In this document: piece by piece, positions 1 through 64,000 of the stretch | Numbering within the stretch: position 1 is the first letter of the stretch | Layout: every line of letters begins with the position of its first letter | Source of the DNA: Herbaspirillum hiltneri N3 | Lineage (GTDB): Bacteria > Pseudomonadota > Gammaproteobacteria > Burkholderiales > Burkholderiaceae_D | NCBI RefSeq assembly: GCF_001267925.1 | Contig: NZ_CP011409.1 | Location: 3,658,001-3,722,000 of the forward strand | Length of the DNA: 64,000 nt | Reading direction: 5' to 3' | Translations under genes and position numbers: made by a program | Notes under the pieces: generated by a model | Databases searched by the model: none | What the model was told of the DNA's origin: nothing | What the model saw: the letters and a program-made list of their open reading frames with translations, nothing else

Positions 1-93
1 CATGCATGGGAAGAACAGCAGCGCTATCTGGCCCATGTCGAACAAACCGTCGCCGCGCTCGACTGGTCGCGCGCCACGCAATATCGCAAATAA
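1..93 (+). CDS. C-terminal end of a gene cut by the window edge, possibly pxpC
   Basis: Frame 1 is open from the first base to a TAA at 91-93 and encodes a 30-residue, polar, probably helical tail ending in TQYRK. The stop lies 9 bases before the first possible pxpA start, so the two genes are probably co-transcribed. PxpA genes are usually preceded by the biotin-carboxylase-like 5-oxoprolinase subunits PxpB and PxpC, so the tail could be the end of PxpC. That is inferred from position only, because the fragment is too short to recognise. Confidence 0.4.
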   Translation, partial: HAWEEQQRYLAHVEQTVAALDWSRATQYRK

Positions 94-121
94 GGACAGC
101 TCATGCAAGGACAGCTCATGC
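92..121 (+). repeat. Tandem 15-bp duplication carrying the pxpA ribosome binding site and start codon
   Basis: The 15-mer aaggacagctcatgc occurs twice without a gap, at 92-106 and 107-121. Each copy holds an AAGGA Shine-Dalgarno core and an ATG at the same spacing. The unit is five codons long, so both ATGs (103 and 118) are in frame with pxpA. The gene therefore has two equivalent initiation sites in a row. Confidence 0.9.
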
Positions 122-858
122 ACATCGATCTCAACGCCGATCTCGGCGAAGGCTGCGACAATGACGAACAGCTGCTGACCCTGGTCAGCTCGGCCAACAT
201 CGCTTGCGGCTGGCATGCCGGCGACGCCAACACCATGCGCCAAAGCGTGCGCTGGGCGATCCGGAACCACGTCGCCATCGGCGCCCATCCGAGTTTTCCC
301 GATCGCGAAAATTTCGGCCGCAGCGCCATGAACCTGTCGCCCGAAGAAATCATCAGCGCCATGCTGTATCAATTGGGTGCGCTCGACGCCATTGTGCGCG
401 CCGAAGGCGGCCGCATGGTGCACGTCAAACCGCATGGCGCGCTCTACAACCAGGCCGCCCGGGACCCTGTGCTGGCGCACGCGATCTGCTCCGCGATCCG
501 CACCTTCAATCCGGAACTGGCGCTGTTCGGCCTGGCCGGCAGCGAACTCATCAGCGCGGCAAAACAAGCCGGCCTGACTGCGATAGAAGAAGTGTTCGCC
601 GATCGCGCCTATAACGCCGACGGCAGCCTGGTCAGCCGCACGCTGCCCGGCGCCATGATCGAGGATGAAGCGCAAGCCATCGCGCAAACGATTTCATTCG
701 TCAAGGACAAGCAGGTCACCGCCATCGACGGCAGCGTAGTCAAGGTCAACGCGCAGACCGTCTGCCTGCATGGCGACGGTGCGCATGCCTTGCAATTTGC
801 CCGCCAGATTCGCACGCGCCTGGGCAGCGAGCACATCGCGATCCGTGCGCCGTCCTGA
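118..858 (+). CDS. pxpA: 5-oxoprolinase subunit PxpA (LamB/YcsF family)
   Basis: PxpA is a subunit of the ATP-dependent prokaryotic 5-oxoprolinase PxpABC, which converts 5-oxoproline (pyroglutamate) to glutamate in the cytoplasm. The product from 118 is 246 residues, the usual length for the family. It shows the family blocks: DLNADLGE right at the N-terminus, [19 protein letters not shown] and [10 protein letters not shown]. Translation could also begin at 103, adding MQGQL; I chose 118 because family members begin directly before the IDLN block. DUF969 and DUF979 membrane proteins follow, which are known genomic partners of PxpABC. Nothing appears broken. Confidence 0.93.
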
Positions 859-954
859 TTTCGTTCCACCGTCGTTTTTGGTCGTTTTGTCGTTCTGGAT
901 TTTTCGTCGTCAGCAGTCAATTCACAATAACCATTCCTACTTGGGAGATAGTCC

Positions 955-1674
955 ATGGATAGCTCGATTTTGCTACCGTTGATCGGGATTCCGATCGTCG
1001 TTGCAGGCTTCGCTTTTCGTTTCAATCCACTGCTGGTCGTTACCGTCGCCGGTCTCGCCACCGGCCTTGCAGTCGGCATGGATTTCGGCATGCTGCTGGA
1101 GACCTTCGGCGAGAAGTTCATCAACAGCCGCTCGCTGGCCGTGTATGTCCTGATCCTGCCGATCATCGGCCTGCTGGAAAGTTACGGCCTGAAGGAGCGC
1201 GCGCAAGATTGGATATCCAGCATGGCGAGCGCGACGTCGGCCCGCATCCTGATGCTGTACTTCATCCTGCGCCAGGTGTTTGGCGCACTCGGCCTGACCT
1301 ATATCGGCGGCCAGGCGCAAACCGTGCGGCCTCTGCTTGCCCCCATGGTCGAGGGTGCTGCGACGGCGCGCTATGGCGACTTGCCGCAACACATCCGCGA
1401 CAAACTGCGCGCCCACTCCGCAGCCTGTGACAACATCGCCGTGTTCTTCGGCGAAGACATTTTCCTCGCCTTCGGTGCGGTGCTGCTGATCGACGCCTTC
1501 CTCAAGGAAAACGGCATCACCAACGTTGAACCCTTGCATCTCGGCTTGTGGGCCATCCCAACCGCGATTGCGGCGTTGGCCATTCACATGTTCCGCCTGG
1601 TGCGTCTCGATGCCGGCATTCAGCGCGACGTCAATGCCTGGCAAAAATCCGAAGGAAAAGAGGTGACAGCATGA
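955..1674 (+). CDS. DUF969 membrane protein, candidate 5-oxoproline transport component
   Basis: This 239-residue integral membrane protein has several hydrophobic segments, beginning at residue 5 (LLPLIGIPIVVAGFAF) and including VYVLILPIIGLLE near 63-75. The conserved central block around LRQVFGALGLTYIGGQAQ matches what I recall of DUF969. The start has a GGGAGA ribosome binding site. The stop overlaps the start of the DUF979 gene in an ATGA, implying stoichiometric co-translation. DUF969/DUF979 pairs are repeatedly found beside pxpABC and have been suggested as a 5-oxoproline uptake system; that role is inferred from context, not shown by sequence. Confidence 0.85.
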   Translation: MDSSILLPLIGIPIVVAGFAFRFNPLLVVTVAGLATGLAVGMDFGMLLETFGEKFINSRSLAVYVLILPIIGLLESYGLKERAQDWISSMASATSARILMLYFILRQVFGALGLTYIGGQAQTVRPLLAPMVEGAATARYGDLPQHIRDKLRAHSAACDNIAVFFGEDIFLAFGAVLLIDAFLKENGITNVEPLHLGLWAIPTAIAALAIHMFRLVRLDAGIQRDVNAWQKSEGKEVTA

Positions 1675-2657
1675 ATACCCTTATCACGATCAACGAAATC
1701 TACTACCTCATCGGCGTCATCGTCATGCTGCTGGTCGGCATGACATTGCGCGACAAAGGCAACCCCAAACGCCTGACCACCGCGCTGTTCTGGTTTCTGT
1801 TCGGCTCGGTATTCCTGTTCAGCGACTTGCTGGTGTCTTCGCTGGGCAAACCGCTGGCTTACCGCATCATCGGCGTCGTGGTCATCCTGCTTTCGCTGAT
1901 TGCCGGTTTCGGCCTGCTGTCGATCGGCACTTACAAGCAGCGCAGCGCCGAGCAACGTCAGGCCTCGGCCAATCAGTACGGCAACTGGATTTTTGTCCCG
2001 GCCATCCTGATTCCGGTGGTGACGGTGTTGTGCACCCTTCTGCTCAAGGGCGTGGCCATCGGCGGTGTCTATCTGCTCGACCAGAAGCAACTGACACTGG
2101 CGGCATTGTGCGTCGGCTGTATCTGCGCCATCCTGGCGGGCTGGAAACTGACCGGCGGCACGCCGCTGCATGCCGTGCGTGAATCGCGCCGGCTGCTCGA
2201 CGCCATTGGCTGGGCTGCGGTCTTGCCGCAAATGCTGGCGATGCTCGGCGGCGTCTTCGTGGCAGCGCAAACCGGGAAATCAGTACAGCAGGTTGTCGGC
2301 CTGTTCGTCAATCCTGAAAATCGTTTCATGCTGATCGTGATCTACTGCGTCGGCATGGCGCTCTTCACCATGATCATGGGCAATGCCTTCGCTGCCTTCC
2401 CTGTCATGACTGCGGGTATCGCCCTGCCCTTCATCATCGTCGGTCAACATGCCGATCCGGCGCCGCTGGTAACCATCGGCATGCTGGCCGGTTATTGCGG
2501 CACGCTGATGACGCCGATGGCCGCCAACTACAACATCGTGCCGGCGGCGCTGCTGGAGCTCAAGGACAAGTACCAGGTCATCAAGGTGCAAATTCCTACC
2601 GGCATCACGCTACTGGCAGCCAATATCCTGCTGATGTATTTCATCGTGTTCCGTTAA
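1671..2657 (+). CDS. DUF979 membrane protein, partner of DUF969
   Basis: The true start is the ATG at 1671, which overlaps the upstream stop (ATGA) and follows an AGAGG ribosome binding site; longer reading frames run into DUF969. The product is 328 residues and very hydrophobic, with about eight to ten probable membrane helices. A glycine-rich block, GMALFTMIMGNAFAAFPV, lies near residues 227-244, and the C-terminus ends in a hydrophobic helix (ILLMYFIVF). With DUF969 it probably forms a two-part permease. The substrate, 5-oxoproline or a related acid, is inferred from the adjacent pxpA. Confidence 0.85.
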   Translation: MNTLITINEIYYLIGVIVMLLVGMTLRDKGNPKRLTTALFWFLFGSVFLFSDLLVSSLGKPLAYRIIGVVVILLSLIAGFGLLSIGTYKQRSAEQRQASANQYGNWIFVPAILIPVVTVLCTLLLKGVAIGGVYLLDQKQLTLAALCVGCICAILAGWKLTGGTPLHAVRESRRLLDAIGWAAVLPQMLAMLGGVFVAAQTGKSVQQVVGLFVNPENRFMLIVIYCVGMALFTMIMGNAFAAFPVMTAGIALPFIIVGQHADPAPLVTIGMLAGYCGTLMTPMAANYNIVPAALLELKDKYQVIKVQIPTGITLLAANILLMYFIVFR

Positions 2658-2684
2658 TTTGTCTTCCATTAATGCTAATCGCGG

Positions 2685-2725
2685 CCGGCCATTTGTTGCG
2701 CCGGCCGCGCGCAACAAATGGCCGG
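2685..2725. repeat. Long perfect inverted repeat between DUF979 and DUF2891 genes
   Basis: A 17-bp left arm (2685-2701) is the exact reverse complement of 2709-2725, with a 7-base GC-rich loop. The hairpin is followed by only five A's on the plus strand and by no T-run on either strand, so it is not a standard intrinsic terminator. It may be an mRNA stabiliser, an attenuator between the permease and DUF2891 genes, or a repeat element. Confidence 0.85.
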
Positions 2726-2769
2726 AAAAACACGCTCTGCCGCCCTGATCTGAAAATCGGAAAATTCTC

Positions 2770-3774
2770 ATGCAACTCACTATAGAACTGGCCGCCGCAT
2801 ACACCGAGATGCCGCTGACCTACCTCCGCCAGGAATATCCCAACCACATCATGCATGTGCTCCACGGCGCCGAAGACGTGTTGTCGCCACGCGCCATGCA
2901 TCCGGTGTTCTATGGCTGCTACGACTGGCACTCGGCGGTCCACGGCTATTGGCTGCTGTTGCGCTGCGCGAAGCTGTATCCGGCGCTACCGACGCAAGAC
3001 AAGATTACCGCGATCTTCGACGAACACTTCACGCCCGAACTGATGGCACAGGAAACCGCCTACTTCCAGGTCGGCGGCCGCGCTTCCTTCGAGCGTCCTT
3101 ACGGCTTCGGCTGGATCCTCGGCCTGGCGCAGGAACTCGCGGCATCTTCGCATCCGCGCGCAGCCGCCTGGCAGGCCGCGATGCAACCCCTGACGCTGGA
3201 AATCCGCAAGCGCCTGCTGGAATATCTGGGCAAGCTGACCTACCCGATTCGCGTCGGCACGCATTACAACACGGCGTTCGCACTGGCATTGGCGCTGGAC
3301 TACGCCCGCGCCGCAGGTGACAGCGAGCTTGAAAGCGCCATCGTTCAGGCCTCACGGAATTACTACGGCCAGGACGTCAACTATCCGGCGCATTACGAAC
3401 CGGGCGGCGACGAATATATCTCCGCAGCGCTGACGGAAGCGCTGTTGATGAGCAAGGTCCTTGACGCCACCGCATTCCCGGAATGGTTCGATACATTCCT
3501 GCCGCAAATCGACAAGACCGAGCGCCTGATGCAACCGGCGCAAGTCAGCGACCGCACCGATCCAAAGATCGCCCACCTCGACGGTCTCAACCTGAGCCGC
3601 GCCTGGTGCATGAAACACATCGCCCGGCATCTGCCGGCCGGTCATCCGGCGCAAGCGGCATTGTCGGGCGCGATCGCGCGCCACCTGAAAGCCAGCGTCG
3701 ACCACGTCGTCGGCAGCCATTACAGCGGCGGTCACTGGCTTGCCAGCTTCGCGCTACTGGCGCTGGAAGACTGA
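2770..3774 (+). CDS. DUF2891 family protein
   Basis: The 334-residue soluble protein carries the DUF2891 hallmark HPVFYGCYDWHSAVHGYW near residues 44-61, plus RPYGFGWILGLAQEL. Alternating helices and conserved aromatic and acidic residues suggest an alpha/alpha-barrel fold, but no catalytic function is established to my knowledge. There is no signal peptide, so it is probably cytoplasmic. It lies 112 bp after the DUF979 gene, past a strong hairpin, and before a terminator, so it is probably the last gene of the 5-oxoproline unit. A role in processing pyroglutamyl or related substrates is only a guess from context. Confidence 0.8.
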   Translation: MQLTIELAAAYTEMPLTYLRQEYPNHIMHVLHGAEDVLSPRAMHPVFYGCYDWHSAVHGYWLLLRCAKLYPALPTQDKITAIFDEHFTPELMAQETAYFQVGGRASFERPYGFGWILGLAQELAASSHPRAAAWQAAMQPLTLEIRKRLLEYLGKLTYPIRVGTHYNTAFALALALDYARAAGDSELESAIVQASRNYYGQDVNYPAHYEPGGDEYISAALTEALLMSKVLDATAFPEWFDTFLPQIDKTERLMQPAQVSDRTDPKIAHLDGLNLSRAWCMKHIARHLPAGHPAQAALSGAIARHLKASVDHVVGSHYSGGHWLASFALLALED

Positions 3775-3807
3775 CGAAGCAGACGAACTGCAAACGACCT
3801 GCAGACG

Positions 3808-3842
3808 AAAAAAAGGCCGGCATCCCTATGCCGGCCTTTTCA
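3808..3842. terminator. Bidirectional intrinsic terminator
   Basis: A 13-bp symmetrical stem, aaaaggccggcat paired with atgccggcctttt, has a 4-base loop (ccct) at 3811-3840. A-rich and T-rich flanks let it act for DUF2891 on the plus strand and for ndh on the minus strand, whose convergent stop is 13 bp away. Confidence 0.9.
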
Positions 3843-3854
3843 TTGGCGCGTCAA

Positions 3855-5144
3855 TTACGATGTCGGCGCTTCGTCGCGCGGCTTCGACGGCGGTGTGTCG
3901 ATGGCGCTGGAAATCACGCGTGCACTACGCTTGAAGGTCAGGTAAGCCCACGCCCAGTCCGTCATCACCATCAAGCGATTGCGGAAGCCGATCAGGAAAT
4001 AGACGTGGATGAACAACCAGAACAACCACGCCGGATAGCCTGAAAATTTCAGCTTGCCCACCATCGCCACGGCGGCCTTGCGACCGATCGTGGCCAGCGA
4101 TCCATAGTCCTGGTAAACGAAGTTCTGCGGCGCCTTGCCGGCAATGTGGGCGAGGATATTGCGCGCGGCGACACGCCCCATTTGCTTCGCGGCCGGCGAT
4201 ACGCCCGGCACCGGTTTGCCTTCGGAAGTCACCGCGGCAAGATCGCCGATGACGAATACTTCCGGATGGCCGGGAATCGATAGCTCGCCGCCCACCGGCA
4301 CCCTGCCCGCCCGATCGAGCGGCACGTTGAGCGCCTTGCCGAGCGGCGATGCCGCCACACCCGCCGACCAGATCACGGTGCGCGATGCGAGTCGCTGGTC
4401 GCCGTCGCGGTCGGTGTAACGTACGCATTCCTGGTCGATGCCGGTGACGCGGCTGCCGGTGCGCACGTCGACGCCGAGCTTGACCAGCTGCATGCGCGCC
4501 TTTTCCGACAAGTCAGGTGGAAAAGCTGCCAGCACGCGGTCGGAGCCTTCCAGCAACACCACATTGGCCTGATGCGGATCAATGCGGCGGAATTCGCCGC
4601 GCAAGGTATGGCGCGCAATCTCAATCAGCGTGCCCGCCATTTCGACCCCGGTGGCGCCGGCGCCGATGACGGTGAAGGTCAGCCATTCCGCGCGGCGCAC
4701 CGGATCATCTTCGCGTTCAGCGTATTCAAACGCCATCAGGATGCGGCGCCGGATATCGAAGGCATCTTCCAGCGTTTTCAAGCCGGGCGCCAATGGGGCC
4801 CATTCATCGTGGCCGAAATAGCTGTGCGTGGAACCTGCGGCAACGATCAGGTAGTCGTAGGCAATTTCGCTGCCGTCTTCGAGGACGACCGTTTTGCGCG
4901 CCACGTCGATATCGGCGACGGCAGCCATCAGGCTGGTGACATTGCGCTGCTCCGCGAGAATGCTGCGGATCGGCGCGCTGATGGCGGGCGCCGACAGGCC
5001 CGCGGTAGCGACCTGGTAAAGCAGCGGCTGGAACAGGTGATGGTTGCTGCGGTCGATCATGGTGATGTCGACCTTGGCACCGGCCAGTGCGCGTGCCGCG
5101 GCGAGGCCGCCGAAACCGCAACCGACGATGATCACGTGAGGCAT
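3855..5144 (-). CDS. ndh: Type II NADH dehydrogenase (NDH-2)
   Basis: This single-subunit flavoprotein oxidises NADH and reduces quinone at the inner face of the cytoplasmic membrane without pumping protons. It is 429 residues, normal for the family. The FAD-binding GCGFGG lies at residues 8-13 and the NADH-binding GAGATGVEMAG at about 163-173. The C-terminal part contains an aromatic hydrophobic stretch (WLFWLFIHVYFLIGF, 373-387) and a basic segment, typical of NDH-2 membrane attachment. The start has a strong AAGGAG site. It stands alone, convergent with DUF2891 and ahead of the pnp terminator. Confidence 0.93.
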   Translation of the reverse strand: MPHVIIVGCGFGGLAAARALAGAKVDITMIDRSNHHLFQPLLYQVATAGLSAPAISAPIRSILAEQRNVTSLMAAVADIDVARKTVVLEDGSEIAYDYLIVAAGSTHSYFGHDEWAPLAPGLKTLEDAFDIRRRILMAFEYAEREDDPVRRAEWLTFTVIGAGATGVEMAGTLIEIARHTLRGEFRRIDPHQANVVLLEGSDRVLAAFPPDLSEKARMQLVKLGVDVRTGSRVTGIDQECVRYTDRDGDQRLASRTVIWSAGVAASPLGKALNVPLDRAGRVPVGGELSIPGHPEVFVIGDLAAVTSEGKPVPGVSPAAKQMGRVAARNILAHIAGKAPQNFVYQDYGSLATIGRKAAVAMVGKLKFSGYPAWLFWLFIHVYFLIGFRNRLMVMTDWAWAYLTFKRSARVISSAIDTPPSKPRDEAPTS

Positions 5145-5330
5145 GGAACTCCTTTCAGATTCGAATGAAATGATGCTCCTCCAATTGTCCGGAACAGATT
5201 ACGCCCGTATTGTCTCAAACCAATACCCCGAGCGTAATCCCGGCGGCTGGCCCGGGCAAGGTGTACTGACACGAATCGGCGCACGTCCGACAGCGGCATG
5301 CGGCGCTTTCCGACAAATAACCAAGGCAAA

Positions 5331-5371
5331 CCAAAAACAAAAATCCCCCAGGACCTTCGTCCTGAGGGATT
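5331..5371 (-). terminator. Intrinsic terminator of pnp
   Basis: On the minus strand a stem of about 11 bp with one C-A mismatch (atccctcagga paired with the tcctgggggat arm) is followed by a T-rich tract at 5331-5342. It lies about 65 bp after the pnp stop. Confidence 0.85.
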
Positions 5372-5436
5372 CGATACTATCTGACTGCGGCTCGCGGATG
5401 AGGCAGTGCCTGCATCCGCGGTGCAAACAAGACGAA

Positions 5437-7569
5437 TTACTGCGCGTCTTGCGAAGCAGGCGCTTCCGTGCCTTCTTGCGCGGCCTTCATCGACAGTTTC
5501 AGACGGCCGCGGTCGTCGGTTTCCAGAACCTTGACGCGGACTTGCTGGCCTTCCTTCAGGTAATCGGCAACGGCGTTGACGCGCTCGTTAGCGATCTGGC
5601 TGATGTGCAGCAAACCATCTTTGCCTGGCAGGACCTGAACGATCGCACCGAAGTCCAGCAGCTTCAGGACGGTGCCTTCGTAGACCTTGCCGACTTCGAC
5701 GGAAGCGGTCAGTTCTTCGATGCGGCGCTTGGCTTCCTGGCCTGCACCAGCGTCAACGGAAGCGATGGTGACCACGCCTTCGTCGCTGATGTCGATCTGT
5801 GTGCCGGTTTCTTCGGTCAGCGCGCGAATGACTGCGCCGCCCTTGCCGATCACGTCACGGATTTTTTCCGGATTGATCTTGATGGTGATCAGGCGTGGAG
5901 CGAAGTCGGACAGTTCGCCTGCGCCGGCCGGAACGGCTTCCTGCATCTTGCCGAGGATGTGCACGCGGCCTTCCTTGGCTTGTTCCAGCGCGACCTGCAT
6001 GATTTCCTTGGTGATGCCCTGGATTTTGATGTCCATTTGCAGTGCGGTGATGCCGTTGGCAGTACCCGCCACCTTGAAGTCCATGTCGCCGAGGTGATCT
6101 TCGTCGCCCAGGATATCGGTCAGGACGGCGAACTTGCTGCCTTCCTTGATCAGGCCCATGGCGATACCGGCCACGTGTGCCTGCATCGGCACGCCGGCGT
6201 CCATCAATGCCAGGCAGCCGCCGCAGACCGAAGCCATCGACGAGGAACCGTTGGATTCAGTGATTTCCGACACCAGACGCACCGAGTAGCTGAACTCGTC
6301 AGCTGCCGGCAAGGCGGCGATCAGCGCGCGCTTGGCCAGACGGCCGTGTCCGATTTCGCGGCGCTTTGGCGTACCAACGCGGCCGGTTTCGCCGGTCGCG
6401 AACGGAGGCATGTTGTAGTGAAGCATGAAGCGGTCGGTGTACTCGCCCATCAGCGCGTCGATCTTTTGTTCGTCGCGTGCAGTACCCAGGGTCGCGATGA
6501 CCAGCGCCTGAGTTTCACCGCGGGTGAACAATGCCGAACCGTGGGTGCGTGGCAGCACGCCGGTGCGGATCGAGATCGGACGCACGGTGCGAGTATCGCG
6601 GCCGTCGATGCGTGGTTCGCCGTCGAGGATTTGCGAGCGGACGATCTTGGCTTCCAGGTCAAACAGGATGCCGCCGACTTCGGCCGCATCTGCCGCCGGG
6701 GTGCCGGCAGCGGCAGCATCGGCTGCCAGCGCTGCATTGACGTCGGAAGTGACGGTCTTGAGCTTGGCGGTGCGCGCTTGCTTGTCCTTGGTCTGGTAGG
6801 CTTCACGCAGCTTGTCGTTGGCCAGTTCGGTGACGCGGGCGATCAGCGGTTCGTTCTTGGCAGGAGCCGTCCATTCGACTTCAGGCTTGCCGCCGTCGCG
6901 CACCAGTTCGTGGATCGCGTTGATGACTGCCTTCGATTGATCGTGACCGAACACGACTGCGCCCAGCATGATTTCTTCGGACAATTGCTTGGCTTCGGAT
7001 TCGACCATCAGCACGGCGGTTTCGGTGCCGGCGACAACCAGATCCAGTTGCGACGTCTTCAGTTGCGTTGCTGTCGGGTTCAGGATGTACTGGCCGTCGA
7101 TGTAACCGACGCGTGCGGCGCCGACCGGGCCGTTGAACGGAATACCGGCGATCGACAGCGCTGCCGACGCACCGATCATCGCAGCGATGTCCGGATCGAT
7201 TTCAGGATTCACGGACAGAACGTGGATGATGACCTGCACTTCGTTCAGGTAACCTTCAGGGAACAGCGGACGAATCGGGCGATCGATCAGGCGCGATGTC
7301 AGTGTTTCCTTTTCGGAAGGCTTGCCTTCACGTTTGAAGAAGCCGCCGGGGATGCGACCCGCAGCGTAAGTCTTCTCGATGTAATCGACGGTTAATGGGA
7401 AAAAGTCCTGACCTGGCTTGGCATCCTTGCGGGCCACGACCGTTGCCAGCACAACAGTGTCTTCAATCGAAACGACGACTGCACCGGAAGCCTGGCGAGC
7501 GATTTCGCCGGTTTCCAGCGTGACCTGGTGTTGTCCATACTGGAAGGTTTTAGTAACTTTATTGAACAC
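5437..7569 (-). CDS. pnp: Polyribonucleotide nucleotidyltransferase (PNPase)
   Basis: PNPase degrades RNA phosphorolytically from the 3' end and works in the RNA degradosome and in sRNA stability. The protein is 710 residues (E. coli 711). Its order is RNase PH-like core 1, an alpha-helical linker, RNase PH-like core 2 with [20 protein letters not shown] near 385-404, a KH domain with the GKGG loop (VIGKGG, about 565-570), and a C-terminal S1 domain with [15 protein letters not shown]. The start codon is GTG, with AAAGGAA just upstream. It lies 310 bp after rpsO, the usual rpsO-pnp order, where the leader is normally a target for PNPase/RNase III autoregulation. Confidence 0.97.
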
Positions 7570-7879
7570 GGTATTTCCTTTCTATATTGAACCCCCGCGT
7601 TGCCTTGCTTGGCAGGGATTCTTTTTTGCCGACAGATTTTCAGGCGCTGTCGTTCACCTCACCACAGATGCCCGCCACCGGCGAAACAGCAACCGGGGCA
7701 TGCATCTTACGAATCACGATCATTGGATGGGATCGCGGTACTGCAAAGAAGTTTTTGCGAACCGGAAAACATCGACAACCAGACAAAGCGGAATCGCAAA
7801 AAACAAAATGCCCGCGTCAGAAACTGACGCAGGCATTTTGGCTATGAACCCTGAACCTGAATGGTACGAGGGAACAAAA
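7570..7879 (-). other. rpsO-pnp intergenic region
   Basis: This 310-bp gap contains the rpsO terminator at its rpsO end and the pnp leader. The short plus-strand reading frames here lack a convincing ribosome binding site, so I see no gene. In related bacteria pnp has its own promoter and an RNase III-cleaved leader hairpin in this position. I could not identify a clear -35/-10 pair or a long leader duplex by eye. Confidence 0.6.
7795..7839 (-). terminator. Terminator/attenuator between rpsO and pnp
   Basis: A 16-bp stem (7805-7820 with 7824-7839) with a single C-A mismatch and a 3-base loop is followed on the minus strand by a T-rich run (ttttgttttttgc). It should end most rpsO transcripts and allow limited readthrough into pnp. 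Confidence 0.88.
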
Positions 7880-8149
7880 TTACTTACGCAGACCGAGTTT
7901 TTCGATCAGTGCGCGGTAACGGTCGGCATCCTTGCCCTTGAGGTAGGACAACAGGCTTTTACGACGGTTAACCATCTTGATCAGACCACGACGGGAGTGG
8001 TGATCCTTGCTGTGTTCTTTGAAGTGACCGTTCAGGTCGTTGATGCGTGCCGTGAGCAGCGCAACTTGAACTTCCGGGGAGCCGGTGTCGTTCTGACCAC
8101 GGGCGTTATCAGTAATAATGGCAGCCTTGGCTGTTTTTTCGATTGACAT
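7880..8149 (-). CDS. rpsO: 30S ribosomal protein S15
   Basis: S15 is an early-assembling protein of the 30S subunit that binds 16S rRNA helices and forms an inter-subunit bridge. From the ATG at 8149 the product is 89 residues, exactly the family length; the longer frame adds an unsupported extension. Diagnostic segments are [27 protein letters not shown] and [11 protein letters not shown] consensus-like promoter is visible about 90 bp upstream and a terminator follows. The gene is immediately upstream of pnp. Confidence 0.98.
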
Positions 8150-8236
8150 GCTATACCTTTCACAAGCGGTGCGCGGAGTGATTACCCTGCATACCGTGAA
8201 CAAAAATAAAAACTGGCCGAAATGACCAGAGGCGCA

Positions 8237-8265
8237 AGTATATAGCAAAAGCCCAGCAGATTCAA
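8237..8265 (-). promoter_or_regulatory. rpsO promoter
   Basis: On the minus strand TTGAAT (8265-8260) is separated by exactly 17 bases from TATACT (8242-8237), a strong sigma70-type promoter about 90 bp before the rpsO start. Its -35 overlaps that of the divergent lipoprotein promoter. Confidence 0.75.
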
Positions 8266-8289
8266 ATACTTACCCGAAAAGCGTAGAAT
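8261..8289 (+). promoter_or_regulatory. Promoter of the BamE-like lipoprotein gene
   Basis: TTCAAA (8261-8266), a 17-base spacer and TAGAAT (8284-8289) lie 49 bp before the start at 8338. The -35 occupies the same near-palindromic bases as the rpsO -35, so the two promoters are back to back and should interfere with each other. Confidence 0.6.
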
Positions 8290-8337
8290 CACATGCGTCA
8301 CGGGATATTTTCTTCACCAACTCATCTCCAACTGTCC

Positions 8338-8835
8338 ATGAAACGCCTTCTTCTGCCTGTTTTAGCGGCTGCCGCCTTTTCCCTGAGCGGCTGTGCCTCC
8401 CTGCTCGCGCCGCCGGTGAATCCCGGCGATACGGAAGATCAGGTGGTCGCCCGTCTGGGCCGGCCAACCGCCGTCTATCCGGACGGCAATACCCACTTGC
8501 TCGAGTACGCTCCGGGTCCTTTCGGGCAATATGCCTACATGGCCCGCATTGGCCCGGACGGACGCCTTATTTCCTACGAGCAAGTGTGGACCGTCCAGAA
8601 ATTCCAGTCGATCAAGGTCGATCAGGCCACCAAAAACGATGTATTGCGTATCGTCGGCCGTCCGACCGAGGTGATGCGCTATGCGCGCATCCCGTTCGAG
8701 GCGTGGAACTACGGTTTCAAGGAAAGCGGCGTCTGGAACTCGCAGATGACGGTCTATTTCGACGACAACGGCATTGTTCGCAAAGTCGAAAACGGTCCCG
8801 ATCCGCGTTATGACGACAGCCGCTTGCGCTTCTGA
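8338..8835 (+). CDS. Outer-membrane lipoprotein with two BamE/OmlA-like repeats
   Basis: The start at 8338 was chosen because it gives a lipoprotein signal, MKRLLLPVLAAAAFSLSGC, with lipobox LSGC and lipidated Cys19. The mature 147 residues contain two related units, GDTEDQVVARLGRPT and ATKNDVLRIVGRPTEV, the helix-strand motif of BamE/SmpA/OmlA proteins. BamE itself has one such domain and is shorter, so this is a paralogue rather than bamE. A cell-envelope role, perhaps outer-membrane assembly or integrity, is inferred. The IS3 element begins about 20 bp after the stop and probably separates the gene from its original terminator. Confidence 0.8.
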   Translation: MKRLLLPVLAAAAFSLSGCASLLAPPVNPGDTEDQVVARLGRPTAVYPDGNTHLLEYAPGPFGQYAYMARIGPDGRLISYEQVWTVQKFQSIKVDQATKNDVLRIVGRPTEVMRYARIPFEAWNYGFKESGVWNSQMTVYFDDNGIVRKVENGPDPRYDDSRLRF

Positions 8836-8855
8836 TCGCTATCGTCCCGCTCCAT

Positions 8856-8880
8856 TGTCCAGTCCTAAAATAGGTTGACA
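8856..8880 (+). repeat. Left terminal inverted repeat of the IS3 element
   Basis: The 25-bp end starts TGTCC and finishes GGTTGACA. It matches the reverse complement of 10145-10169 at 20 of 25 positions and lies just beyond the orfB stop. Confidence 0.8.
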
Positions 8881-8884
8881 GGTT

Positions 8885-9688
8885 TTATTGCAACAAAGAC
8901 GCCCGATGCACCGCATCGGGCGTTTTGTATTTCAAGGCCGTATGCGGCCGTTCCTGGTTGTAGATCCGAACCGATTGCGCCACCATCTTTGCCGCTTGAG
9001 GCAAGTCCGCCGGACGGTTGAGCAAGAACTCTCCCTTGAGGATGCCGTTGACTCGCTCTGCCAATGCATTCTGGTAGCAGTCATACCCATCCGTCATCGA
9101 GCATACCAATCCATGGCGACGATGGATGTCCTGGTAATACGTCGAGCAGTACTGGATGCCTCTGTCAGAGTGGTGAATCACCGGCGTACTGCCATGACGC
9201 TCACGCAACGCCATCTTGAGCGCCTGACTGACTTCCTCTGTCTGCAAGCTGCCATGCACGTGGTAGCCGACGATCTTGCGTGACCAAGCATCCGTCACCA
9301 GGCTCAGATAGACGAACTTGCCTCGTGTGGGCAGGTAGGTAATATCGGCAACCCAGACCTGTTCCGGCCCCGTCGGCACCACTTGCGCCGGCCCGGCCTT
9401 GAGCAGATTGGGATGACGCCGGAAGCGATGATGGCTGTCGGTGGTCTTGTGATAGGCCCGCTGTGGCTGCACCAGCATGCGCGCCTGCCTCAGAATATGG
9501 AACAGTCGATCCCGACCAACCTTCAGGTCTGTTCCGGCAAAGCTGCTACCCAATAAGCTATGTAGTTTGCGTGTCCCTATGCGCGGCTGGCGAAGCCGTA
9601 TCGGTTGCACCAGCTTCACTACGGCATACGCCTGATGCGCCAGATCTTGTTCTCGCTGGCAACGCTTGTAAAACGCCTGACGGCTCAT
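8885..9688 (-). CDS. IS3-family transposase OrfB (DDE integrase domain)
   Basis: OrfB supplies the catalytic rve integrase core. Visible catalytic motifs are D in WVADITYLP, D in HHSDRGIQYCS and E in NALAERVNGILKGEF, with the correct D-D-(35)E-type layout. The N-terminal part has the HTH_21-like region of IS3 OrfB. The ATG gives 267 residues, but the frame is open upstream past the slippery site at 9760-9766, so the working product is probably the OrfAB fusion made by -1 frameshifting. No internal stop or missing residue is seen. Confidence 0.93.
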   Translation of the reverse strand: MSRQAFYKRCQREQDLAHQAYAVVKLVQPIRLRQPRIGTRKLHSLLGSSFAGTDLKVGRDRLFHILRQARMLVQPQRAYHKTTDSHHRFRRHPNLLKAGPAQVVPTGPEQVWVADITYLPTRGKFVYLSLVTDAWSRKIVGYHVHGSLQTEEVSQALKMALRERHGSTPVIHHSDRGIQYCSTYYQDIHRRHGLVCSMTDGYDCYQNALAERVNGILKGEFLLNRPADLPQAAKMVAQSVRIYNQERPHTALKYKTPDAVHRASLLQ

Positions 9689-9717
9689 GCCTATGTGATG
9701 GCAAGCCTTCTGTATGC

Positions 9718-10116
9718 TCAGTCCTTGGACTTCACCACTACAGATAGCTTGCCGGCACGCTTTTTTACGCTCACCCCGTGCTCATCGCGCATGATATCGA
9801 TCACCTTCTCGAACAAGGCCGACTTCAGCTTCTCGTCCTTAAGCTGGCGCTCCAGCTCCTTGATACGCTGCTCGGGTGTTAGTGGTTTAGTTGGTTTGTT
9901 GGTCATCTGCGCTCTCCGCTTGCTCGGCCCCTGCGGTTGGCGCCAATCCTGCAAGCCATGTTTGCGACACCATACCAAAACTGTCGACCGGCCTTGTATT
10001 CCGTACCGCTTTTGCGCCTGCTTGTACGTCATCTCGCCTTTTTCTACCTGCTCGACAACGTTCAATTTAAAAGCCAGGCTGTAATCACGCTGGCTGCGAC
10101 GTTTCTCTTGTTCCAT
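9718..10116 (-). CDS. IS3-family OrfA, DNA-binding transposase subunit
   Basis: The 132-residue protein has an N-terminal helix-turn-helix (YSLAFKLNVVEQVEKG through TYKQAQKRYGI), a WCRKHGL segment and a C-terminal leucine zipper-like coiled coil (TPEQRIKELERQLKDEKLK), as in IS3-family OrfA. It binds the terminal repeats and is fused to OrfB by frameshifting. It lies just inside the right terminal repeat and overlaps the OrfB reading frame at its 3' end. Taken alone it usually represses transposition. Confidence 0.9.
   Translation of the reverse strand: MEQEKRRSQRDYSLAFKLNVVEQVEKGEMTYKQAQKRYGIQGRSTVLVWCRKHGLQDWRQPQGPSKRRAQMTNKPTKPLTPEQRIKELERQLKDEKLKSALFEKVIDIMRDEHGVSVKKRAGKLSVVVKSKD
9760..9766 (-). 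promoter_or_regulatory. A AAA AAG programmed -1 frameshift site of the IS3 element
   Basis: On the minus strand the heptamer A-AAA-AAG lies in the orfA zero frame (GTA AAA AAG encodes VKK). The orfB frame is -1 relative to orfA and open here. This is the classic IS3 slippery sequence for making OrfAB. Confidence 0.88.
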
Positions 10117-10144
10117 CTGACACTCCTTCCTCTCTTCGAAAAAG

Positions 10145-10169
10145 TGTCAACTTATTCCAGGACGGGTCA
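10145..10169 (-). repeat. Right terminal inverted repeat of the IS3 element
   Basis: Read on the minus strand it begins TGACCCGTCCT and ends GTTGACA, pairing with 8856-8880 at 20 of 25 positions. OrfA starts just inside it, which makes this the promoter-proximal end. Confidence 0.8.
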
Positions 10170-10177
10170 AGCGCAAT

Positions 10178-10207
10178 AAAAAAGCCACGGCATGCCGTGG
10201 CTTTTTT
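10178..10207. terminator. Perfect 30-bp palindromic bidirectional terminator
   Basis: aaaaaagccacggca pairs perfectly with tgccgtggctttttt, giving T-runs on both strands. It serves the gspG-like gene on the minus strand. Before the IS inserted it may also have served the lipoprotein gene, which lies on the far side of the IS. Confidence 0.9.
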
Positions 10208-10226
10208 CATGGCGTCAGTGTCAATG

Positions 10227-10709
10227 TCAGTGTCTGGCGCGAATCACGCCGGCCTGGTCGACGCCCGCATCAGGACCGGCGGCTCCGAAGGAAAACACAT
10301 CGAAGCCATTGCCGTCTTCCGACACCCGATATTGATAAGGGTTGCCCCAGGGGTCGCGCGGCAGGCGGTCGAGGTAGCCGCCGATTTTCCATTCCTTCGG
10401 CACCGGCGCGCGGCCCGGCTTGACGATCAGCGCCAGCAAGCCTTGCTCGGTGGTTGGATAGCGGCCGTTGTCCTGCTTGTACAGTTGCAGACCCTTTTCG
10501 ATCTCGGCGATGTCCTGCTCGGCCGTCACGATTTGCGGGCTATGGGCATGGTTGACGACGTTGATCAGGCGCGGTGCGGCGACCACGGCCACGACGGCGA
10601 TGACTGCGATTGCAGTCAACATCTGTAATTTGCTCAGGCCGCGCTGCAGCGGAAAAAATTGCGTGAGAAGTTGCGTGGGAGAAACGGGTCGCGTAACTAT
10701 GCGGCGCAT
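10227..10709 (-). CDS. Orphan GspG-like type II secretion major pseudopilin
   Basis: The 160-residue product has a class III signal-like N-terminus: G24 followed by LSKLQM and a hydrophobic helix to about residue 46. A GspG-type C-terminal domain follows, with GLQLYKQDNGRYPTTEQGL and the calcium-loop-like LPRDPWGNPYQYR. True GspG has Glu at mature position 5 (FTLIE); here that position is Gln29. The leader before G24 is unusually long at 23 residues. No other gsp genes are nearby, so it is an orphan. It may be a specialised or decaying pseudopilin, or part of an unlinked pilus-like machine. Confidence 0.75.
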   Translation of the reverse strand: MRRIVTRPVSPTQLLTQFFPLQRGLSKLQMLTAIAVIAVVAVVAAPRLINVVNHAHSPQIVTAEQDIAEIEKGLQLYKQDNGRYPTTEQGLLALIVKPGRAPVPKEWKIGGYLDRLPRDPWGNPYQYRVSEDGNGFDVFSFGAAGPDAGVDQAGVIRARH

Positions 10710-10818
10710 CGGACTTTCTTTCCAGTAAAGCGAGATGCGAGAGTATAAAGCCGAAGCGCCGGCTTTGGTATTGCGGAGTCGGAATGTCTGAAGGTTCCTT
10801 CCCGGATACTGTTTCCGC

Positions 10819-11580
10819 TCAGGTCGCCAGCACCACCTCGACCTCGGTTTCCTGCAGCAATTTCGCCAGTTCTGGCGGCGGCGGCGCGTCGGTGAACAAG
10901 ACGTCGATCTGCGACAGGTGCGCCATCTTCACCAGCGCCTGCCGGCCGAACTTGCTCGAGTCGGCGACCAGCCAGACCTGCCGCGATTGTTCAATGATGG
11001 TTTGCGCCACTTTGACTTCGCGCGCATCGAAGTCGCGCAACACGCCGTCGAGCTCGATGCTGGAAATGCCGATGATGCCGATGTCGACCTTGAACTGGCG
11101 GATGAAGTCGATAGTTGCCTCGCCGACAATGCCGCGGTCGCGCGCGCGCACCACACCGCCGGTGACGATCACTTCCGACGAGGTATTGCTGGCCAGCATG
11201 CTGGCGACGTTGAGGTTGTTGGTCACCACATGCAGGTGGCTGTGCTGATGCAGCGCGCGCGCCACTTCTTCGGTGGTGGTTCCCAGATTGAGGATCAATG
11301 AACAGCCGTCCGGCACGCGCGCGGCGACCGCCTTGCCAATGCGTTGCTTGGCCTCGGCGTTCATCACCTGGCGCTGCGGGTAGGCGATGTTTTCGGTCGA
11401 GGAGAGCAGGCCGACGCCGCCGTGATAGCGCGCCAGCAACTTGGCGTCCACCATCGCCTTGACGTCGCGCCGCACCGTTTGCGTCGTCACGTCGAGTTGC
11501 TGCGCCAGTTCTTCCACCGAAATCGTAATGTGCTTGCGCACGCAGTCGAGCAAGGTTTGTTGCCGCGGATTGAGCATCAT
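10819..11580 (-). CDS. glpR: DeoR-family glycerol-3-phosphate regulon repressor
   Basis: The 253-residue protein has an N-terminal DeoR winged helix (SVEELAQQLDVTTQTVRRDV, about 20-39) and a C-terminal sugar-phosphate sensor domain with LNLGTTTEEVA, VTNNLNVA, VIVTGG and DSSKFGR. It is divergent from glpD, with a 139-bp spacer rich in AT and inverted repeats, so it most likely represses glpD and the glpSTPQUV-glpK genes. The effector is inferred to be glycerol-3-phosphate, as for other GlpR proteins. Two consecutive ATGs are possible starts. Confidence 0.88.
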   Translation of the reverse strand: MMLNPRQQTLLDCVRKHITISVEELAQQLDVTTQTVRRDVKAMVDAKLLARYHGGVGLLSSTENIAYPQRQVMNAEAKQRIGKAVAARVPDGCSLILNLGTTTEEVARALHQHSHLHVVTNNLNVASMLASNTSSEVIVTGGVVRARDRGIVGEATIDFIRQFKVDIGIIGISSIELDGVLRDFDAREVKVAQTIIEQSRQVWLVADSSKFGRQALVKMAHLSQIDVLFTDAPPPPELAKLLQETEVEVVLAT

Positions 11581-11627
11581 GGGAATTGGTTAACGATCAT
11601 ATGAACATTAAAAAACATAATCGAATT

Positions 11628-11659
11628 GAAAACAACAAAATAATTGTTGATTTGTTTTC
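11628..11659. promoter_or_regulatory. Candidate GlpR operator in the glpR-glpD spacer
   Basis: Nested inverted repeats occur here: gaaaaca (11628-11634) pairs with tgttttc (11653-11659), and inside them caaca (11633-11637) pairs with tgttg (11645-11649). The right half overlaps the likely glpD -35 (TTGATT, 11647-11652). The position fits repression of glpD, but the sequence does not closely match the E. coli GlpR consensus. Confidence 0.45.
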
Positions 11660-11676
11660 ACGTTGTCGCGTATCGT
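11647..11676 (+). promoter_or_regulatory. Candidate glpD promoter
   Basis: TTGATT (11647-11652), an 18-base spacer and TATCGT (11671-11676) lie about 45 bp before the preferred glpD start. Both boxes match the sigma70 consensus at four of six positions. Confidence 0.45.
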
Positions 11677-11719
11677 AGCCAAAAAATACAATACGGCAAA
11701 TAAAAATTCCGGAGACAAG

Positions 11720-13240
11720 TTGAACACACTTCTTGAATGTGATCTTCTGGTGGTCGGCGGCGGCATCAACGGCGCCGGTATTGCGCGTGACGCGGTCGGC
11801 CGCGGCTTGCGCGTGATTTTGTGCGAACAGCACGATCTGGCGCAGCATACTTCTTCGGCCAGCACCAAGCTGATCCACGGCGGGCTGCGCTATCTCGAGT
11901 ATTACGAATTCAAACTGGTGCGCAAGGCCTTGCAGGAGCGTGAAGTGTTGCTGCGCGCTGCTCCGCATATCATCTGGCCGCTGCGTTTCGTCATGCCGCA
12001 CGATGCCGGCCAGCGCCCGGCCTGGCTGATCCGCGCCGGCCTGCTGATGTACGACTATCTCGCCAAACGCGAGATCCTGCCAGCCTCGTACGGCTTGAAA
12101 CTGGATCAGCACGCCGCCGGCAAACCGCTCAAGGGCGGCTACCGCCGCGGCTTCGTCTACTCCGACGGCTGGGTCGATGATGCCCGTCTGGTGGCGCTCA
12201 ATGCGCTCGACGCCAGCGAACGCGGCGCCCGGATTTTTACCCGCACCAAATGCACCGCCGCACGCCGCGAAGGCGAGCTCTGGCATGCCACGCTGGAGAA
12301 CGAAGAGGACGGCCGCATCCAGGTGCAGGCGCGCGCGATCGTCAACGCCGCCGGCCCGTGGACCGCGCAGTTTGCCGACGCCGTTCCCGGTGCCAGCAAG
12401 AGCTACGGCCTGCGTCTGATCAAGGGTAGTCATATCGTCGTCAAGCGATTGTTCGACCACCCTTACGCCTACATTTTTCAGAATCCCGACAAGCGTATTA
12501 TTTTTGCGATCCCGTATCAGGATGACTTTACGCTGATCGGCACCACTGATCTGGAATACACCGGCGACGCCGGCAAGGTCGAAATCAGCGCAGAGGAAAT
12601 CGATTACTTGTGCGACATGGCCAATCGCTATTTCACGCGCCAGATTTCCGCGCAAGACGTGGTGTGGACCTATTCCGGCGTGCGTCCGCTGCTGGATGAC
12701 AATTCCTCCAACGCCTCCGCCGTGACGCGCGATTATCTGCTCGAATGCAATGACAGCGGCGCGCCCATGCTCAATGTCTGGGGCGGAAAAATCACCACCT
12801 ATCGCAAGCTCGCAGAAGAGGCACTGGCAATTCTGTCCCCGCGGCTGGGGCTCAAGGCGCCGTCGTGGACCGCCGATGCGCCGCTGCCCGGCGGCGATCT
12901 TGAGCAGGCCGGAAAACTGGTCCGGCGCTACGACTTTGCGCGCTTCCTGGCGGCCTTCCATGAACGCCATCCGTGGCTGCCGTCCGCATTGGCGCAGCGC
13001 TATGCGCGCAGCTATGGCAGCCGCGCCGAACGTCTGCTCAAAGGTGTCACCGGCCTGGCCGATCTCGGAGAAGAACTGGCTCCCGGACTGCATGAGGTAG
13101 AAGCGCGCTATCTGCACGACGTTGAATGGGCGCGCAGCGCAGAAGACATCTTGTGGCGCCGGAGCAAGCTGGGCCTGTATTGCCGGCCGCAGCACGTGGA
13201 GCGATTGCAGCAATGGCTGACGGAGCGCAACCCGTCCTGA
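11720..13240 (+). CDS. glpD: Aerobic glycerol-3-phosphate dehydrogenase
   Basis: GlpD is a membrane-associated FAD enzyme that oxidises sn-glycerol-3-phosphate to dihydroxyacetone phosphate and feeds electrons to quinone. I prefer the TTG at 11720, which has GGAGAC six bases upstream; an upstream TTG at 11663 lacks a ribosome binding site. This gives 506 residues (E. coli 501). The dinucleotide-binding VVGGGINGAGIARD is at about 10-23, followed by SSASTKLIHGGLRYLE, and the C-terminal domain is present. It heads the glycerol transport operon and sits opposite glpR. Confidence 0.95.
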   Translation: MNTLLECDLLVVGGGINGAGIARDAVGRGLRVILCEQHDLAQHTSSASTKLIHGGLRYLEYYEFKLVRKALQEREVLLRAAPHIIWPLRFVMPHDAGQRPAWLIRAGLLMYDYLAKREILPASYGLKLDQHAAGKPLKGGYRRGFVYSDGWVDDARLVALNALDASERGARIFTRTKCTAARREGELWHATLENEEDGRIQVQARAIVNAAGPWTAQFADAVPGASKSYGLRLIKGSHIVVKRLFDHPYAYIFQNPDKRIIFAIPYQDDFTLIGTTDLEYTGDAGKVEISAEEIDYLCDMANRYFTRQISAQDVVWTYSGVRPLLDDNSSNASAVTRDYLLECNDSGAPMLNVWGGKITTYRKLAEEALAILSPRLGLKAPSWTADAPLPGGDLEQAGKLVRRYDFARFLAAFHERHPWLPSALAQRYARSYGSRAERLLKGVTGLADLGEELAPGLHEVEARYLHDVEWARSAEDILWRRSKLGLYCRPQHVERLQQWLTERNPS

Positions 13241-13286
13241 AGACCTGCGCCGCAAGTAAAAAACAGAACAGCAGCAAGGAGACAGC

Positions 13287-14372
13287 GTGACCCTGGAATT
13301 AAAACAAGTGAGCAAGTCGGTCGGAGCGGAAACGCATCTGTACCCGCTTGATCTGAAGCTGGCGACGGGCGGCATCAACGTCTTGCTGGGCCCGACACAG
13401 GCCGGCAAGACTTCGCTCATGCGCATCATCGCCGGACTGGACAAGCCCGACCGCGGCAGCGTACTGGTCGACGGCAAGGACGTCACCGGCGTTGGCGTAC
13501 GCGAGCGCAACCTCGCCATGGTGTACCAGCAATTCATCAATTATCCGGGGTTGAGCGTCTACGAAAACATTGCCTCGCCCTTGCGCCTGAAAAAGTTGCC
13601 GCAGCAGGAGATCCATCAGCGCGTCACCGAGATTGCCGAGAAACTGCACATCGCACACTTGCTGCAACGCCTGCCGGGCGAGCTGTCCGGCGGCCAGCAG
13701 CAGCGCACCGCGCTGGCGCGGGCATTGATCAAGCGCGCGCCGCTGGTATTGCTGGATGAGCCGCTGGTCAATCTGGACTACAAGCTGCGCGAGGAGTTGC
13801 GTTCCGAGCTGATTTCCCTCTTCACCAACGGCGACACCACCGTGGTCTACGCCACCACGGAACCGCAGGAAGCCTTGCTGCTCGGCGGCCATACCGCCGT
13901 GATGCATGCCGGCCGCTTGCTGCAGTTCGGTCCGACGCTGCAATTGTTCAATGCGCCAGCCTCGACCGAAGTGGCCGCCATCTTTAACGATCCGCCGATG
14001 AATATGCTGGCGGCAACAGCCAGCGCCAATGGCAGCGTGACGCTTGACGACGGCAGCGTGCTGACCGTGGCCGGCCGTCATCTTGCGCTGGCGGCCGGCC
14101 AGCGTTGCCAGGTCGGCGTTCGCTGCAACGATGTGCGCCTGAAAGCACACAAAGGCGCCGGTGTCACGCTTGTCTGCACGGTAGGCCTGGCCGAACTGAG
14201 CGGCTCCGAAACCTATCTGCACCTGCGCCACGGCAGCGCTGCGCTGGTGGCGCAACTGCCAGGCGTACATGCGCTCGAGATCGACAGTACGGTGCAGGTC
14301 CACATCGACGCCGCGCAGATTTTCCTGTTCGATACAGAGGGGCGCCTGTTGAGCGCCCCGCACGGAGACTGA
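13287..14372 (+). CDS. glpS: Glycerol ABC importer ATPase GlpS
   Basis: This 361-residue MalK-type ATPase couples ATP hydrolysis to uptake by GlpPQ. It has Walker A GPTQAGKT (35-42), Q-loop at 81-82, a canonical signature LSGGQ (133-137) and Walker B LVLLDEP (153-159), followed by a C-terminal TOBE/OB-type domain. The H-loop histidine is missing: the expected YVTHD reads YATTE (188-192), so His is replaced by Thr191. It has a GTG start with a strong AAGGAGA site, and its stop is followed by the glpT start after one base. The gene order matches the Rhizobium glpSTPQUV importer; the name rests on order and family. Confidence 0.85.
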
Positions 14373-14373
14373 C

Positions 14374-15462
<1,089 letters not shown>

Positions 15463-15465
15463 GTC

Positions 15466-16361
<896 letters not shown>

Positions 16362-16365
<4 letters not shown>

Positions 16366-17180
16366 ACAAAAGCAAGCCAAACAACTGGCCGCGCCTGCTG
16401 ACGCTGGCGCTGTACATCGCCTTCACGCTGATTCCGCTGTACTGGCTGTTCAATACCTCGCTCAAGACCAACGAAGAAACGCTGGCGGTCTTCACGTTGT
16501 GGCCGAACCAGCCGACGCTGGACAACTACAAGGTGATTTTCACCGACGCCTCCTGGTATTCCGGCTACATCAATTCCATCATCTACGTCGCCATCAACAC
16601 GGTGCTGTCGCTGCTGGTGGCATTGCCGGCGGCCTACGCGTTTTCGCGCTACCGCTTCCTCGGCGACAAGCACATGTTCTTCTGGCTGCTGACCAACCGC
16701 ATGACGCCGCCGGCGGTGTTCCTGCTGCCGTTCTTCCAGCTGTACTCGACGGTGGGTCTGATGGACACCCACATCGCCGTGGCGCTGGCGCACATGCTGT
16801 TCAACGTGCCGCTGGCGGTGTGGATCCTGGAAGGCTTCATGTCGGGCGTACCGCGCGAGATCGACGAGACCGCCTACATCGACGGCTTTTCGTTCCCGCG
16901 CTTCTTCATCCGCATCTTCTTGCCGCTGATCAAATCGGGCGTCGGCGTGACGGCGTTCTTCTGCTTCATGTTCAGCTGGGTCGAGTTGCTGCTGGCGCGC
17001 ACGCTGACCTCGGTCAACGCCAAGCCGATCAGCGCAATCATGACGCGCACCGCTTCGGCGGCGGGCATGGACTGGGGCATTCTGGCCGCCGCCGGCATGC
17101 TGACGATCATTCCGGGTGCATTGGTGATCTGGTTCGTGCGCAACCATATCGCCAAGGGTTTTGCGATGGGGAGGGTGTGA
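16362..17180 (+). CDS. glpQ: Glycerol ABC importer permease GlpQ
   Basis: The 272-residue MalG/UgpE-type permease has about six helices and the EAA loop EIDETAYIDGFSFPRFFIR near 167-185. It pairs with GlpP to form the membrane channel. Its start overlaps the glpP stop, and the next gene begins 3 bases after its own stop, so the operon is tightly packed. The name comes from operon order; it is unrelated to the E. coli glycerophosphodiesterase GlpQ. Confidence 0.88.
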
Positions 17181-17182
17181 CG

Positions 17183-17464
17183 ATGGCTGCTTTTTCATGG
17201 ATGTCGTGGACGCCGCCGATTGCCGTCTTTTTCATCTGTATCGCGCTCATGCTGGTGGGCATGACGATCTGGGAAATCCGTTCGCCGACGGTGGAGCGCA
17301 AGGGCTTCCTGCCGCTGCGCACGACGCGCGGAGACCGCTTGTTCATCGGCTTGCTGAGTGCCGCCTATATCAATCTGGCATGGGTCGGATTGACCGACCT
17401 GGATCAGTGGTATGCGGCCGCGCTCGGCTTGCTGGCGTTGGTTATCGTCATGCGTAAGGGCTAA
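17183..17464 (+). CDS. glpU: Small two-helix membrane protein GlpU (DUF2160)
   Basis: Starting at the ATG two bases after the glpQ stop, this gene encodes 93 residues with hydrophobic segments at about 12-29 and 53-70 plus a C-terminal hydrophobic stretch near 77-90. It matches the DUF2160 proteins found within glycerol ABC operons. In Rhizobium leguminosarum the corresponding glpU is part of the transport operon; its biochemical role is unclear, possibly an accessory membrane subunit. It is easily missed because longer overlapping frames cover it. A 128-bp gap separates it from glpV. Confidence 0.8.
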   Translation: MAAFSWMSWTPPIAVFFICIALMLVGMTIWEIRSPTVERKGFLPLRTTRGDRLFIGLLSAAYINLAWVGLTDLDQWYAAALGLLALVIVMRKG

Positions 17465-17592
17465 CTTTGCGTATACCAAGAATTCAATTTCCGGTTTGCT
17501 CAGAATAAAAAACCTGAAATGAAATAACGCGTTCGGGGAATGTCCTTCCCTCTCCGGCGCGACCATCTTTGGGAAGGTGACGAGGAGACGTG

Positions 17593-19320
17593 ATGCAAAA
17601 ATTCAAACTTACCGTGCTGGCTGCTGCGATCGCAGTGGCAGGCAATGTCTGGGCCGACACCAAATCGGCCGAGAAGTGGATCGATACCGAATTCAAGCCG
17701 AGCACGCTGTCGCGCCAGCAGCAGCTGAGCGAAATGCAATGGTTCATCGACGCCGCCGCCAAACTGAAAGCCAAGGGCGTCAAGGAAATCCACGTGGTGT
17801 CGGAAACCCTCGACACCCACGCCTATGAATCGAAAACCCTGGCCAAGGCCTTCGAGGAAATCACCGGCATCAAGGTCAAGCACGACGTGATCCAGGAAGG
17901 CGACGTGGTCGAGAAGATGCAGACCTCGCTGCAATCGGGCAAGTCGATCTACGACGGCTGGGTCAACGACTCCGATCTGATCGGCACTCACTACCGCAAT
18001 GGCCAGACCGTGGTGCTGTCCGACTACATGGCCGGCCCCGGCAAGGAATACACCAATCCCGGCCTCGACCTGAAGGATTTCATCGGCACCAGCTTCACGA
18101 CCGCGCCGGACGGCAAGCTGTATCAGCTGCCCGACCAGCAGTTCGCCAACCTGTACTGGTTCCGTGCCGACTGGTTCGCGCGCAAGGACCTGCAGGACAA
18201 GTTCAAGGCCAAGTACGGCTATGAACTGGGCGTGCCGCAAAACTGGTCTGCCTACGAAGACATCGCGGCCTTCTTCACCAACGACGTCAAGGAACTGGAC
18301 GGCAAGAAGATCTTCGGTCACATGGACTACGGCAAGAAGGATCCATCGCTGGGCTGGCGCTTCACCGATGCCTGGCTGTCGATGGCCGGCGCTGCCGACA
18401 AGGGCTTGCCGAACGGCCTGCCGGTCGACGAATGGGGTATCCGCGTGGCGGCTGACAAGTGCACGCCGGTAGGCGCATCGATGTCGCGCGGCGGCGCCAC
18501 CAACTCGCCGGCGGCAGTCTATGCGCTGACCAAGTACCTCGACTGGATGAAGAAGTACGCACCGCCGGAAGCGCTCGGCATGACCTTCTCCGAAGCCGGT
18601 CCGGTTCCAGCCCAAGGTCACATCGCGCAGCAGGTGTTCTGGTACAGCGCCTTCACTGCGGGCATGACCAAGCAGGGTCTGCCGGTGGTGAACACCGACG
18701 GTTCGCCGAAGTGGCGCATGGCGCCGGGGCCGCACGGTCCGTACTGGAAAGAAGGCATGCAGAACGGCTACCAGGACGTCGGTTCCTGGACCTTCCTCAA
18801 GAGCACGCCGCCTGACCAGATGGCCGCGGCTTGGCTGTACGGCCAGTTCGTGACCTCCAAGACCGTGTCGCTGAAGAAATCGATCGTCGGCCTGACCTTC
18901 ATCCGCGATTCCGACATCCGTTCGGAATACTTCACCAAGAACGCGGCCAAGTACGGCGGCCTGATCGAGTTCTACCGCAGCCCGGCGCGCGTGGCGTGGA
19001 CGCCGACCGGCAACAACGTGCCTGACTATCCGAAGATGGCGCAACTGTGGTGGAAGAACATTTCCACCGCGATTTCCGGCGAGAAGACGCCGCAAGGCGC
19101 GATGGATAATCTGGCCGAGGAAATGGACGGCATCATGGCCCGCCTGCAGCGCGCCGGCATGAAGAACTGCGCGCCCAAGCTCAACGACAAGAAAGATCCT
19201 GCGACCTGGATGTCCGACAAGGGCGCGCCATGGACCAAGCTGGCCAACGAAAAGCCGAAGGGCGAAACCATCCCTTACGACAAATTGTTGCAAGCCTGGA
19301 AGGACGGCAAAGTTCGCTAG
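17593..19320 (+). CDS. glpV: Glycerol ABC importer periplasmic binding protein GlpV
   Basis: The 575-residue type I-like extracytoplasmic solute-binding protein is longer than MalE-type proteins, as expected for this subfamily. The ATG at 17593 (GAGGAG six bases upstream) gives a Sec signal MQKFKLTVLAAAIAVAGNVWA with cleavage after Ala21. Many Trp, Tyr and Asp residues are conserved in the body (GRLYQLPDQQFANLYWF-like segment near 180). It would deliver glycerol to GlpPQ. A terminator follows at 19460, so glpK probably has its own promoter or depends on readthrough. Confidence 0.88.
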   Translation: MQKFKLTVLAAAIAVAGNVWADTKSAEKWIDTEFKPSTLSRQQQLSEMQWFIDAAAKLKAKGVKEIHVVSETLDTHAYESKTLAKAFEEITGIKVKHDVIQEGDVVEKMQTSLQSGKSIYDGWVNDSDLIGTHYRNGQTVVLSDYMAGPGKEYTNPGLDLKDFIGTSFTTAPDGKLYQLPDQQFANLYWFRADWFARKDLQDKFKAKYGYELGVPQNWSAYEDIAAFFTNDVKELDGKKIFGHMDYGKKDPSLGWRFTDAWLSMAGAADKGLPNGLPVDEWGIRVAADKCTPVGASMSRGGATNSPAAVYALTKYLDWMKKYAPPEALGMTFSEAGPVPAQGHIAQQVFWYSAFTAGMTKQGLPVVNTDGSPKWRMAPGPHGPYWKEGMQNGYQDVGSWTFLKSTPPDQMAAAWLYGQFVTSKTVSLKKSIVGLTFIRDSDIRSEYFTKNAAKYGGLIEFYRSPARVAWTPTGNNVPDYPKMAQLWWKNISTAISGEKTPQGAMDNLAEEMDGIMARLQRAGMKNCAPKLNDKKDPATWMSDKGAPWTKLANEKPKGETIPYDKLLQAWKDGKVR

Positions 19321-19324
19321 GCAT

Positions 19325-19450
19325 TCCCGCATAAGCTAAGCGCGATCCGATCTCCGGACTGCGATGCTCGCCGTACTAGCGTACGGCTGCGCTTCTCCTC
19401 CAGAGCTCGGACCGCTCGCTACGCTTCTGCAGGAAGCCGAAACTTCAAGT
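19325..19450. repeat. Intergenic segment with inverted repeat, possible dispersed repeat
   Basis: The glpV-glpK gap contains gccgtac and gtacggc separated by tagc (around 19369-19386), embedded in alternating gatgctcgcc and gctgcgcttctc words. The composition differs from coding DNA, and it resembles repetitive intergenic elements seen in beta- and gammaproteobacteria. Only one copy is visible in this window. Confidence 0.35.
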
Positions 19451-19459
19451 AGCGCCACG

Positions 19460-19494
19460 ACGTCATTCCGGGAGTTTCCGGAATGACGTTTTTT
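19460..19494 (+). terminator. Intrinsic terminator after glpV
   Basis: acgtcattccgg pairs with ccggaatgacgt around a short loop and is followed by six T's. It lies about 140 bp after the glpV stop and 80 bp before glpK. Confidence 0.85.
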
Positions 19495-19571
19495 CTTCCA
19501 GCACAAGGCAATCGTTGTTACGCTGTGGTCTTCACCGCAAGGCATTTAAAGACATATTCCCGAGGCAAAAC

Positions 19572-21053
19572 ATGGCATATCTGCTCGCTCTCGACCAGGG
19601 CACATCCAGCTCGCGCAGCATCATCTTCGACGAAACCGGCGCCATCGTCGCCACCGCGCAGCAAGAGTTTCGCCAGATTTTTCCGCAGCCCGGCTGGGTC
19701 GAACACGATCCCATGGATCTCTGGAACAGCCAACTGCAGACTTGCCGCCAGGTGCTGGCGCAAGCCGGCATCAAGGCGGCCGACCTGGCCGGGCTGGGGA
19801 TCACCAATCAGCGCGAGACCACGGTCGTGTGGGACCGCGCCAGCGGCAAGCCGGTGCACAATGCCATCGTCTGGCAGGACCGCCGTACCGAAGCCATCTG
19901 CGCCGGGCTGCGCGAGCGCGGCCTGACCGACGCCATCCAGGCCAAGACCGGCTTGGTGCTCGATCCGTATTTTTCCGGCACCAAGCTGCACTGGATCCTC
20001 GACAGCGTGCCCGGCCTGCGCGAGCGCGCACGGCGCGGCGAACTGGCCTTTGGCACGGTCGATGCATGGCTGATCTGGAACCTCACGGCCGGACGACTGC
20101 ATGTCACCGACGTGTCCAATGCATCGCGCACCATGCTGTGGAATATTCATACCGGCAGCTGGGATGAAGAACTGCTGGAATGGCTGGACGTGCCGCGTTC
20201 GCTATTGCCTGAAGTCCACCCTTCGGCGCATTTGTATGGCCGCACCGATGCCGGACATCTGGGCGCGGCGGTGATGATCGGCGGCATCGCCGGCGACCAG
20301 CAATCGGCCTTGTTCGGCCAGGCCTGTTTCCAGCCCGGCATGGCGAAGAATACTTACGGCACCGGTTGCTTCATGCTGCTGCATACCGGCGACCAGTGCG
20401 CGCAATCGCGCAACGGATTGATCAGCACGGCGGCGTGCCAGGTCGGCGAGCGCAAGCAATACGCACTGGAAGGCAGCGTCTTCATTGGCGGCGCAGTGGT
20501 GCAATGGCTGCGCGACGGCCTCAAGGCCATCAAGAATTCGACGGATGTGGAAGAACTGGCGGCCTCGGCGCCCGACTCCGGCGGCGTGGTGTTCGTGCCG
20601 TCGTTTACCGGGCTCGGCGCGCCATATTGGAACCCCTCGGCCAAGGGCGCGATCGTCGGCCTCAGTCGCGGCAGTACCGTAGCGCACATTGCGCGCGCTG
20701 CGCTGGAATCGATCGCTTTCCAGAGCACCGCCTTGCTGACGGCGATGGTGCGCGACGCGGTGTCGCCGATCACGGAACTGCGCGTCGACGGCGGCGCGTC
20801 GGCCAATAATCTGCTGCTGCAATTCCAGGCCGATTTGCTCGGCATCCCCGTGATCCGCCCGCAAGTCACGGAGACCACCGCGCTGGGCGCGGCCAGCCTG
20901 GCCGGCCTGGCGACCGGCGTTTATCGCGACCTGCCGGAGTTGTCTGCGCATTGGCGCATGGAACGCACCTTCCTGCCGACCATGAGCCGCGACGAAGCGC
21001 AGACCAAAATCCAAACCTGGGAGCGCGCTATCAAGCAGGTCAGCATCGTTTAA
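19572..21053 (+). CDS. glpK: Glycerol kinase
   Basis: GlpK phosphorylates glycerol with ATP to sn-glycerol-3-phosphate, the substrate of GlpD, so uptake by GlpSTPQUV leads directly into this step. The ATG at 19572 with a GAGG site gives 493 residues, typical for the FGGY kinase family; the longer upstream frame lacks support. Motifs are [13 protein letters not shown] at the N-terminus, [26 protein letters not shown] and the ATP-binding [19 protein letters not shown]. It is the last gene of the glycerol cluster. Confidence 0.96.
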
Positions 21054-21141
21054 GCCGGCGGCTGTTGTATTGGCTTGTTACGAAATGTAATTGAGAATTG
21101 TCCTATATAGCTTCACACCCCTAATCCCTAACATGCACTCC

Positions 21142-21223
21142 CTTCGCAGCTGGCACTTCATCCGTGATGAAGCGCTGCGAAGGTGTGGCCGTTTCCGAAT
21201 CGCAGGCATTCGGAAGACGCGGC
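21142..21223 (+). other. Two strong tandem hairpins upstream of the autotransporter
   Basis: The first hairpin pairs cttcgcagc (21142-21150) with gctgcgaag (21174-21182) and nests cttcatc with gatgaag (21156-21162, 21166-21172). The second pairs ttccgaat with attcggaa inside ggccg/cggcc arms (about 21187-21223) and is followed by gttttc. They could terminate glpK transcripts or form a structured leader for the autotransporter. Confidence 0.6.
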
Positions 21224-21247
21224 CGTTTTCAATTGAGTGTATAGGGT

Positions 21248-23521
21248 GTGTCAAAAGTGAAGAATCAACAGCCAGCCGGCGCCGCATGCATGCCGCGCAG
21301 CAAGATGTCGCATGCCATCGCATTAGCCATTGGTCTCTCAGCAGTATCGCTGCAGGTATCGGCGCAGAGTCATGTTTCCAGCAACCAGAATTCCCCGATC
21401 AATTCCGGCACCGGCACTTCGGTGATGGTGGACCCCAACGTGACGGTCACCGTGAACCGAATGAGCCTCACAGATGGCTTCGGCAATCCCATTTATGCGG
21501 GGCACGGCGCGAGTGTCTCCGGTACAGGGAGCATCGCCATGACGACAGGATCGCGGTTGAATTTCGACTCGGCCGGCATGGTGGGTGCGAACCATGCAGT
21601 GAACGTGGCGTCGGGAAGCTTCACTGCGGTCGGTTCCGGCATCACTGCCCAAGGCGCCGGTAGTTCGGCCCTGAACGCCAGTGGTGGTTCGGCAAATCTG
21701 GTCGGATCCACGTTGAACACGACCGGTGCCAATGCTGCCGGCGTGAGTTTGTCGGGTGGTGCGACGGTGAGTCTGACAGGCGTCAACCTGCATACTTCCG
21801 GCACCGGTGCGCATGCCGTGCTCATTACCGGCGGCGCGCCGGCAAGTACGCTGGTTATTGACAGTTCGGCATTGTCGATGCAAGACGCGAACGCCGATAT
21901 CATTCGCGCCAACGGCGGTGCGGCCGATATCACGATCAGGAATGGCACCAACCTCAATATCAACGGCAATCTGCTGAATCTGCAAAACGGCAGCGTGGTC
22001 AAGCTGGTGGCCGACGGCGTCAATATCAAGGGCAATCTGATTTCCGACAGCGCCAGCACGGGACGTGTGTTCCTGCAAAACGGCACGACCCTGACCGGCA
22101 TGGTTGATCCGATGTCGATGACGGTCGACAGCACCAGCGCCTGGAACGTCACCGCCGATTCGGACCTGACCTCGCTGACGCTCAACGGCGGCACAGTCAA
22201 CTTCCTGGCGCCGAGCGGCAATGTGTTCAAAACGATTGTCACCGGTTCGCTGGACGGCACGGCAGGACTGCTGTCCATGAACACCAAATTGGGCGGTAGC
22301 GCGAGCCCGACCGATTTGCTGCACGTCAGCGGCAACGCCAGCGGCGCGCATTTTGTGCGTATCGCCAATGCCGGCGGTCGCGGCGCCCGGACGCAAGGTG
22401 ACGGCATCCGTGTGGTGCAGATCGACGGCGCTTCGCCGGCCGACAATTTCAAATTGATCGGCGGCCCGCTGGAAGCGGGCGCATATGAATATTTCCTGAA
22501 CCAGGGTGGTCAGAATCGTCCCGCCGACTGGTATCTGCGCTCGACCTTCCGCGCTGCAGTGCCGGGTTACATGATGACGCCAGGGTTGAACCAGGATTAC
22601 GGTTACGCCATCATTGGCTCGCTGCAGGAACGCATCGGCGACTTCGGAAATCCGGCCCGTGCCGAGAAGAAGACGCAAGATGAAAACGGCGTCTGGGGGC
22701 GCATCCAGGGTTCGCAATTCAACCAGGATGCGCATGACAATCTCAGCACCAGTGCACATACGACCTTCATGCAATTCGGCAAGGACTGGACGCTGGCATC
22801 GAATCCGGACGGCAGCAGCACGCACGCCGGCGCCACCGTGACGCTGGGCGAAACCAATGCGCGCTTCTACGACGACCTGCGCACCGTGCTCAAGGCGCCC
22901 AACGGCAACAACACCGGCGACGTGAAGACGCGCGCCTACAGTGCCGGGGGCTACTGGACCGGCTACCGCGCCGATGGCGGGTACCTCGATCTGAACGGCC
23001 AGCTGACCTGGTACCAGAACAATTACAAGGACATCTACGGCCGTATGGCCGCCAACAAGGCCGTGGGTATGGCGCTGTCGGCCGAAGCCGGCCAGCCGTT
23101 CGCCGTCGGCGGCAGCAGCCTGCGGGTCGAGCCGCAGGTGCAGCTGACCTACCAGTACCTGAACTCGAAGAGCTTCAGCGATTACATGTCGGCGATTTCA
23201 GTGAAGGGCAATCACGGCGCGCGCGGCCGCGTAGGTGTGCGGTTGTTCCGCGAAATGGCCGACGGCGATATGCCGCTTGCGGCGGCGCCTTACCTGACGC
23301 TGGATCTGCTGCGCAATTTCCTGAACCCGGCGACGGTCACGGTCGGTGACGAGGCCTTGCAGGCGAACAGCAACAAGACCTGGGGCGAAATCGGCACCGG
23401 CATCACCGGCCGCGTGTCGAAGCAGGGGCAATTGTCGGCGGCGCTGAAGTATCGCCATCAGCTGAGCGGCCAGGGCGATGAAGGTGTGGCGGGACAAGTT
23501 GCTTACCGCTACAACTGGTAA
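21248..23521 (+). CDS. Type V autotransporter, pertactin-like passenger with outer-membrane barrel
   Basis: The 757-residue protein has a signal region (SHAIALAIGLSAVSLQVSAQ, about 21-40), a passenger of Gly/Ser/Thr/Asn-rich beta-helix repeats to about 420 (many GNxSG, LNxxGG and VxLTGV turns), and a C-terminal autotransporter beta-barrel from about 475 with alternating hydrophobic strands ending in the aromatic YRYNW. It exports its own passenger to the cell surface. No protease or lipase motif is visible; an adhesin or biofilm role is likely but unproven. The GTG start has a weak ribosome binding site and a second GTG lies 9 bases on. Confidence 0.88.
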   Translation: MSKVKNQQPAGAACMPRSKMSHAIALAIGLSAVSLQVSAQSHVSSNQNSPINSGTGTSVMVDPNVTVTVNRMSLTDGFGNPIYAGHGASVSGTGSIAMTTGSRLNFDSAGMVGANHAVNVASGSFTAVGSGITAQGAGSSALNASGGSANLVGSTLNTTGANAAGVSLSGGATVSLTGVNLHTSGTGAHAVLITGGAPASTLVIDSSALSMQDANADIIRANGGAADITIRNGTNLNINGNLLNLQNGSVVKLVADGVNIKGNLISDSASTGRVFLQNGTTLTGMVDPMSMTVDSTSAWNVTADSDLTSLTLNGGTVNFLAPSGNVFKTIVTGSLDGTAGLLSMNTKLGGSASPTDLLHVSGNASGAHFVRIANAGGRGARTQGDGIRVVQIDGASPADNFKLIGGPLEAGAYEYFLNQGGQNRPADWYLRSTFRAAVPGYMMTPGLNQDYGYAIIGSLQERIGDFGNPARAEKKTQDENGVWGRIQGSQFNQDAHDNLSTSAHTTFMQFGKDWTLASNPDGSSTHAGATVTLGETNARFYDDLRTVLKAPNGNNTGDVKTRAYSAGGYWTGYRADGGYLDLNGQLTWYQNNYKDIYGRMAANKAVGMALSAEAGQPFAVGGSSLRVEPQVQLTYQYLNSKSFSDYMSAISVKGNHGARGRVGVRLFREMADGDMPLAAAPYLTLDLLRNFLNPATVTVGDEALQANSNKTWGEIGTGITGRVSKQGQLSAALKYRHQLSGQGDEGVAGQVAYRYNW

Positions 23522-23586
23522 GCACAACTTCTGCTCTGCCGTTTTTTCCGATCGCCGCCGTACCGGCGGCGGCAATCGTTCAAGGT

Positions 23587-23619
23587 AAACGCGGCGCGAT
23601 GATTTCGCGCCGCGTTTTT
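23587..23619 (+). terminator. Terminator of the autotransporter gene
   Basis: An 11-bp perfect GC-rich stem (acgcggcgcga with tcgcgccgcgt) with a 5-base loop is followed by five T's, 66 bp after the stop. On the minus strand its A/T flank is weaker, but it may also stop cyaY transcripts. Confidence 0.9.
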
Positions 23620-23647
23620 ATTTCTTTAGCGAAATTTCCAGTGCGGA

Positions 23648-23983
23648 TCAGGGCGCGCCGAGCGTCACCGCGACGCCGGCCTGTTCGGTGACCGAAGCCG
23701 ACAGCGTGGCGTACAGTTCGGCGCCATCGCGTGCGCTCAGCCATTGCTTGCCGTCGTATTTGAAGTGATAGCCGCCCGATTTGGAGGCCAGCCACAATTC
23801 CTGCATCGGCGCCTGGCTGTTGACGATGATTTTGGAGCCGTTGTCGATGCACTCGATTTCGAGGACATTGCCGCTGCGGCTGCATTCGACGTCGAGCTCG
23901 GTGTCGTCGGTGGCCTGCTCCAGCGCGGCTTCGATCGCGTTCAGCGCGGAATCCGCTAGGGCCAGGAATTCTGATTCTGTCAT
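23648..23983 (-). CDS. cyaY: Iron-sulfur assembly regulator CyaY (frataxin)
   Basis: CyaY is a small cytoplasmic iron-binding protein that modulates IscS activity in Fe-S cluster biogenesis. The product is 111 residues (family 105-110). It begins MTESEFLALADSAL, has an acidic first helix (EAALEQATDDTELDVE) and the beta-sheet signature IIVNSQAPMQELWLASKSGG followed by HFKYDGKQW. It is divergent from lptM with 40 bp between, a neighbourhood shared by many proteobacteria. Confidence 0.95.
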   Translation of the reverse strand: MTESEFLALADSALNAIEAALEQATDDTELDVECSRSGNVLEIECIDNGSKIIVNSQAPMQELWLASKSGGYHFKYDGKQWLSARDGAELYATLSASVTEQAGVAVTLGAP

Positions 23984-24023
23984 GCTACACTCCGAGACAT
24001 TGATGTAAACCCGTGATTCTATC

Positions 24024-24278
24024 GTGAAGTCTCCATTTCATTTTTCTCCCGCCCGTCCGCTGCTCGGCGCTGCCCTGTTGGCGCCGTTGTTGGCGTTGTT
24101 GCTGGCCGGTTGCGGCCAGAAGGGCCCGCTCTACATCGGCAAGCCGCCGGCGGAGCGCGTGCGCACCGCACCCGCACCTGAAGACAACATGAGCAAACCG
24201 GCCGCACCAGATGACGCCGGTGTGCCGGCGATCTCCTTGCCCGCTCCGGCTTCCGCACCTGCCGGCAATTCCAAATAA
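24024..24278 (+). CDS. lptM: LPS translocon maturation chaperone-like lipoprotein LptM (YifL)
   Basis: The 84-residue lipoprotein has a Leu/Ala-rich signal ending in LLLAGC (Cys30), immediately followed by the family signature GQKGPLY. The rest is a disordered Pro/Ala tail. In E. coli LptM assists disulfide maturation of the LPS translocon protein LptD at the outer membrane. The start is GTG at 24024. It lies 22 bp before lysA and opposite cyaY, the conserved cyaY-lptM order. Its short length and conserved N-terminal motif make the assignment quite secure. Confidence 0.88.
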   Translation: MKSPFHFSPARPLLGAALLAPLLALLLAGCGQKGPLYIGKPPAERVRTAPAPEDNMSKPAAPDDAGVPAISLPAPASAPAGNSK

Positions 24279-24300
24279 TCCTTCGCCGCTTCTTATTTCC

Positions 24301-25596
24301 ATGTCCCATTTTTCTTACCGCGACGGCGTGCTGCATGCCGAAAATCTGCCTCTGAACGCATTGGCCAAGCAGTTCGGCTCGCCGTTGTACGTCTATTCCA
24401 AGGCGGCGCTGACAGCCAACTTCTCGGCCTACGCCGATGCCTGCAAGAAAGCCGGTCGCACTGAAAATGGCGACAATGGCGGCGCGCTGATCTGCTATTC
24501 GGTCAAGTCCAACTCCAATCTTGCCGTGCTAAATGTGCTGGGCAAGCTCGGTTCCGGCTTCGACATCGTCTCGGGCGGCGAACTGCTGCGCGTGATTGCC
24601 GCCGGCGGCGATCCGCGCAAGGTGATCTTCTCGGGCGTGGGCAAGGGGCGCGACGAAATGCGCCTGGCGCTGCAACACGACATCCTGTGCTTCAACGTCG
24701 AATCGATTCCGGAAGTGCATCGCCTCAACGAAGTCGCGGGCGAAGCCGGCAAGCGCGCGCGCATCTCGCTGCGCGTCAACCCGAACGTCGACGCCAAGAC
24801 CCATCCGTATATCTCCACCGGCCTCAAGGAAAACAAGTTCGGCGTCGCCTATGAAGATGCGCTGGCCTGCTACCGCGATGCCGCCGCGCTGCCGAATATC
24901 GAAGTGGTCGGCATCGACTGCCACATCGGTTCGCAATTGCTCGACGATGCACCGTTGCTGGAAGCGCTCGACAAGGTAATCGAACTGATCGACCAGCTCG
25001 AATCCGAAGGTATCGCCATCCACCACCTCGACATCGGCGGCGGCATAGGCATCACCTACGACGACGAACAACCGGTTCCGGTGGGCGATTACCTGGGCCG
25101 CCTGTTCGCCCGCGTCGAGGCCTGGCGCAAGGAAAAATACGCCGGCCGTGCGATCAAGGTCATGTTCGAACCGGGCCGCTCCATCGTCGGCAATGCCGGC
25201 GTGCTGCTGACCGAAGTGCAATATCTGAAGCATGGCGAGACCAAGAATTTCGCCGTGGTTGACGCCGCCATGAACGACCTGATGCGCCCGGCCTTGTACG
25301 AAGCCTGGCATGGCGTGCAGGTCGTGCAACAGCGCCAGGACGCCGCCAGGACCTATGACGTGGTCGGTCCGGTGTGCGAATCCGGCGACTGGCTGGCGCA
25401 CAGCCGCGAACTGGCGATCGAACCGGGCGACTTGCTGGCGCTGATGTCGGCCGGCGCCTATGGCATGACCATGGCCTCCAACTACAACACGCGCGGCCGC
25501 GCCGCCGAAGTGCTGGTGGACGGCGACAAAGCGCATCTGATCCGCAAGCGCGAAAATCCGGCCGACCTGTTCGCGCTGGAATCCATCGCCGGCTGA
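24301..25596 (+). CDS. lysA: Diaminopimelate decarboxylase
   Basis: LysA is a PLP enzyme that decarboxylates meso-diaminopimelate to L-lysine, the last step of lysine synthesis. The ATG at 24301 gives 431 residues; the longer frame overlaps lptM and is not supported. The PLP lysine is K69 in CYSVKSNSN. Also present are the glycine loop IGGGIGITY, FEPGRSIVGNAG and the active-site Cys in GPVCESGDWLA. An insertion near 50-60 (GRTENGDNGG) is slightly longer than in many homologues. The DNA glycosylase gene follows after 23 bp. Confidence 0.97.
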   Translation: MSHFSYRDGVLHAENLPLNALAKQFGSPLYVYSKAALTANFSAYADACKKAGRTENGDNGGALICYSVKSNSNLAVLNVLGKLGSGFDIVSGGELLRVIAAGGDPRKVIFSGVGKGRDEMRLALQHDILCFNVESIPEVHRLNEVAGEAGKRARISLRVNPNVDAKTHPYISTGLKENKFGVAYEDALACYRDAAALPNIEVVGIDCHIGSQLLDDAPLLEALDKVIELIDQLESEGIAIHHLDIGGGIGITYDDEQPVPVGDYLGRLFARVEAWRKEKYAGRAIKVMFEPGRSIVGNAGVLLTEVQYLKHGETKNFAVVDAAMNDLMRPALYEAWHGVQVVQQRQDAARTYDVVGPVCESGDWLAHSRELAIEPGDLLALMSAGAYGMTMASNYNTRGRAAEVLVDGDKAHLIRKRENPADLFALESIAG

Positions 25597-25619
25597 TATC
25601 GGCATCGGCGGGCAAGCGC

Positions 25620-26363
25620 ATGAGTGCAACCGACGCGGCCCGGTTCAACATGCTGGATGCAACGTTCTTCAATCAGGACAGCCCTGCGCTGGCGCGCGCC
25701 CTGATCGGCAAGGTCTTGCGGCGGCGCTGGAAAAACCAGTGGCTGTCCGCCCGCATCATCGAAACCGAAGCCTATTGCCTCGATGAGCGCGGCAGCCATG
25801 CCTCGCTGGGCTACACCCACAAACGCCGCGCCCTGTTCATGGACGGCGGCACCATTTACATGTACTACGCGCGCGGCGGCGATTCGCTCAACTTCAGCGC
25901 CGCCGGTCCGGGCAATGCGGTCCTGATCAAATCGGCCTATCCCTGGATCGATGCGATCGCCGGTCCCGCCGCGCTGGCGGTGATGCAGGCGGAAAATCCC
26001 GACGCCTCAGGCGGCCCCCGTCCGCTGAACAGGCTCTGTGCTGGCCAGACCTTGCTGTGCAAAGCGCTGGCCTTGCGCGTACCCGAGTGGGATGCCGGCG
26101 TGTTCGATCCCGGTGTATTCTTTGTCGATGACGTCGGCGAAGCGCCGCCGACGCTGATCGAAACCACGCGGCTGGGCATCCCGGCCGGCCGCGACGAACA
26201 TCTCCCTTATCGCTTCGTCGATCCGGCTTACGCCCGCCATTGCACGCGCAATCCTTTGCGCAGGGGGCAGGCCGCACCGACGGATTATCGCTGGGTCGGG
26301 CGCGACGGCAATCCGGCGGCCGTGCAGGAATTCCCGTACGGCGTGATCCCCGTTCCGGACTGA
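25620..26363 (+). CDS. DNA-3-methyladenine glycosylase (AAG/MPG family)
   Basis: This base-excision repair enzyme flips out and removes alkylated purines. The ATG at 25620 gives 247 residues; the longer frame overlaps lysA. Family landmarks are the catalytic region IIETEAYCLDERGSHAS (with the general-base Glu), GGTIYMYYARGGDSLNF and the C-terminal GIPAGRDEHLPYRFVD. The usual SHAxRG motif reads SHASLG, a small departure worth noting. It is probably co-transcribed with lysA. Confidence 0.88.
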   Translation: MSATDAARFNMLDATFFNQDSPALARALIGKVLRRRWKNQWLSARIIETEAYCLDERGSHASLGYTHKRRALFMDGGTIYMYYARGGDSLNFSAAGPGNAVLIKSAYPWIDAIAGPAALAVMQAENPDASGGPRPLNRLCAGQTLLCKALALRVPEWDAGVFDPGVFFVDDVGEAPPTLIETTRLGIPAGRDEHLPYRFVDPAYARHCTRNPLRRGQAAPTDYRWVGRDGNPAAVQEFPYGVIPVPD

Positions 26364-26486
26364 CCCCTGGTTGCGGGTCCGGGGCTTGCCGGAAGTCAAT
26401 ATCCCGGTTTTCAACGCCGACCGCCGATGGCGCGAAATTTGCTGACACGCTGCTGTCGGGACGAAAAAATTCGGCGTTAATGCCGC

Positions 26487-26492
26487 TATAAT
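26487..26492 (+). promoter_or_regulatory. Candidate -10 box before the symporter gene
   Basis: A perfect TATAAT lies 70 bp upstream of the start at 26562. I see no good -35 at the right distance (the region is A-rich), so the promoter may need an activator. Confidence 0.4.
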
Positions 26493-26561
26493 GCGCGTTT
26501 TCGCCTGTCGTCCCGCTCATTTTCAGCCTCTTTTTCAGCCCCTTTTGCGTAAGGAACATGC

Positions 26562-28007
26562 ATGAATGCCCTGATCTGGTTCGTCATACTTTATTGGGTG
26601 ATTTCAGTCGGTATCGGTCTTTACGCAAGCAGGTACGTCAAGAGCGGCAAGGACTTCGCGGTGGCCGGCCGGGCCTTGCCGATGTCGGTCGTGACGGCGA
26701 CGGTGTTTGCCACCTGGTTCGGCTCGGAAGCGGTGCTGGGTGTGTCCTCGACCTTCCTCAAGGAAGGCCTGGGCGGCATCATCGCCGATCCCTTCGGCTC
26801 CTCGCTGTGCCTGATCCTGGTGGGCGTGTTCTTCGCCCGGCCGCTGTATCGCATGAATCTGCTGACCATCGGCGATTACTACAAGAAGCGCTTCGGCCGC
26901 GCCGCTGAAATGCTGGTGACCATCTGCATCGTGATTTCCTACCTCGGCTGGGTGGCGGCGCAGATCAAGGCGCTCGGCCTGGTCTTCAACGTCGTCTCGG
27001 GCGGCTACATCACGATGCAGGCGGGCATGATCATCGGCGCCGCCAGCGTGCTGGTCTATACGCTCATGGGCGGCATGTGGGCGGTGGCGATCACCGACTT
27101 CCTGCAAATGATCATCGTGGTGGTCGGCATGCTCTACATCGGCTGGGAAGTCTCCGGCATGGTTGGCGGCCCCGGCGTCGTGATCCAGCATGCGGCCGAT
27201 GCCGGCAAATTCAATTTCTGGCCCGCACCCTCGCTCAGGGAGGTGATGTGGTTCTTTGCCGCGTGGATCACCATGATGCTGGGCTCGATCCCGCAGCAGG
27301 ACGTGTTCCAGCGCGTGATGTCGTCCAAGACCGAGAAGATCGCGCGCAACGCCTCCATCCTCGGCGGCGTGATCTACTTCGGCTTCGTGTTTATCCCGAT
27401 TTTCCTGGCGTATTCGGCCACGCTGATCGACCCGGCCATGGTGTCGCGCCTGCTCGAAACCGATTCGCAACTGGTGCTGCCGACGCTGATCATGGAAAAA
27501 ATGCCGGTGTTCGCCCAGGTGATGTTCTTCGGCGCCTTGCTGTCGGCGATCAAGAGCTGCGCCAGCGCGACGCTGCTGGCGCCATCGGTGACCTTCACCG
27601 AAAACGTCATCAAGGAAATCCGCCCCTGGAAGAACGACAAGGAATTCCTGTTCTCGATGCGCGTGGTGGTGTTGCTGTTCACGGTCGCGGTGACCTCGCT
27701 GGCGCTCAACAGCCAGTCGAGCATTTACCAGATGGTTGAAAACGCCTACAAGGTGACGCTGGTCGCCGCCTTCGTGCCGCTGGCCTTCGGCGTGTACTGG
27801 AAGCGCGCCACCCGCCAGGGTGCGCTCGCCGCGATGATTCTCGGCCTGGCGACCTGGATCACGCTCGAATACGTCGCACCGGAAGGCCTGTGGCCGCCGC
27901 AACTGGCCGGCTTGCTGATGAGCGTAGGCGGCATGGTGTTCGGTTCGCTGCTGCCGCAACTGGTGGCGCCGATTCCGCAGGTGCCGGCAGCGTTGAGCAC
28001 CGACTGA
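26562..28007 (+). CDS. Sodium:solute symporter (SSS family)
   Basis: The 481-residue inner-membrane transporter has about 13 hydrophobic helices and the SSS pattern: DFAVAGRALPMSVVTATVFA (about 31-50), ATWFGSEAVLG around the Na+/substrate region, YTLMGGMWAVAITDFLQM near 167-184, and GALLSAIKSCASATLLAPS. It resembles the PutP/PanF group, but the substrate cannot be read from sequence. It stands alone, with a -10 box upstream and 220 bp before otsB. An organic acid or amino acid is most plausible. Confidence 0.9.
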   Translation: MNALIWFVILYWVISVGIGLYASRYVKSGKDFAVAGRALPMSVVTATVFATWFGSEAVLGVSSTFLKEGLGGIIADPFGSSLCLILVGVFFARPLYRMNLLTIGDYYKKRFGRAAEMLVTICIVISYLGWVAAQIKALGLVFNVVSGGYITMQAGMIIGAASVLVYTLMGGMWAVAITDFLQMIIVVVGMLYIGWEVSGMVGGPGVVIQHAADAGKFNFWPAPSLREVMWFFAAWITMMLGSIPQQDVFQRVMSSKTEKIARNASILGGVIYFGFVFIPIFLAYSATLIDPAMVSRLLETDSQLVLPTLIMEKMPVFAQVMFFGALLSAIKSCASATLLAPSVTFTENVIKEIRPWKNDKEFLFSMRVVVLLFTVAVTSLALNSQSSIYQMVENAYKVTLVAAFVPLAFGVYWKRATRQGALAAMILGLATWITLEYVAPEGLWPPQLAGLLMSVGGMVFGSLLPQLVAPIPQVPAALSTD

Positions 28008-28230
28008 TTTTTTCTTGATTTCCCGGCCTGCGCGATTCGCATTTTCTTGCGGATCGCGCAAGCAGCGCAGCACCTTCCTCGTTCTCTTTCCCGCCTCTTT
28101 TGCAATGGTCATCGCGACCGTTCGCCTCGCATTTCCCGTCTGCTGAAGTTCGTCGATTTCCGGCATCATCGGGAAATTGTTGTCGAAAAACCAATTGGAA
28201 CTAATCAGTATTAAATCGACCTCATTGAGC

Positions 28231-28986
28231 ATGTCTCTGCAAACTCATGAATACGATTTTGCCGCTGATGCACTGTTTCTCGACTTCGACGGCACCCTGG
28301 TGAACCTGGCTCCCGAGCCTGAAAGCGTGGTCCCGGCGCCGGACCTGATCGAGATGCTGCAGCAGCTGCAAGCACGCGCGAACGGTGCGCTGGCGGTCGT
28401 CAGCGGGCGGCCGGTGGCGCAGCTCGACCATTACCTGGCGCCCTTGCGCCTGCCTGCCGCCGGCGTGCACGGCCTCGAGCGGCGCGATGCGTCCGGGCGG
28501 CTGGTGCAACTCGCCGCGCCCGCCACCGAACCGCTGATGGAGCGGCTGGCGCCGTTCGTCGCGCGTCATCCCGGCCTGCTGCTGGAACCCAAGCGCGGCG
28601 CGCTGGCGCTGCACTACCGCAAGGCGCCGCATCTGGAACAGGCCTGTATCGAGGCGATGAACCATGCGGTCTCCGATGTGGGAACGCACGTGCCGGGCTT
28701 CAGCGTCCTGCGCGGCAAGATGGTGGTCGAAGCCAAGGCGGCGCTGGCCGACAAGGGCGACGCCATCGCCGCCTTCATGCGTGAGGCGCCGTTCGCCGGA
28801 CGCCGTCCGGTATTCGTCGGCGACGACATCACCGACGAGGCCGGCTTCGACTGGGTGCAGACCTTGGGCAGCGGACTCGGCGTCAAGATCGGCGAAGGCC
28901 AGAGCCGGGCGCAGATGCGGCTGGACAATCCGGCGGCTTTGCATCAGTGGCTGGAGCAGGCGTTGCGGGCTGCTCCGCGGGTCTGA
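28231..28986 (+). CDS. otsB: Trehalose-6-phosphate phosphatase
   Basis: OtsB dephosphorylates trehalose-6-phosphate to trehalose, the second step of the OtsAB pathway. From the ATG at 28231 it is 251 residues. HAD-phosphatase motifs are complete: DFDGTL (18-23) with the nucleophile D18 and acid D20, VVSGRP, a conserved lysine region (LRGKMVVEAK), and GDDITDE for Mg2+. It is the first gene of an otsB-GH15-otsA group. Because otsA is broken here, OtsB may have no substrate from this locus. Confidence 0.95.
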   Translation: MSLQTHEYDFAADALFLDFDGTLVNLAPEPESVVPAPDLIEMLQQLQARANGALAVVSGRPVAQLDHYLAPLRLPAAGVHGLERRDASGRLVQLAAPATEPLMERLAPFVARHPGLLLEPKRGALALHYRKAPHLEQACIEAMNHAVSDVGTHVPGFSVLRGKMVVEAKAALADKGDAIAAFMREAPFAGRRPVFVGDDITDEAGFDWVQTLGSGLGVKIGEGQSRAQMRLDNPAALHQWLEQALRAAPRV

Positions 28987-29079
28987 CATCAACAGGATTT
29001 TCAAACGACATTCAGCGAGCGACACCACCGGCATCAGCGCTTCGGCGACAACAAGAAAAGTAAAGAGAGGAAAGGCAGC

Positions 29080-30933
29080 ATGAGCACGTCATCCATCGAT
29101 ACCCCCAGCAACGACACCTCCATCGGCGTGAGCAACGACGGTGACCGGCCTTCCACTTCTTCCCTCGATCTCGGCGTCATCGGCAACTGTTCCTACAGCG
29201 CGCTGATCGACAAGCTCGGTCGCGTGGTCTGGTGCTGCCTGCCGCGCTTCGACGGCGATCCGGTGTTCAACGCCTTGCTCGATCCGGGCGAGAGCGGCAG
29301 CCTGTGGAGTTTCGAACTCGAGAATTTTTCGCACAGCGAGCAGTGGTACGAGCCGAACACCGCCGTGCTGAAAACGCGGCTGTACGACACCCTGGGGCAG
29401 GGCGTCGAGATCACCGACTTCGCGCCGCGCTTCCCGAGTCGCGGCCGCTTCTTCCGGCCGCAGACGCTGGTGCGCCGGGTGCTGCCGCTCAACGGCGCGC
29501 CGCGTCTGCGCGTGCTGCTGCGGCCGCGTTTCGACTGGGGCCGCGAAGTGCCCGAGATCACCCGCGGCAGCAATCACGTGCGCTACGTCGGCTCCGAGAT
29601 GACACTGCGCCTGAACACCGACGCCCCGATCAGCTACCTGCTCGACGAGACCGCATTCGTGATCAGCCGGCCGTTCAACTTCCTGCTCGGTCCCGACGAA
29701 ACGCTGACCGGCGGCATCGGCGACACCGCCCGCAGTTTCGAGCAGGAAACCATCACCTACTGGCGCAACTGGAGCCGCAGCCTGGCCACGCCGCTGGAGT
29801 GGCAGGCTGCCGTGATCCGCGCCGCCATCACGCTCAAGATGTCGGTGTATGAAGACACCGGCGCCATCATCGCCGCCATGACCACCAGCGTGCCGGAAGC
29901 ACCGGGCAGTGCACGCAACTGGGACTATCGCTACTGCTGGCTGCGCGACGCCTTCTTCGTGGTGCGCGCGCTCAACAGCATTTCGGAACTCGGCACGATG
30001 GAAGACTACCTGCGCTGGCTCACCAACGTGGTGGTGCGTTCGGCCGGCGGCCACGTGCAGCCGCTGTACGGCATCGGCCTGGAAGAAGCGCTGCCGGAAC
30101 AGATCCTCGACCATTTGCCGGGCTACCGCCATCACGCGCCGGTGCGCGTCGGCAATCAGGCGTACGAACATTTCCAGCACGACGTCTACGGCAACATCGT
30201 CCTCGGCGCGGCGCAGGCTTTCCACGACGCGCGCCTGCACCATCGCGCCGGCGCCGAGCAGTTCAAGCATCTGGAAGCCGTCGGCGAACGCGCCTTTGAA
30301 ATGTACGACCGCCCCGACGCCGGCATGTGGGAGCTGCGCACGCGTTCGCGCATCCATACGTCCTCCGCGTTGATGAGCTGGGCCGCCTGCGATCGCCTCG
30401 GCAAGATCGCCGCACGGCTCGAACTCGATGAGCGTGCGCGCTACTGGCACGAGCGCGCCGACATGATCGGCAAACGCATCCTGACCGAAGCCTGGAACGA
30501 AGAGCGCCAGACCTACGCCGAAAGTTTCGGCGGCCGCGACCTCGACGCCAGCGTCTTGCTGATGGTCGAAGTCGGCCTCATCGCACCGACCGACAAGCGC
30601 TTCATCGCCACCGTCGACGCACTGGAGAAATACCTGTGCGACGGTCCCTACATGCGCCGCTACGAAGCGCCCGATGATTTCGGCCGGCCCGAGACGGCCT
30701 TCAACATCTGCACCTTCTGGCGCATCGACGCGCTCGCACGCATCGGCCGCAAGGAACAGGCGCGCGAGATTTTCGAGGCCATGCTGGCGGCGCGCAACCA
30801 CGTCGGCCTGCTGTCCGAAGACACGCATCCGATTACCGGCCAGATGTGGGGTAACTTCCCGCAGACCTATTCGATGGTCGGCATCATCAATTGCGCGATG
30901 AGACTCTCCGCTTCATGGGAGTCAGTGATTTAA
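29080..30933 (+). CDS. Glycoside hydrolase family 15 protein (glucoamylase/trehalase-like)
   Basis: The 617-residue cytoplasmic protein has no signal peptide. It contains an N-terminal beta-sandwich domain (GVIGNCSYSALIDKLGRVVW, about 32-51) and a C-terminal (alpha/alpha)6 GH15 domain with NWDYRYCWLRDAFFV near 282-296 and the C-terminal catalytic region MWGNFPQTYSMVG. It could be a glucan hydrolase or, like some bacterial GH15 enzymes, a trehalase. Its place between otsB and otsA, 93 bp after otsB, argues for a role in trehalose turnover. The Ser/Thr-rich first 28 residues look disordered. Confidence 0.9.
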   Translation: MSTSSIDTPSNDTSIGVSNDGDRPSTSSLDLGVIGNCSYSALIDKLGRVVWCCLPRFDGDPVFNALLDPGESGSLWSFELENFSHSEQWYEPNTAVLKTRLYDTLGQGVEITDFAPRFPSRGRFFRPQTLVRRVLPLNGAPRLRVLLRPRFDWGREVPEITRGSNHVRYVGSEMTLRLNTDAPISYLLDETAFVISRPFNFLLGPDETLTGGIGDTARSFEQETITYWRNWSRSLATPLEWQAAVIRAAITLKMSVYEDTGAIIAAMTTSVPEAPGSARNWDYRYCWLRDAFFVVRALNSISELGTMEDYLRWLTNVVVRSAGGHVQPLYGIGLEEALPEQILDHLPGYRHHAPVRVGNQAYEHFQHDVYGNIVLGAAQAFHDARLHHRAGAEQFKHLEAVGERAFEMYDRPDAGMWELRTRSRIHTSSALMSWAACDRLGKIAARLELDERARYWHERADMIGKRILTEAWNEERQTYAESFGGRDLDASVLLMVEVGLIAPTDKRFIATVDALEKYLCDGPYMRRYEAPDDFGRPETAFNICTFWRIDALARIGRKEQAREIFEAMLAARNHVGLLSEDTHPITGQMWGNFPQTYSMVGIINCAMRLSASWESVI

Positions 30934-31002
30934 CGACGCCATTACCGAACCCGATTGCCCGCATTTTTCCGGCCCACACAACAACAAAGAAGGAGTTTCG
31001 CC

Positions 31003-31761
31003 ATGTCCCGCCTCGTCGTCGTTTCTAATCGTCTCGCAGATCCGCGCAAGCCGGCGGCCGGGGGACTGGCGGTGGCGCTGGGCGAAACCCTCAAACGCAC
31101 CGGCGGCCTGTGGTTTGGCTGGAGCGGCAAGGTCGTCGAAGACGGTACGCCCGGAGAAGGCGCGCTGCACGTCAACCAGGCCGGACCGGTGACGCTGGCC
31201 GAGCTGGACCTGTGCGCCGAAGACCACGACGCCTATTACCGCGGCTACGCCAACGGCGTGCTGTGGCCAGTGTTCCATTACCGTCTCGACCTGGCGCATT
31301 TCGAGTCGGGCCACCTGAGCGGTTATCGGCGCGTCAACCAGCTATTTGCGCGCAAGCTGATGCCGCTGCTCAAACCGGACGACCTGATCTGGATCCATGA
31401 CTATCACCTGATTCCGCTGGCCGCCGAATTGCGCGCCATGGGTTGCGGCAACCGCATCGGTTTCTTCCTGCACATCCCGTTGCCGCCGCAGCAGATCCTG
31501 GCGGCGATCCCTTCGCACGAATGGCTGATGCGCGCGCTGTTCGCCTATGACCTGGTCGGCTTCCAGACCGAAGCCGATCTGCTGCATTTCTCGCACTACG
31601 TCAAAGCCGAGGCCACCGCCGAGACCGTCGGCGTGAGCCAGTTCCGCGCCTTCAACAGCACGGTGCAGGCCAAGGCCTTTCCGATCGGCATCGACGTCGA
31701 CGACTTCCAGCGTCTCGGCCGCGCCCGCGAGGCGCGCGACACCTTCGAGAATACGCGCAAG
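31003..31761 (+). pseudogene. otsA: Trehalose-6-phosphate synthase, truncated after about 252 codons
   Basis: The start has an ideal AAGGAG site. The N-terminal half is normal: VSNRLADP with the glycine loop [36 protein letters not shown] (HDYH 132-135) and [11 protein letters not shown]. Homology stops at about residue 252, roughly half the usual 450-480 residues. The second Rossmann domain, with the UDP-glucose-binding Arg/Lys (VDRLDYSKG-like) and its acidic motif, is absent, so the enzyme must be inactive. The frame runs on to a stop at 32092-32094 through antisense pyrG and hydrolase sequence, encoding nonsense. The cut coincides with an oppositely oriented pyrG fragment. Confidence 0.9.
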
Positions 31762-31872
31762 AAGGGTGACTCGGAGGCCGCGCGATTCGAGGATCGCAGC
31801 GAGAGACGCGGCGGCAATCCCTTTACCCAGGGAAGACACGACGCCGCCAGTGACAAATACAAACTTGGTCAT
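31759..31872 (-). pseudogene. pyrG: CTP synthase N-terminal fragment (first 38 codons)
   Basis: On the minus strand the ATG at 31872 begins [20 protein letters not shown] and continues to RGLRVTLL, the near-invariant N-terminus of CTP synthase with its P-loop-like [10 protein letters not shown]. After codon 38 the frame enters antisense otsA and similarity ends, so about 500 residues are missing, including the rest of the synthetase domain and the glutamine amidotransferase domain. A TATAAT box lies upstream. pyrG is normally essential, so a complete copy must exist elsewhere or this join is an assembly artefact. Confidence 0.9.
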
Positions 31873-31911
31873 TACAAAGAAGGTGCCGAACGGCACGTGC
31901 GGGAAATTCGA

Positions 31912-31917
31912 ATTATA
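31912..31917 (-). promoter_or_regulatory. Candidate -10 box of the pyrG stub
   Basis: TATAAT on the minus strand lies 40 bp before the pyrG ATG; the -35 at 17 bp (GATGAA) is poor. A small gtgccg/cggcac inverted repeat follows at 31883-31896 in the presumed leader. It suggests that the original pyrG promoter is still present. Confidence 0.4.
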
Positions 31918-31988
31918 CCCCAAACCGTCCGCTTTTCATCCCCCTCTTTTGCGGAAGCAGCAGATTTTCGGCTGCAATTCCCCGCAAT

Positions 31989-32804
31989 TTATTTCCCTGC
32001 AAGCAAGCCCTGGATCATTTCATGGGTCGCCTGTGCGGCGGCTTCGGGCGCTTCCATCGGGAACAGATGGCCCCCCGGAATCTGCCGGAAATGACGCCCC
32101 GCCAGCTTTTTGGTGGCGTCCAGTCCGGCCAGGCGGCACTCGACCGAATCGATACCGCCGACGAAACCGACCGGCACCGGATATTGTCGCCGCGTCAATG
32201 CCCCCAAGTGATGGGGGATGGTGCGGTAGACCGCGGTTTCGGTTTCGCGCGTGAAGCGCAGCTTGACGCCGCCGGACGGCTCCGGCTCGACGCCGTGGGC
32301 GACATAATCGCGCAGCACGCGCTCGGGCCACGCCGCGAACATGGCCTTGGCGGCGTAGTGCTGATAAGCCGCCTCCATGTCCGGCCAGGCGTTGCGGCGG
32401 CGGCTCGATGCCACAGACGGCGAATGGCGGCTTTCGATGCGCAGCAGCTTGAGCAGGCGCAACGTGGAGGCGCGCCACCCCGCCACGATGGGCGAATCCA
32501 GCAACACCACGCAGCGCACCAGGTCGGGACGTTTGCGCCCCGCCAGCAGGCTCAGGATGCCGCCCATGGAGTGGCCGACCAGAATGACCGGTTCGCTGTA
32601 GCGTTGCGCCAGTTCCTCGCCCAATTCCTTGCCGAGCTTGCGCCAGCCGTCATCCACCGGGTAAGCCGGATTGTGCGCATGCATGGGCAAGGCGCGCACA
32701 TCGTAGTGCGCGCGCAACTGGTCGAAGAACATGCCGTAGGTCCCGGCCGGGTAACTGTTGGCGTGGGCGAAATGCAGAATCGGCAAGGTCGGCTGGTGGT
32801 TCAT
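31989..32804 (-). CDS. Alpha/beta hydrolase
   Basis: The ATG at 32804 gives 271 residues and places the family N-terminus (ILHFAHANSYPAGTY) correctly. The nucleophile elbow is GHSMGG (serine near 79), a candidate acid is in GGIDSVECR, and the catalytic histidine is in IPGGHLFPMEAP near the C-terminus. There is no signal peptide. The specific substrate is unknown. It follows comEC on the same strand and precedes the pyrG stub, and this hydrolase-pyrG adjacency is probably ancestral in the lineage. Confidence 0.85.
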   Translation of the reverse strand: MNHQPTLPILHFAHANSYPAGTYGMFFDQLRAHYDVRALPMHAHNPAYPVDDGWRKLGKELGEELAQRYSEPVILVGHSMGGILSLLAGRKRPDLVRCVVLLDSPIVAGWRASTLRLLKLLRIESRHSPSVASSRRRNAWPDMEAAYQHYAAKAMFAAWPERVLRDYVAHGVEPEPSGGVKLRFTRETETAVYRTIPHHLGALTRRQYPVPVGFVGGIDSVECRLAGLDATKKLAGRHFRQIPGGHLFPMEAPEAAAQATHEMIQGLLAGK

Positions 32805-32908
32805 GAATTGAAATGGAGGTATCGATTGCCGGATTATCTGGCAATTAATGCGCGGCGTCAGCCTTTTCCGGCGTGCTTTTTCAGTGTGCGGCGTGCTTTT
32901 TTCGGTTG

Positions 32909-35437
32909 TTATTTCTCGTACCAGTAACGCGCATGTTCGCGGCGATATTCCTGCACGCTTATCTTGCCGCCCGCCTTGTCGCCCGCCTTGTCGAATTGCA
33001 GTGAAATGGCGCCCGCCTCGTCGTTGCGCAAGCCGCGTATGCCCATGCGGCCATAGCGTTCGAGCACTTCCGGCTTGGGATGATTGAAGCGGTTGCGATA
33101 ACCCATCTGGAACAAGGCCAGGCTCGGCTGCACTGCCTGCAGGAAAGCTTCCGTCGACGACGTGCCGCTGCCGTGATGCGGCGCCACCAGAACGTCGGCG
33201 CGCAATTGGGCGGCGCCGGCGCCGTTGACGAGTTCGTCTTCCTGCACCGCCTCGATGTCGCCGGGCAGCAGGATGGCGTGCTTGCCCAGACTGACTTTCA
33301 GCACGCAACTGCGCGCGTTGGGCTTCCACTTGTCGCTGGTGTAACTGACCGGCGCCGGATACAGCATGTCGAACGCCACGCCGTCCCAACGCCAGTGCTG
33401 TCCGGCCTGGCAGCGCTTGTGATCGGGCGCGGCCTGCACGATTGCGCTGGTCGGCGACAGCGATGAATACACGCGGTCGACGGCGATCTCCCTGAACAGC
33501 GACAGCGCGCCGCCGGAATGATCATTGTCGTTATGCGAAATCACCACGGCGTCGAGGTGATCGATACCGCGTGCGCGCAGATACGGCACGATCACGCGAT
33601 TGGCGCCGTCGGATTCCGGCGAGTAATACGGACCGGTGTCGTACAGCAGCCGATGTCCCGGCGTCTCCACCAGCAAGGCCATGCCCTGCCCGACGTCGAA
33701 GGCCGTCACGTGGACCTGGTCCTGCTCCGGCCAGGCCGGGGTATTGAAAATCAGCGGCAGCCAGCCGAACAGCCCCAGCCAGCGCGCCGGCCAGCCGCGC
33801 GGCGCCAACAGCAGCAAGGTCCCGCCCAGCGCCACTGCAAATATCCATAGCGGCGGCAACGGCGCCTGCCAGACTGCAAACGGCTGGCCCGCAAGCCACT
33901 CCAGCAACTGCACCAGCCACTCCAGCACGGCATGCGCGGTCAGCAACAGCCACTGCGACAAAGGTGGCGGCAAGATGCTGCCCAGCAGCGACAGCGGTGC
34001 AATCACGATGGTGATCAAGGGAATCGCCGCCGCATTGGCCAGCGGACTGAGCAGCGAGTACTGCCCGAACAGCACCATCGTCAATGGCAACAAGCCAAGC
34101 GTCACGACATACTGTGTATAAGCGCCCGCGCGCAGCGAGCGCCAGCTCTTCGCCATGTACGAGGGCTTGCGATGGCGCTGCACCGGGGTCAGGACCTGCG
34201 GCTCGGCCGGCATGTCCGCGCCGATGCGCCCGGAGGAAGCGTACAGAATGATCGCCACGGCGCCGAACGACAGCCAGAAGCCCGGCCACAGCAAAGCCCA
34301 CGGATCGAACAGCAGCACCACTGCCAGCGCCAGCGACATCACATAGGAAATATGCGTCAGCCTCCCCGTCCAATACGCCAGCCCCACCACGCACAGCATG
34401 TACAAGGTGCGCTGCGCCGGCACGCCGAACCCCGCCAGCAGCACGTAGACCAGCGCCGCCAGCAAACCGGCCAGCACCGCCACTTTGGGTGCGGGCATCA
34501 GCAACGGCAGTTGCGCCCGCGTGACGAACGAACATCGCCACAGCAAACCGAAGAACGCGCCGAACAGGCCCGAGATCAGCGTGATGTGCAATCCGGAAAT
34601 CGCCACCAGGTGGCCGACGCCCGTACGGTTGAATATGCTCCAGTCGGATTGTTCGATGGCACGCTGATCGCCGATCACCAGCGCAACGATGACGCCGGCG
34701 TATCGCTGTTTCGGCAGCGCGGACATGATGCGGTCGCGCAGCCAGGAGCGACCGCGCTCGATGGCGTTGGACGGCGTCCGGATGAACTCCTGCAGGCGAT
34801 GATTCTTGTAGGCCGATTGCTGGTCGGATCGCACCGAGCCGGTCGCACGCAGGTTCTGTTCCAGCAGCCAGACTTCGTAGTCGAAACCATGCGGATTGGC
34901 GTTGCCATGCGGACGCTTCAGACGCACCGTAAATTGCCAGCGTTCACCCGGACGCACCTCGGGAACCGCCTGCAGCGGCTCGCCGCCGGCCTGGCCGAAT
35001 GCGCCGGGGCTGTACCAGGACAAAGCGAGTCGCTGCGGCACCGGCGGCGTACCGCCATTTTGCGTGCCGACTCTCTCCACCTTGAAATTGAAGCGCACGC
35101 CGCGCTCGAAACGATACGGCAGGCTGTCGATGGTCCCCACCACCACGATGTCGCGGCCTTCCCATGCTGCCGGCAAAGCGTCGTCGAGCCGGCTTTGCGC
35201 CATCAGGCCGCCCCAGGCGAAGCCGGCACAGAGTCCGGCGATATTGAACAGAACAATGCGCAGGACGGTCCGCCCCCCTCCGCTGGCGCGGGCGCCGGCG
35301 CTGCGCAGCCGCCAGCACACCGTCAACAGCAGGACCGCCGCTGCCAGCAACGCCATATGCCCTTCAAAGGGAAGCAGTTGCGCCTGCATCTGCAAAAAGG
35401 CAATTCCTGCGGCGAAACCGAGAATCGCGCTGCGCAT
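32909..35437 (-). CDS. comEC: DNA uptake/internalisation protein ComEC
   Basis: ComEC forms the inner-membrane channel for single-stranded DNA in natural transformation. From the ATG at 35437, three bases after the tatD stop, it is 842 residues. It contains an N-terminal DUF4131 region, the Competence domain (GVGHLVAISGLHITLISGL, about 290-308, then many helices), and a C-terminal metallo-beta-lactamase-like domain with AFDVGQGMALLV, HNDNDHSGG and VAPHHGSGTSSTEAF. All three parts are intact, so competence is possible if the pilus genes exist elsewhere. The start shared with tatD implies coupling. Confidence 0.94.
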   Translation of the reverse strand: MRSAILGFAAGIAFLQMQAQLLPFEGHMALLAAAVLLLTVCWRLRSAGARASGGGRTVLRIVLFNIAGLCAGFAWGGLMAQSRLDDALPAAWEGRDIVVVGTIDSLPYRFERGVRFNFKVERVGTQNGGTPPVPQRLALSWYSPGAFGQAGGEPLQAVPEVRPGERWQFTVRLKRPHGNANPHGFDYEVWLLEQNLRATGSVRSDQQSAYKNHRLQEFIRTPSNAIERGRSWLRDRIMSALPKQRYAGVIVALVIGDQRAIEQSDWSIFNRTGVGHLVAISGLHITLISGLFGAFFGLLWRCSFVTRAQLPLLMPAPKVAVLAGLLAALVYVLLAGFGVPAQRTLYMLCVVGLAYWTGRLTHISYVMSLALAVVLLFDPWALLWPGFWLSFGAVAIILYASSGRIGADMPAEPQVLTPVQRHRKPSYMAKSWRSLRAGAYTQYVVTLGLLPLTMVLFGQYSLLSPLANAAAIPLITIVIAPLSLLGSILPPPLSQWLLLTAHAVLEWLVQLLEWLAGQPFAVWQAPLPPLWIFAVALGGTLLLLAPRGWPARWLGLFGWLPLIFNTPAWPEQDQVHVTAFDVGQGMALLVETPGHRLLYDTGPYYSPESDGANRVIVPYLRARGIDHLDAVVISHNDNDHSGGALSLFREIAVDRVYSSLSPTSAIVQAAPDHKRCQAGQHWRWDGVAFDMLYPAPVSYTSDKWKPNARSCVLKVSLGKHAILLPGDIEAVQEDELVNGAGAAQLRADVLVAPHHGSGTSSTEAFLQAVQPSLALFQMGYRNRFNHPKPEVLERYGRMGIRGLRNDEAGAISLQFDKAGDKAGGKISVQEYRREHARYWYEK

Positions 35438-35439
35438 GC

Positions 35440-36237
35440 TTATGTCGCCGCAGCCAGGCGCGGCAGCACCGCGTGCGCATTGGCGCTGGTGGCTGCGGCC
35501 ACGTCCGCGATATCCATGCCGCGCAATTCGGCGAGTACCTGGCCGATACGCGGAATCTGGTCCGGCGTATTGCGCTGAGGATGCAGCCACGCGGGCGAGA
35601 TGTCGGGCGCGTCGGTTTCCAGCACGACGGCGTCAAGCGGGACCTCCGCCGCCAACCGCCGTATCTGCAGCGAACGCGGGAATGTCATCGCGCCGCCCAA
35701 GCCCAGTTTGAAACCCAGTCCGACGAAAGTCTCGGCCTGCTGGAAACTGCCGTTGAAGGCGTGCGCGATGCCACCCGGCACGGCGATGCGACGCAGATAT
35801 TTGAGGATGATGTCTTGCGAGCGGCGCACATGCAGCAGCACCGGCAAATCGAATTCGCGCGCCAGCTTGAGTTGCTCGCTGTAGAAGTGCTCCTGCTTGT
35901 CGCGCATGGCCGGCTCTTTCAGGGCGGGCACGAAGAAGTCCAGTCCGATTTCACCGATGGCGACAAAGCGTCTGTCTCTCAGCGCGGCTTCGATTGCATG
36001 GCGCAGCGCCAGCAAGTCGCTCTCGTCGCAGCCCGGAACATACAAGGGATGGATGCCCAGCGCATACGCGCAATTGCCGCGTTGCCGCGCCAGCCGTGCA
36101 ACCGCGTCGAAATTGAAAGGCGCCACCGCCGGCACCACGATCATGCCTACGCCCTGCCCGGCCGCGTCGTCGGCGACGGCGAGCTCCTCGCCGGCAAACT
36201 CGCCGGCATCGAGATGGCAGTGCGTATCAATCCACAT
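35440..36237 (-). CDS. tatD: TatD-family metal-dependent deoxyribonuclease
   Basis: The ATG at 36237 gives 265 residues beginning MWIDTHCHLD, the metal-binding HxH motif of the TIM-barrel amidohydrolase-like TatD family. Other motifs are GIHPLYV, GEIGLDFF, LPVLLHVRRSQDI, GIAHAFNGS and LETDAPDISP, which carry the remaining His and Asp ligands. TatD proteins have 3'-5' DNA exonuclease or DNA-repair activities. The gene is separated from comEC by two bases and from argE by about 70 bp. Confidence 0.92.
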   Translation of the reverse strand: MWIDTHCHLDAGEFAGEELAVADDAAGQGVGMIVVPAVAPFNFDAVARLARQRGNCAYALGIHPLYVPGCDESDLLALRHAIEAALRDRRFVAIGEIGLDFFVPALKEPAMRDKQEHFYSEQLKLAREFDLPVLLHVRRSQDIILKYLRRIAVPGGIAHAFNGSFQQAETFVGLGFKLGLGGAMTFPRSLQIRRLAAEVPLDAVVLETDAPDISPAWLHPQRNTPDQIPRIGQVLAELRGMDIADVAAATSANAHAVLPRLAAAT

Positions 36238-36305
36238 ACTTGATCCAGAAAATGCCGGCAATTCAGGAAAAAACCGAACGGCGCGATGCGGCGCCGTACC
36301 GGTCG

Positions 36306-37487
36306 TCAGGCGGCTTGCAGCGAACGGCCCAGCTTGCGCAGGAACTCTTCGCAGCGCTGCAATTGCGCAATCGCCACGAACTCGTTCGGCTTGTGCGCCT
36401 GGATGATGTCGCCGGGACCGCACACGATGGTCGGGATGCCGATTTGCTGGAACAGCCCGGCCTCGGTGGCGTAGGCAACCTTGCGTTTTTCGTTGTCTTC
36501 GGTCAGCGCGCGCACCAGCGCCGTGATGGCTTCCTGCTCGGCTGTTTCCAGTGCGGGGCTGGCGGCGATGATGCCGATGTCGACCTTGGCGTCGGGATAT
36601 TCGGCCTGCATTTTCGGCAGCAACTGATCGCGCACGTATTGCGTGACCTGGGACTGGATCTTGTCCGGCGACATGCCGGGCAAATTGCGGAATTCGTAGG
36701 TAAATTCGCACAGATCGGGAATCGTGTTGATCGCGATGCCGCCACGAATCTGGTTGGTGGTCATGGTGGAAAACGGCACGTCATACAGCGTGTCGTACGG
36801 ACCGTTGACCTTGTAGGCATCGGCGAAATCGCGGATCGCGCAAATCAGACGTGCAGCGTGTTCGATGGCGTTGCAGCCCTGCGGCGTCAGCGAGGAATGC
36901 GCCGACTTGCCGTGCACGCGGCACGTGAAGGCGTTGATGCCCTTGTGCGCCACCACTACCTGCATGTTGGTCGGCTCGCCGACGACGCAGCTGTCGGGAC
37001 GAATGCCGCGTTCCTGCAGCTCGGCCAACATGCTCGGCGCACCGGCGCAGCCGATTTCTTCGTCATAGGAAAATGCCAGATGCAGCGGCTTGCTGCGCGA
37101 CATCGCGAGGAACTCCGGCACCAGCGCCAGCGAGGCGGCGATATAACCCTTCATGTCGCAGCTGCCGCGACCGTACAGCAAGCCGTCGCGTTCGGTCAGC
37201 GTGAACGGATCGCTGTCCCACTTCTGGCCGTCGACCGGCACCACGTCGGTGTGACCGGACAACACGATACCGCCCTGGATCGTGCCGGCTTCCGGCCCTT
37301 CCGTGGCCGGCAGCGTCGCGAACAGGTTGGCCTTGGTGCGCTCCTTATTGTGCGCGAACCACGGCGTGATGCCTTGCGCCTGCAGGCTGTCGCGCACGGA
37401 CGTGATCAGTTCGAGATTGGAGTTGCGGCTGGTGGTATCGAAGGCGACCAGTTGCTCAAGCCATTGACGTGTGTTCATCATTTCCAT
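36306..37487 (-). CDS. argE: Acetylornithine deacetylase (M20 peptidase family)
   Basis: ArgE removes the acetyl group from N-acetylornithine in arginine synthesis using two metal ions. I chose the ATG at 37487, giving 393 residues; nearby ATGs at 37481 and 37478 are possible and an AAAAGGA site lies just upstream. Metal and catalytic motifs are SGHTDVVPVDG, GRGSCDMKG, SYDEEIGCAGAP and the C-terminal PTIVCGPGDIIQAHKPNEF. The first region also has FDTTSRNSNLELI. It is monocistronic or loosely linked to tatD. Confidence 0.9.
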   Translation of the reverse strand: MEMMNTRQWLEQLVAFDTTSRNSNLELITSVRDSLQAQGITPWFAHNKERTKANLFATLPATEGPEAGTIQGGIVLSGHTDVVPVDGQKWDSDPFTLTERDGLLYGRGSCDMKGYIAASLALVPEFLAMSRSKPLHLAFSYDEEIGCAGAPSMLAELQERGIRPDSCVVGEPTNMQVVVAHKGINAFTCRVHGKSAHSSLTPQGCNAIEHAARLICAIRDFADAYKVNGPYDTLYDVPFSTMTTNQIRGGIAINTIPDLCEFTYEFRNLPGMSPDKIQSQVTQYVRDQLLPKMQAEYPDAKVDIGIIAASPALETAEQEAITALVRALTEDNEKRKVAYATEAGLFQQIGIPTIVCGPGDIIQAHKPNEFVAIAQLQRCEEFLRKLGRSLQAA

Positions 37488-38025
37488 GCATTCCTTTTCA
37501 TTATGCTTATTCATTGTCCATCTCTCATTGTCTCTGGTATGCACCAGGCTTGCATGCCAGTGGCGACAAAATTTCCATGAGGAAATGAAATTATTGGCGG
37601 TTCAGCGCAGATGAGGACGAGATTCGCAAAAGAGCAACGAACCCGGATAAATCTTCTCTGCCATTGAAAAGTCGGCCGGTACTCTCCACACCCTCTGCCA
37701 TCTGTCTTCCCGACCTTTTTGGGTTAAGCATCAACTCGAAGTAACGCCAAAAAGCCTGTTTGATCGCCGTATAAATCCGGTTGGACATCGCTCACCCTCA
37801 GACAGCGATGCATTGTAAAAGAAAAATATTGCCATTGTGCATTTCCTGAAAGACGTGAGCATTCTCCCGAAGGCTTCATCAGGACCATAGCGAACCGGAA
37901 AAATAGAACCGGCACCGTCCTCTCCATAAGAAATCTGCCGGCGTCTCAAAGACGCAAATGAGCAGATCAATACGAAGTCACATTGATATTCAAAGGGGAA
38001 AACTCATTTTTCATTGGGAGAAATC
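37488..38025. other. Gene-poor interval between argE and the chemoreceptor
   Basis: About 540 bp without a secure gene. Three overlapping minus-strand frames (37591-37788, 37724-37927, 37731-37970) encode 65-79 residues without recognisable domains. The base composition is clearly more AT-rich than the flanks, continuing into the first part of the chemoreceptor gene. No terminator or promoter is obvious by eye; the chemoreceptor leader must lie in the right part. Confidence 0.5.
37591..37788 (-). CDS. Possible small protein of unknown function
   Basis: This 65-residue reading frame starts MSNRIYTAIKQAFWRYFE with a GAGGGTGAG ribosome-binding-like sequence five bases upstream. It is basic with an amphipathic N-terminus and has no signal or domain that I recognise. 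It could be a real small gene, a remnant or chance, and overlapping frames on the same strand weaken the case. Confidence 0.22.
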   Translation of the reverse strand: MSNRIYTAIKQAFWRYFELMLNPKRSGRQMAEGVESTGRLFNGREDLSGFVALLRISSSSALNRQ

Positions 38026-39573
38026 ATGCGCTGGTTTTACAACTTAAAAATTTCACACAAACTTATTATTTCGTTCCTGATTGTTCTTGTCCTGTGCATA
38101 GCGCTCGGCATCTTCGCGTTGAAGCAAATCACTGAAGTAAAACAATCCTCTTCGGAAATCATGGAAAACTGGTTGCCGTCCACTGTACTGCTGGCAGAAA
38201 CAAAGGCGTCAACCCGTCAATTCCGCATCGATCAACTGCATCTTCTCGCGATTGAAATCGAAAAGCGACCTGAATACATAACGCGTCTGACAGACAGGGC
38301 AAAAAAACTGCGCGCCGCAGTGGAAAGCTATAAATCGATGGCGAGCGCGCCTGAGGAAATGCGGATTTTTCCATTACTTGCCTCCCGCATATCTGAATAT
38401 CTGGCGCAAAATCAGAAAATGCTGGTGCTGTTGAACGCAAACAAAACGCAAGAAGCGACAAGCTTCAGCGACATCGAGCTGCTGAAAGCCATCAGGGATG
38501 TCGAAGATGTTCTGAATGAGTTGATCAAGGTCAATAAGGACGGCGCCGTCGCTTCCTACGTTCATGCCAATCAAATCTATTCCCTATCCCGTATCTGGAT
38601 TTTTTCTCAACTGATCGTTACTGTCGTCATCGGCCTGGGATTGGCCATCTGGATCGCCAATGTCGTCTCCAAACCGTTGGCAGAAGCAGTCAAAGTCGCC
38701 AGACAAGTGGCGTCCGGAGACCTTACCACCCGGATTGCAGCAACTTCCACTGACGAAACAGGCCAGCTGATGCGCGCCTTAAGCGACATGAACGAAAGCC
38801 TGCTTGGCATTGTCGGCAATGTGCGAACAGGTACCGACACGATCGCCACGGCATCCGCTCAGATCTCCACAGGCAATCGGGATTTGTCCAGCCGGACCGA
38901 ACAGCAAGCAAGCTCGATTGAAGAAACCGCGTCGGCAATGGAAGAGCTCACCTCGACCGTGAAGCAAAATGCCGACAACGCCAGGCAAGCGAACCAGTTG
39001 GCGACCTCCGCGTCGACCATCGCTCAGGAAGGCGGCGATGTTGTCGGCGAAGTCGTTCATACCATGAGCTCCATCAATGAATCGTCGAGAAAAATCGTCG
39101 ACATCATCAGCGTGATCGATGGCATCGCTTTCCAGACCAATATCCTGGCGCTCAATGCGGCCGTCGAAGCCGCCCGCGCCGGCGAACAGGGACGTGGTTT
39201 TGCGGTCGTTGCCTCCGAAGTGCGCAGTCTGGCGCAACGCTCATCGGCCGCCGCCAAAGAAATCAAGATTCTGATCGATGCATCCGTATCCAAGGTCGAT
39301 ACCGGCAGCAAACAGGTGGAACAAGCCGGCTTTACCATGACGCAAATCGTCACCAGCGTAAAACAGGTCTCCGATATCGTCGGCGAAATCAGCAGCGCCA
39401 GCCAGGAGCAAAGCGACGGCATCGAAAACATAGGCCGTGCAATTGCGCAGCTGGACGAAACCATCCAACAAAATGCTGCGCTGGTGGAGGAAGCGGCGGC
39501 CGCCGCGCAATCGATGGAAAAAGAAGCCTCCACACTGTCGGAAGTCGTTTCCGTATTCAGACTGCGGGCCTAG
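38026..39573 (+). CDS. Methyl-accepting chemotaxis protein
   Basis: The 515-residue transducer is anchored by two helices (about 11-31 and 192-211) that enclose a roughly 160-residue four-helix-bundle periplasmic sensor. A HAMP domain ([20 protein letters not shown]) follows, then a signalling domain with the invariant hairpin [20 protein letters not shown] and [18 protein letters not shown]. There is no C-terminal CheR-binding pentapeptide; the protein ends VFRLRA. The ATG at 38026 has a GGGAGA site. The ligand is unknown. The 5' end is more AT-rich than its neighbours, which may indicate acquisition. Confidence 0.94.
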
Positions 39574-39613
39574 GCGCTCATCGGGACGACCGTCGGGCCA
39601 CCCACGGATCAAA

Positions 39614-40330
39614 TCAAGCGTTGCTCTGCAAGCCGTTTTCCGACAAGCGCAGCACGCGGCCGCAGCGGCGCGCCAATTCGATGTCATGGGTGACGATGAC
39701 GAAAGCCGTACCCAGCGTCTGCGACAGTTCGATCATCAGTTCAAAGGTCTTGTCGGCGGTGCTGCGGTCGAGGTTGCCGGTCGGTTCGTCGGCCAGCACA
39801 CAGGCCGGATTCGTGACCAGCGCGCGCGCCAGGGCTACACGCTGGCGCTCGCCGCCGGACAGCTCGCCCGGCACGTGACGCACGCGATTTTCAAGGCCGA
39901 CGCGGGCCAGGATCGTGCGCGCCTGTTCCTGCGCCTGATCGCGTTTGACGCGACGGATCATGAGCGGCATGGCGACGTTGTCGAGCGCCGAGAATTCCGG
40001 CAGCAAGTGATGGAACTGGTAGACAAAACCCAGCGCCGCATTGCGCAAGTCGCCGCGCGCAGCTTCGCCCAGATTGGCGAAATCCTTGCCCTGCAGGGTA
40101 ACGCTGCCCGCGCTCGGCGTGTCGAGGCCGCCCAGCAGATGCAGCAGCGTCGACTTGCCCGAACCGGATGCGCCGACGATAGCGACCTGCTCGCCGGGCG
40201 TGACGTCGATGTCGATGCCGTTGAGCACTTTTACCGAATATTTCCCCTGTGTGAAGGTCTTGCCCAGCCCGCGGCAGGACAGCACTGCCTGGTCTCGTTG
40301 ATTCATGTTGTCGTTCGTCAGGTTATTCAT
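39614..40330 (-). CDS. lolD: Lipoprotein-releasing ABC ATPase LolD
   Basis: LolD powers LolCE release of outer-membrane lipoproteins from the inner membrane to LolA. The ATG at 40330, overlapping the lolC stop by 8 bp and preceded by GGAGG, gives 238 residues. Walker A is GASGSGKST, the Q-loop [16 protein letters not shown] is typical of LolD, the signature is LSGGERQR, and Walker B is [12 protein letters not shown]. An alternative ATG at 40306 would give 230 residues. It is convergent with the chemoreceptor gene. Confidence 0.95.
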
Positions 40331-41588
40331 AGCGCAGCGCCTCCGCCGGTTTGACGCGCGCGGCTGCCCAGCTCGGGTACAGCGTTGCCAGGAAGGCCAG
40401 CACCACCGCCACCCCGCCGATGGTCCACACATCCGACCAGATCAGGTCGGACGGCAATTCGGAAATCACGTAAATGCTCTTGGGCAGGAACTGGACGTGC
40501 AACAGGTGTTCAATGGCTGGCACGATCACGTCGATATTGAGCGCCACCAGCACGCCGAACGCGACGCCCAGCGCCGTCCCGATCAGTCCCACCAGCGCCC
40601 CCTGGATCACGAAGATCTTCATGATCGATCCGGGCGACGCGCCGAGCGTGCGCAGAATCGCGATGTCGGCCTGCTTGTCGGTCACGGTCATCACCAGCGT
40701 CGACACCAGGTTGAACGCCGCCACGGCGATGATCAGCGTCAGGATGATGAACATCATGCGTTTCTCGGTCTTCACCGCCGCGAACCAGTTGCTGTTCTGC
40801 TGCGACCAGTCGCGCAGGTAGAGATTGCCGGTCAGTTGCGTCGATAATTCCTGCGTCACCTGCGGTGCCTGCAGCATGTCCTTGATGCGCAGGCGCACGC
40901 CGGATGGCGCGTCGAGGCGGAACAATCGCTCCGCGTCTTCAATCTGGATGAAGGCCAGCGACGAGTCGAACTCGTAGTGCCCGGCCTCGAAAATCCCCAC
41001 CACCGTAAATTGCTTCAGCCGCGGCAGCACGCCGGCCGGCGTCACCTGCCCCTGCGGTGCAATCAGCGTGACCTTGTCGCCCAGCGTCACATGCAGGCTG
41101 CGCGCCAGCTCGCCGCCCAGCACAATGTTGAATTCGCCCGGCTTAAGGTCGGAGAATTTGCCTTGCTTGACCTGCCCCGCCACATCGGAAACCTTGGGCT
41201 CTTCACTCGGCAACACGCCGCGAATCGCCACCCCGCGCACATTGTCGTCGCGCGTCATCATCGCCTGCGCCGCCACGTAGGGTGCCGCCCCGATGACTTC
41301 CTTGTTCTGGAAGGTCTGCCTGGCCACCGCCTGCCAGTCCGGCATGGCGCCGGACGCGTCGAACACTTCGATGTGCGACAGCACCGACAGCATCCGATCG
41401 CGGACTTCCTTCTGGAAGCCGTTCATCACCGACAGCACGACGATCAGCGCCGCTACGCCGAGGCCGATGCCGGCCATGGAAATCAGGGAAATGAAGGAGA
41501 TGAAACTATTGCGGCCGCTACGTTTTCCGGCCCGGGTATAGCGAATGCCGACCAGCCATTCGAACGGTAAATTTTTTATCAGACTCAA
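40323..41588 (-). CDS. lolC: Lipoprotein-releasing ABC permease LolC/LolE
   Basis: The protein has the LolCE fold: an N-terminal helix within [29 protein letters not shown], a large periplasmic domain of roughly 230 residues, and three C-terminal helices ([21 protein letters not shown], a middle pair and the last near 390-410) ending [14 protein letters not shown] prefer the TTG at 41588, giving 421 residues and the conserved start before [15 protein letters not shown]; an upstream frame to 41645 lacks homology. It is translationally coupled to lolD. Only one permease gene is present, so a fused LolF-like homodimer is plausible. Confidence 0.9.
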
Positions 41589-41826
41589 ACCTTGACTCTC
41601 TTTTCTGGAAACGATGCCGGACGACAATGCGCCAGTTTGCCACACTCTCCGTCATCTTTCACTGTCCCATTGGACCCGGGGACACTTAGGGTGAACGCCC
41701 GATGAGACCCCGAAACGCCCGCCAAGTTTTTACCGCTACACTTTTTTACCATTTCGACACCCGCCGACAAGCCGCTTCCATAGGGGGTTTTCGGCCAGAA
41801 CTGCGATTTTCGCCTACAATCGCGGC

Positions 41827-42891
41827 ATGAATCATCTCGACATACTTCTCCCTTTCGGTCTGCCGCAAGCCGAAATGGCGCGCGACCTGGTGCGCGAATG
41901 CAATGCTCCCGCACTGGCCATGCTGTTGGCGCGCAGCAAGACTGCCGCTCCGCTGCAACATCTCGATCCGTTCTCCCGTGCATTGCCGCACGAGCACTGG
42001 CTGGCTGAACGCTTCAACCTGGCCGCGCCGACGCCGCAGCAGGATGAGCGCGGCAACAGCCCGGCCGCCGCAGCAGCAGTGCTGCGCAATCGCGTCCAGC
42101 CGCCCGTGCCCGCCGAAGGCCACTGGTTCATTGTGCAACCGGCACACATCCACGTCGCACGTGACCATCTGGTGCTGACCGACATCGGTCAACTGGATCT
42201 TGAAGAAGCCGAATCGCGCCGCCTGTTCAACTCCGCCTTGCCGCTGTTCGAAGAAATCGGCCGTACGCTGGTCTATGTCGACGCCGCCACCTGGCTGCTG
42301 CGCGCCGACGACTGGGCCGGCCTGCGCACCTCGTCGCCGCAAGCCGCCAGCGGCCGCAACATCGACATCTGGATGCCGGAAGGTCCGGGCGAACTGGCCT
42401 GGCGCAAGCTGCAGAATGAAGTGCAGATGCAGTGGTTTTCCGAATCGATCAACGATGAGCGCGAGATGCACGGCAAGAAGCCGGTCAACTCGCTCTGGAT
42501 CTGGGGCGGCGCAGCTGCCGCATCGACCGCGCCGTCGACAATGTATCAGGCCAGCTTCAACCTGAACGGCTGGCCGCAGGCGCTGACCGCAACCGCGCAG
42601 CACAGCGCGGCGCCCGATGGCGTGCTGGCCGCACCCGGCGAGCATGGTTTGCTGCTGCTGAGCGATTTGCTGGAACCGGGACTGACCGATGAATGGGGCT
42701 ACTGGCTGCAACGCATGGAAGCGCTCGACACCCTGTGGTTCGCGCCGCTGCTGCAAGCCGCACGCAGCAAGCGTCTCGCCACGCTGTCGCTGGTGCTCAC
42801 CGGCCAGGACAAACTGCAGCACGTGACGGTCACCGCCTCGTCGCTGCGCAGGTTCTGGACCAAGCCTTCGCTGGCCAAACTTGCCGCATGA
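41827..42891 (+). CDS. RpfE-type regulatory protein homologue (COG4255-like)
   Basis: The 354-residue soluble protein has no signal or membrane helix. Its N-terminus (HLDILLPFGLPQAEMARDLV), central VQPAHIHVARDHLVL and NSLWIWGGAA segments recall the RpfE-like/phosphoglycerate-mutase-related proteins. In Xanthomonas rpfE lies beside recJ in the rpf cluster, and here too recJ follows after 10 bp. Function is not established; a link to metabolism or quorum-related regulation is inferred from that family. I see no metal-binding alkaline-phosphatase-type residues clearly enough to claim catalysis. Confidence 0.6.
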   Translation: MNHLDILLPFGLPQAEMARDLVRECNAPALAMLLARSKTAAPLQHLDPFSRALPHEHWLAERFNLAAPTPQQDERGNSPAAAAAVLRNRVQPPVPAEGHWFIVQPAHIHVARDHLVLTDIGQLDLEEAESRRLFNSALPLFEEIGRTLVYVDAATWLLRADDWAGLRTSSPQAASGRNIDIWMPEGPGELAWRKLQNEVQMQWFSESINDEREMHGKKPVNSLWIWGGAAAASTAPSTMYQASFNLNGWPQALTATAQHSAAPDGVLAAPGEHGLLLLSDLLEPGLTDEWGYWLQRMEALDTLWFAPLLQAARSKRLATLSLVLTGQDKLQHVTVTASSLRRFWTKPSLAKLAA

Positions 42892-42901
42892 GACTGACGC
42901 C

Positions 42902-44596
42902 ATGATCCGTATTGCCACCCGCAGCTACGACCCGCGCGACGTCGACGGCCTGATTCACAGCGGCATTCATCCTGTGCTGGCGCGCGTCTATGCCGCGCGC
43001 GGCCTGCTCAGCGCCAAGGATTTATCGAGCGAACTGGGCTCCCTGATTGCCCCCTCCGGCCTGCTTCATATCGATGCGGCGGCGGTCTATCTGGCCGACG
43101 CCATTGCCGCCGGGAAAAAGATGGTCATCGTCGCCGACTACGATTGCGACGGTGCCACCGCCTGCGCGGTGGGCTTGCGCGGCCTGCGCAGCCTGGGCGC
43201 GCAAGTCGACTACATCGTGCCCAATCGTTTCGAGTACGGCTACGGCCTGACGCCCGAAATCGTCGAGCTGACCATCCGCGAAAAATCGCCCGACATCATC
43301 GTCACCGTCGACAACGGCATCGCCAGCATCGACGGCGTCGCCGCCGCCAAGGCGCGCGGCATCGATGTCGTCGTCACCGACCATCACCTGCCCGGCGACA
43401 GCCTGCCGGATGCGCGCGTGATCGTGAATCCGAACCAGCCGGCGTGTGGCTTCCCGAGCAAGAACCTGGCCGGCGTCGGCGTCATGTTTTACGTCCTGCT
43501 GGCGCTGCGCGCGGAAATGCGCAAGCGCGGCATCTTCGACGCCCAGACCCAGCCCAAGCTCGATACGCTGCTCGATCTGGTGGCATTGGGCACGGTCGCC
43601 GACGTGGTCAAGCTCGACGCCAACAACCGCATCCTGGTGGCGCAAGGATTGAAGCGCATGCGCGCCGGCCGCATGCATGCCGGTATCGCGGCCTTGTTCC
43701 GCGCCGCCGGCCGCGAAGCGCGCCGCGCTACGCCGTTCGACCTCGGTTTCGCGGTCGGTCCGCGTCTGAACGCTGCCGGCCGCCTCGCCGACATGGCGCT
43801 CGGCATCGAATGCCTCACCACCGACGATGAAGGCCGCGCCTGGGCCATCGCCCAGCAGCTCGATGCCATCAACCGCGAACGGCGCGACATCGAAGCCGGC
43901 ATGCAGGACACCGCGCTGAACCTGCTGGACGATTTCAACCCGCAGGACCGGCGCACCATCAGCGTGTTCGACGCGTCCTGGCACCAGGGCGTGATCGGCA
44001 TCGTGGCCTCGCGCCTGAAGGACAGATTCTATCGCCCGACCATCACCTTTGCCCCCGGCGACGAAGGCCTGATCAAGGGTTCCGGCCGCTCGATCGCCGG
44101 CTTCCACCTGCGCGATGCACTGGATCTTGTGTCCAAGCATGCGCCTTCGGTGATCACCAAATTCGGCGGCCATGCGATGGCGGCCGGCCTGACGATCCAC
44201 GCCGAAGCCTTCGACGCCTTCGCCCAGGCATTTGAAGAAGTAGGTAAAGATTGGTTAAGCCAGAATCAGCTCGAACGCGTGGTGGAAACCGACGGTGCGC
44301 TCGAGGACGCCTATTATTCGGTCAGTTTCATCAGCCTGATGGACGACCAGGTATGGGGACAAGGCTTTGCTCCGCCGGTGTTCTGCGACCGCTTCCGCGT
44401 GCTGAGCCAGCGCATCCTCAAGGAAAAGCACCTGAAACTGCTACTGGAAAAGAACGGCCAGAAGTACGATGCGATCTGGTTCGGCAACACGGATGCGCTT
44501 CCCGATTACGCAACGGTTGCATTTAGACTGGATGCCAACGAATATAACGGTACGACCAAGGTACAGTTGATGGTGGAACACGCAGAACCGGCTTAG
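42902..44596 (+). CDS. recJ: Single-stranded-DNA-specific exonuclease RecJ
   Basis: RecJ is a 5'-3' exonuclease used in recombination and mismatch or base-excision repair. From the ATG at 42902 it is 564 residues; the frame can extend to a TTG inside the previous gene, which is unlikely. DHH-family metal motifs are ADYDCDG (78-84), DNG (137-139), VVTDHH (157-162) and ALGTVADVV. The DHHA1 region includes GSGRSIAGFHL and KFGGHAMAAGL, followed by the OB domain. It lies 10 bp after the RpfE-type gene and is probably co-transcribed with it. Confidence 0.95.
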   Translation: MIRIATRSYDPRDVDGLIHSGIHPVLARVYAARGLLSAKDLSSELGSLIAPSGLLHIDAAAVYLADAIAAGKKMVIVADYDCDGATACAVGLRGLRSLGAQVDYIVPNRFEYGYGLTPEIVELTIREKSPDIIVTVDNGIASIDGVAAAKARGIDVVVTDHHLPGDSLPDARVIVNPNQPACGFPSKNLAGVGVMFYVLLALRAEMRKRGIFDAQTQPKLDTLLDLVALGTVADVVKLDANNRILVAQGLKRMRAGRMHAGIAALFRAAGREARRATPFDLGFAVGPRLNAAGRLADMALGIECLTTDDEGRAWAIAQQLDAINRERRDIEAGMQDTALNLLDDFNPQDRRTISVFDASWHQGVIGIVASRLKDRFYRPTITFAPGDEGLIKGSGRSIAGFHLRDALDLVSKHAPSVITKFGGHAMAAGLTIHAEAFDAFAQAFEEVGKDWLSQNQLERVVETDGALEDAYYSVSFISLMDDQVWGQGFAPPVFCDRFRVLSQRILKEKHLKLLLEKNGQKYDAIWFGNTDALPDYATVAFRLDANEYNGTTKVQLMVEHAEPA

Positions 44597-44713
44597 ATCC
44601 TGAACAAGTTCTTAGAAACGCCGTCAGGAAATTGACAGCAAAGAGGCAAGCCGGCGGCACAAGCAGCGCCCGACAGATGATCGGGCGCCAACAAGCAAAA
44701 ATAGCAGCGACCC

Positions 44714-46081
44714 ATGCCCAAGACTCCTCTTCCGCTGCACCGGATCCAGAAGCCGCCGATGACGCCGCAGCGGCTGCGGCGCCTGATGCTGATCGGCTCG
44801 CTGGTGCTGCTGGCGGTCTGCTGGATCGTACTGGCGATGCTCAAGCCGGCTACCCAGGGCAAGATCGTGATGACCGCCGGCGCCGAAGGCGGCATCTATC
44901 ACAACTATGCGCAACGCTATGCGGAGATCCTCAAACGCGACGGCATCACGCTCGACATCCGCACGTCATCCGGCTCGGTGGAGAACTTCCAGCGCCTGCG
45001 TGAAGACGACAGCGAATTCCAGGTCGGCTTCATCCAGTCAGGCACCGGCAACAGCGAACAGGCGCCCGGCATCCAGACCATCGCCGCGATTTCGTATGAA
45101 CCGATCTGGGTCTTCTATCAGGGCAACGCCACCTACGACCGCTTGTCGCAATTGCGCGGCAAACGCATCTCGCTGGGACTGCCGGGCAGCGGCCTGCGCA
45201 TTGTCGCCAACGACCTGCTCACCGAAAACGGCATCACCACCAACAACTCCACGCTGGAAGAACTGGCCGGCAACAACGCCTACGAACAGCTGCTCAACAA
45301 CAAGATCGACGCAGCCTTCTTCATCGGACGCGCCGACAGCCAGCTGATCCACACGCTGCTCAACAGCGGCATCAAGCTGATGAGTTTTTCGCAAGCCGAT
45401 GCGCTGGTGCAAAAGTTTCCCTCGCTGTCGAAGATCACCTATCCGCGCGGCGCCACCAGCCTGATCAATGATCTCCCCTCCCACGACGTCACGCTGCTGG
45501 CCGCCACCGCCATGCTGGTGTCGAAGGAGTCGCTGCATCCGGCGCTGGCCTACCTGCTGCTCGACGCCGCCAACGTGATCCACAACGCGCCGGATTTTTT
45601 CACGCCGCGCAATTACTTCCCGAACCAGAACATCGAGGACTTCAACATCTCCGACGAGACGCGCCGCTATTTCAAATCCGGCCGACCGTTCCTGCAACGC
45701 TACCTGCCGTTCTGGCTGGCTAATTTCATCGAACGCCGCTTCACCATCCTGCTGCCGTTCATCGCGGTGCTGTTCGGCCTGATCCAGGCGGTGCCGCGCA
45801 TCTATGAGGCCAGCATGAAAAAACGCCTGGTCGTGTGGTACAAGGAAATCCATCTGCTGGAAGAAGAGATCTGGAACACCCACGATCCCTCTGACGAAAA
45901 GCTCGCCGAGTGGCATGCCGAAATCGAGGAGATTGACGCCAACGCCAACCAGATTGACATTCCGCAACGCTATTACGGCGACGTCTATGCGCTCAAGCAA
46001 GCCATCCGCGTGGTGCGCGACCGCGTCAGCGAAGCTGCGAATCAACGAACAATAACAATGACACCTGCGTCTCCCCTATGA
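44714..46081 (+). CDS. TAXI-family solute-binding protein anchored at both ends, with a cytoplasmic tail
   Basis: The 455-residue protein has an N-terminal membrane helix (about 24-43), a periplasmic TAXI/NMT1-type binding domain (VMTAGAEGGIYHNYAQRYAE onward), a second helix (about 343-361, FTILLPFIAVLFGLIQAV) and a roughly 94-residue charged tail with coiled-coil-like IHLLEEEIW. TRAP TAXI proteins are normally free periplasmic proteins of about 320 residues next to 4TM/12TM permeases; none is present here. Its stop overlaps the start of a diguanylate cyclase. A sensory rather than transport role is therefore likely. Confidence 0.85.
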   Translation: MPKTPLPLHRIQKPPMTPQRLRRLMLIGSLVLLAVCWIVLAMLKPATQGKIVMTAGAEGGIYHNYAQRYAEILKRDGITLDIRTSSGSVENFQRLREDDSEFQVGFIQSGTGNSEQAPGIQTIAAISYEPIWVFYQGNATYDRLSQLRGKRISLGLPGSGLRIVANDLLTENGITTNNSTLEELAGNNAYEQLLNNKIDAAFFIGRADSQLIHTLLNSGIKLMSFSQADALVQKFPSLSKITYPRGATSLINDLPSHDVTLLAATAMLVSKESLHPALAYLLLDAANVIHNAPDFFTPRNYFPNQNIEDFNISDETRRYFKSGRPFLQRYLPFWLANFIERRFTILLPFIAVLFGLIQAVPRIYEASMKKRLVVWYKEIHLLEEEIWNTHDPSDEKLAEWHAEIEEIDANANQIDIPQRYYGDVYALKQAIRVVRDRVSEAANQRTITMTPASPL

Positions 46082-47697
46082 ATTACACCCGCTTCTTCAA
46101 CAGCCTCGTCACCCGCCTGGTCCTGTTCGGCACTCTGGTCGTGCTCGCCAGCGCGGTGGCGCGCTTTCATGTATTGACCAATTTCCTGCATGACGATCTC
46201 AGCGAAGTCGCCGCCGACCAGCAAAGCACGATCGCCAGTTACCTGGCGCAGGACATCAACTACCGCATCGTCGAACGGCGCCGCTTCCTTGAACAGCTGG
46301 CGCGCATGCTGCCGACGGAATTGCTGGGCCAGCCGGAAAAATTGCGTGCCTGGCTGCGCGAACGGCAAGAGCTGCAACCGCTGTTCTCCACCGGACTGTT
46401 TGTCACCGACGCCAACGGCGAGATCATCGTCGACTATCCTGCAGCAGTCGGCCGCCGCAATCTGTCGCTGGCGATTTTTCCGGATTTCCATCTGGCCAAG
46501 GAAGGAAAATTCGTCATCGGCGAACCGCTGCTGCCTGCGAACGGGCAATACCCCATCCTGCCTATGCTGACGCCGGTACGCGACGCCAGCGGCAAGTTTG
46601 TCGCCGTGCTGGGCGGCGCCACGGCGCTGGCGGCGACCGGCTTCCTCGATCATTTGCAGCAGGCGCGGCTGGGCGAGTCGGGCAGCTTCCTGCTGGTGTC
46701 TCCGGCCAAGCGCCTGATCCTTGCCTCCAGCCGTAAGGACCTGATTTTCAAACCGTTGCCCGATGTCGGCGTCGATCCCATGCTGGACAAGGCGGTCGAC
46801 GGTTATCGCGGCAGCGGCGTCGGCGCCAACGGCAATATCGACGAGATCAAGGCCATCGCCGACGTGCCCAGCACCGGTTGGTTCGTTGTGGCGCGCCTGC
46901 CGGTGAAAGCGGCATTGCCGACCGTGGATCGGGTCCAGGCGTTCATCGTGCGCGGCGGTGCTGTGCAAGCTACGGTGATTTTCCTGTTGATCATTCTGGT
47001 CATCGTATGGTTCTTCCGGCCGTTGCGGCGCGCTGCCGACCAGGCCGAACGCATGACGCGCGGCGAGCTGATGCTGGCGCCGCTGCCGGTTTACCGCAAC
47101 GACGAAGTCGGCCATCTCACCATGGCCTTCAACCGCCTGCTGTCACGCCTCAAGACGCATCAGTCGGAACTGCAGCACCAGGCGCATCACGACTTGCTGA
47201 CCGGTTTGCCGAACCGGATCATGCTGGCCGAACGCATGCAGCAGGCGATTGCACAGACCCAGCGCGGGGTGGCGCTGCTGTTCCTGGACCTCGACGGCTT
47301 CAAGCCGATCAACGATACGCTCGGTCACAAGGCCGGCGACCAGGTGTTGCAGGAAATCACTCAGCGGCTGCAGAAAGTTGCGCGCCACAGCGACACACTG
47401 GCGCGCGTCGGCGGCGACGAATTCGTGCTGCTGGCGACCGACCTCGGCGCGCCGCTGGAACACGGTGCACGCGCGCTGGCGGAGAAATGCATCCGCGTCG
47501 TCGCTGAGCCGCTGCAGATCGGGCAAGGCGACTACAAGCTCGGCGTTTCGATCGGCATTGCCGTGTGCGAGACGTACTGCGATCCCGACATCCTGCTGCA
47601 AGCGGCCGACAAGGCCATGTACGACGCCAAAAACAAGGGCCGCGGCTGTTACGTCATCGCGCTCGTCACGGAAACGGCGGCGCAGACACCTGCCTGA
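46078..47697 (+). CDS. Membrane sensor diguanylate cyclase (GGDEF)
   Basis: The 539-residue enzyme makes the second messenger c-di-GMP. It has a first helix (about 12-32), a periplasmic Cache-type sensor (about 33-300, TGLFVTDANGEIIVDYP), a second helix (AVQATVIFLLIILVIVWFF), a HAMP segment (FRPLRRAADQAERMTRGEL) and a GGDEF domain starting at HHDLLTGLPNR. The active site is intact, GGDEF at 445-449, and the feedback I-site RHSD (436-439) is present five residues before it. There is no EAL domain. The start overlaps the TAXI stop (ATGA), and the last 32 bp overlap the convergent RND gene. Confidence 0.95.
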   Translation: MNYTRFFNSLVTRLVLFGTLVVLASAVARFHVLTNFLHDDLSEVAADQQSTIASYLAQDINYRIVERRRFLEQLARMLPTELLGQPEKLRAWLRERQELQPLFSTGLFVTDANGEIIVDYPAAVGRRNLSLAIFPDFHLAKEGKFVIGEPLLPANGQYPILPMLTPVRDASGKFVAVLGGATALAATGFLDHLQQARLGESGSFLLVSPAKRLILASSRKDLIFKPLPDVGVDPMLDKAVDGYRGSGVGANGNIDEIKAIADVPSTGWFVVARLPVKAALPTVDRVQAFIVRGGAVQATVIFLLIILVIVWFFRPLRRAADQAERMTRGELMLAPLPVYRNDEVGHLTMAFNRLLSRLKTHQSELQHQAHHDLLTGLPNRIMLAERMQQAIAQTQRGVALLFLDLDGFKPINDTLGHKAGDQVLQEITQRLQKVARHSDTLARVGGDEFVLLATDLGAPLEHGARALAEKCIRVVAEPLQIGQGDYKLGVSIGIAVCETYCDPDILLQAADKAMYDAKNKGRGCYVIALVTETAAQTPA

Positions 47698-50600
47698 TCC
47701 TGCTTCGTTGCTGACGCCATTGCGCCAGCCGCTCAGTGAATCCCAGCACGAAGACAAAAAACACCGGCACAAAAAATACCGCGAGCACGGTGGCGCTGAC
47801 CATGCCGCCGAACACGCCGGTGCCGATGGCGCGCTGCGTTTCCGCGCTCGCTCCGCCGGCCAGCATCAAGGGGAGCACGCCCAGCGCGAACGCCAACGAA
47901 GTCATCAGGATCGGCCGCAGACGCAGGCGCGACGCCTCTACCGCAGACTCGACCAGCCCCTTTCCCTGCGCGCGCAACTGCCGCGCGAACTCGACAATCA
48001 GGATCGCGTTCTTGGCCGACAAGCCCATGACCGTGATCATCCCGACCTTGAAGAACACGTCGTTGGGCATGCCGCGCAACACCACCGCCAGCACCGCTCC
48101 GAGCAGACCCAGCGGCACCACCAGCATCACCGACAGCGGGATGGCCCAGCTCTCGTACAGCGCCGCCAATACCAGAAACACCACCAGCGCCGACAAGGCC
48201 ATCAGCATCGGCGCCTGCGCGGCGGATTGGCGCTCCTGCAAGGACTGGCCGGTCCATTCCAGCGCAAAACCCGGCGGCAATTGCGCCACCAGGCGCTCCA
48301 TCTCAGCCATCGCTTCGCCGCTCGATGCGCCCGCCTTGGGCGCGCCGGAAATGCGTACCGCCGGATAACCCTGATAACGCACCAATTGTTGCGGCGATAC
48401 GCCCCACACCGGCTTGACCAGTTCCGACAGCGACACCATGCCGCCGCCGGCGTTGCGCACGTGCAGCCTCATGACGTCCTCGACCTGCATGCGCGCCGAG
48501 GCGTCGGCTTGCACGATCACTTGCTGCATGCGCCCGGCGTTGGGGAAGTCGTTGACGTACAGCGAGCCCATGGCGCTGGACAAGGTTTCGTTGATGGCAT
48601 TGAAGGAGACGCCCATCGCCTGCGCCTTGCGGCGATCGATTTCCAGGCGCACGCTGGCGCCGCTCGGAAGTTCCTCGGCATACACGTCGCCGACGATGCG
48701 GCTTTTCCTCGCCGCCTCCAGTAGGCTTGCCTGCGCCTCCTTGAGGGCTGCATAGCCCTGGCTGGCGCGATCTTCCAGGCGCATCGTGAAGCCCGATGAG
48801 TTGCCGAGTTCGTCGATCGCAGGCGGCAGCAGGCTCATGCTGACGGCATCGGCAACCGGCTCCATCGCCTTGCGCGCGTGCTCCGCTTCATCGGCCGCGG
48901 TGGCGCCGTTGCGCTGGTCCCAGTCCTTGAGCATGGTGTAGGCCATCGCCGCGTTGGGACCTGAACCGGCGAAGCTGTAGCCGAGGATGGACTGGTTGTT
49001 GTCGATCGCCGGCCGTGACGCCAGATGGCGTTCGAACACCTTGACCGCGTCGAGCGTGCGCTCGGCGGTGGCGTCCGACGGCAGCTGGATGGAGGTCATG
49101 AAATAGCCCTGGTCTTCTTCCGGCAGGAAGGCCGACGGCAACCAGGTGAAGGCCGTCGCCAGCGCGGCGACCAGCGCCGCGAACAGCAGCATCACCCAGC
49201 CGCTGCGTTTGAGCAGGCGCACCACGCCGTTTTCATAACGCTGCGTCATGCGTTCGAAACGCGCGTTGAACCAGCCGAAGAAACCGCGCTTTGCATGCGA
49301 CTCCGGGCCGATCGGCTTGAGGATGGTGGCGCACAAGGCCGGCGTCAGCGTCAGTGCGAGGAATGCCGAGAACAGGATCGCCACCGCCATCGACAGCGTG
49401 AACTGGCGATAGATTTCGCCGACCGAGCCGCTGGCCAGCGCCATCGGGATGAACACCGCCGTCAGCACCAGCGTGATGCCGACGATGGCCCCGGTGATTT
49501 CACGCATGGCGCGCGAGGTCGCCTCCCTGGGCGACAGGCCTTCGCTCGCCATCAGGCGTTCGACGTTTTCCACCACCACGATGGCGTCGTCGACGATGAT
49601 GCCAATCGCCAGCACCATGCCGAACATGGTCAGCACGTTGACGGAGAAGCCGGCCACCAGCATCACCGCGAAGGTGCCCAGCAAGGCGATCGGCGCGACG
49701 ATGGCCGGGATCAGCGTATAGCGCACCTTTTGCAGAAACAGGAACATCACGAGGAAGACCAGCACCATCGCTTCGATCAGCGTGACGATGACTTTCTGTA
49801 TCGATATCTTGACGAACGGCGCGGTGTCGAACGGCACCGAATACGCCATGCCGGCCGGCATCGTCTGCGCCAGCAACGCCATCTTCTCGCGCACTGCCTG
49901 TGCCGTGCGCACCGCATTGGCGCCGGGCGAAAGCTGAATCGCGGCGGCGGTCGACGGACGGCCATTCTCACGATTGGCGTAGGCAAAGCTTTGCGCGCCG
50001 AGCTCCACCCACGCGACGTCGCGCAGCAGCACCTGGGCGCCGCCGCTGGTGGAGCGCAAGACGATGTGCTCGAACTGCTCCGGCGTTTTCAACTGACCTT
50101 CGACAGTCAGCGGAATCGTCACGCGCTGGCCCGACCGCGCCGGCGAATCGCCCACGCGGCCCGGCGCGATCTGCGCGTTCTGCTGGCTGATGGCGCTGCT
50201 GACGTCACTCATCGACAACTTGTAAGCGATCAGTTTGGCGGGATCGACCCAGATGCGCATGGCGCGTTCGGCGCCGAACAACTGCACGCGGCCGACGCCG
50301 CCGATACGCCGCAATTCATCCACGACGTTGCGCGCCATGTAGTCGCCCAATGCCATCTCGTCGAACTTGCCGGACGGCGACGTCAGTCCGACCAGCATCA
50401 GGAAACCGGAGCCGGACGCTTCCACCGACAGGCCGTTCTGGCGCACCGCTTGCGGCAGGCGTGGCTCGACGGTTTTCAGGCGGTTCTGCACGTCCACCTG
50501 CGCCAGGTCGGGATCGGTGCCGGGCTTGAAGGTGGCGGTGATCTGCGCCGAACCGGAAGTGTCCGACGACGATTCGAAGTACAGCAGGTTCTTGACGCTG

Positions 50601-50809
50601 GACAGTTCGCGCTCGATCAGACTGACCACCGAGTCGTTCATCGACCGCGGCGTGGCGCCGGGATAGGTGGCGTAGATGCTGACGCTGGGCGGCGCCACGG
50701 TGGGATAACGCGCAATCGGCAACTGCGGCAACGCGATCAGTCCCAGCAAGATGATGAAAATGGCGACCACCCAGGCAAATACCGGGCGGTTGATGAAGAA
50801 CTGCGGCAT
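47666..50809 (-). CDS. RND efflux pump, HAE1 (AcrB/MexB-like) family
   Basis: The 1,047-residue inner-membrane proton/drug antiporter begins MPQFFINRPVFAWVVAIFII and has the 12-helix layout with two large periplasmic loops. The proton-relay Asp pair is in AIGIIVDDAIVVVENVERL near 400-418, with a Lys in helix 10 (GLSAKNAILIVEFARQL). Nearly all HAE1 pumps are encoded beside a membrane-fusion adaptor and often an outer-membrane factor; neither is adjacent here, so partners must be elsewhere. The GlxA-type regulator upstream on the same strand could control it. The substrate is not predictable. Confidence 0.93.
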   Translation of the reverse strand: MPQFFINRPVFAWVVAIFIILLGLIALPQLPIARYPTVAPPSVSIYATYPGATPRSMNDSVVSLIERELSSVKNLLYFESSSDTSGSAQITATFKPGTDPDLAQVDVQNRLKTVEPRLPQAVRQNGLSVEASGSGFLMLVGLTSPSGKFDEMALGDYMARNVVDELRRIGGVGRVQLFGAERAMRIWVDPAKLIAYKLSMSDVSSAISQQNAQIAPGRVGDSPARSGQRVTIPLTVEGQLKTPEQFEHIVLRSTSGGAQVLLRDVAWVELGAQSFAYANRENGRPSTAAAIQLSPGANAVRTAQAVREKMALLAQTMPAGMAYSVPFDTAPFVKISIQKVIVTLIEAMVLVFLVMFLFLQKVRYTLIPAIVAPIALLGTFAVMLVAGFSVNVLTMFGMVLAIGIIVDDAIVVVENVERLMASEGLSPREATSRAMREITGAIVGITLVLTAVFIPMALASGSVGEIYRQFTLSMAVAILFSAFLALTLTPALCATILKPIGPESHAKRGFFGWFNARFERMTQRYENGVVRLLKRSGWVMLLFAALVAALATAFTWLPSAFLPEEDQGYFMTSIQLPSDATAERTLDAVKVFERHLASRPAIDNNQSILGYSFAGSGPNAAMAYTMLKDWDQRNGATAADEAEHARKAMEPVADAVSMSLLPPAIDELGNSSGFTMRLEDRASQGYAALKEAQASLLEAARKSRIVGDVYAEELPSGASVRLEIDRRKAQAMGVSFNAINETLSSAMGSLYVNDFPNAGRMQQVIVQADASARMQVEDVMRLHVRNAGGGMVSLSELVKPVWGVSPQQLVRYQGYPAVRISGAPKAGASSGEAMAEMERLVAQLPPGFALEWTGQSLQERQSAAQAPMLMALSALVVFLVLAALYESWAIPLSVMLVVPLGLLGAVLAVVLRGMPNDVFFKVGMITVMGLSAKNAILIVEFARQLRAQGKGLVESAVEASRLRLRPILMTSLAFALGVLPLMLAGGASAETQRAIGTGVFGGMVSATVLAVFFVPVFFVFVLGFTERLAQWRQQRSRIRQVSAPPFP

Positions 50810-51043
50810 GCTTCTTTTCCTGTCGGGCGCGGTGGCCCTAAATCCATATGTTTGCGCGTTGGCGTTTAAGCGCGTCGATGTGCGGGAGCGGCACTTGGTG
50901 TGGTGGGCAATCCCGGAGAGCAGGAGGATAGTTACGACGGTGCATCCATTCCCTGCGTCCAGGCGGGATCATAGCCCCGACGCACGGAAAAAGATGTAGA
51001 AAAAGTGTGCATTCGCGGCAGTTTTCCAGGAACGCGGGCGGGA
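50810..51043. other. Spacer between the RND pump and the regulator
   Basis: 234 bp without a gene, in the place where an adaptor (MFP) gene would be expected. No adaptor remnant such as a lipoyl or HlyD-like segment is visible in the minus-strand frames. I see no clear promoter pair or terminator. Confidence 0.5.
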
Positions 51044-52060
51044 TCAGGCGACCCGCGCAGCGCCTGCCTCGGCCTGTTCGCGATGCATCGAAGGTGGATG
51101 GGTTTCGAATTTCTTCCACACGCGGCGCAGTTGCCGGCTCGAATGGAAGCCGGCCTTCTCCGCCACATGTTCCATGTCGAACGGCGACTGTACCAGCAGG
51201 TCGCGCGCCAACGCGATGCGGATGCGATGAATGTAATCGACCAGGCTGTCGCCGGTATGTTCGCGGAACAACCGCGTGAGATGGCGCTCGCTGGTGCAGG
51301 CGATCTCGGCCAGCCGCGCCACGCTCCAGTCGCCGGCGGGATCCTTGATCACCGCGTTCTGCACGCGATGCACCGCCGGATGCAGGTGGTTGCGCGCCAC
51401 CAGCCACGGCGACAATTGAGGATCGGCGCCGGTGCGGCGCATGTAGACCACCAGCGAACGCGCCACCGAGGCGCTGCAGGCGTGACCGGCGATTTGCGCC
51501 ACGAGATGCAGCGCCAGGTCGATGCCGGTCGTGACGCCGGCGCTGGTGCAGAGGTCGCCGTCTTCGACGAAGATGCGGTTTTCCAGCACCTCGGCGGCGG
51601 GCGCAATACCGCGCAATTCCTTGATATGGCTGTGATGAGTGGTGCACTTGCGTTGCCCCAGCAGGCCCGCGTAACCCGCCAGCAACGTGCCGGTGCAGAT
51701 GCACACCAGCTTGTGGCGTACGGTGCAATGCCGGCGCAGCCAGGCCACCACCAGCTGGTCGGCGGCGCTGCTGAAGTCGTCGTCACGGCCGACGCAGCCG
51801 CTCAGCACCAGAATGGCATCGTCCGGCAAGCCTTCCGGCAGCTCCTCGAAACCGCTGATGGTGAGGCCGACCGAGGTGCCCACTTCCCGATGCACGCTGA
51901 TGAAATGCAGGTCGAAATACGGCGCGCGCCCTGATTGTTCGGCGAAACGGTTGGCGTAGCGCAAGACTTCCGCCGGACCGATCACGTCAAGCGTCAGCAG
52001 CGATTCCCGCAACAGGAAATAGACCGGGATGCCGGCGTCGGTGCTGGTGGAGGCGGCCAT
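51044..52060 (-). CDS. GlxA-family transcriptional regulator (DJ-1/PfpI + AraC HTH)
   Basis: The 338-residue protein has an N-terminal class I glutamine amidotransferase-like DJ-1/PfpI domain, with the elbow Cys in VCICTGTLLAGYAG, and a C-terminal AraC DNA-binding domain with two helix-turn-helices (SVARLAEIACTSERHLTRLF and MEHVAEKAGFHSSRQLRRVW). Such regulators sense small metabolites; the ligand is unknown. It is on the same strand as the RND gene and 234 bp upstream of it, making the pump a possible target. Confidence 0.9.
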   Translation of the reverse strand: MAASTSTDAGIPVYFLLRESLLTLDVIGPAEVLRYANRFAEQSGRAPYFDLHFISVHREVGTSVGLTISGFEELPEGLPDDAILVLSGCVGRDDDFSSAADQLVVAWLRRHCTVRHKLVCICTGTLLAGYAGLLGQRKCTTHHSHIKELRGIAPAAEVLENRIFVEDGDLCTSAGVTTGIDLALHLVAQIAGHACSASVARSLVVYMRRTGADPQLSPWLVARNHLHPAVHRVQNAVIKDPAGDWSVARLAEIACTSERHLTRLFREHTGDSLVDYIHRIRIALARDLLVQSPFDMEHVAEKAGFHSSRQLRRVWKKFETHPPSMHREQAEAGAARVA

Positions 52061-52213
52061 GGTTCCCTCTGATCGGTGACTGGATGGGGCTCATGTTACC
52101 GCATCGGCATCGGCCCCACGATGACGCGCCCGGACAATCACCGGACATATTCCGCCATCACGGTGAATGGCGAATGAGAATATGTGGATGTTGCCGCGCG
52201 GTCTTGTTGCCGT

Positions 52214-52948
52214 TCAGCGCACCGGCAGGAATTGCAGGAAGGAGCCGCCCAGCAGGTTTTGCACGTAACTGATGCCGGCGCGGCGATATTTTTCGGTAAT
52301 GAATTCGGCCAGCAAGTCGAGGCGGCCGATGATCTTGCCAAACTCGCGCTCGAAACTGAGATTGCGTTCGGCAGCGTTGATCTCGTCGGACAGCAGCAGC
52401 GGCTGGCCGGCGGTGTTGCGGCGGTTGCTCAGCATCCAGGCCGCGGTTTCGATATTGCGTGCGGCGTTGTACAAGTACTGGGCGTCGAGGCCGTCAATCA
52501 GGAAGAACTCGATCTTGCCGCCGTGGGCGGTGACGATCATGTCGGCCGTGGCGTAGATGAAGGCGGCGACGCGGTCGCCCTTGAAATCCGGCGATAGCGC
52601 CAGCGCCATGGCAGCGATGTCGTGCTTGCCTTGCAGGTCGTCCCAGGTCTGGCGTTTTTCGACGGCCTCGCGTACGCGCTTGACGACCTCTTCGCGGCTG
52701 GCGCCGGTTTTTTTCCACTCGCCGGGATTGCGGCGGTAGAGCTTGTCCATCAGCAGGTAGAGGCTCTCAAGATTGGCGCGCATGGCCAGGGTGGCGACGC
52801 GGTTGGTGTCGGACTGCCCCATTTCGCGCGAACTGGCGGAAGCGCCTTTGACCTCGCCGCGCGGGGTGGGAGCAGATGAGCAGGCCGCCAGCAGCACGAT
52901 GGCGAACATGGTGGAACAGGCGGCGGCGGTTGGTCTCATTTTTTGCAT
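52214..52948 (-). CDS. Putative lipoprotein of unknown function
   Basis: The ATG at 52948 gives 244 residues; a second ATG nine bases on is also possible. The signal MRPTAAACSTMFAIVLLAAC ends in the lipobox LAAC, so the mature protein starts at Cys and is membrane-anchored. The body is helical with alternating charge (REEVVKRVREAVEKRQTWDD, then DGLDAQYLYNAARNIETAAW) and ends GSFLQFLPVR. I do not recognise the family. It lies alone between the GlxA-type regulator and the phosphatase gene, with 254 bp before the latter. Confidence 0.7.
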   Translation of the reverse strand: MQKMRPTAAACSTMFAIVLLAACSSAPTPRGEVKGASASSREMGQSDTNRVATLAMRANLESLYLLMDKLYRRNPGEWKKTGASREEVVKRVREAVEKRQTWDDLQGKHDIAAMALALSPDFKGDRVAAFIYATADMIVTAHGGKIEFFLIDGLDAQYLYNAARNIETAAWMLSNRRNTAGQPLLLSDEINAAERNLSFEREFGKIIGRLDLLAEFITEKYRRAGISYVQNLLGGSFLQFLPVR

Positions 52949-53151
52949 TCCGCTATGACTGCCGGAGAGTGAAATGAGTTCGGCGCCCATTTCGTCCGGC
53001 GAAGAAATCGGTCCCGGCCATGTGCATCGTACCTGTGGCGCACGTCGGGAAACTGCTTCGGCATCCAGAGAATCGAGGCAAGCATATAACGACATGCCGC
53101 GCATGCGTTGACATTTTCGTCGCCGGACATGGTTTTTTCATGCTGCGGACG

Positions 53152-53178
53152 CAAAAAAAGAGAGGCCGCAGCCTCTCT
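53152..53178 (-). terminator. Intrinsic terminator of the phoX-like gene
   Basis: gagaggc (53160-53166) pairs with gcctctc (53171-53177) around a cgca loop and is followed on the minus strand by a seven-T run. It lies about 25 bp after the stop. Confidence 0.85.
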
Positions 53179-53202
53179 TCCAACATCCCTCCGTCAGCGC
53201 AA

Positions 53203-55158
53203 TCAGGCTTGCGTCGGCAACTGCATCCCGGTCAGGTAACCGACCGTGGCGCCGAAGCGGTCTTTGTAGTTGGCGCGCACGAGCGGGTCCAGTGCATCTT
53301 TCACCTTGTCGTGCAGCGGTTTTTCCCAGTCGCCGGCGTGCTGGAAATTGCTCATCACGTAAGTCCAGCCGTTGATCTCGTCGACCGCATGCAAACCGGT
53401 CGATTCGGCGCCCGCCGGACACGACAGGACACGCGACAGCTGTTTCGTGTCGACGTTGTACGCCCACAGGAAATTATTCACGTGCATGCCGCTGTCTTCG
53501 CCGATGAACAGCGTGCGCAGCTTTTCGGAGAACTTGATGTTGTCCGGATTGGCGATCTTGTCGGCGTGGGCCAGGTTGCCGAGCGCGTCGGCCTGCTTCA
53601 GGTCCTCGCCCACCAGCGCGGCCGGCGGAGCCATGTCGACGGGCACCCAGGCGCTGTCGATGGCCGTGCCGGACAGGTCGTTCTGGCCGCCCTTCATGTT
53701 CAGCGCATAGACCGCGCCAGCCTTCGGACCCTGCACCTTGATGCCGCCGGAGCCGTCCAGCATCGAGGTCTGCACATAGGACATGGCCGAATAGGCGATC
53801 TTGTCTTTGGCGTTGACGGTGGTGCCCTCCATCTTGGTGAAACCAAGGCTGCCGCCCTTGAGCGCGGCGTAGCGATGCGTCTCGAGGAAGGCGGCGGCCT
53901 GCTCCATACCGGGCTTCAGCTTGACCCAGTTGGTCTTGCCGTTGAACGGGATCTTCGTATAGGAAGCATCCTGCGGATCGCTGGTCTTGACGTCCATGAT
54001 ATCGGCGGCCTTGAGCTTGTCGGCCAGCGCCTTGATTTCGGCGCTGGTCGCATGACCCAGACGCACCCAGCCGAGCGTACCGGCGCCGGGGCCAACGCCC
54101 GAGGTCTGGGTCCAGGTGGCGACGTACAGCGTGCCGGCCGACAGGTCGGCTGCACGGTCGGCGATGAACATGAACAGGCCGCCGTTGGTGGCGTCGTCGC
54201 CCATCAGCACGGTGCGGCGATCCGGCATGACCTGCACCAGCTCGTGCGAAATGCGGCCGAGGCAGTAATGCTTGACCACGCTGCCGCTGCCGTCGGCGTG
54301 CACCGTGATTTCCGGCAAATGGCCGTAGTGATAGGGATTGGCGCGGGTCGCGTCGCCAAACAGGTTCTTGCTGAAGGCCTGGAACTGCGGGTTGCCGGCG
54401 ATGGCGGTGGCATCGGGTTCGTACTCTTCGCTCGACAGATGGGTATTCCATGGCGACAGGCTGGCGCCGCAGGTGATCCACAGGCCGTTGACGGCGGACG
54501 TATCGACATTGTGATACTTCACCAGCGAAAGCTTGCCGGTGGCCGGGTCCTGGTCCAGCGTCAGCACCGCGATCGGCGACGGCAACTGGCCGTACATCGC
54601 GGCCTGCTTCTGGTCGCGCGTGGTGTATTCGAACTGGACCACGGCGAACACCGTGTTGCCGTTGACGCCGGGCACTTGCGCGCCCTTCAGCGTCAGCAGC
54701 GAAGACCCATCCGGGCAATCCGAGAAAAAGTGACGCTCCTTGCCCGGCACCGAACGGTCGATGATGGGCTGGTTGTTGATGTCGTAGTAGCCGCCGGCCA
54801 GCAGCTTGCCGCCCTTGCCGTCCGGCACCATGTCGCCGGTCATGAAAAACGGCTGGTAGGTCAGCTGATAGCTCTGCTTCGCGCCGTCACGGAACACCAC
54901 GTCCAGGCTTGAGGCCACGGTGGTGGTCGCCATGGCCGCAGGATTCGCCAGCGACGGCGCCGCCATGCCGCTGAACGAGGCCGAAGCGAAACCGCTGCGG
55001 TTGGATGCGGTGGCGCAACCGGCCAGCAGGCCCGATGCCGACAGCGTCAGCGGCAACAAGGGCGCACTTGCGAATACTTTGAGCAATTCACGGCGTTTGG
55101 GCTGGATTTCGGCGCCGTTTGACGTTGGCGTGCTGATCTGGCGGGAGGCTGATTTCAT
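53203..55158 (-). CDS. phoX: PhoX-family alkaline phosphatase (DUF839)
   Basis: The 651-residue protein begins with a long Tat-type signal: KRRELLKVF at about 22-30, a hydrophobic stretch and a lipobox-like LLAGC near 46-50, so it is probably exported folded and may be lipid-anchored. The body is DUF839/PhoX, with WNTHLSSEEYEPDA, GHLPEITVHADGSG, HELVQVMPDRRTVLMGDD and the C-terminal FIGEDSGMHVNNFLW supplying acidic Ca/Fe-type ligands. PhoX enzymes release phosphate from organic esters. Two Pho boxes with a -10 upstream indicate PhoB control. I chose the ATG at 55158, nine bases from AAGGA; the ATG at 55164 is possible. Confidence 0.88.
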   Translation of the reverse strand: MKSASRQISTPTSNGAEIQPKRRELLKVFASAPLLPLTLSASGLLAGCATASNRSGFASASFSGMAAPSLANPAAMATTTVASSLDVVFRDGAKQSYQLTYQPFFMTGDMVPDGKGGKLLAGGYYDINNQPIIDRSVPGKERHFFSDCPDGSSLLTLKGAQVPGVNGNTVFAVVQFEYTTRDQKQAAMYGQLPSPIAVLTLDQDPATGKLSLVKYHNVDTSAVNGLWITCGASLSPWNTHLSSEEYEPDATAIAGNPQFQAFSKNLFGDATRANPYHYGHLPEITVHADGSGSVVKHYCLGRISHELVQVMPDRRTVLMGDDATNGGLFMFIADRAADLSAGTLYVATWTQTSGVGPGAGTLGWVRLGHATSAEIKALADKLKAADIMDVKTSDPQDASYTKIPFNGKTNWVKLKPGMEQAAAFLETHRYAALKGGSLGFTKMEGTTVNAKDKIAYSAMSYVQTSMLDGSGGIKVQGPKAGAVYALNMKGGQNDLSGTAIDSAWVPVDMAPPAALVGEDLKQADALGNLAHADKIANPDNIKFSEKLRTLFIGEDSGMHVNNFLWAYNVDTKQLSRVLSCPAGAESTGLHAVDEINGWTYVMSNFQHAGDWEKPLHDKVKDALDPLVRANYKDRFGATVGYLTGMQLPTQA

Positions 55159-55183
55159 GGGCATTTTTCCTTTTTGACAATGT

Positions 55184-55201
55184 CTGACAGTTACCTGACG
55201 G
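55184..55201 (-). promoter_or_regulatory. Second (proximal) Pho box
   Basis: On the minus strand CCGTCAGGTAACTGTCAG carries two GTCAG cores exactly 11 bases apart, the PhoB direct-repeat period. It lies 26-43 bp before the phoX start, and a further TGTCA half-site follows it. Confidence 0.6.
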
Positions 55202-55210
55202 AATCGCGTG

Positions 55211-55216
55211 ATGCTA
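55211..55216 (-). promoter_or_regulatory. -10 element of the phoX promoter
   Basis: TAGCAT on the minus strand begins exactly 10 bases after the distal Pho box, the spacing expected where PhoB replaces the -35. It matches TATAAT at four of six positions. Confidence 0.55.
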
Positions 55217-55226
55217 ATCGTCCAAC

Positions 55227-55244
55227 ATGACGCCTTTGTGACAG
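55227..55244 (-). promoter_or_regulatory. Distal Pho box before phoX
   Basis: CTGTCACAAAGGCGTCAT on the minus strand closely matches the E. coli Pho box CTGTCATAAATCTGTCAT, with two GTCA cores 11 bases apart. It sits 23 bp from the prfB -10 on the other strand, so bound PhoB could also influence prfB. Confidence 0.78.
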
Positions 55245-55266
55245 GAGATATGCCGTTCCAGTCTTG

Positions 55267-55272
55267 TATAAT
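55267..55272 (+). promoter_or_regulatory. Candidate -10 box of prfB
   Basis: A perfect TATAAT lies 29 bp before the prfB ATG. No good -35 is visible at 16-18 bp. Confidence 0.55.
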
Positions 55273-55301
55273 GCGAGGTTTGGTTTGCAAAAGACATAAT
55301 C

Positions 55302-56406
55302 ATGGAAGCAGAACGCCTTAATTCCCTCCAATCCCTGCTGGACGACCTCGCGGTGCGTGCAGCTGAATTACGGAGGTATCTTTGACTTCGATGTGAAGTC
55401 GGAGAAACTCGATCAGGTCAACGGCGAATTGGAAGATCCGGAAGTCTGGAACGATCCCAAGCGCGCGCAAGACCTCGGCAAGGAAAAGAAATCCCTGGAA
55501 AACATCGTCCATACGTTGATCAAGATCGACGGCGACCTCAATGACACGCGCGACCTGTTCGCGATGGCGCGCGAGGAAAAGGACGAAGAGACGCTGGAAG
55601 CCATCGAAGCCGACGCAGAAACCATCAAGGGTCTGGTTGAAGGCATGGAATTCCGCCGCATGTTCAGCAATCCCATGGACCCGAACAACTGCTTCATCGA
55701 CATCCAGGCAGGCGCCGGCGGCACCGAGGCGCAAGACTGGGCGTCCATGCTGCTGCGCCAGTATCTGCGCTACTGCGAACGCAAGGGCTTCAAGGCTGAA
55801 ATCCTGGAACAGTCGGACGGTGAAGTCGCCGGCATCAAGACCGCCACGATCAAGGTCGAGGGCGAATACGCCTACGGCTTCCTGCGCACCGAAACCGGTG
55901 TGCACCGTCTCGTGCGCAAATCGCCGTTCGACTCCGCCAACGGTCGCCACACTTCGTTCTCGAGCCTGTTCGTCTATCCGGAAGTCGATGAATCCTTCGA
56001 GATCGACATCAATCCGGCCGACGTGCGCGTGGATACCTACCGCGCCTCCGGCGCCGGTGGTCAGCACATCAATAAAACCGACTCCGCGGTGCGCCTCACG
56101 CACGGCCCCAGCGGCATCGTCGTGCAATGCCAGAACGACCGCAGCCAGCACCGCAACCGCGCCGAGGCGTGGGACATGCTGCGCGCCAAGCTGTTCGAAC
56201 TGGAACTGCGCAAGCGCATGAGCGAGCAGCAAAAACTGGAAGACTCCAAGACCGACGTGGGCTGGGGCCACCAGATCCGCTCGTACGTACTGGACCAGTC
56301 GCGCATCAAGGACCTGCGCACCAACTTTGAAATGGGCAACACCAAGGCCGTGCTGGACGGCGATCTGGATGGTTTCATTGCCGCATCGCTGAAACAAGGC
56401 GTCTGA
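55302..56406 (+). CDS. prfB: Peptide chain release factor 2 with programmed +1 frameshift
   Basis: RF2 terminates translation at UGA and UAA. The zero frame starts at 55302 and meets an in-frame TGA at 55383-55385 after 27 codons. The sequence CGG AGG TAT CTT TGA C is the classic RF2 shift site with its internal Shine-Dalgarno, and reading continues in +1 from GAC at 55384. The joined product (55302-55382 plus 55384-56406) is 367 residues (E. coli 365). The stop-codon recognition SPF is at about 207-209 and the catalytic GGQ at about 252-254. Low RF2 favours frameshifting, giving autoregulation. lysS follows after 104 bp, the usual neighbour. Confidence 0.97.
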
Positions 56407-56510
56407 TCCGAATACTGATACTGATCCCCGCCGCAGCAGTACGCTGCTGCGGCGCAGATCGGCAGTCCGGTTCTTTCCCTGCCCATTCTTACTAACGAAT
56501 TTCCGACATC

Positions 56511-58061
56511 ATGACCACACAAAACGATAACGCCGCACAGCCACAGCAGCCGCCAGTAGATGAAAACGCCATCATCGCCGAACGCCGCGCCAAGCTCGGC
56601 GCGATCCGCGAACAGGGCGTCGCCTTCCCGAACGACTTCCGCCCCGAACACAACGCCGCCGCCCTGCATGCGCAATACGGCGAGCTCGACAACGAGGCGC
56701 TGGAAGCCAATCCGGTCAAGGTCTCGATCGCCGGCCGCATGATGTTGAAGCGCGTGATGGGCAAGGCTTCGTTCGCGACCTTGCAGGACGCATCGGGCCC
56801 GCGCGCCGATGGCCGCATGCAGCTCTACGTCACCAACGACGTCACCGGCGAAGCTGCACATGCCGCCTTCAAGCATTACGACCTGGGCGACATCCTCGGC
56901 GCCGAAGGCACGCTGTTCAAGACCAAGACCGGCGAACTGTCGGTCAAGGTGACCGGCCTGCGCCTGGTCACCAAGTCGCTGCGCCCGCTGCCGGACAAGT
57001 TCCACGGCCTGTCGGACCAGGAAACCAAGTACCGCCAGCGCTACGTCGACCTGATCATGAGTGAAGAAACGCGCCGCACCTTCAAGGCGCGCACCGCTGC
57101 GATGTCGTCGATCCGCCGCTTCATGGAAAAGAACGACTTCATGGAAGTCGAAACCCCGATGCTGCATACCATCCCCGGCGGCGCAGCAGCCAAACCGTTC
57201 ATCACGCATCACAATGCGCTGGACATGCAGATGTTCCTGCGCATCGCGCCCGAGCTGTACCTGAAGCGCCTGGTGGTCGGCGGCTTCAACCGTGTGTTCG
57301 AAGTCAACCGCAACTTCCGCAATGAAGGCGTCTCGCCGCGCCACAATCCGGAATTCACGATGATGGAATTCTATGCGGCCTACGTCGACTACCAATGGCT
57401 GATGAGCTTCACCGAACAGGTGATCCGCCAGGCGGCCATCGATGCGCACGGCACCGCGACGCTGACCTACCAGGGCCGCGAACTGGATCTGGCCAAGCCG
57501 TTCCAGCGCCTGACCATCACCGGCGCCATCAAGAAGTACGCGCCGGAATACACCGACGAGCAACTGGGCGACATCGAGTTCCTGCGCACCGCGCTCAAGA
57601 AGTTCGGCGTCAAGACCGACCAGGCTCCCCTGGCCAAGGCCGGTATCGGCGCGCTGCAACTGGCGCTGTTCGAAGAAACCGCTGAATCGCAATTGTGGGA
57701 ACCGACCTACATCATCGATTACCCGGTTGAAGTCTCGCCATTGGCGCGTGCCTCCGATACGGTGGCCGGCATCACCGAGCGTTTCGAGCTGTTTATCACC
57801 GGCCGTGAAATCGCCAACGGCTTCTCCGAGCTGAATGACGCCGAAGATCAGGCGGCGCGCTTCCAGGCGCAAGTCGCCGCGAAGGACGCAGGCGACGAAG
57901 AAGCCATGTATTACGACGCCGATTACATCCGCGCGCTCGAATACGGCATGCCGCCGGCCGGTGGCTGCGGCATCGGCATCGACCGCCTGATGATGCTGAT
58001 CACCGATTCGCCGAACATCCGCGACGTCATCCTGTTCCCGCATCTGCGCCGCGAAGACTGA
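56511..58061 (+). CDS. lysS: Lysyl-tRNA synthetase, class II
   Basis: LysS charges tRNA-Lys with lysine. The 516-residue protein has an N-terminal OB-fold anticodon-binding domain ([20 protein letters not shown]) and a class II catalytic core with motif 1 around [15 protein letters not shown], motif 2 [18 protein letters not shown] and motif 3 [12 protein letters not shown] Gln/Pro-rich start of about 18 residues precedes the first helix. prfB-lysS adjacency is conserved widely in proteobacteria. It is followed by a strong hairpin. Confidence 0.97.
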
Positions 58062-58092
58062 CCGAAAAGCCCTCTTCCAAGCCGGAAAAACA

Positions 58093-58132
58093 GACAAGTC
58101 GGAAAGCGCCTACAAGGCCTTTCCGGCTTGTC
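58093..58132 (+). terminator. Long hairpin after lysS, probable terminator
   Basis: gacaag-t-cggaaag pairs with ctttccg-g-cttgtc, with gcc/ggc extending the inner stem around a tacaa loop. An alternative pairing, caagccggaaa (from 58079) with tttccggcttg, competes for the same right arm. No T-run follows directly, so termination may be weak or the structure may have another role. Confidence 0.55.
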
Positions 58133-58239
58133 CTACATTGAGATACAAGTTTTTACAACTGACACACTATCCGTCTTTTTTCCCGATGGCTTGTACTCCA
58201 TAATCGCCTCACATCAACACCAATACGGAGAGGCCCATC

Positions 58240-58866
58240 ATGGAAGTCGTCAAATCACCCAGCCGCATTCATCCCCTTGTCGCCACCGCTGCTGTCGCGG
58301 TGACGCTGGTCAGTCTGGTTGGCGTCGCTGCCATCACCGGTCTGCTGCCGACATCGAACAGCAGCGTCGCGCCGCAGCAGGCCATGACGGATGCGACCAC
58401 CGCACCGCAATCGCCGCAACAGCTGCAGCAGGCGCAAAACAACCAGCAACCGGCGCCCAAGGCCAATTACGCCCAGCAAGCCCAACAAAACAGCAATAGC
58501 TACGGCAACCCTGCTCCGGCAGCGGTGGCGCGTTGCTCCAGCTGCGGCGAAGTGCAGGCTGTGCGCGCAATTCAGCACACGCCTAAAGCCAGTGGCGTAG
58601 GCATTGTGGCCGGCGCCGTGCTCGGCGGCGTACTGGGTAACCAGATCGGTAGCGGCAACGGCCGTACGCTCGCCACGGTCGCCGGCGCAGGCGCCGGTGG
58701 TTATGCCGGTAACGAAGTGGAAAAACACACCCGCACCACCACCAGCTATGTAGTCGACGTCCGTATGGAAAACGGCAGCGTCCGTTCCTTCCCGCAGTCG
58801 GGTGAAGGCTGGCGCGTCGGCGATCAGGTGCGCGTCGTGAACGGTCACCTGACCAGCCGCGGCTGA
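58240..58866 (+). CDS. Glycine-zipper 2TM (17-kDa antigen-like) envelope protein
   Basis: The 208-residue protein has an N-terminal membrane anchor (LVATAAVAVTLVSLVGVAAI, about 13-32), a Gln/Asn/Pro-rich linker to about 93, a CSSCGEV cysteine pair (99-105), and a glycine-zipper hairpin (GVGIVAGAVLGGVLGNQIGS) followed by AGAGAGGYAGNEVEKH. A beta-rich C-terminus ends VVNGHL. There is no lipobox, so it is a membrane-anchored periplasmic protein rather than a lipoprotein. It resembles SlyB/Rickettsia 17-kDa proteins, linked to envelope integrity. It is monocistronic with a terminator. Confidence 0.82.
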   Translation: MEVVKSPSRIHPLVATAAVAVTLVSLVGVAAITGLLPTSNSSVAPQQAMTDATTAPQSPQQLQQAQNNQQPAPKANYAQQAQQNSNSYGNPAPAAVARCSSCGEVQAVRAIQHTPKASGVGIVAGAVLGGVLGNQIGSGNGRTLATVAGAGAGGYAGNEVEKHTRTTTSYVVDVRMENGSVRSFPQSGEGWRVGDQVRVVNGHLTSRG

Positions 58867-58936
58867 TTGTTGACCGGCTGCATCGGGATGCAGCAACCTG
58901 CCGGATAGTACGTTCCGGTCTTGTTTTACAGTTGTT

Positions 58937-58974
58937 AAAAAGCCGTGTCTGCCCTGTGCCGACACGGCTTTTTT
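58937..58974 (+). terminator. Intrinsic terminator after the glycine-zipper gene
   Basis: aaaaagccgtgtc pairs with gacacggcttttt (13 bp) around an 11-base loop, and the T-run is on the plus strand. Confidence 0.92.
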
Positions 58975-59092
58975 ATGTCCTCGCTCATTACAAAACCGAA
59001 TAAGCATTCAACTATTTATGCGTTCACGCTCTATTACCGTGCTGCTAGACTGATCGCTACTTCATTCATTCTTTTCATTCATTCTTACTCCC

Positions 59093-60103
59093 GTGATTCG
59101 CATCGAGCATCTCCACAAAAACTATCAAGTTGCCAACCGGGACATCACCGCACTGACCGATATCAACCTGCATATCGACGCAGGTGAAATCTTCGGCGTC
59201 ATCGGCCGCTCAGGCGCCGGTAAAAGCACGCTGATCCGCACGCTCAACCTGCTCGAACGTCCGAGCTCGGGCAGCATCTTCATCGAAGGCGAAGACATCA
59301 CGCGTTTCGACGGCGCGCAGCTGCATGCATTGCGCCAGCGCGTTGGCATGATCTTCCAGCACTTCAACCTGCTCAACGCCAAAACCGTCGCCGCCAATAT
59401 CGACTGGCCGCTGAAGATCACCGGCAAGTACACGCGCGAACAACGGGCGGCGCGCGTCTCTGAATTGCTGGAGCTGGTCGGCCTGTCCGAACACCGCGAC
59501 AAGTATCCTGCGCAGTTGTCCGGCGGACAAAAGCAGCGTGTCGGCATTGCACGCGCATTGGCGAATTATCCGCACCTGCTGCTGTGCGATGAAGCCACGT
59601 CCGCACTCGATCCGGAAACCACGCAATCGATCCTGCGCCTGCTGCTCGACATCAACCGCAAGCTCGGCCTGACGATTGTGCTGATCACGCATGAGATGCA
59701 GGTGATACGCAGCATCTGCGACCGCGTCGCGGTGATAGACGACTCCCGCATCGTCGAAAGCGGCAAGGTCACCGACGTGTTCCTCCATCCCCGGCATGCC
59801 GTGACACAAAAGCTGGTCGCCGAAAGCCACACCTTCGAACAGCAGGACGGCATCGGCCTCGAACATATCAAAGGCAAGGTGGTGCGCCTGACGTTTGTCG
59901 GCGACATCACTTACCAGCCGATCCTGACCAACATCACCGCCGCCACGCAGGCGGTGATCACCATCCTGCAAGGCACGATTTCGCGCATCAAGGACATCCC
60001 TTACGGCCAGTTGCTGGTGGAGCTCAACGGCAGCGACGAAGACCTCGCCAAGGTGTTCGCGCATTTCGATCACTATCGGATTCATCACGAGGTGCTGGCA
60101 TGA
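59093..60103 (+). CDS. metN: Methionine ABC importer ATPase MetN
   Basis: The 336-residue ATPase of the MetNIQ D/L-methionine importer has Walker A GRSGAGKST (38-46), Q-loop IFQHFNLL, signature LSGGQKQR and Walker B LLLCDEATSALD. A C-terminal NIL (ACT-like) domain begins near 265, where methionine binds for transinhibition. The start is GTG at 59093. The stop overlaps metI (ATGA). The leader contains repeated cattcatt words, but no SAM riboswitch that I recognise. Confidence 0.95.
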   Translation: MIRIEHLHKNYQVANRDITALTDINLHIDAGEIFGVIGRSGAGKSTLIRTLNLLERPSSGSIFIEGEDITRFDGAQLHALRQRVGMIFQHFNLLNAKTVAANIDWPLKITGKYTREQRAARVSELLELVGLSEHRDKYPAQLSGGQKQRVGIARALANYPHLLLCDEATSALDPETTQSILRLLLDINRKLGLTIVLITHEMQVIRSICDRVAVIDDSRIVESGKVTDVFLHPRHAVTQKLVAESHTFEQQDGIGLEHIKGKVVRLTFVGDITYQPILTNITAATQAVITILQGTISRIKDIPYGQLLVELNGSDEDLAKVFAHFDHYRIHHEVLA

Positions 60104-60762
60104 TCGACTTCTCCGTCATCGACTGGGGCGACATCGGCCAGGCCACGCTGGAGACGCTGGCAATGACCGGCTTGTCGCTGTTCTTCACCGTGCTGATCGG
60201 ACTGCCGCTGGGCATCCTGCTGTTTCTCACCGCGCGCAAGCAATTGCTGGCGCAACGCGGGATATATCTGGTGCTGTCGCTGGCGGTCAACGTGCTGCGC
60301 TCGGTGCCGTTCCTGATCCTGCTGATCGTGATGATTCCGATCACCTTGCTGTTGGTCGGCACCTCGCTGGGCGTCGAAGGTTCCATTCCGCCGCTGGTGA
60401 TCGGCACCGCGCCCTTCTTTGCGCGCCTAGTCGAAAACGTCTTGCGCGAAATCGACCGCGGCGTGCTCGAAGCCTGCCAGGCCATGGGCGCCAAAACACA
60501 CCAGATCATTTTCGGCGCGCTGCTGCCGGAAGCCTTGCCCGGCCTGCTGGCCGCCGTCACGATCACCGCCATCACGCTGATGTCCTACGCCGCCATGTCC
60601 GGCGTCATCGGCGGCGGCGGCCTGGGCGACCTGGCCATCCGCTACGGCTATCAACGATTCCAGACCGAGGTGATGATCGTCACCGTCGCGGTCCTGGTAG
60701 TACTGGTGCAGTTACTGCAGTTCTTCGGCGATCGTCTGGTCCTGCATTTCACACGTAAATAA
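60100..60762 (+). CDS. metI: Methionine ABC importer permease MetI
   Basis: The 220-residue permease has five membrane helices and the EAA loop EACQAMGAKTHQIIFGALLPE near 125-145. It forms the homodimeric channel of MetNIQ. A GGGGLGDLAIRYGYQRF segment near the C-terminus is typical of MetI. Its start overlaps the metN stop, and metQ begins 14 bp after its own stop behind a strong AAAGGAG site. Length and topology agree with E. coli MetI (217 residues). Confidence 0.94.
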   Translation: MIDFSVIDWGDIGQATLETLAMTGLSLFFTVLIGLPLGILLFLTARKQLLAQRGIYLVLSLAVNVLRSVPFLILLIVMIPITLLLVGTSLGVEGSIPPLVIGTAPFFARLVENVLREIDRGVLEACQAMGAKTHQIIFGALLPEALPGLLAAVTITAITLMSYAAMSGVIGGGGLGDLAIRYGYQRFQTEVMIVTVAVLVVLVQLLQFFGDRLVLHFTRK

Positions 60763-60776
60763 AAAAGGAGTAATAC

Positions 60777-61565
60777 ATGTCACGCAAATTGTCTCTTCTG
60801 CTCGCCACATCCCTGACCCTGTTCGCCGCCGCAGCACAAGCCGCCGACAAGCTGGTCATCGCCGCCACGCCGGTGCCGCATGCCGAGATCCTCGAATTCA
60901 TCAAGCCGACGCTGGCCAAGGAAGGCGTCGACCTGCAGGTGAAAGTGTTCACCGACTACGTGCAACCTGCCGCCCAAACCAACGAAAAGCAAGTCGACGG
61001 CAACTTCTTCCTGCACCAGCCTTACCTGGATGAATTCAAGAAGAGCCACAAGAACGACATTGAAGTACCGGTGACCAAGGTCCACGTCGAACCGTTTGCC
61101 GCGTACTCCCAAAAATACAAGAAGACCGCCGACATCCCGAATGGCGCCACCATCGCCATCCCCAACGATCCGTCCAACTCCGGCCGCGCCCTGCTGCTGC
61201 TGGCCCGCAACGGCCTGATCAAACTGAAGGATGCGAGCAGCATCTCGGCCACGCAAAAAGACATCACCGACAATCCGAAGAAACTGAAATTCCGCGAGCT
61301 TGAAGCTGCAACGCTGCCGCGCGTGCTGAACCAGGTGGATGTCGCGCTGATCAACACCAACTATGCGATCGAAGCCAAGCTCAATCCGGTCAAGGATTCG
61401 CTGTTCATCGAAGATGCCAACTCGCCTTACGCCAACCTGCTGGTCGCGCGCACGGACAACAAGGACAGCGCCGCCATCAAGAAACTGGCTGCCGCCCTGA
61501 ACTCGCCTGCCGTGAAGAAATTCATCGAGGAAAAATACAAAGGTGCGGTGGTGCCGGCGTTCTGA
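60777..61565 (+). CDS. metQ: Methionine-binding protein MetQ
   Basis: The 262-residue periplasmic NlpA/MetQ-family binding protein has a Sec signal MSRKLSLLLATSLTLFAAAAQA without a lipobox cysteine, so unlike E. coli MetQ it is not lipidated. Family segments are LVIAATPVPHAEIL, VFTDYVQPA, NFFLHQPYLDEF and AIPNDPSNSGRALLLL. The order metN-metI-metQ is standard. A strong terminator follows 25 bp after the stop. Confidence 0.95.
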   Translation: MSRKLSLLLATSLTLFAAAAQAADKLVIAATPVPHAEILEFIKPTLAKEGVDLQVKVFTDYVQPAAQTNEKQVDGNFFLHQPYLDEFKKSHKNDIEVPVTKVHVEPFAAYSQKYKKTADIPNGATIAIPNDPSNSGRALLLLARNGLIKLKDASSISATQKDITDNPKKLKFRELEAATLPRVLNQVDVALINTNYAIEAKLNPVKDSLFIEDANSPYANLLVARTDNKDSAAIKKLAAALNSPAVKKFIEEKYKGAVVPAF

Positions 61566-61587
61566 TCGAGCCTTCTGCAAAGCCTGA

Positions 61588-61618
61588 TGAAAAAGCCCGG
61601 CATGCCGGGCTTTTTTTA
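61588..61618 (+). terminator. Intrinsic terminator of metNIQ
   Basis: A perfect 18-bp palindrome, agcccggcatgccgggct, is flanked by A's and followed by seven T's. Confidence 0.93.
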
Positions 61619-61766
61619 TGCAGAATTAATTTGCGTGTTCGATCGAATTATTTTTATTAATCTGTTTCTTTTCAATGCTGAGGAATATCACGGGACTTCT
61701 GCGCTTGAATCTCGACAACATGCATCATAAGATCAGCCGGTGTTGTTGCAGGAAAGACCGTCCCAC

Positions 61767-62717
61767 ATGAACTACGCTCCCTTGTTCTCTTCCCCGGCGT
61801 CAACCGCCCGATTGCGCTTCAACCGATTATTCCCTTTCCTTTTTCTTGTCATCCTGCTCAGCACGCTTGCAGCAACCGCCTCCGCCCGCGACACCATCAA
61901 GAAGATCCGCGAAACCAGAACCATCGTCCTGTCGTTCATGGGAAGCGTGGACAATCTGTCGCCATTCGTGGTGATCGAGCCGGATGGCGAAGTCAGCGGC
62001 TATACCGTCGAACTCTGCCGCAAGATCATCCAGGGCATCCGCCAGGAACTGCGCATGCCGGACATCAAGATCCAGTACCTGCCCGTCAATGCCTCATCCC
62101 GTTTCACAGCATTGCTCGACAACCGCGCCGACCTGGAATGCAGCGTCAGCACCAACAACGCCGAACGCCGCAAGAAATTCGCCTTCACCATCCCGCATTT
62201 CTTCACCAGCGTGCGCATGCTGGTGAAAGCCGGATCCTCCATCAAGAACTGGAATGACCTGCGCAACAAACGCGTGGTGACCACACGCGCCACGGCGATG
62301 ATTGATGTGATCAACAAGCGCAGCAACATTCGCTACCTCGACCTGACTGTGGTTGAACGGGATGGCGACCGGGAGTGTTTTTCGATGCTGGAGCACGGCA
62401 TGGCCGACGCCTTCATCATGGATGAGATATTGCTATACGGCGCACGCGAGAATGCCGTCGATCCCGAGAAATTCGCCATCGTCGGTACACCGCTGTCGGT
62501 GGAACCCTACGCCATCATGCTGCGCAACGACGATCCGGAATTCAAGAAAATGGTCGACCGGCAAATGGCCAGACTGGCCAACAGCGGAGAAATCTACCGT
62601 CTCTATAATCGCTGGTTCATGCAACCGATCGGCCCCGACAAGCGCTCGCTGGACATGCCGATGAGTTATATCCTGCGCGACTCGCTGCGCTATCCGACGG
62701 ACAAGATCACCAATTGA
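61767..62717 (+). CDS. Periplasmic amino-acid-type solute-binding protein (SBP_bac_3)
   Basis: From the ATG at 61767 (AGGAAAG ten bases upstream) the product is 316 residues. A signal helix (FLFLVILLSTLAATASA, about 33-49) follows a basic start. The body has the type II binding-protein pattern of the GltI/DEBP-like subgroup: GEVSGYTVELCRKII, NNAERRKKFAFTIPHF and EPYAIMLRNDDPEFKKMVD. A glutamate/aspartate-type ligand is likely but unproven. No permease or ATPase is adjacent, so it is an orphan binding protein that may serve a distant transporter or a receptor. Confidence 0.85.
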   Translation: MNYAPLFSSPASTARLRFNRLFPFLFLVILLSTLAATASARDTIKKIRETRTIVLSFMGSVDNLSPFVVIEPDGEVSGYTVELCRKIIQGIRQELRMPDIKIQYLPVNASSRFTALLDNRADLECSVSTNNAERRKKFAFTIPHFFTSVRMLVKAGSSIKNWNDLRNKRVVTTRATAMIDVINKRSNIRYLDLTVVERDGDRECFSMLEHGMADAFIMDEILLYGARENAVDPEKFAIVGTPLSVEPYAIMLRNDDPEFKKMVDRQMARLANSGEIYRLYNRWFMQPIGPDKRSLDMPMSYILRDSLRYPTDKITN

Positions 62718-62857
62718 CTTCATGGCGCCTGCCGCCAATGCTTCCGCTATCCACGGATGACAGGCGCAGCATGCATGGGGGGTTATCGCTGGAACGAACG
62801 CAGCTCGCAAGACGAATCGGCAAGTGCCTGAAAGCGCAAGGAATGACGAGGATGAGG

Positions 62858-62934
62858 TGGCCTGCCCTAAGGGAATCGAACCCCTAACCTATGGCTTAGA
62901 AGGCCATTGCTCTATCCGGTTGAGCTAAGGGCAG
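62858..62934 (-). tRNA. tRNA-Arg (anticodon UCU)
   Basis: A complete cloverleaf lies on the minus strand: acceptor CTGCCCT with AGGGCAG, D-arm GCTC...GAGC, anticodon arm ATGGC-CTTCTAA-GCCAT with TCT at 62900-62898, T-arm AGGGG-TTCGATT-CCCTT, discriminator G and encoded CCA (62860-62858). It decodes AGA and possibly AGG. Confidence 0.96.
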
Positions 62935-62986
62935 ATCGGGGAATCAAGCAGAAATGACGGCGCTTGAAATCGTCTTCGGAAATGAA

Positions 62987-63012
62987 AACGGGCTGTCTTT
63001 CGACAGCCCGTT
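62987..63012 (-). terminator. Terminator downstream of the tRNA-Pro 3' end
   Basis: acgggctgtc pairs with gacagcccgt around a tttc loop, and the minus strand ends in TTTTC. It lies directly after the tRNA-Pro 3' fragment, as expected for the ancestral tRNA gene's own terminator. Confidence 0.8.
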
Positions 63013-63013
63013 T

Positions 63014-63076
63014 ATGTGTGGTCGGAGTACAAGGATTCGAACCTTGGCCCCCTTGGTCCCAAACCAGACCACACAT
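63014..63076. repeat. 10-bp inverted repeat enclosing the tRNA-Pro remnant
   Basis: atgtgtggtc (63014-63023) and gaccacacat (63067-63076) are perfect reverse complements bracketing the fragment. A transcript from the minus strand could close with a 10-bp stem carrying the anticodon-like and T-like hairpins. Confidence 0.8.
63019..63067 (-). other. tRNA-Pro (UGG) 3'-half, probable attachment site of a genomic island
   Basis: On the minus strand the segment has an anticodon loop TTTGGGA (TGG), a T-arm CAAGG-TTCGAAT-CCTTG, the 3' acceptor strand TACTCCG, discriminator A and CCA (63021-63019). The 5' half (acceptor strand, D-arm) is absent, and upstream sequence turns AT-rich. The anticodon stem also fails to pair fully (TCTGG with CCAAG). 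A 3' fragment of a tRNA followed by foreign-looking DNA is the hallmark of an att site left by a tyrosine integrase; the whole tRNA-Pro would lie beyond the right edge. Confidence 0.75.
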
Positions 63077-63321
63077 TTTAGTGTCTTTATAAATCAAAGA
63101 CTTGACTCTGTCCGTTTCAAGATTATAGCAGAGTTGTACCTATGACGGCACAGGAGAGTCGCGCAAAAGTCGCTCAATCTCGAATTTAGATCAGTCAGAT
63201 TTTGACATCAATCATTGAATAGAAGGGGGGGGCCCACTCTCCCAACGGGAGTCGGTAGTGTTCTCTCAAAATTGAAAAAGCCCACACGAGGTGGGCTCTT
63301 TTTGTCGTTTAATATGTGACG
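63077..63321. other. Non-coding island edge
   Basis: 245 bp of lower-GC DNA without a gene. It contains gtcttt/aaagac and gagtcgc/gtcgctc-type short inverted repeats and a run of eight G's (63225-63232). The methyltransferase terminator is at its right end. Such sequences can hold integrase arm sites, but none can be proven here. Confidence 0.45.
63274..63303 (-). terminator. Terminator of the methyltransferase gene
   Basis: agcccac (63279-63285) pairs with gtgggct (63291-63297) around acgag, and the minus strand continues cttttt. Confidence 0.85.
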
Positions 63322-64000
63322 CTAAAAAGGCTTGTAAGCGAGATACATTCTAAGTGGAAAAGCGTTGTTTTCCTTTAGGCGGTCTTCGGCTTGATCAAGC
63401 AGCCATCGCTCATCAATCACGCGGAATCCCGCGTTCGTCAGTCGATCCTTGAAATCCGCACCGTAGTGGCGAACGTGACCGTGGTGAGTTTCGTCTGGTA
63501 TTTCCCATTCACATGTCTTCGCTAACTGCATGCTCTGAGGCACAGACACACTCAAAACACCTCCCGGAACCAGAACCCGAAATAGCTCCGACATCGCCGT
63601 TGCATCATCAAGAACATGCTCTAGGACCCGATGGCAAATAATCACATGAAACTGAGTCTTCAATGTAATATTTGTCAGATCTTGGTTCGTGTCGACGTCA
63701 TCGCCCACAATATTTGACGTCATATATTCGATCGACGCATCAGAACGAATTGACTGAATCCATTCCCGCAGCTCCTCCTCCGGGCTGAAATGAAGGATAC
63801 GCTTGCCGCGTAGTAGGTGGTCATGATTCTGAAAAAAGTACTTCAATGCGCTGCCCCGTGAAACGTGCGGCCAGGAGCCCGTCACTAAATTAGCCCCGTA
63901 GGCAGCATCCGAAACCGCCAAGGCATTCTCCAAACTATCCCGCAGTTCGGTCTCGCGCAGCACCTTGCTGCGATCAGGGATCCCATTTCGAAGATCGCTC
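63322..64000 (-). CDS. SAM-dependent methyltransferase, 5' end beyond the window
   Basis: A GTG at 63963 would give 213 residues, but the frame stays open to the window edge without a stop (…RNGIPDRSKV), so the gene probably begins outside. It has a class I methyltransferase fold: motif I region GKRILHFSPEEELREW, an acidic post-I segment and FHVIICHRVLEHVLDD followed by VLVPGGVLSVSVP (Methyltransf_11-type). The acceptor is unknown; similar proteins occur in surface-glycan clusters. Composition is lower in GC than the core genome, consistent with the genomic island starting at the tRNA-Pro remnant. Confidence 0.8.
   Translation of the reverse strand, partial: SDLRNGIPDRSKVLRETELRDSLENALAVSDAAYGANLVTGSWPHVSRGSALKYFFQNHDHLLRGKRILHFSPEEELREWIQSIRSDASIEYMTSNIVGDDVDTNQDLTNITLKTQFHVIICHRVLEHVLDDATAMSELFRVLVPGGVLSVSVPQSMQLAKTCEWEIPDETHHGHVRHYGADFKDRLTNAGFRVIDERWLLDQAEDRLKENNAFPLRMYLAYKPF

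Follow-up and report, generated by a model that had tools for sequence, protein, structure and literature searches.

In the deposited chromosome of Herbaspirillum hiltneri N3, otsA and pyrG were with near certainty joined falsely during contig assembly and not by a rearrangement of DNA in the bacterium. This reading follows from the fact that both genes stop at the join, that their remainders were not found, that further genes of a normally essential kind are missing or truncated, and that the same sequence contains further mid-gene joins, one of which is bounded by a 2.95-kb copy. The window analyzed here, a stretch of 64,000 nucleotides (G000:C1:3658001-3722000), belongs to a genome represented by one contig of 4,965,474 bp.

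The otsA gene, encoding trehalose-6-phosphate synthase, occupies positions 31003 to 31761 of the plus strand with codons 1-252 only, and pyrG, encoding CTP synthase, occupies positions 31759 to 31872 of the minus strand with codons 1-38 only. The translation of 31003-31758 gave 252 residues corresponding to positions 1-251 of the 456 positions of the OtsA model (TIGR02400, E 1.5e-80), and the minus-strand translation of 31759-31872 gave 38 residues corresponding to the start of CTP synthase (PRK05380, E 3.6e-15), the sole pyrG sequence found in the genome. Alignment to relatives showed that the otsA homology extends through position 31761 and that the pyrG homology starts at 31759 (against the relative G005) or 31760 (against H. 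lusitanum). The presumed false contig junction thus lies at 31759-31761, where only the trinucleotide AAG is compatible with both sides. A preliminary description of the window, in which otsA was regarded as normal to codon 252, pyrG as normal for its first 38 codons, and the meeting point as lying near 31,759 with at most about 3 bp in common, was therefore borne out to the base.

The flanks of the join correspond to two separate regions of G005. On the left side, a glycosyl hydrolase family 15 gene (29080-30933, plus strand, 617 aa) shows collinearity with the otsA regions found in G005 and on H. lusitanum contig 177. On the right side, an alpha/beta hydrolase gene adjoining pyrG (31989-32804, minus strand, with the start codon at 32804 placed by eye) and a comEC-like gene (32909-35590, minus strand, 893 aa, with Competence and lactamase-B domains) are collinear with the pyrG-hydrolase-comEC region of G005 and the pyrG region of relatives. 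The trehalose-side block and the comEC-hydrolase-pyrG block recognized earlier could therefore be confirmed. The same holds for the earlier statement that no IS, repeat, or tRNA separates them: no tRNA was detected in positions 30500-33000, and the only repeats detected within 300 bases on either side were a weak 17-nt direct match and a 15-nt inverted match, neither at the join. The 401-bp stretch spanning the join had no second match in the N3 genome.

The preliminary description had considered that an intact pyrG might exist elsewhere in the chromosome. Family and protein searches of the 4.97-Mb genome found none: the family search gave only model positions 1-35, and of the full-length CTP synthase protein of G005 only residues 1-39 were matched, with all first-look candidates scored. 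Neither did we see the reciprocal join of the otsA 3′ half and the pyrG 3′ part that had been suggested to be searched for, as neither 3′ part was found; codons 39 onward of pyrG were missing, and the otsA 3′ half, used together with the DNA behind it as a DNA query (40 of 132 candidates scored), yielded a single weak hit some 70 bases long (E 6.7e-4).

The loss extends to the neighbors of both genes, and pyrG, eno, aspS, and kdsA are normally essential. In G005, pyrG, kdsA, and eno are consecutive and are followed by a short gene, which we take to be ftsB-like, and pnuC; pyrG, kdsA, and eno also lie together on one H. lusitanum contig. A 5,028-bp query from G005 covering pyrG to pnuC matched N3 only in 114 bp of the pyrG start, 117 bp of eno at 1,969,102, and pnuC at 2,503,157, and this DNA query revealed no match to kdsA or to the short gene (40 of 95 candidates scored). 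When the enolase protein was used as query and all candidates were scored, only residues 364-424 of 427 were matched in N3, at 69% identity. The next conserved gene behind otsA in G005 is aspS; the otsA-aspS adjacency presumed for N3 is taken from G005, and H. lusitanum contig 177 beyond otsA did not match G005. The homology of the N3 aspS to G005 ends inside the gene at G000:4,560,466, and the AspRS model matched this 4.56-Mb locus only at positions 322-582 of 586, the C-terminal half, below the cut-off. Two further matches to this model, also below its cut-off, belong to a 516-aa gene of the window for a class II (D, K, N) synthetase, presumably resembling lysS. Over the whole DNA between the aspS break and otsA codon 252, the weak 70-base hit already mentioned was the only one (two queries, with 40 candidates scored in each, out of 132 and 157). 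Accordingly, pyrG, eno, and aspS (by protein or family searches) and kdsA (by DNA query only) are lost from the N3 sequence without a second copy.

Gene order was compared with close relatives, as had been proposed: 34 Herbaspirillum genomes, N3 among them, were searched with the 401-bp sequence spanning the join. Only N3 matched across the join, and the two halves were adjacent in none of the 33 other genomes, indicating that the join is not ancestral. The halves were found as separate matches in 31 of these 33 congeners (with a doubtful 32-bp otsA match in G044), lying on different contigs in 24 of the 31, and the remaining two congeners had one half only. In all six relatives represented by a single contig, the halves are 2.68-3.12 Mb apart in linear coordinates, on the same strand and in the same relative orientation as in N3, which confirmed that the otsA and pyrG regions are distant there. 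A CTP synthase domain was present in 28 of the 30 relatives searched, in one piece in 27 and on two contigs in G029. The two relatives without it are G024, which is 68% complete, and G016; a natural loss of pyrG in the latter was rejected in favor of a draft gap, since its pyrG is cut off by the ends of two contigs, C54 and C37.

Independent sequences revealed how otsA normally continues. OtsA was matched in 10 of the 18 relatives searched, with all ten frames open for at least 463 aa, and the nearest relatives by the OtsA fragment, among the named genomes in the best 80 matches, are Herbaspirillum species at 96-97% identity. The 363-aa chimeric frame was also used in a protein search, in which 7999 candidates sharing most words were scored and the best 120 were listed. 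The best match, P0001, derived from JGI and ENA sources (9 contigs, the longest of 153 kb), agrees with the window at every one of the 252 residues (100% identity) and represents a full-length OtsA of 458 aa above the model cut-off. P0001 to P0003 are 99-100% identical over the common part, are all 458 aa long, and continue past codon 252. Among the matches listed, four covered the whole chimeric query at 57-58% identity and one covered 90% of it at 61%; these five are proteins of 458 and 489 aa with an OtsA domain, of ordinary length. The chimera of the window itself was absent among the 120 matches listed, so that the search demonstrates the normal continuation of otsA in a near-identical relative and not the uniqueness of the chimera.

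When the ends of the missing regions were followed onward, two more clear mid-gene joins and one probable join were discovered. At about 2,503,157, the 5′ part of a binding-protein gene runs into pnuC, and 17 bases at this point also fit the pnuC of H. lusitanum. The preceding 2.95 kb (G000:2,500,210-2,503,157) reproduce 226,723-229,669 at 99.4% identity. They contain two complete ORFs, of 300 and 322 aa, and the beginning of the binding-protein gene, whose full 448-aa version is found at 226-231 kb. A 1,283-bp segment of the copied region has two full matches in N3, 100% identical, and was matched in 28 of 33 congeners, none of which had two full copies. The copy is probably a contig end that was used twice, and we regard it as false. 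At 4,560,466, aspS breaks off and the sequence continues as the 3′ end of another binding-protein-like gene, with about 24 bases fitting both frames by eye; this 3′ end shares 67% protein identity with the 448-aa gene. We use the name "binding protein" on the basis of sub-cut-off matches between the 448-aa gene and models of ABC binding proteins, and extend it to the 3′ end in view of the 67% identity just given.

At 1,969,219, a 3′ piece of eno (G000:1,969,078-1,969,219) meets a frame of no assigned family, a junction that is probably a third additional false join. The last residues of the eno piece and the DNA downstream are unlike the pyrG-linked enolase of G005 and H. lusitanum; the piece, at first taken for the 3′ end of that gene, may instead come from a second enolase gene, as its tail. 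No family scored above cut-off when the 1.969-Mb frame and the 3′ end of the binding-protein-like gene were scanned; a single Pfam match, at E 0.025, fell short of its own cut-off. We had also considered that the ends of three true gaps, namely otsA-aspS, pyrG-pnuC, and a break within one binding-protein gene, were exchanged among one another to give three joins. In that form the model was ruled out, because the 5′ part at 2.503 Mb copies a whole gene and the 3′ end seen at 4.56 Mb comes from another one. The overlaps of 17-24 bases could be what faulty overlap merging leaves. The otsA-pyrG join shares only 3 bp, which makes its exact mechanical cause less clear and an overlap merge less obvious there.

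The history of the N3 record (CP011409) is compatible with such errors. SOLiD fragment and mate-pair reads, which gave 5,970 contigs and 283 scaffolds from Phrap, were combined with MiSeq reads; Velvet, CLC, ALLPATHS-LG, and Edena were used as assemblers; and H. seropedicae SmR1 and H. lusitanum P6-12 served as references for contig alignment, with gaps closed by FGAP, to give a single chromosome of 4,965,474 bp (PMC4626616). According to a later paper, the reference by which the N3 contigs were ordered comprised more than 800 H. lusitanum contigs mapped on SmR1 (PMC5056350). A pipeline of this kind can abut unrelated contig ends, and we infer that it did so in N3: contig ends inside otsA and inside pyrG would have been placed against each other when the short-read assembly was ordered and its gaps were closed automatically, and the true continuation of each end would have been dropped. 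Strain N3 itself would then carry whole pyrG, kdsA, eno, and aspS. An ordering reference broken at the same points was rejected as the source, as H. lusitanum contigs run through both the otsA and the pyrG break points; the reference alone thus does not explain the join.

Chimeric contig joins are a familiar kind of error in finished short-read genomes. N3 resembles them in its mid-gene, nearly blunt join of distant loci with sequence missing at the join, in a contig end apparently used twice, and in truncated essential genes lacking another copy. There is no difference of substance, except that the N3 record is called complete and is rated at 99.99% completeness. This rating counts against an artefact, as do the 3 bp in common, fewer than at the join of the binding-protein gene with pnuC, and, with little informative value, the GC skew, which keeps its sign across the join (−0.019 on the left, −0.032 on the right).

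The preliminary description had named two possible causes, an inversion or deletion of the chromosome with an intact pyrG elsewhere, or a false assembly join. Only the latter gained support, and that strongly; the former is unsupported, the searches having found neither another pyrG nor a reciprocal join. A simple inversion, suggested by head-to-head fragments that look like an inversion end, has next to no probability: the halves keep the N3 orientation in 6/6 single-contig relatives, where an inversion should leave them in opposite orientation and would not produce this join, and the 3′ parts required for a reciprocal join were not found. Repeat- or IS-mediated inversions likewise unite two distant loci; however, they keep all sequence, leave a reciprocal join, and usually have a repeat or IS at their ends, none of which is seen in N3. 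A simple deletion between otsA and pyrG was rejected, since N3 retains, at other places, portions of the 2.9 Mb that separate the two loci in G005 (the pnuC region at 2.50 Mb and the aspS 3′ half at 4.56 Mb), and vital genes are lost.

It is very unlikely that a real translocation or large deletion took place in N3, with pyrG, kdsA, eno, and aspS residing on an undeposited second replicon. Such a replicon would not show in a single-contig record, and the deposited sequence is continuous across the join; against this stand the loss or cutting of several normally essential genes at separate places, the linkage of pyrG, kdsA, and eno in relatives, the 2.95-kb copy ending at another join, and the single chromosome reported for N3 (PMC4626616). 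Even less probable is a truly scrambled N3 chromosome in which CTP synthase, enolase, KDO-8-P synthase, and aspartyl-tRNA synthetase are encoded on an undeposited replicon or otherwise replaced. Nothing found speaks for a genuine species feature shared by other H. hiltneri-like strains, which has a vanishingly small probability, as P0001 to P0003 all run to 458 aa, though the search that recovered them lacks the power to show that the chimera is absent elsewhere. The false contig join remains by far the best account, and the other joins and the copy within the same assembly are what it leads one to expect.

The join is almost certainly a database error of practical note and not a biological feature. 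The N3 record was published as complete, yet pyrG, eno, and aspS are not present whole in it, kdsA is apparently missing too, and genes are joined midway at three places or more. Conclusions on gene absence, comparisons of synteny, and metabolic models that rely on this record would err at these places. The announcement credits N3 with every glycolytic gene other than PFK (PMC4626616), which does not fit the sequence, in which enolase is truncated. No published notice of an assembly error in N3 was found, and in the literature searched the accession is printed only in the announcement (PMC4626616). The completeness estimate of 99.99% missed the loss of whole pyrG, eno, and aspS. Elsewhere in the window, positions 8856-10186 hold a 1,331-bp insertion element with two ORFs and an integrase core domain, which has a 99.1% identical inverted copy at G000:1,982,731-1,984,061. 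We take this element to be IS3-like.
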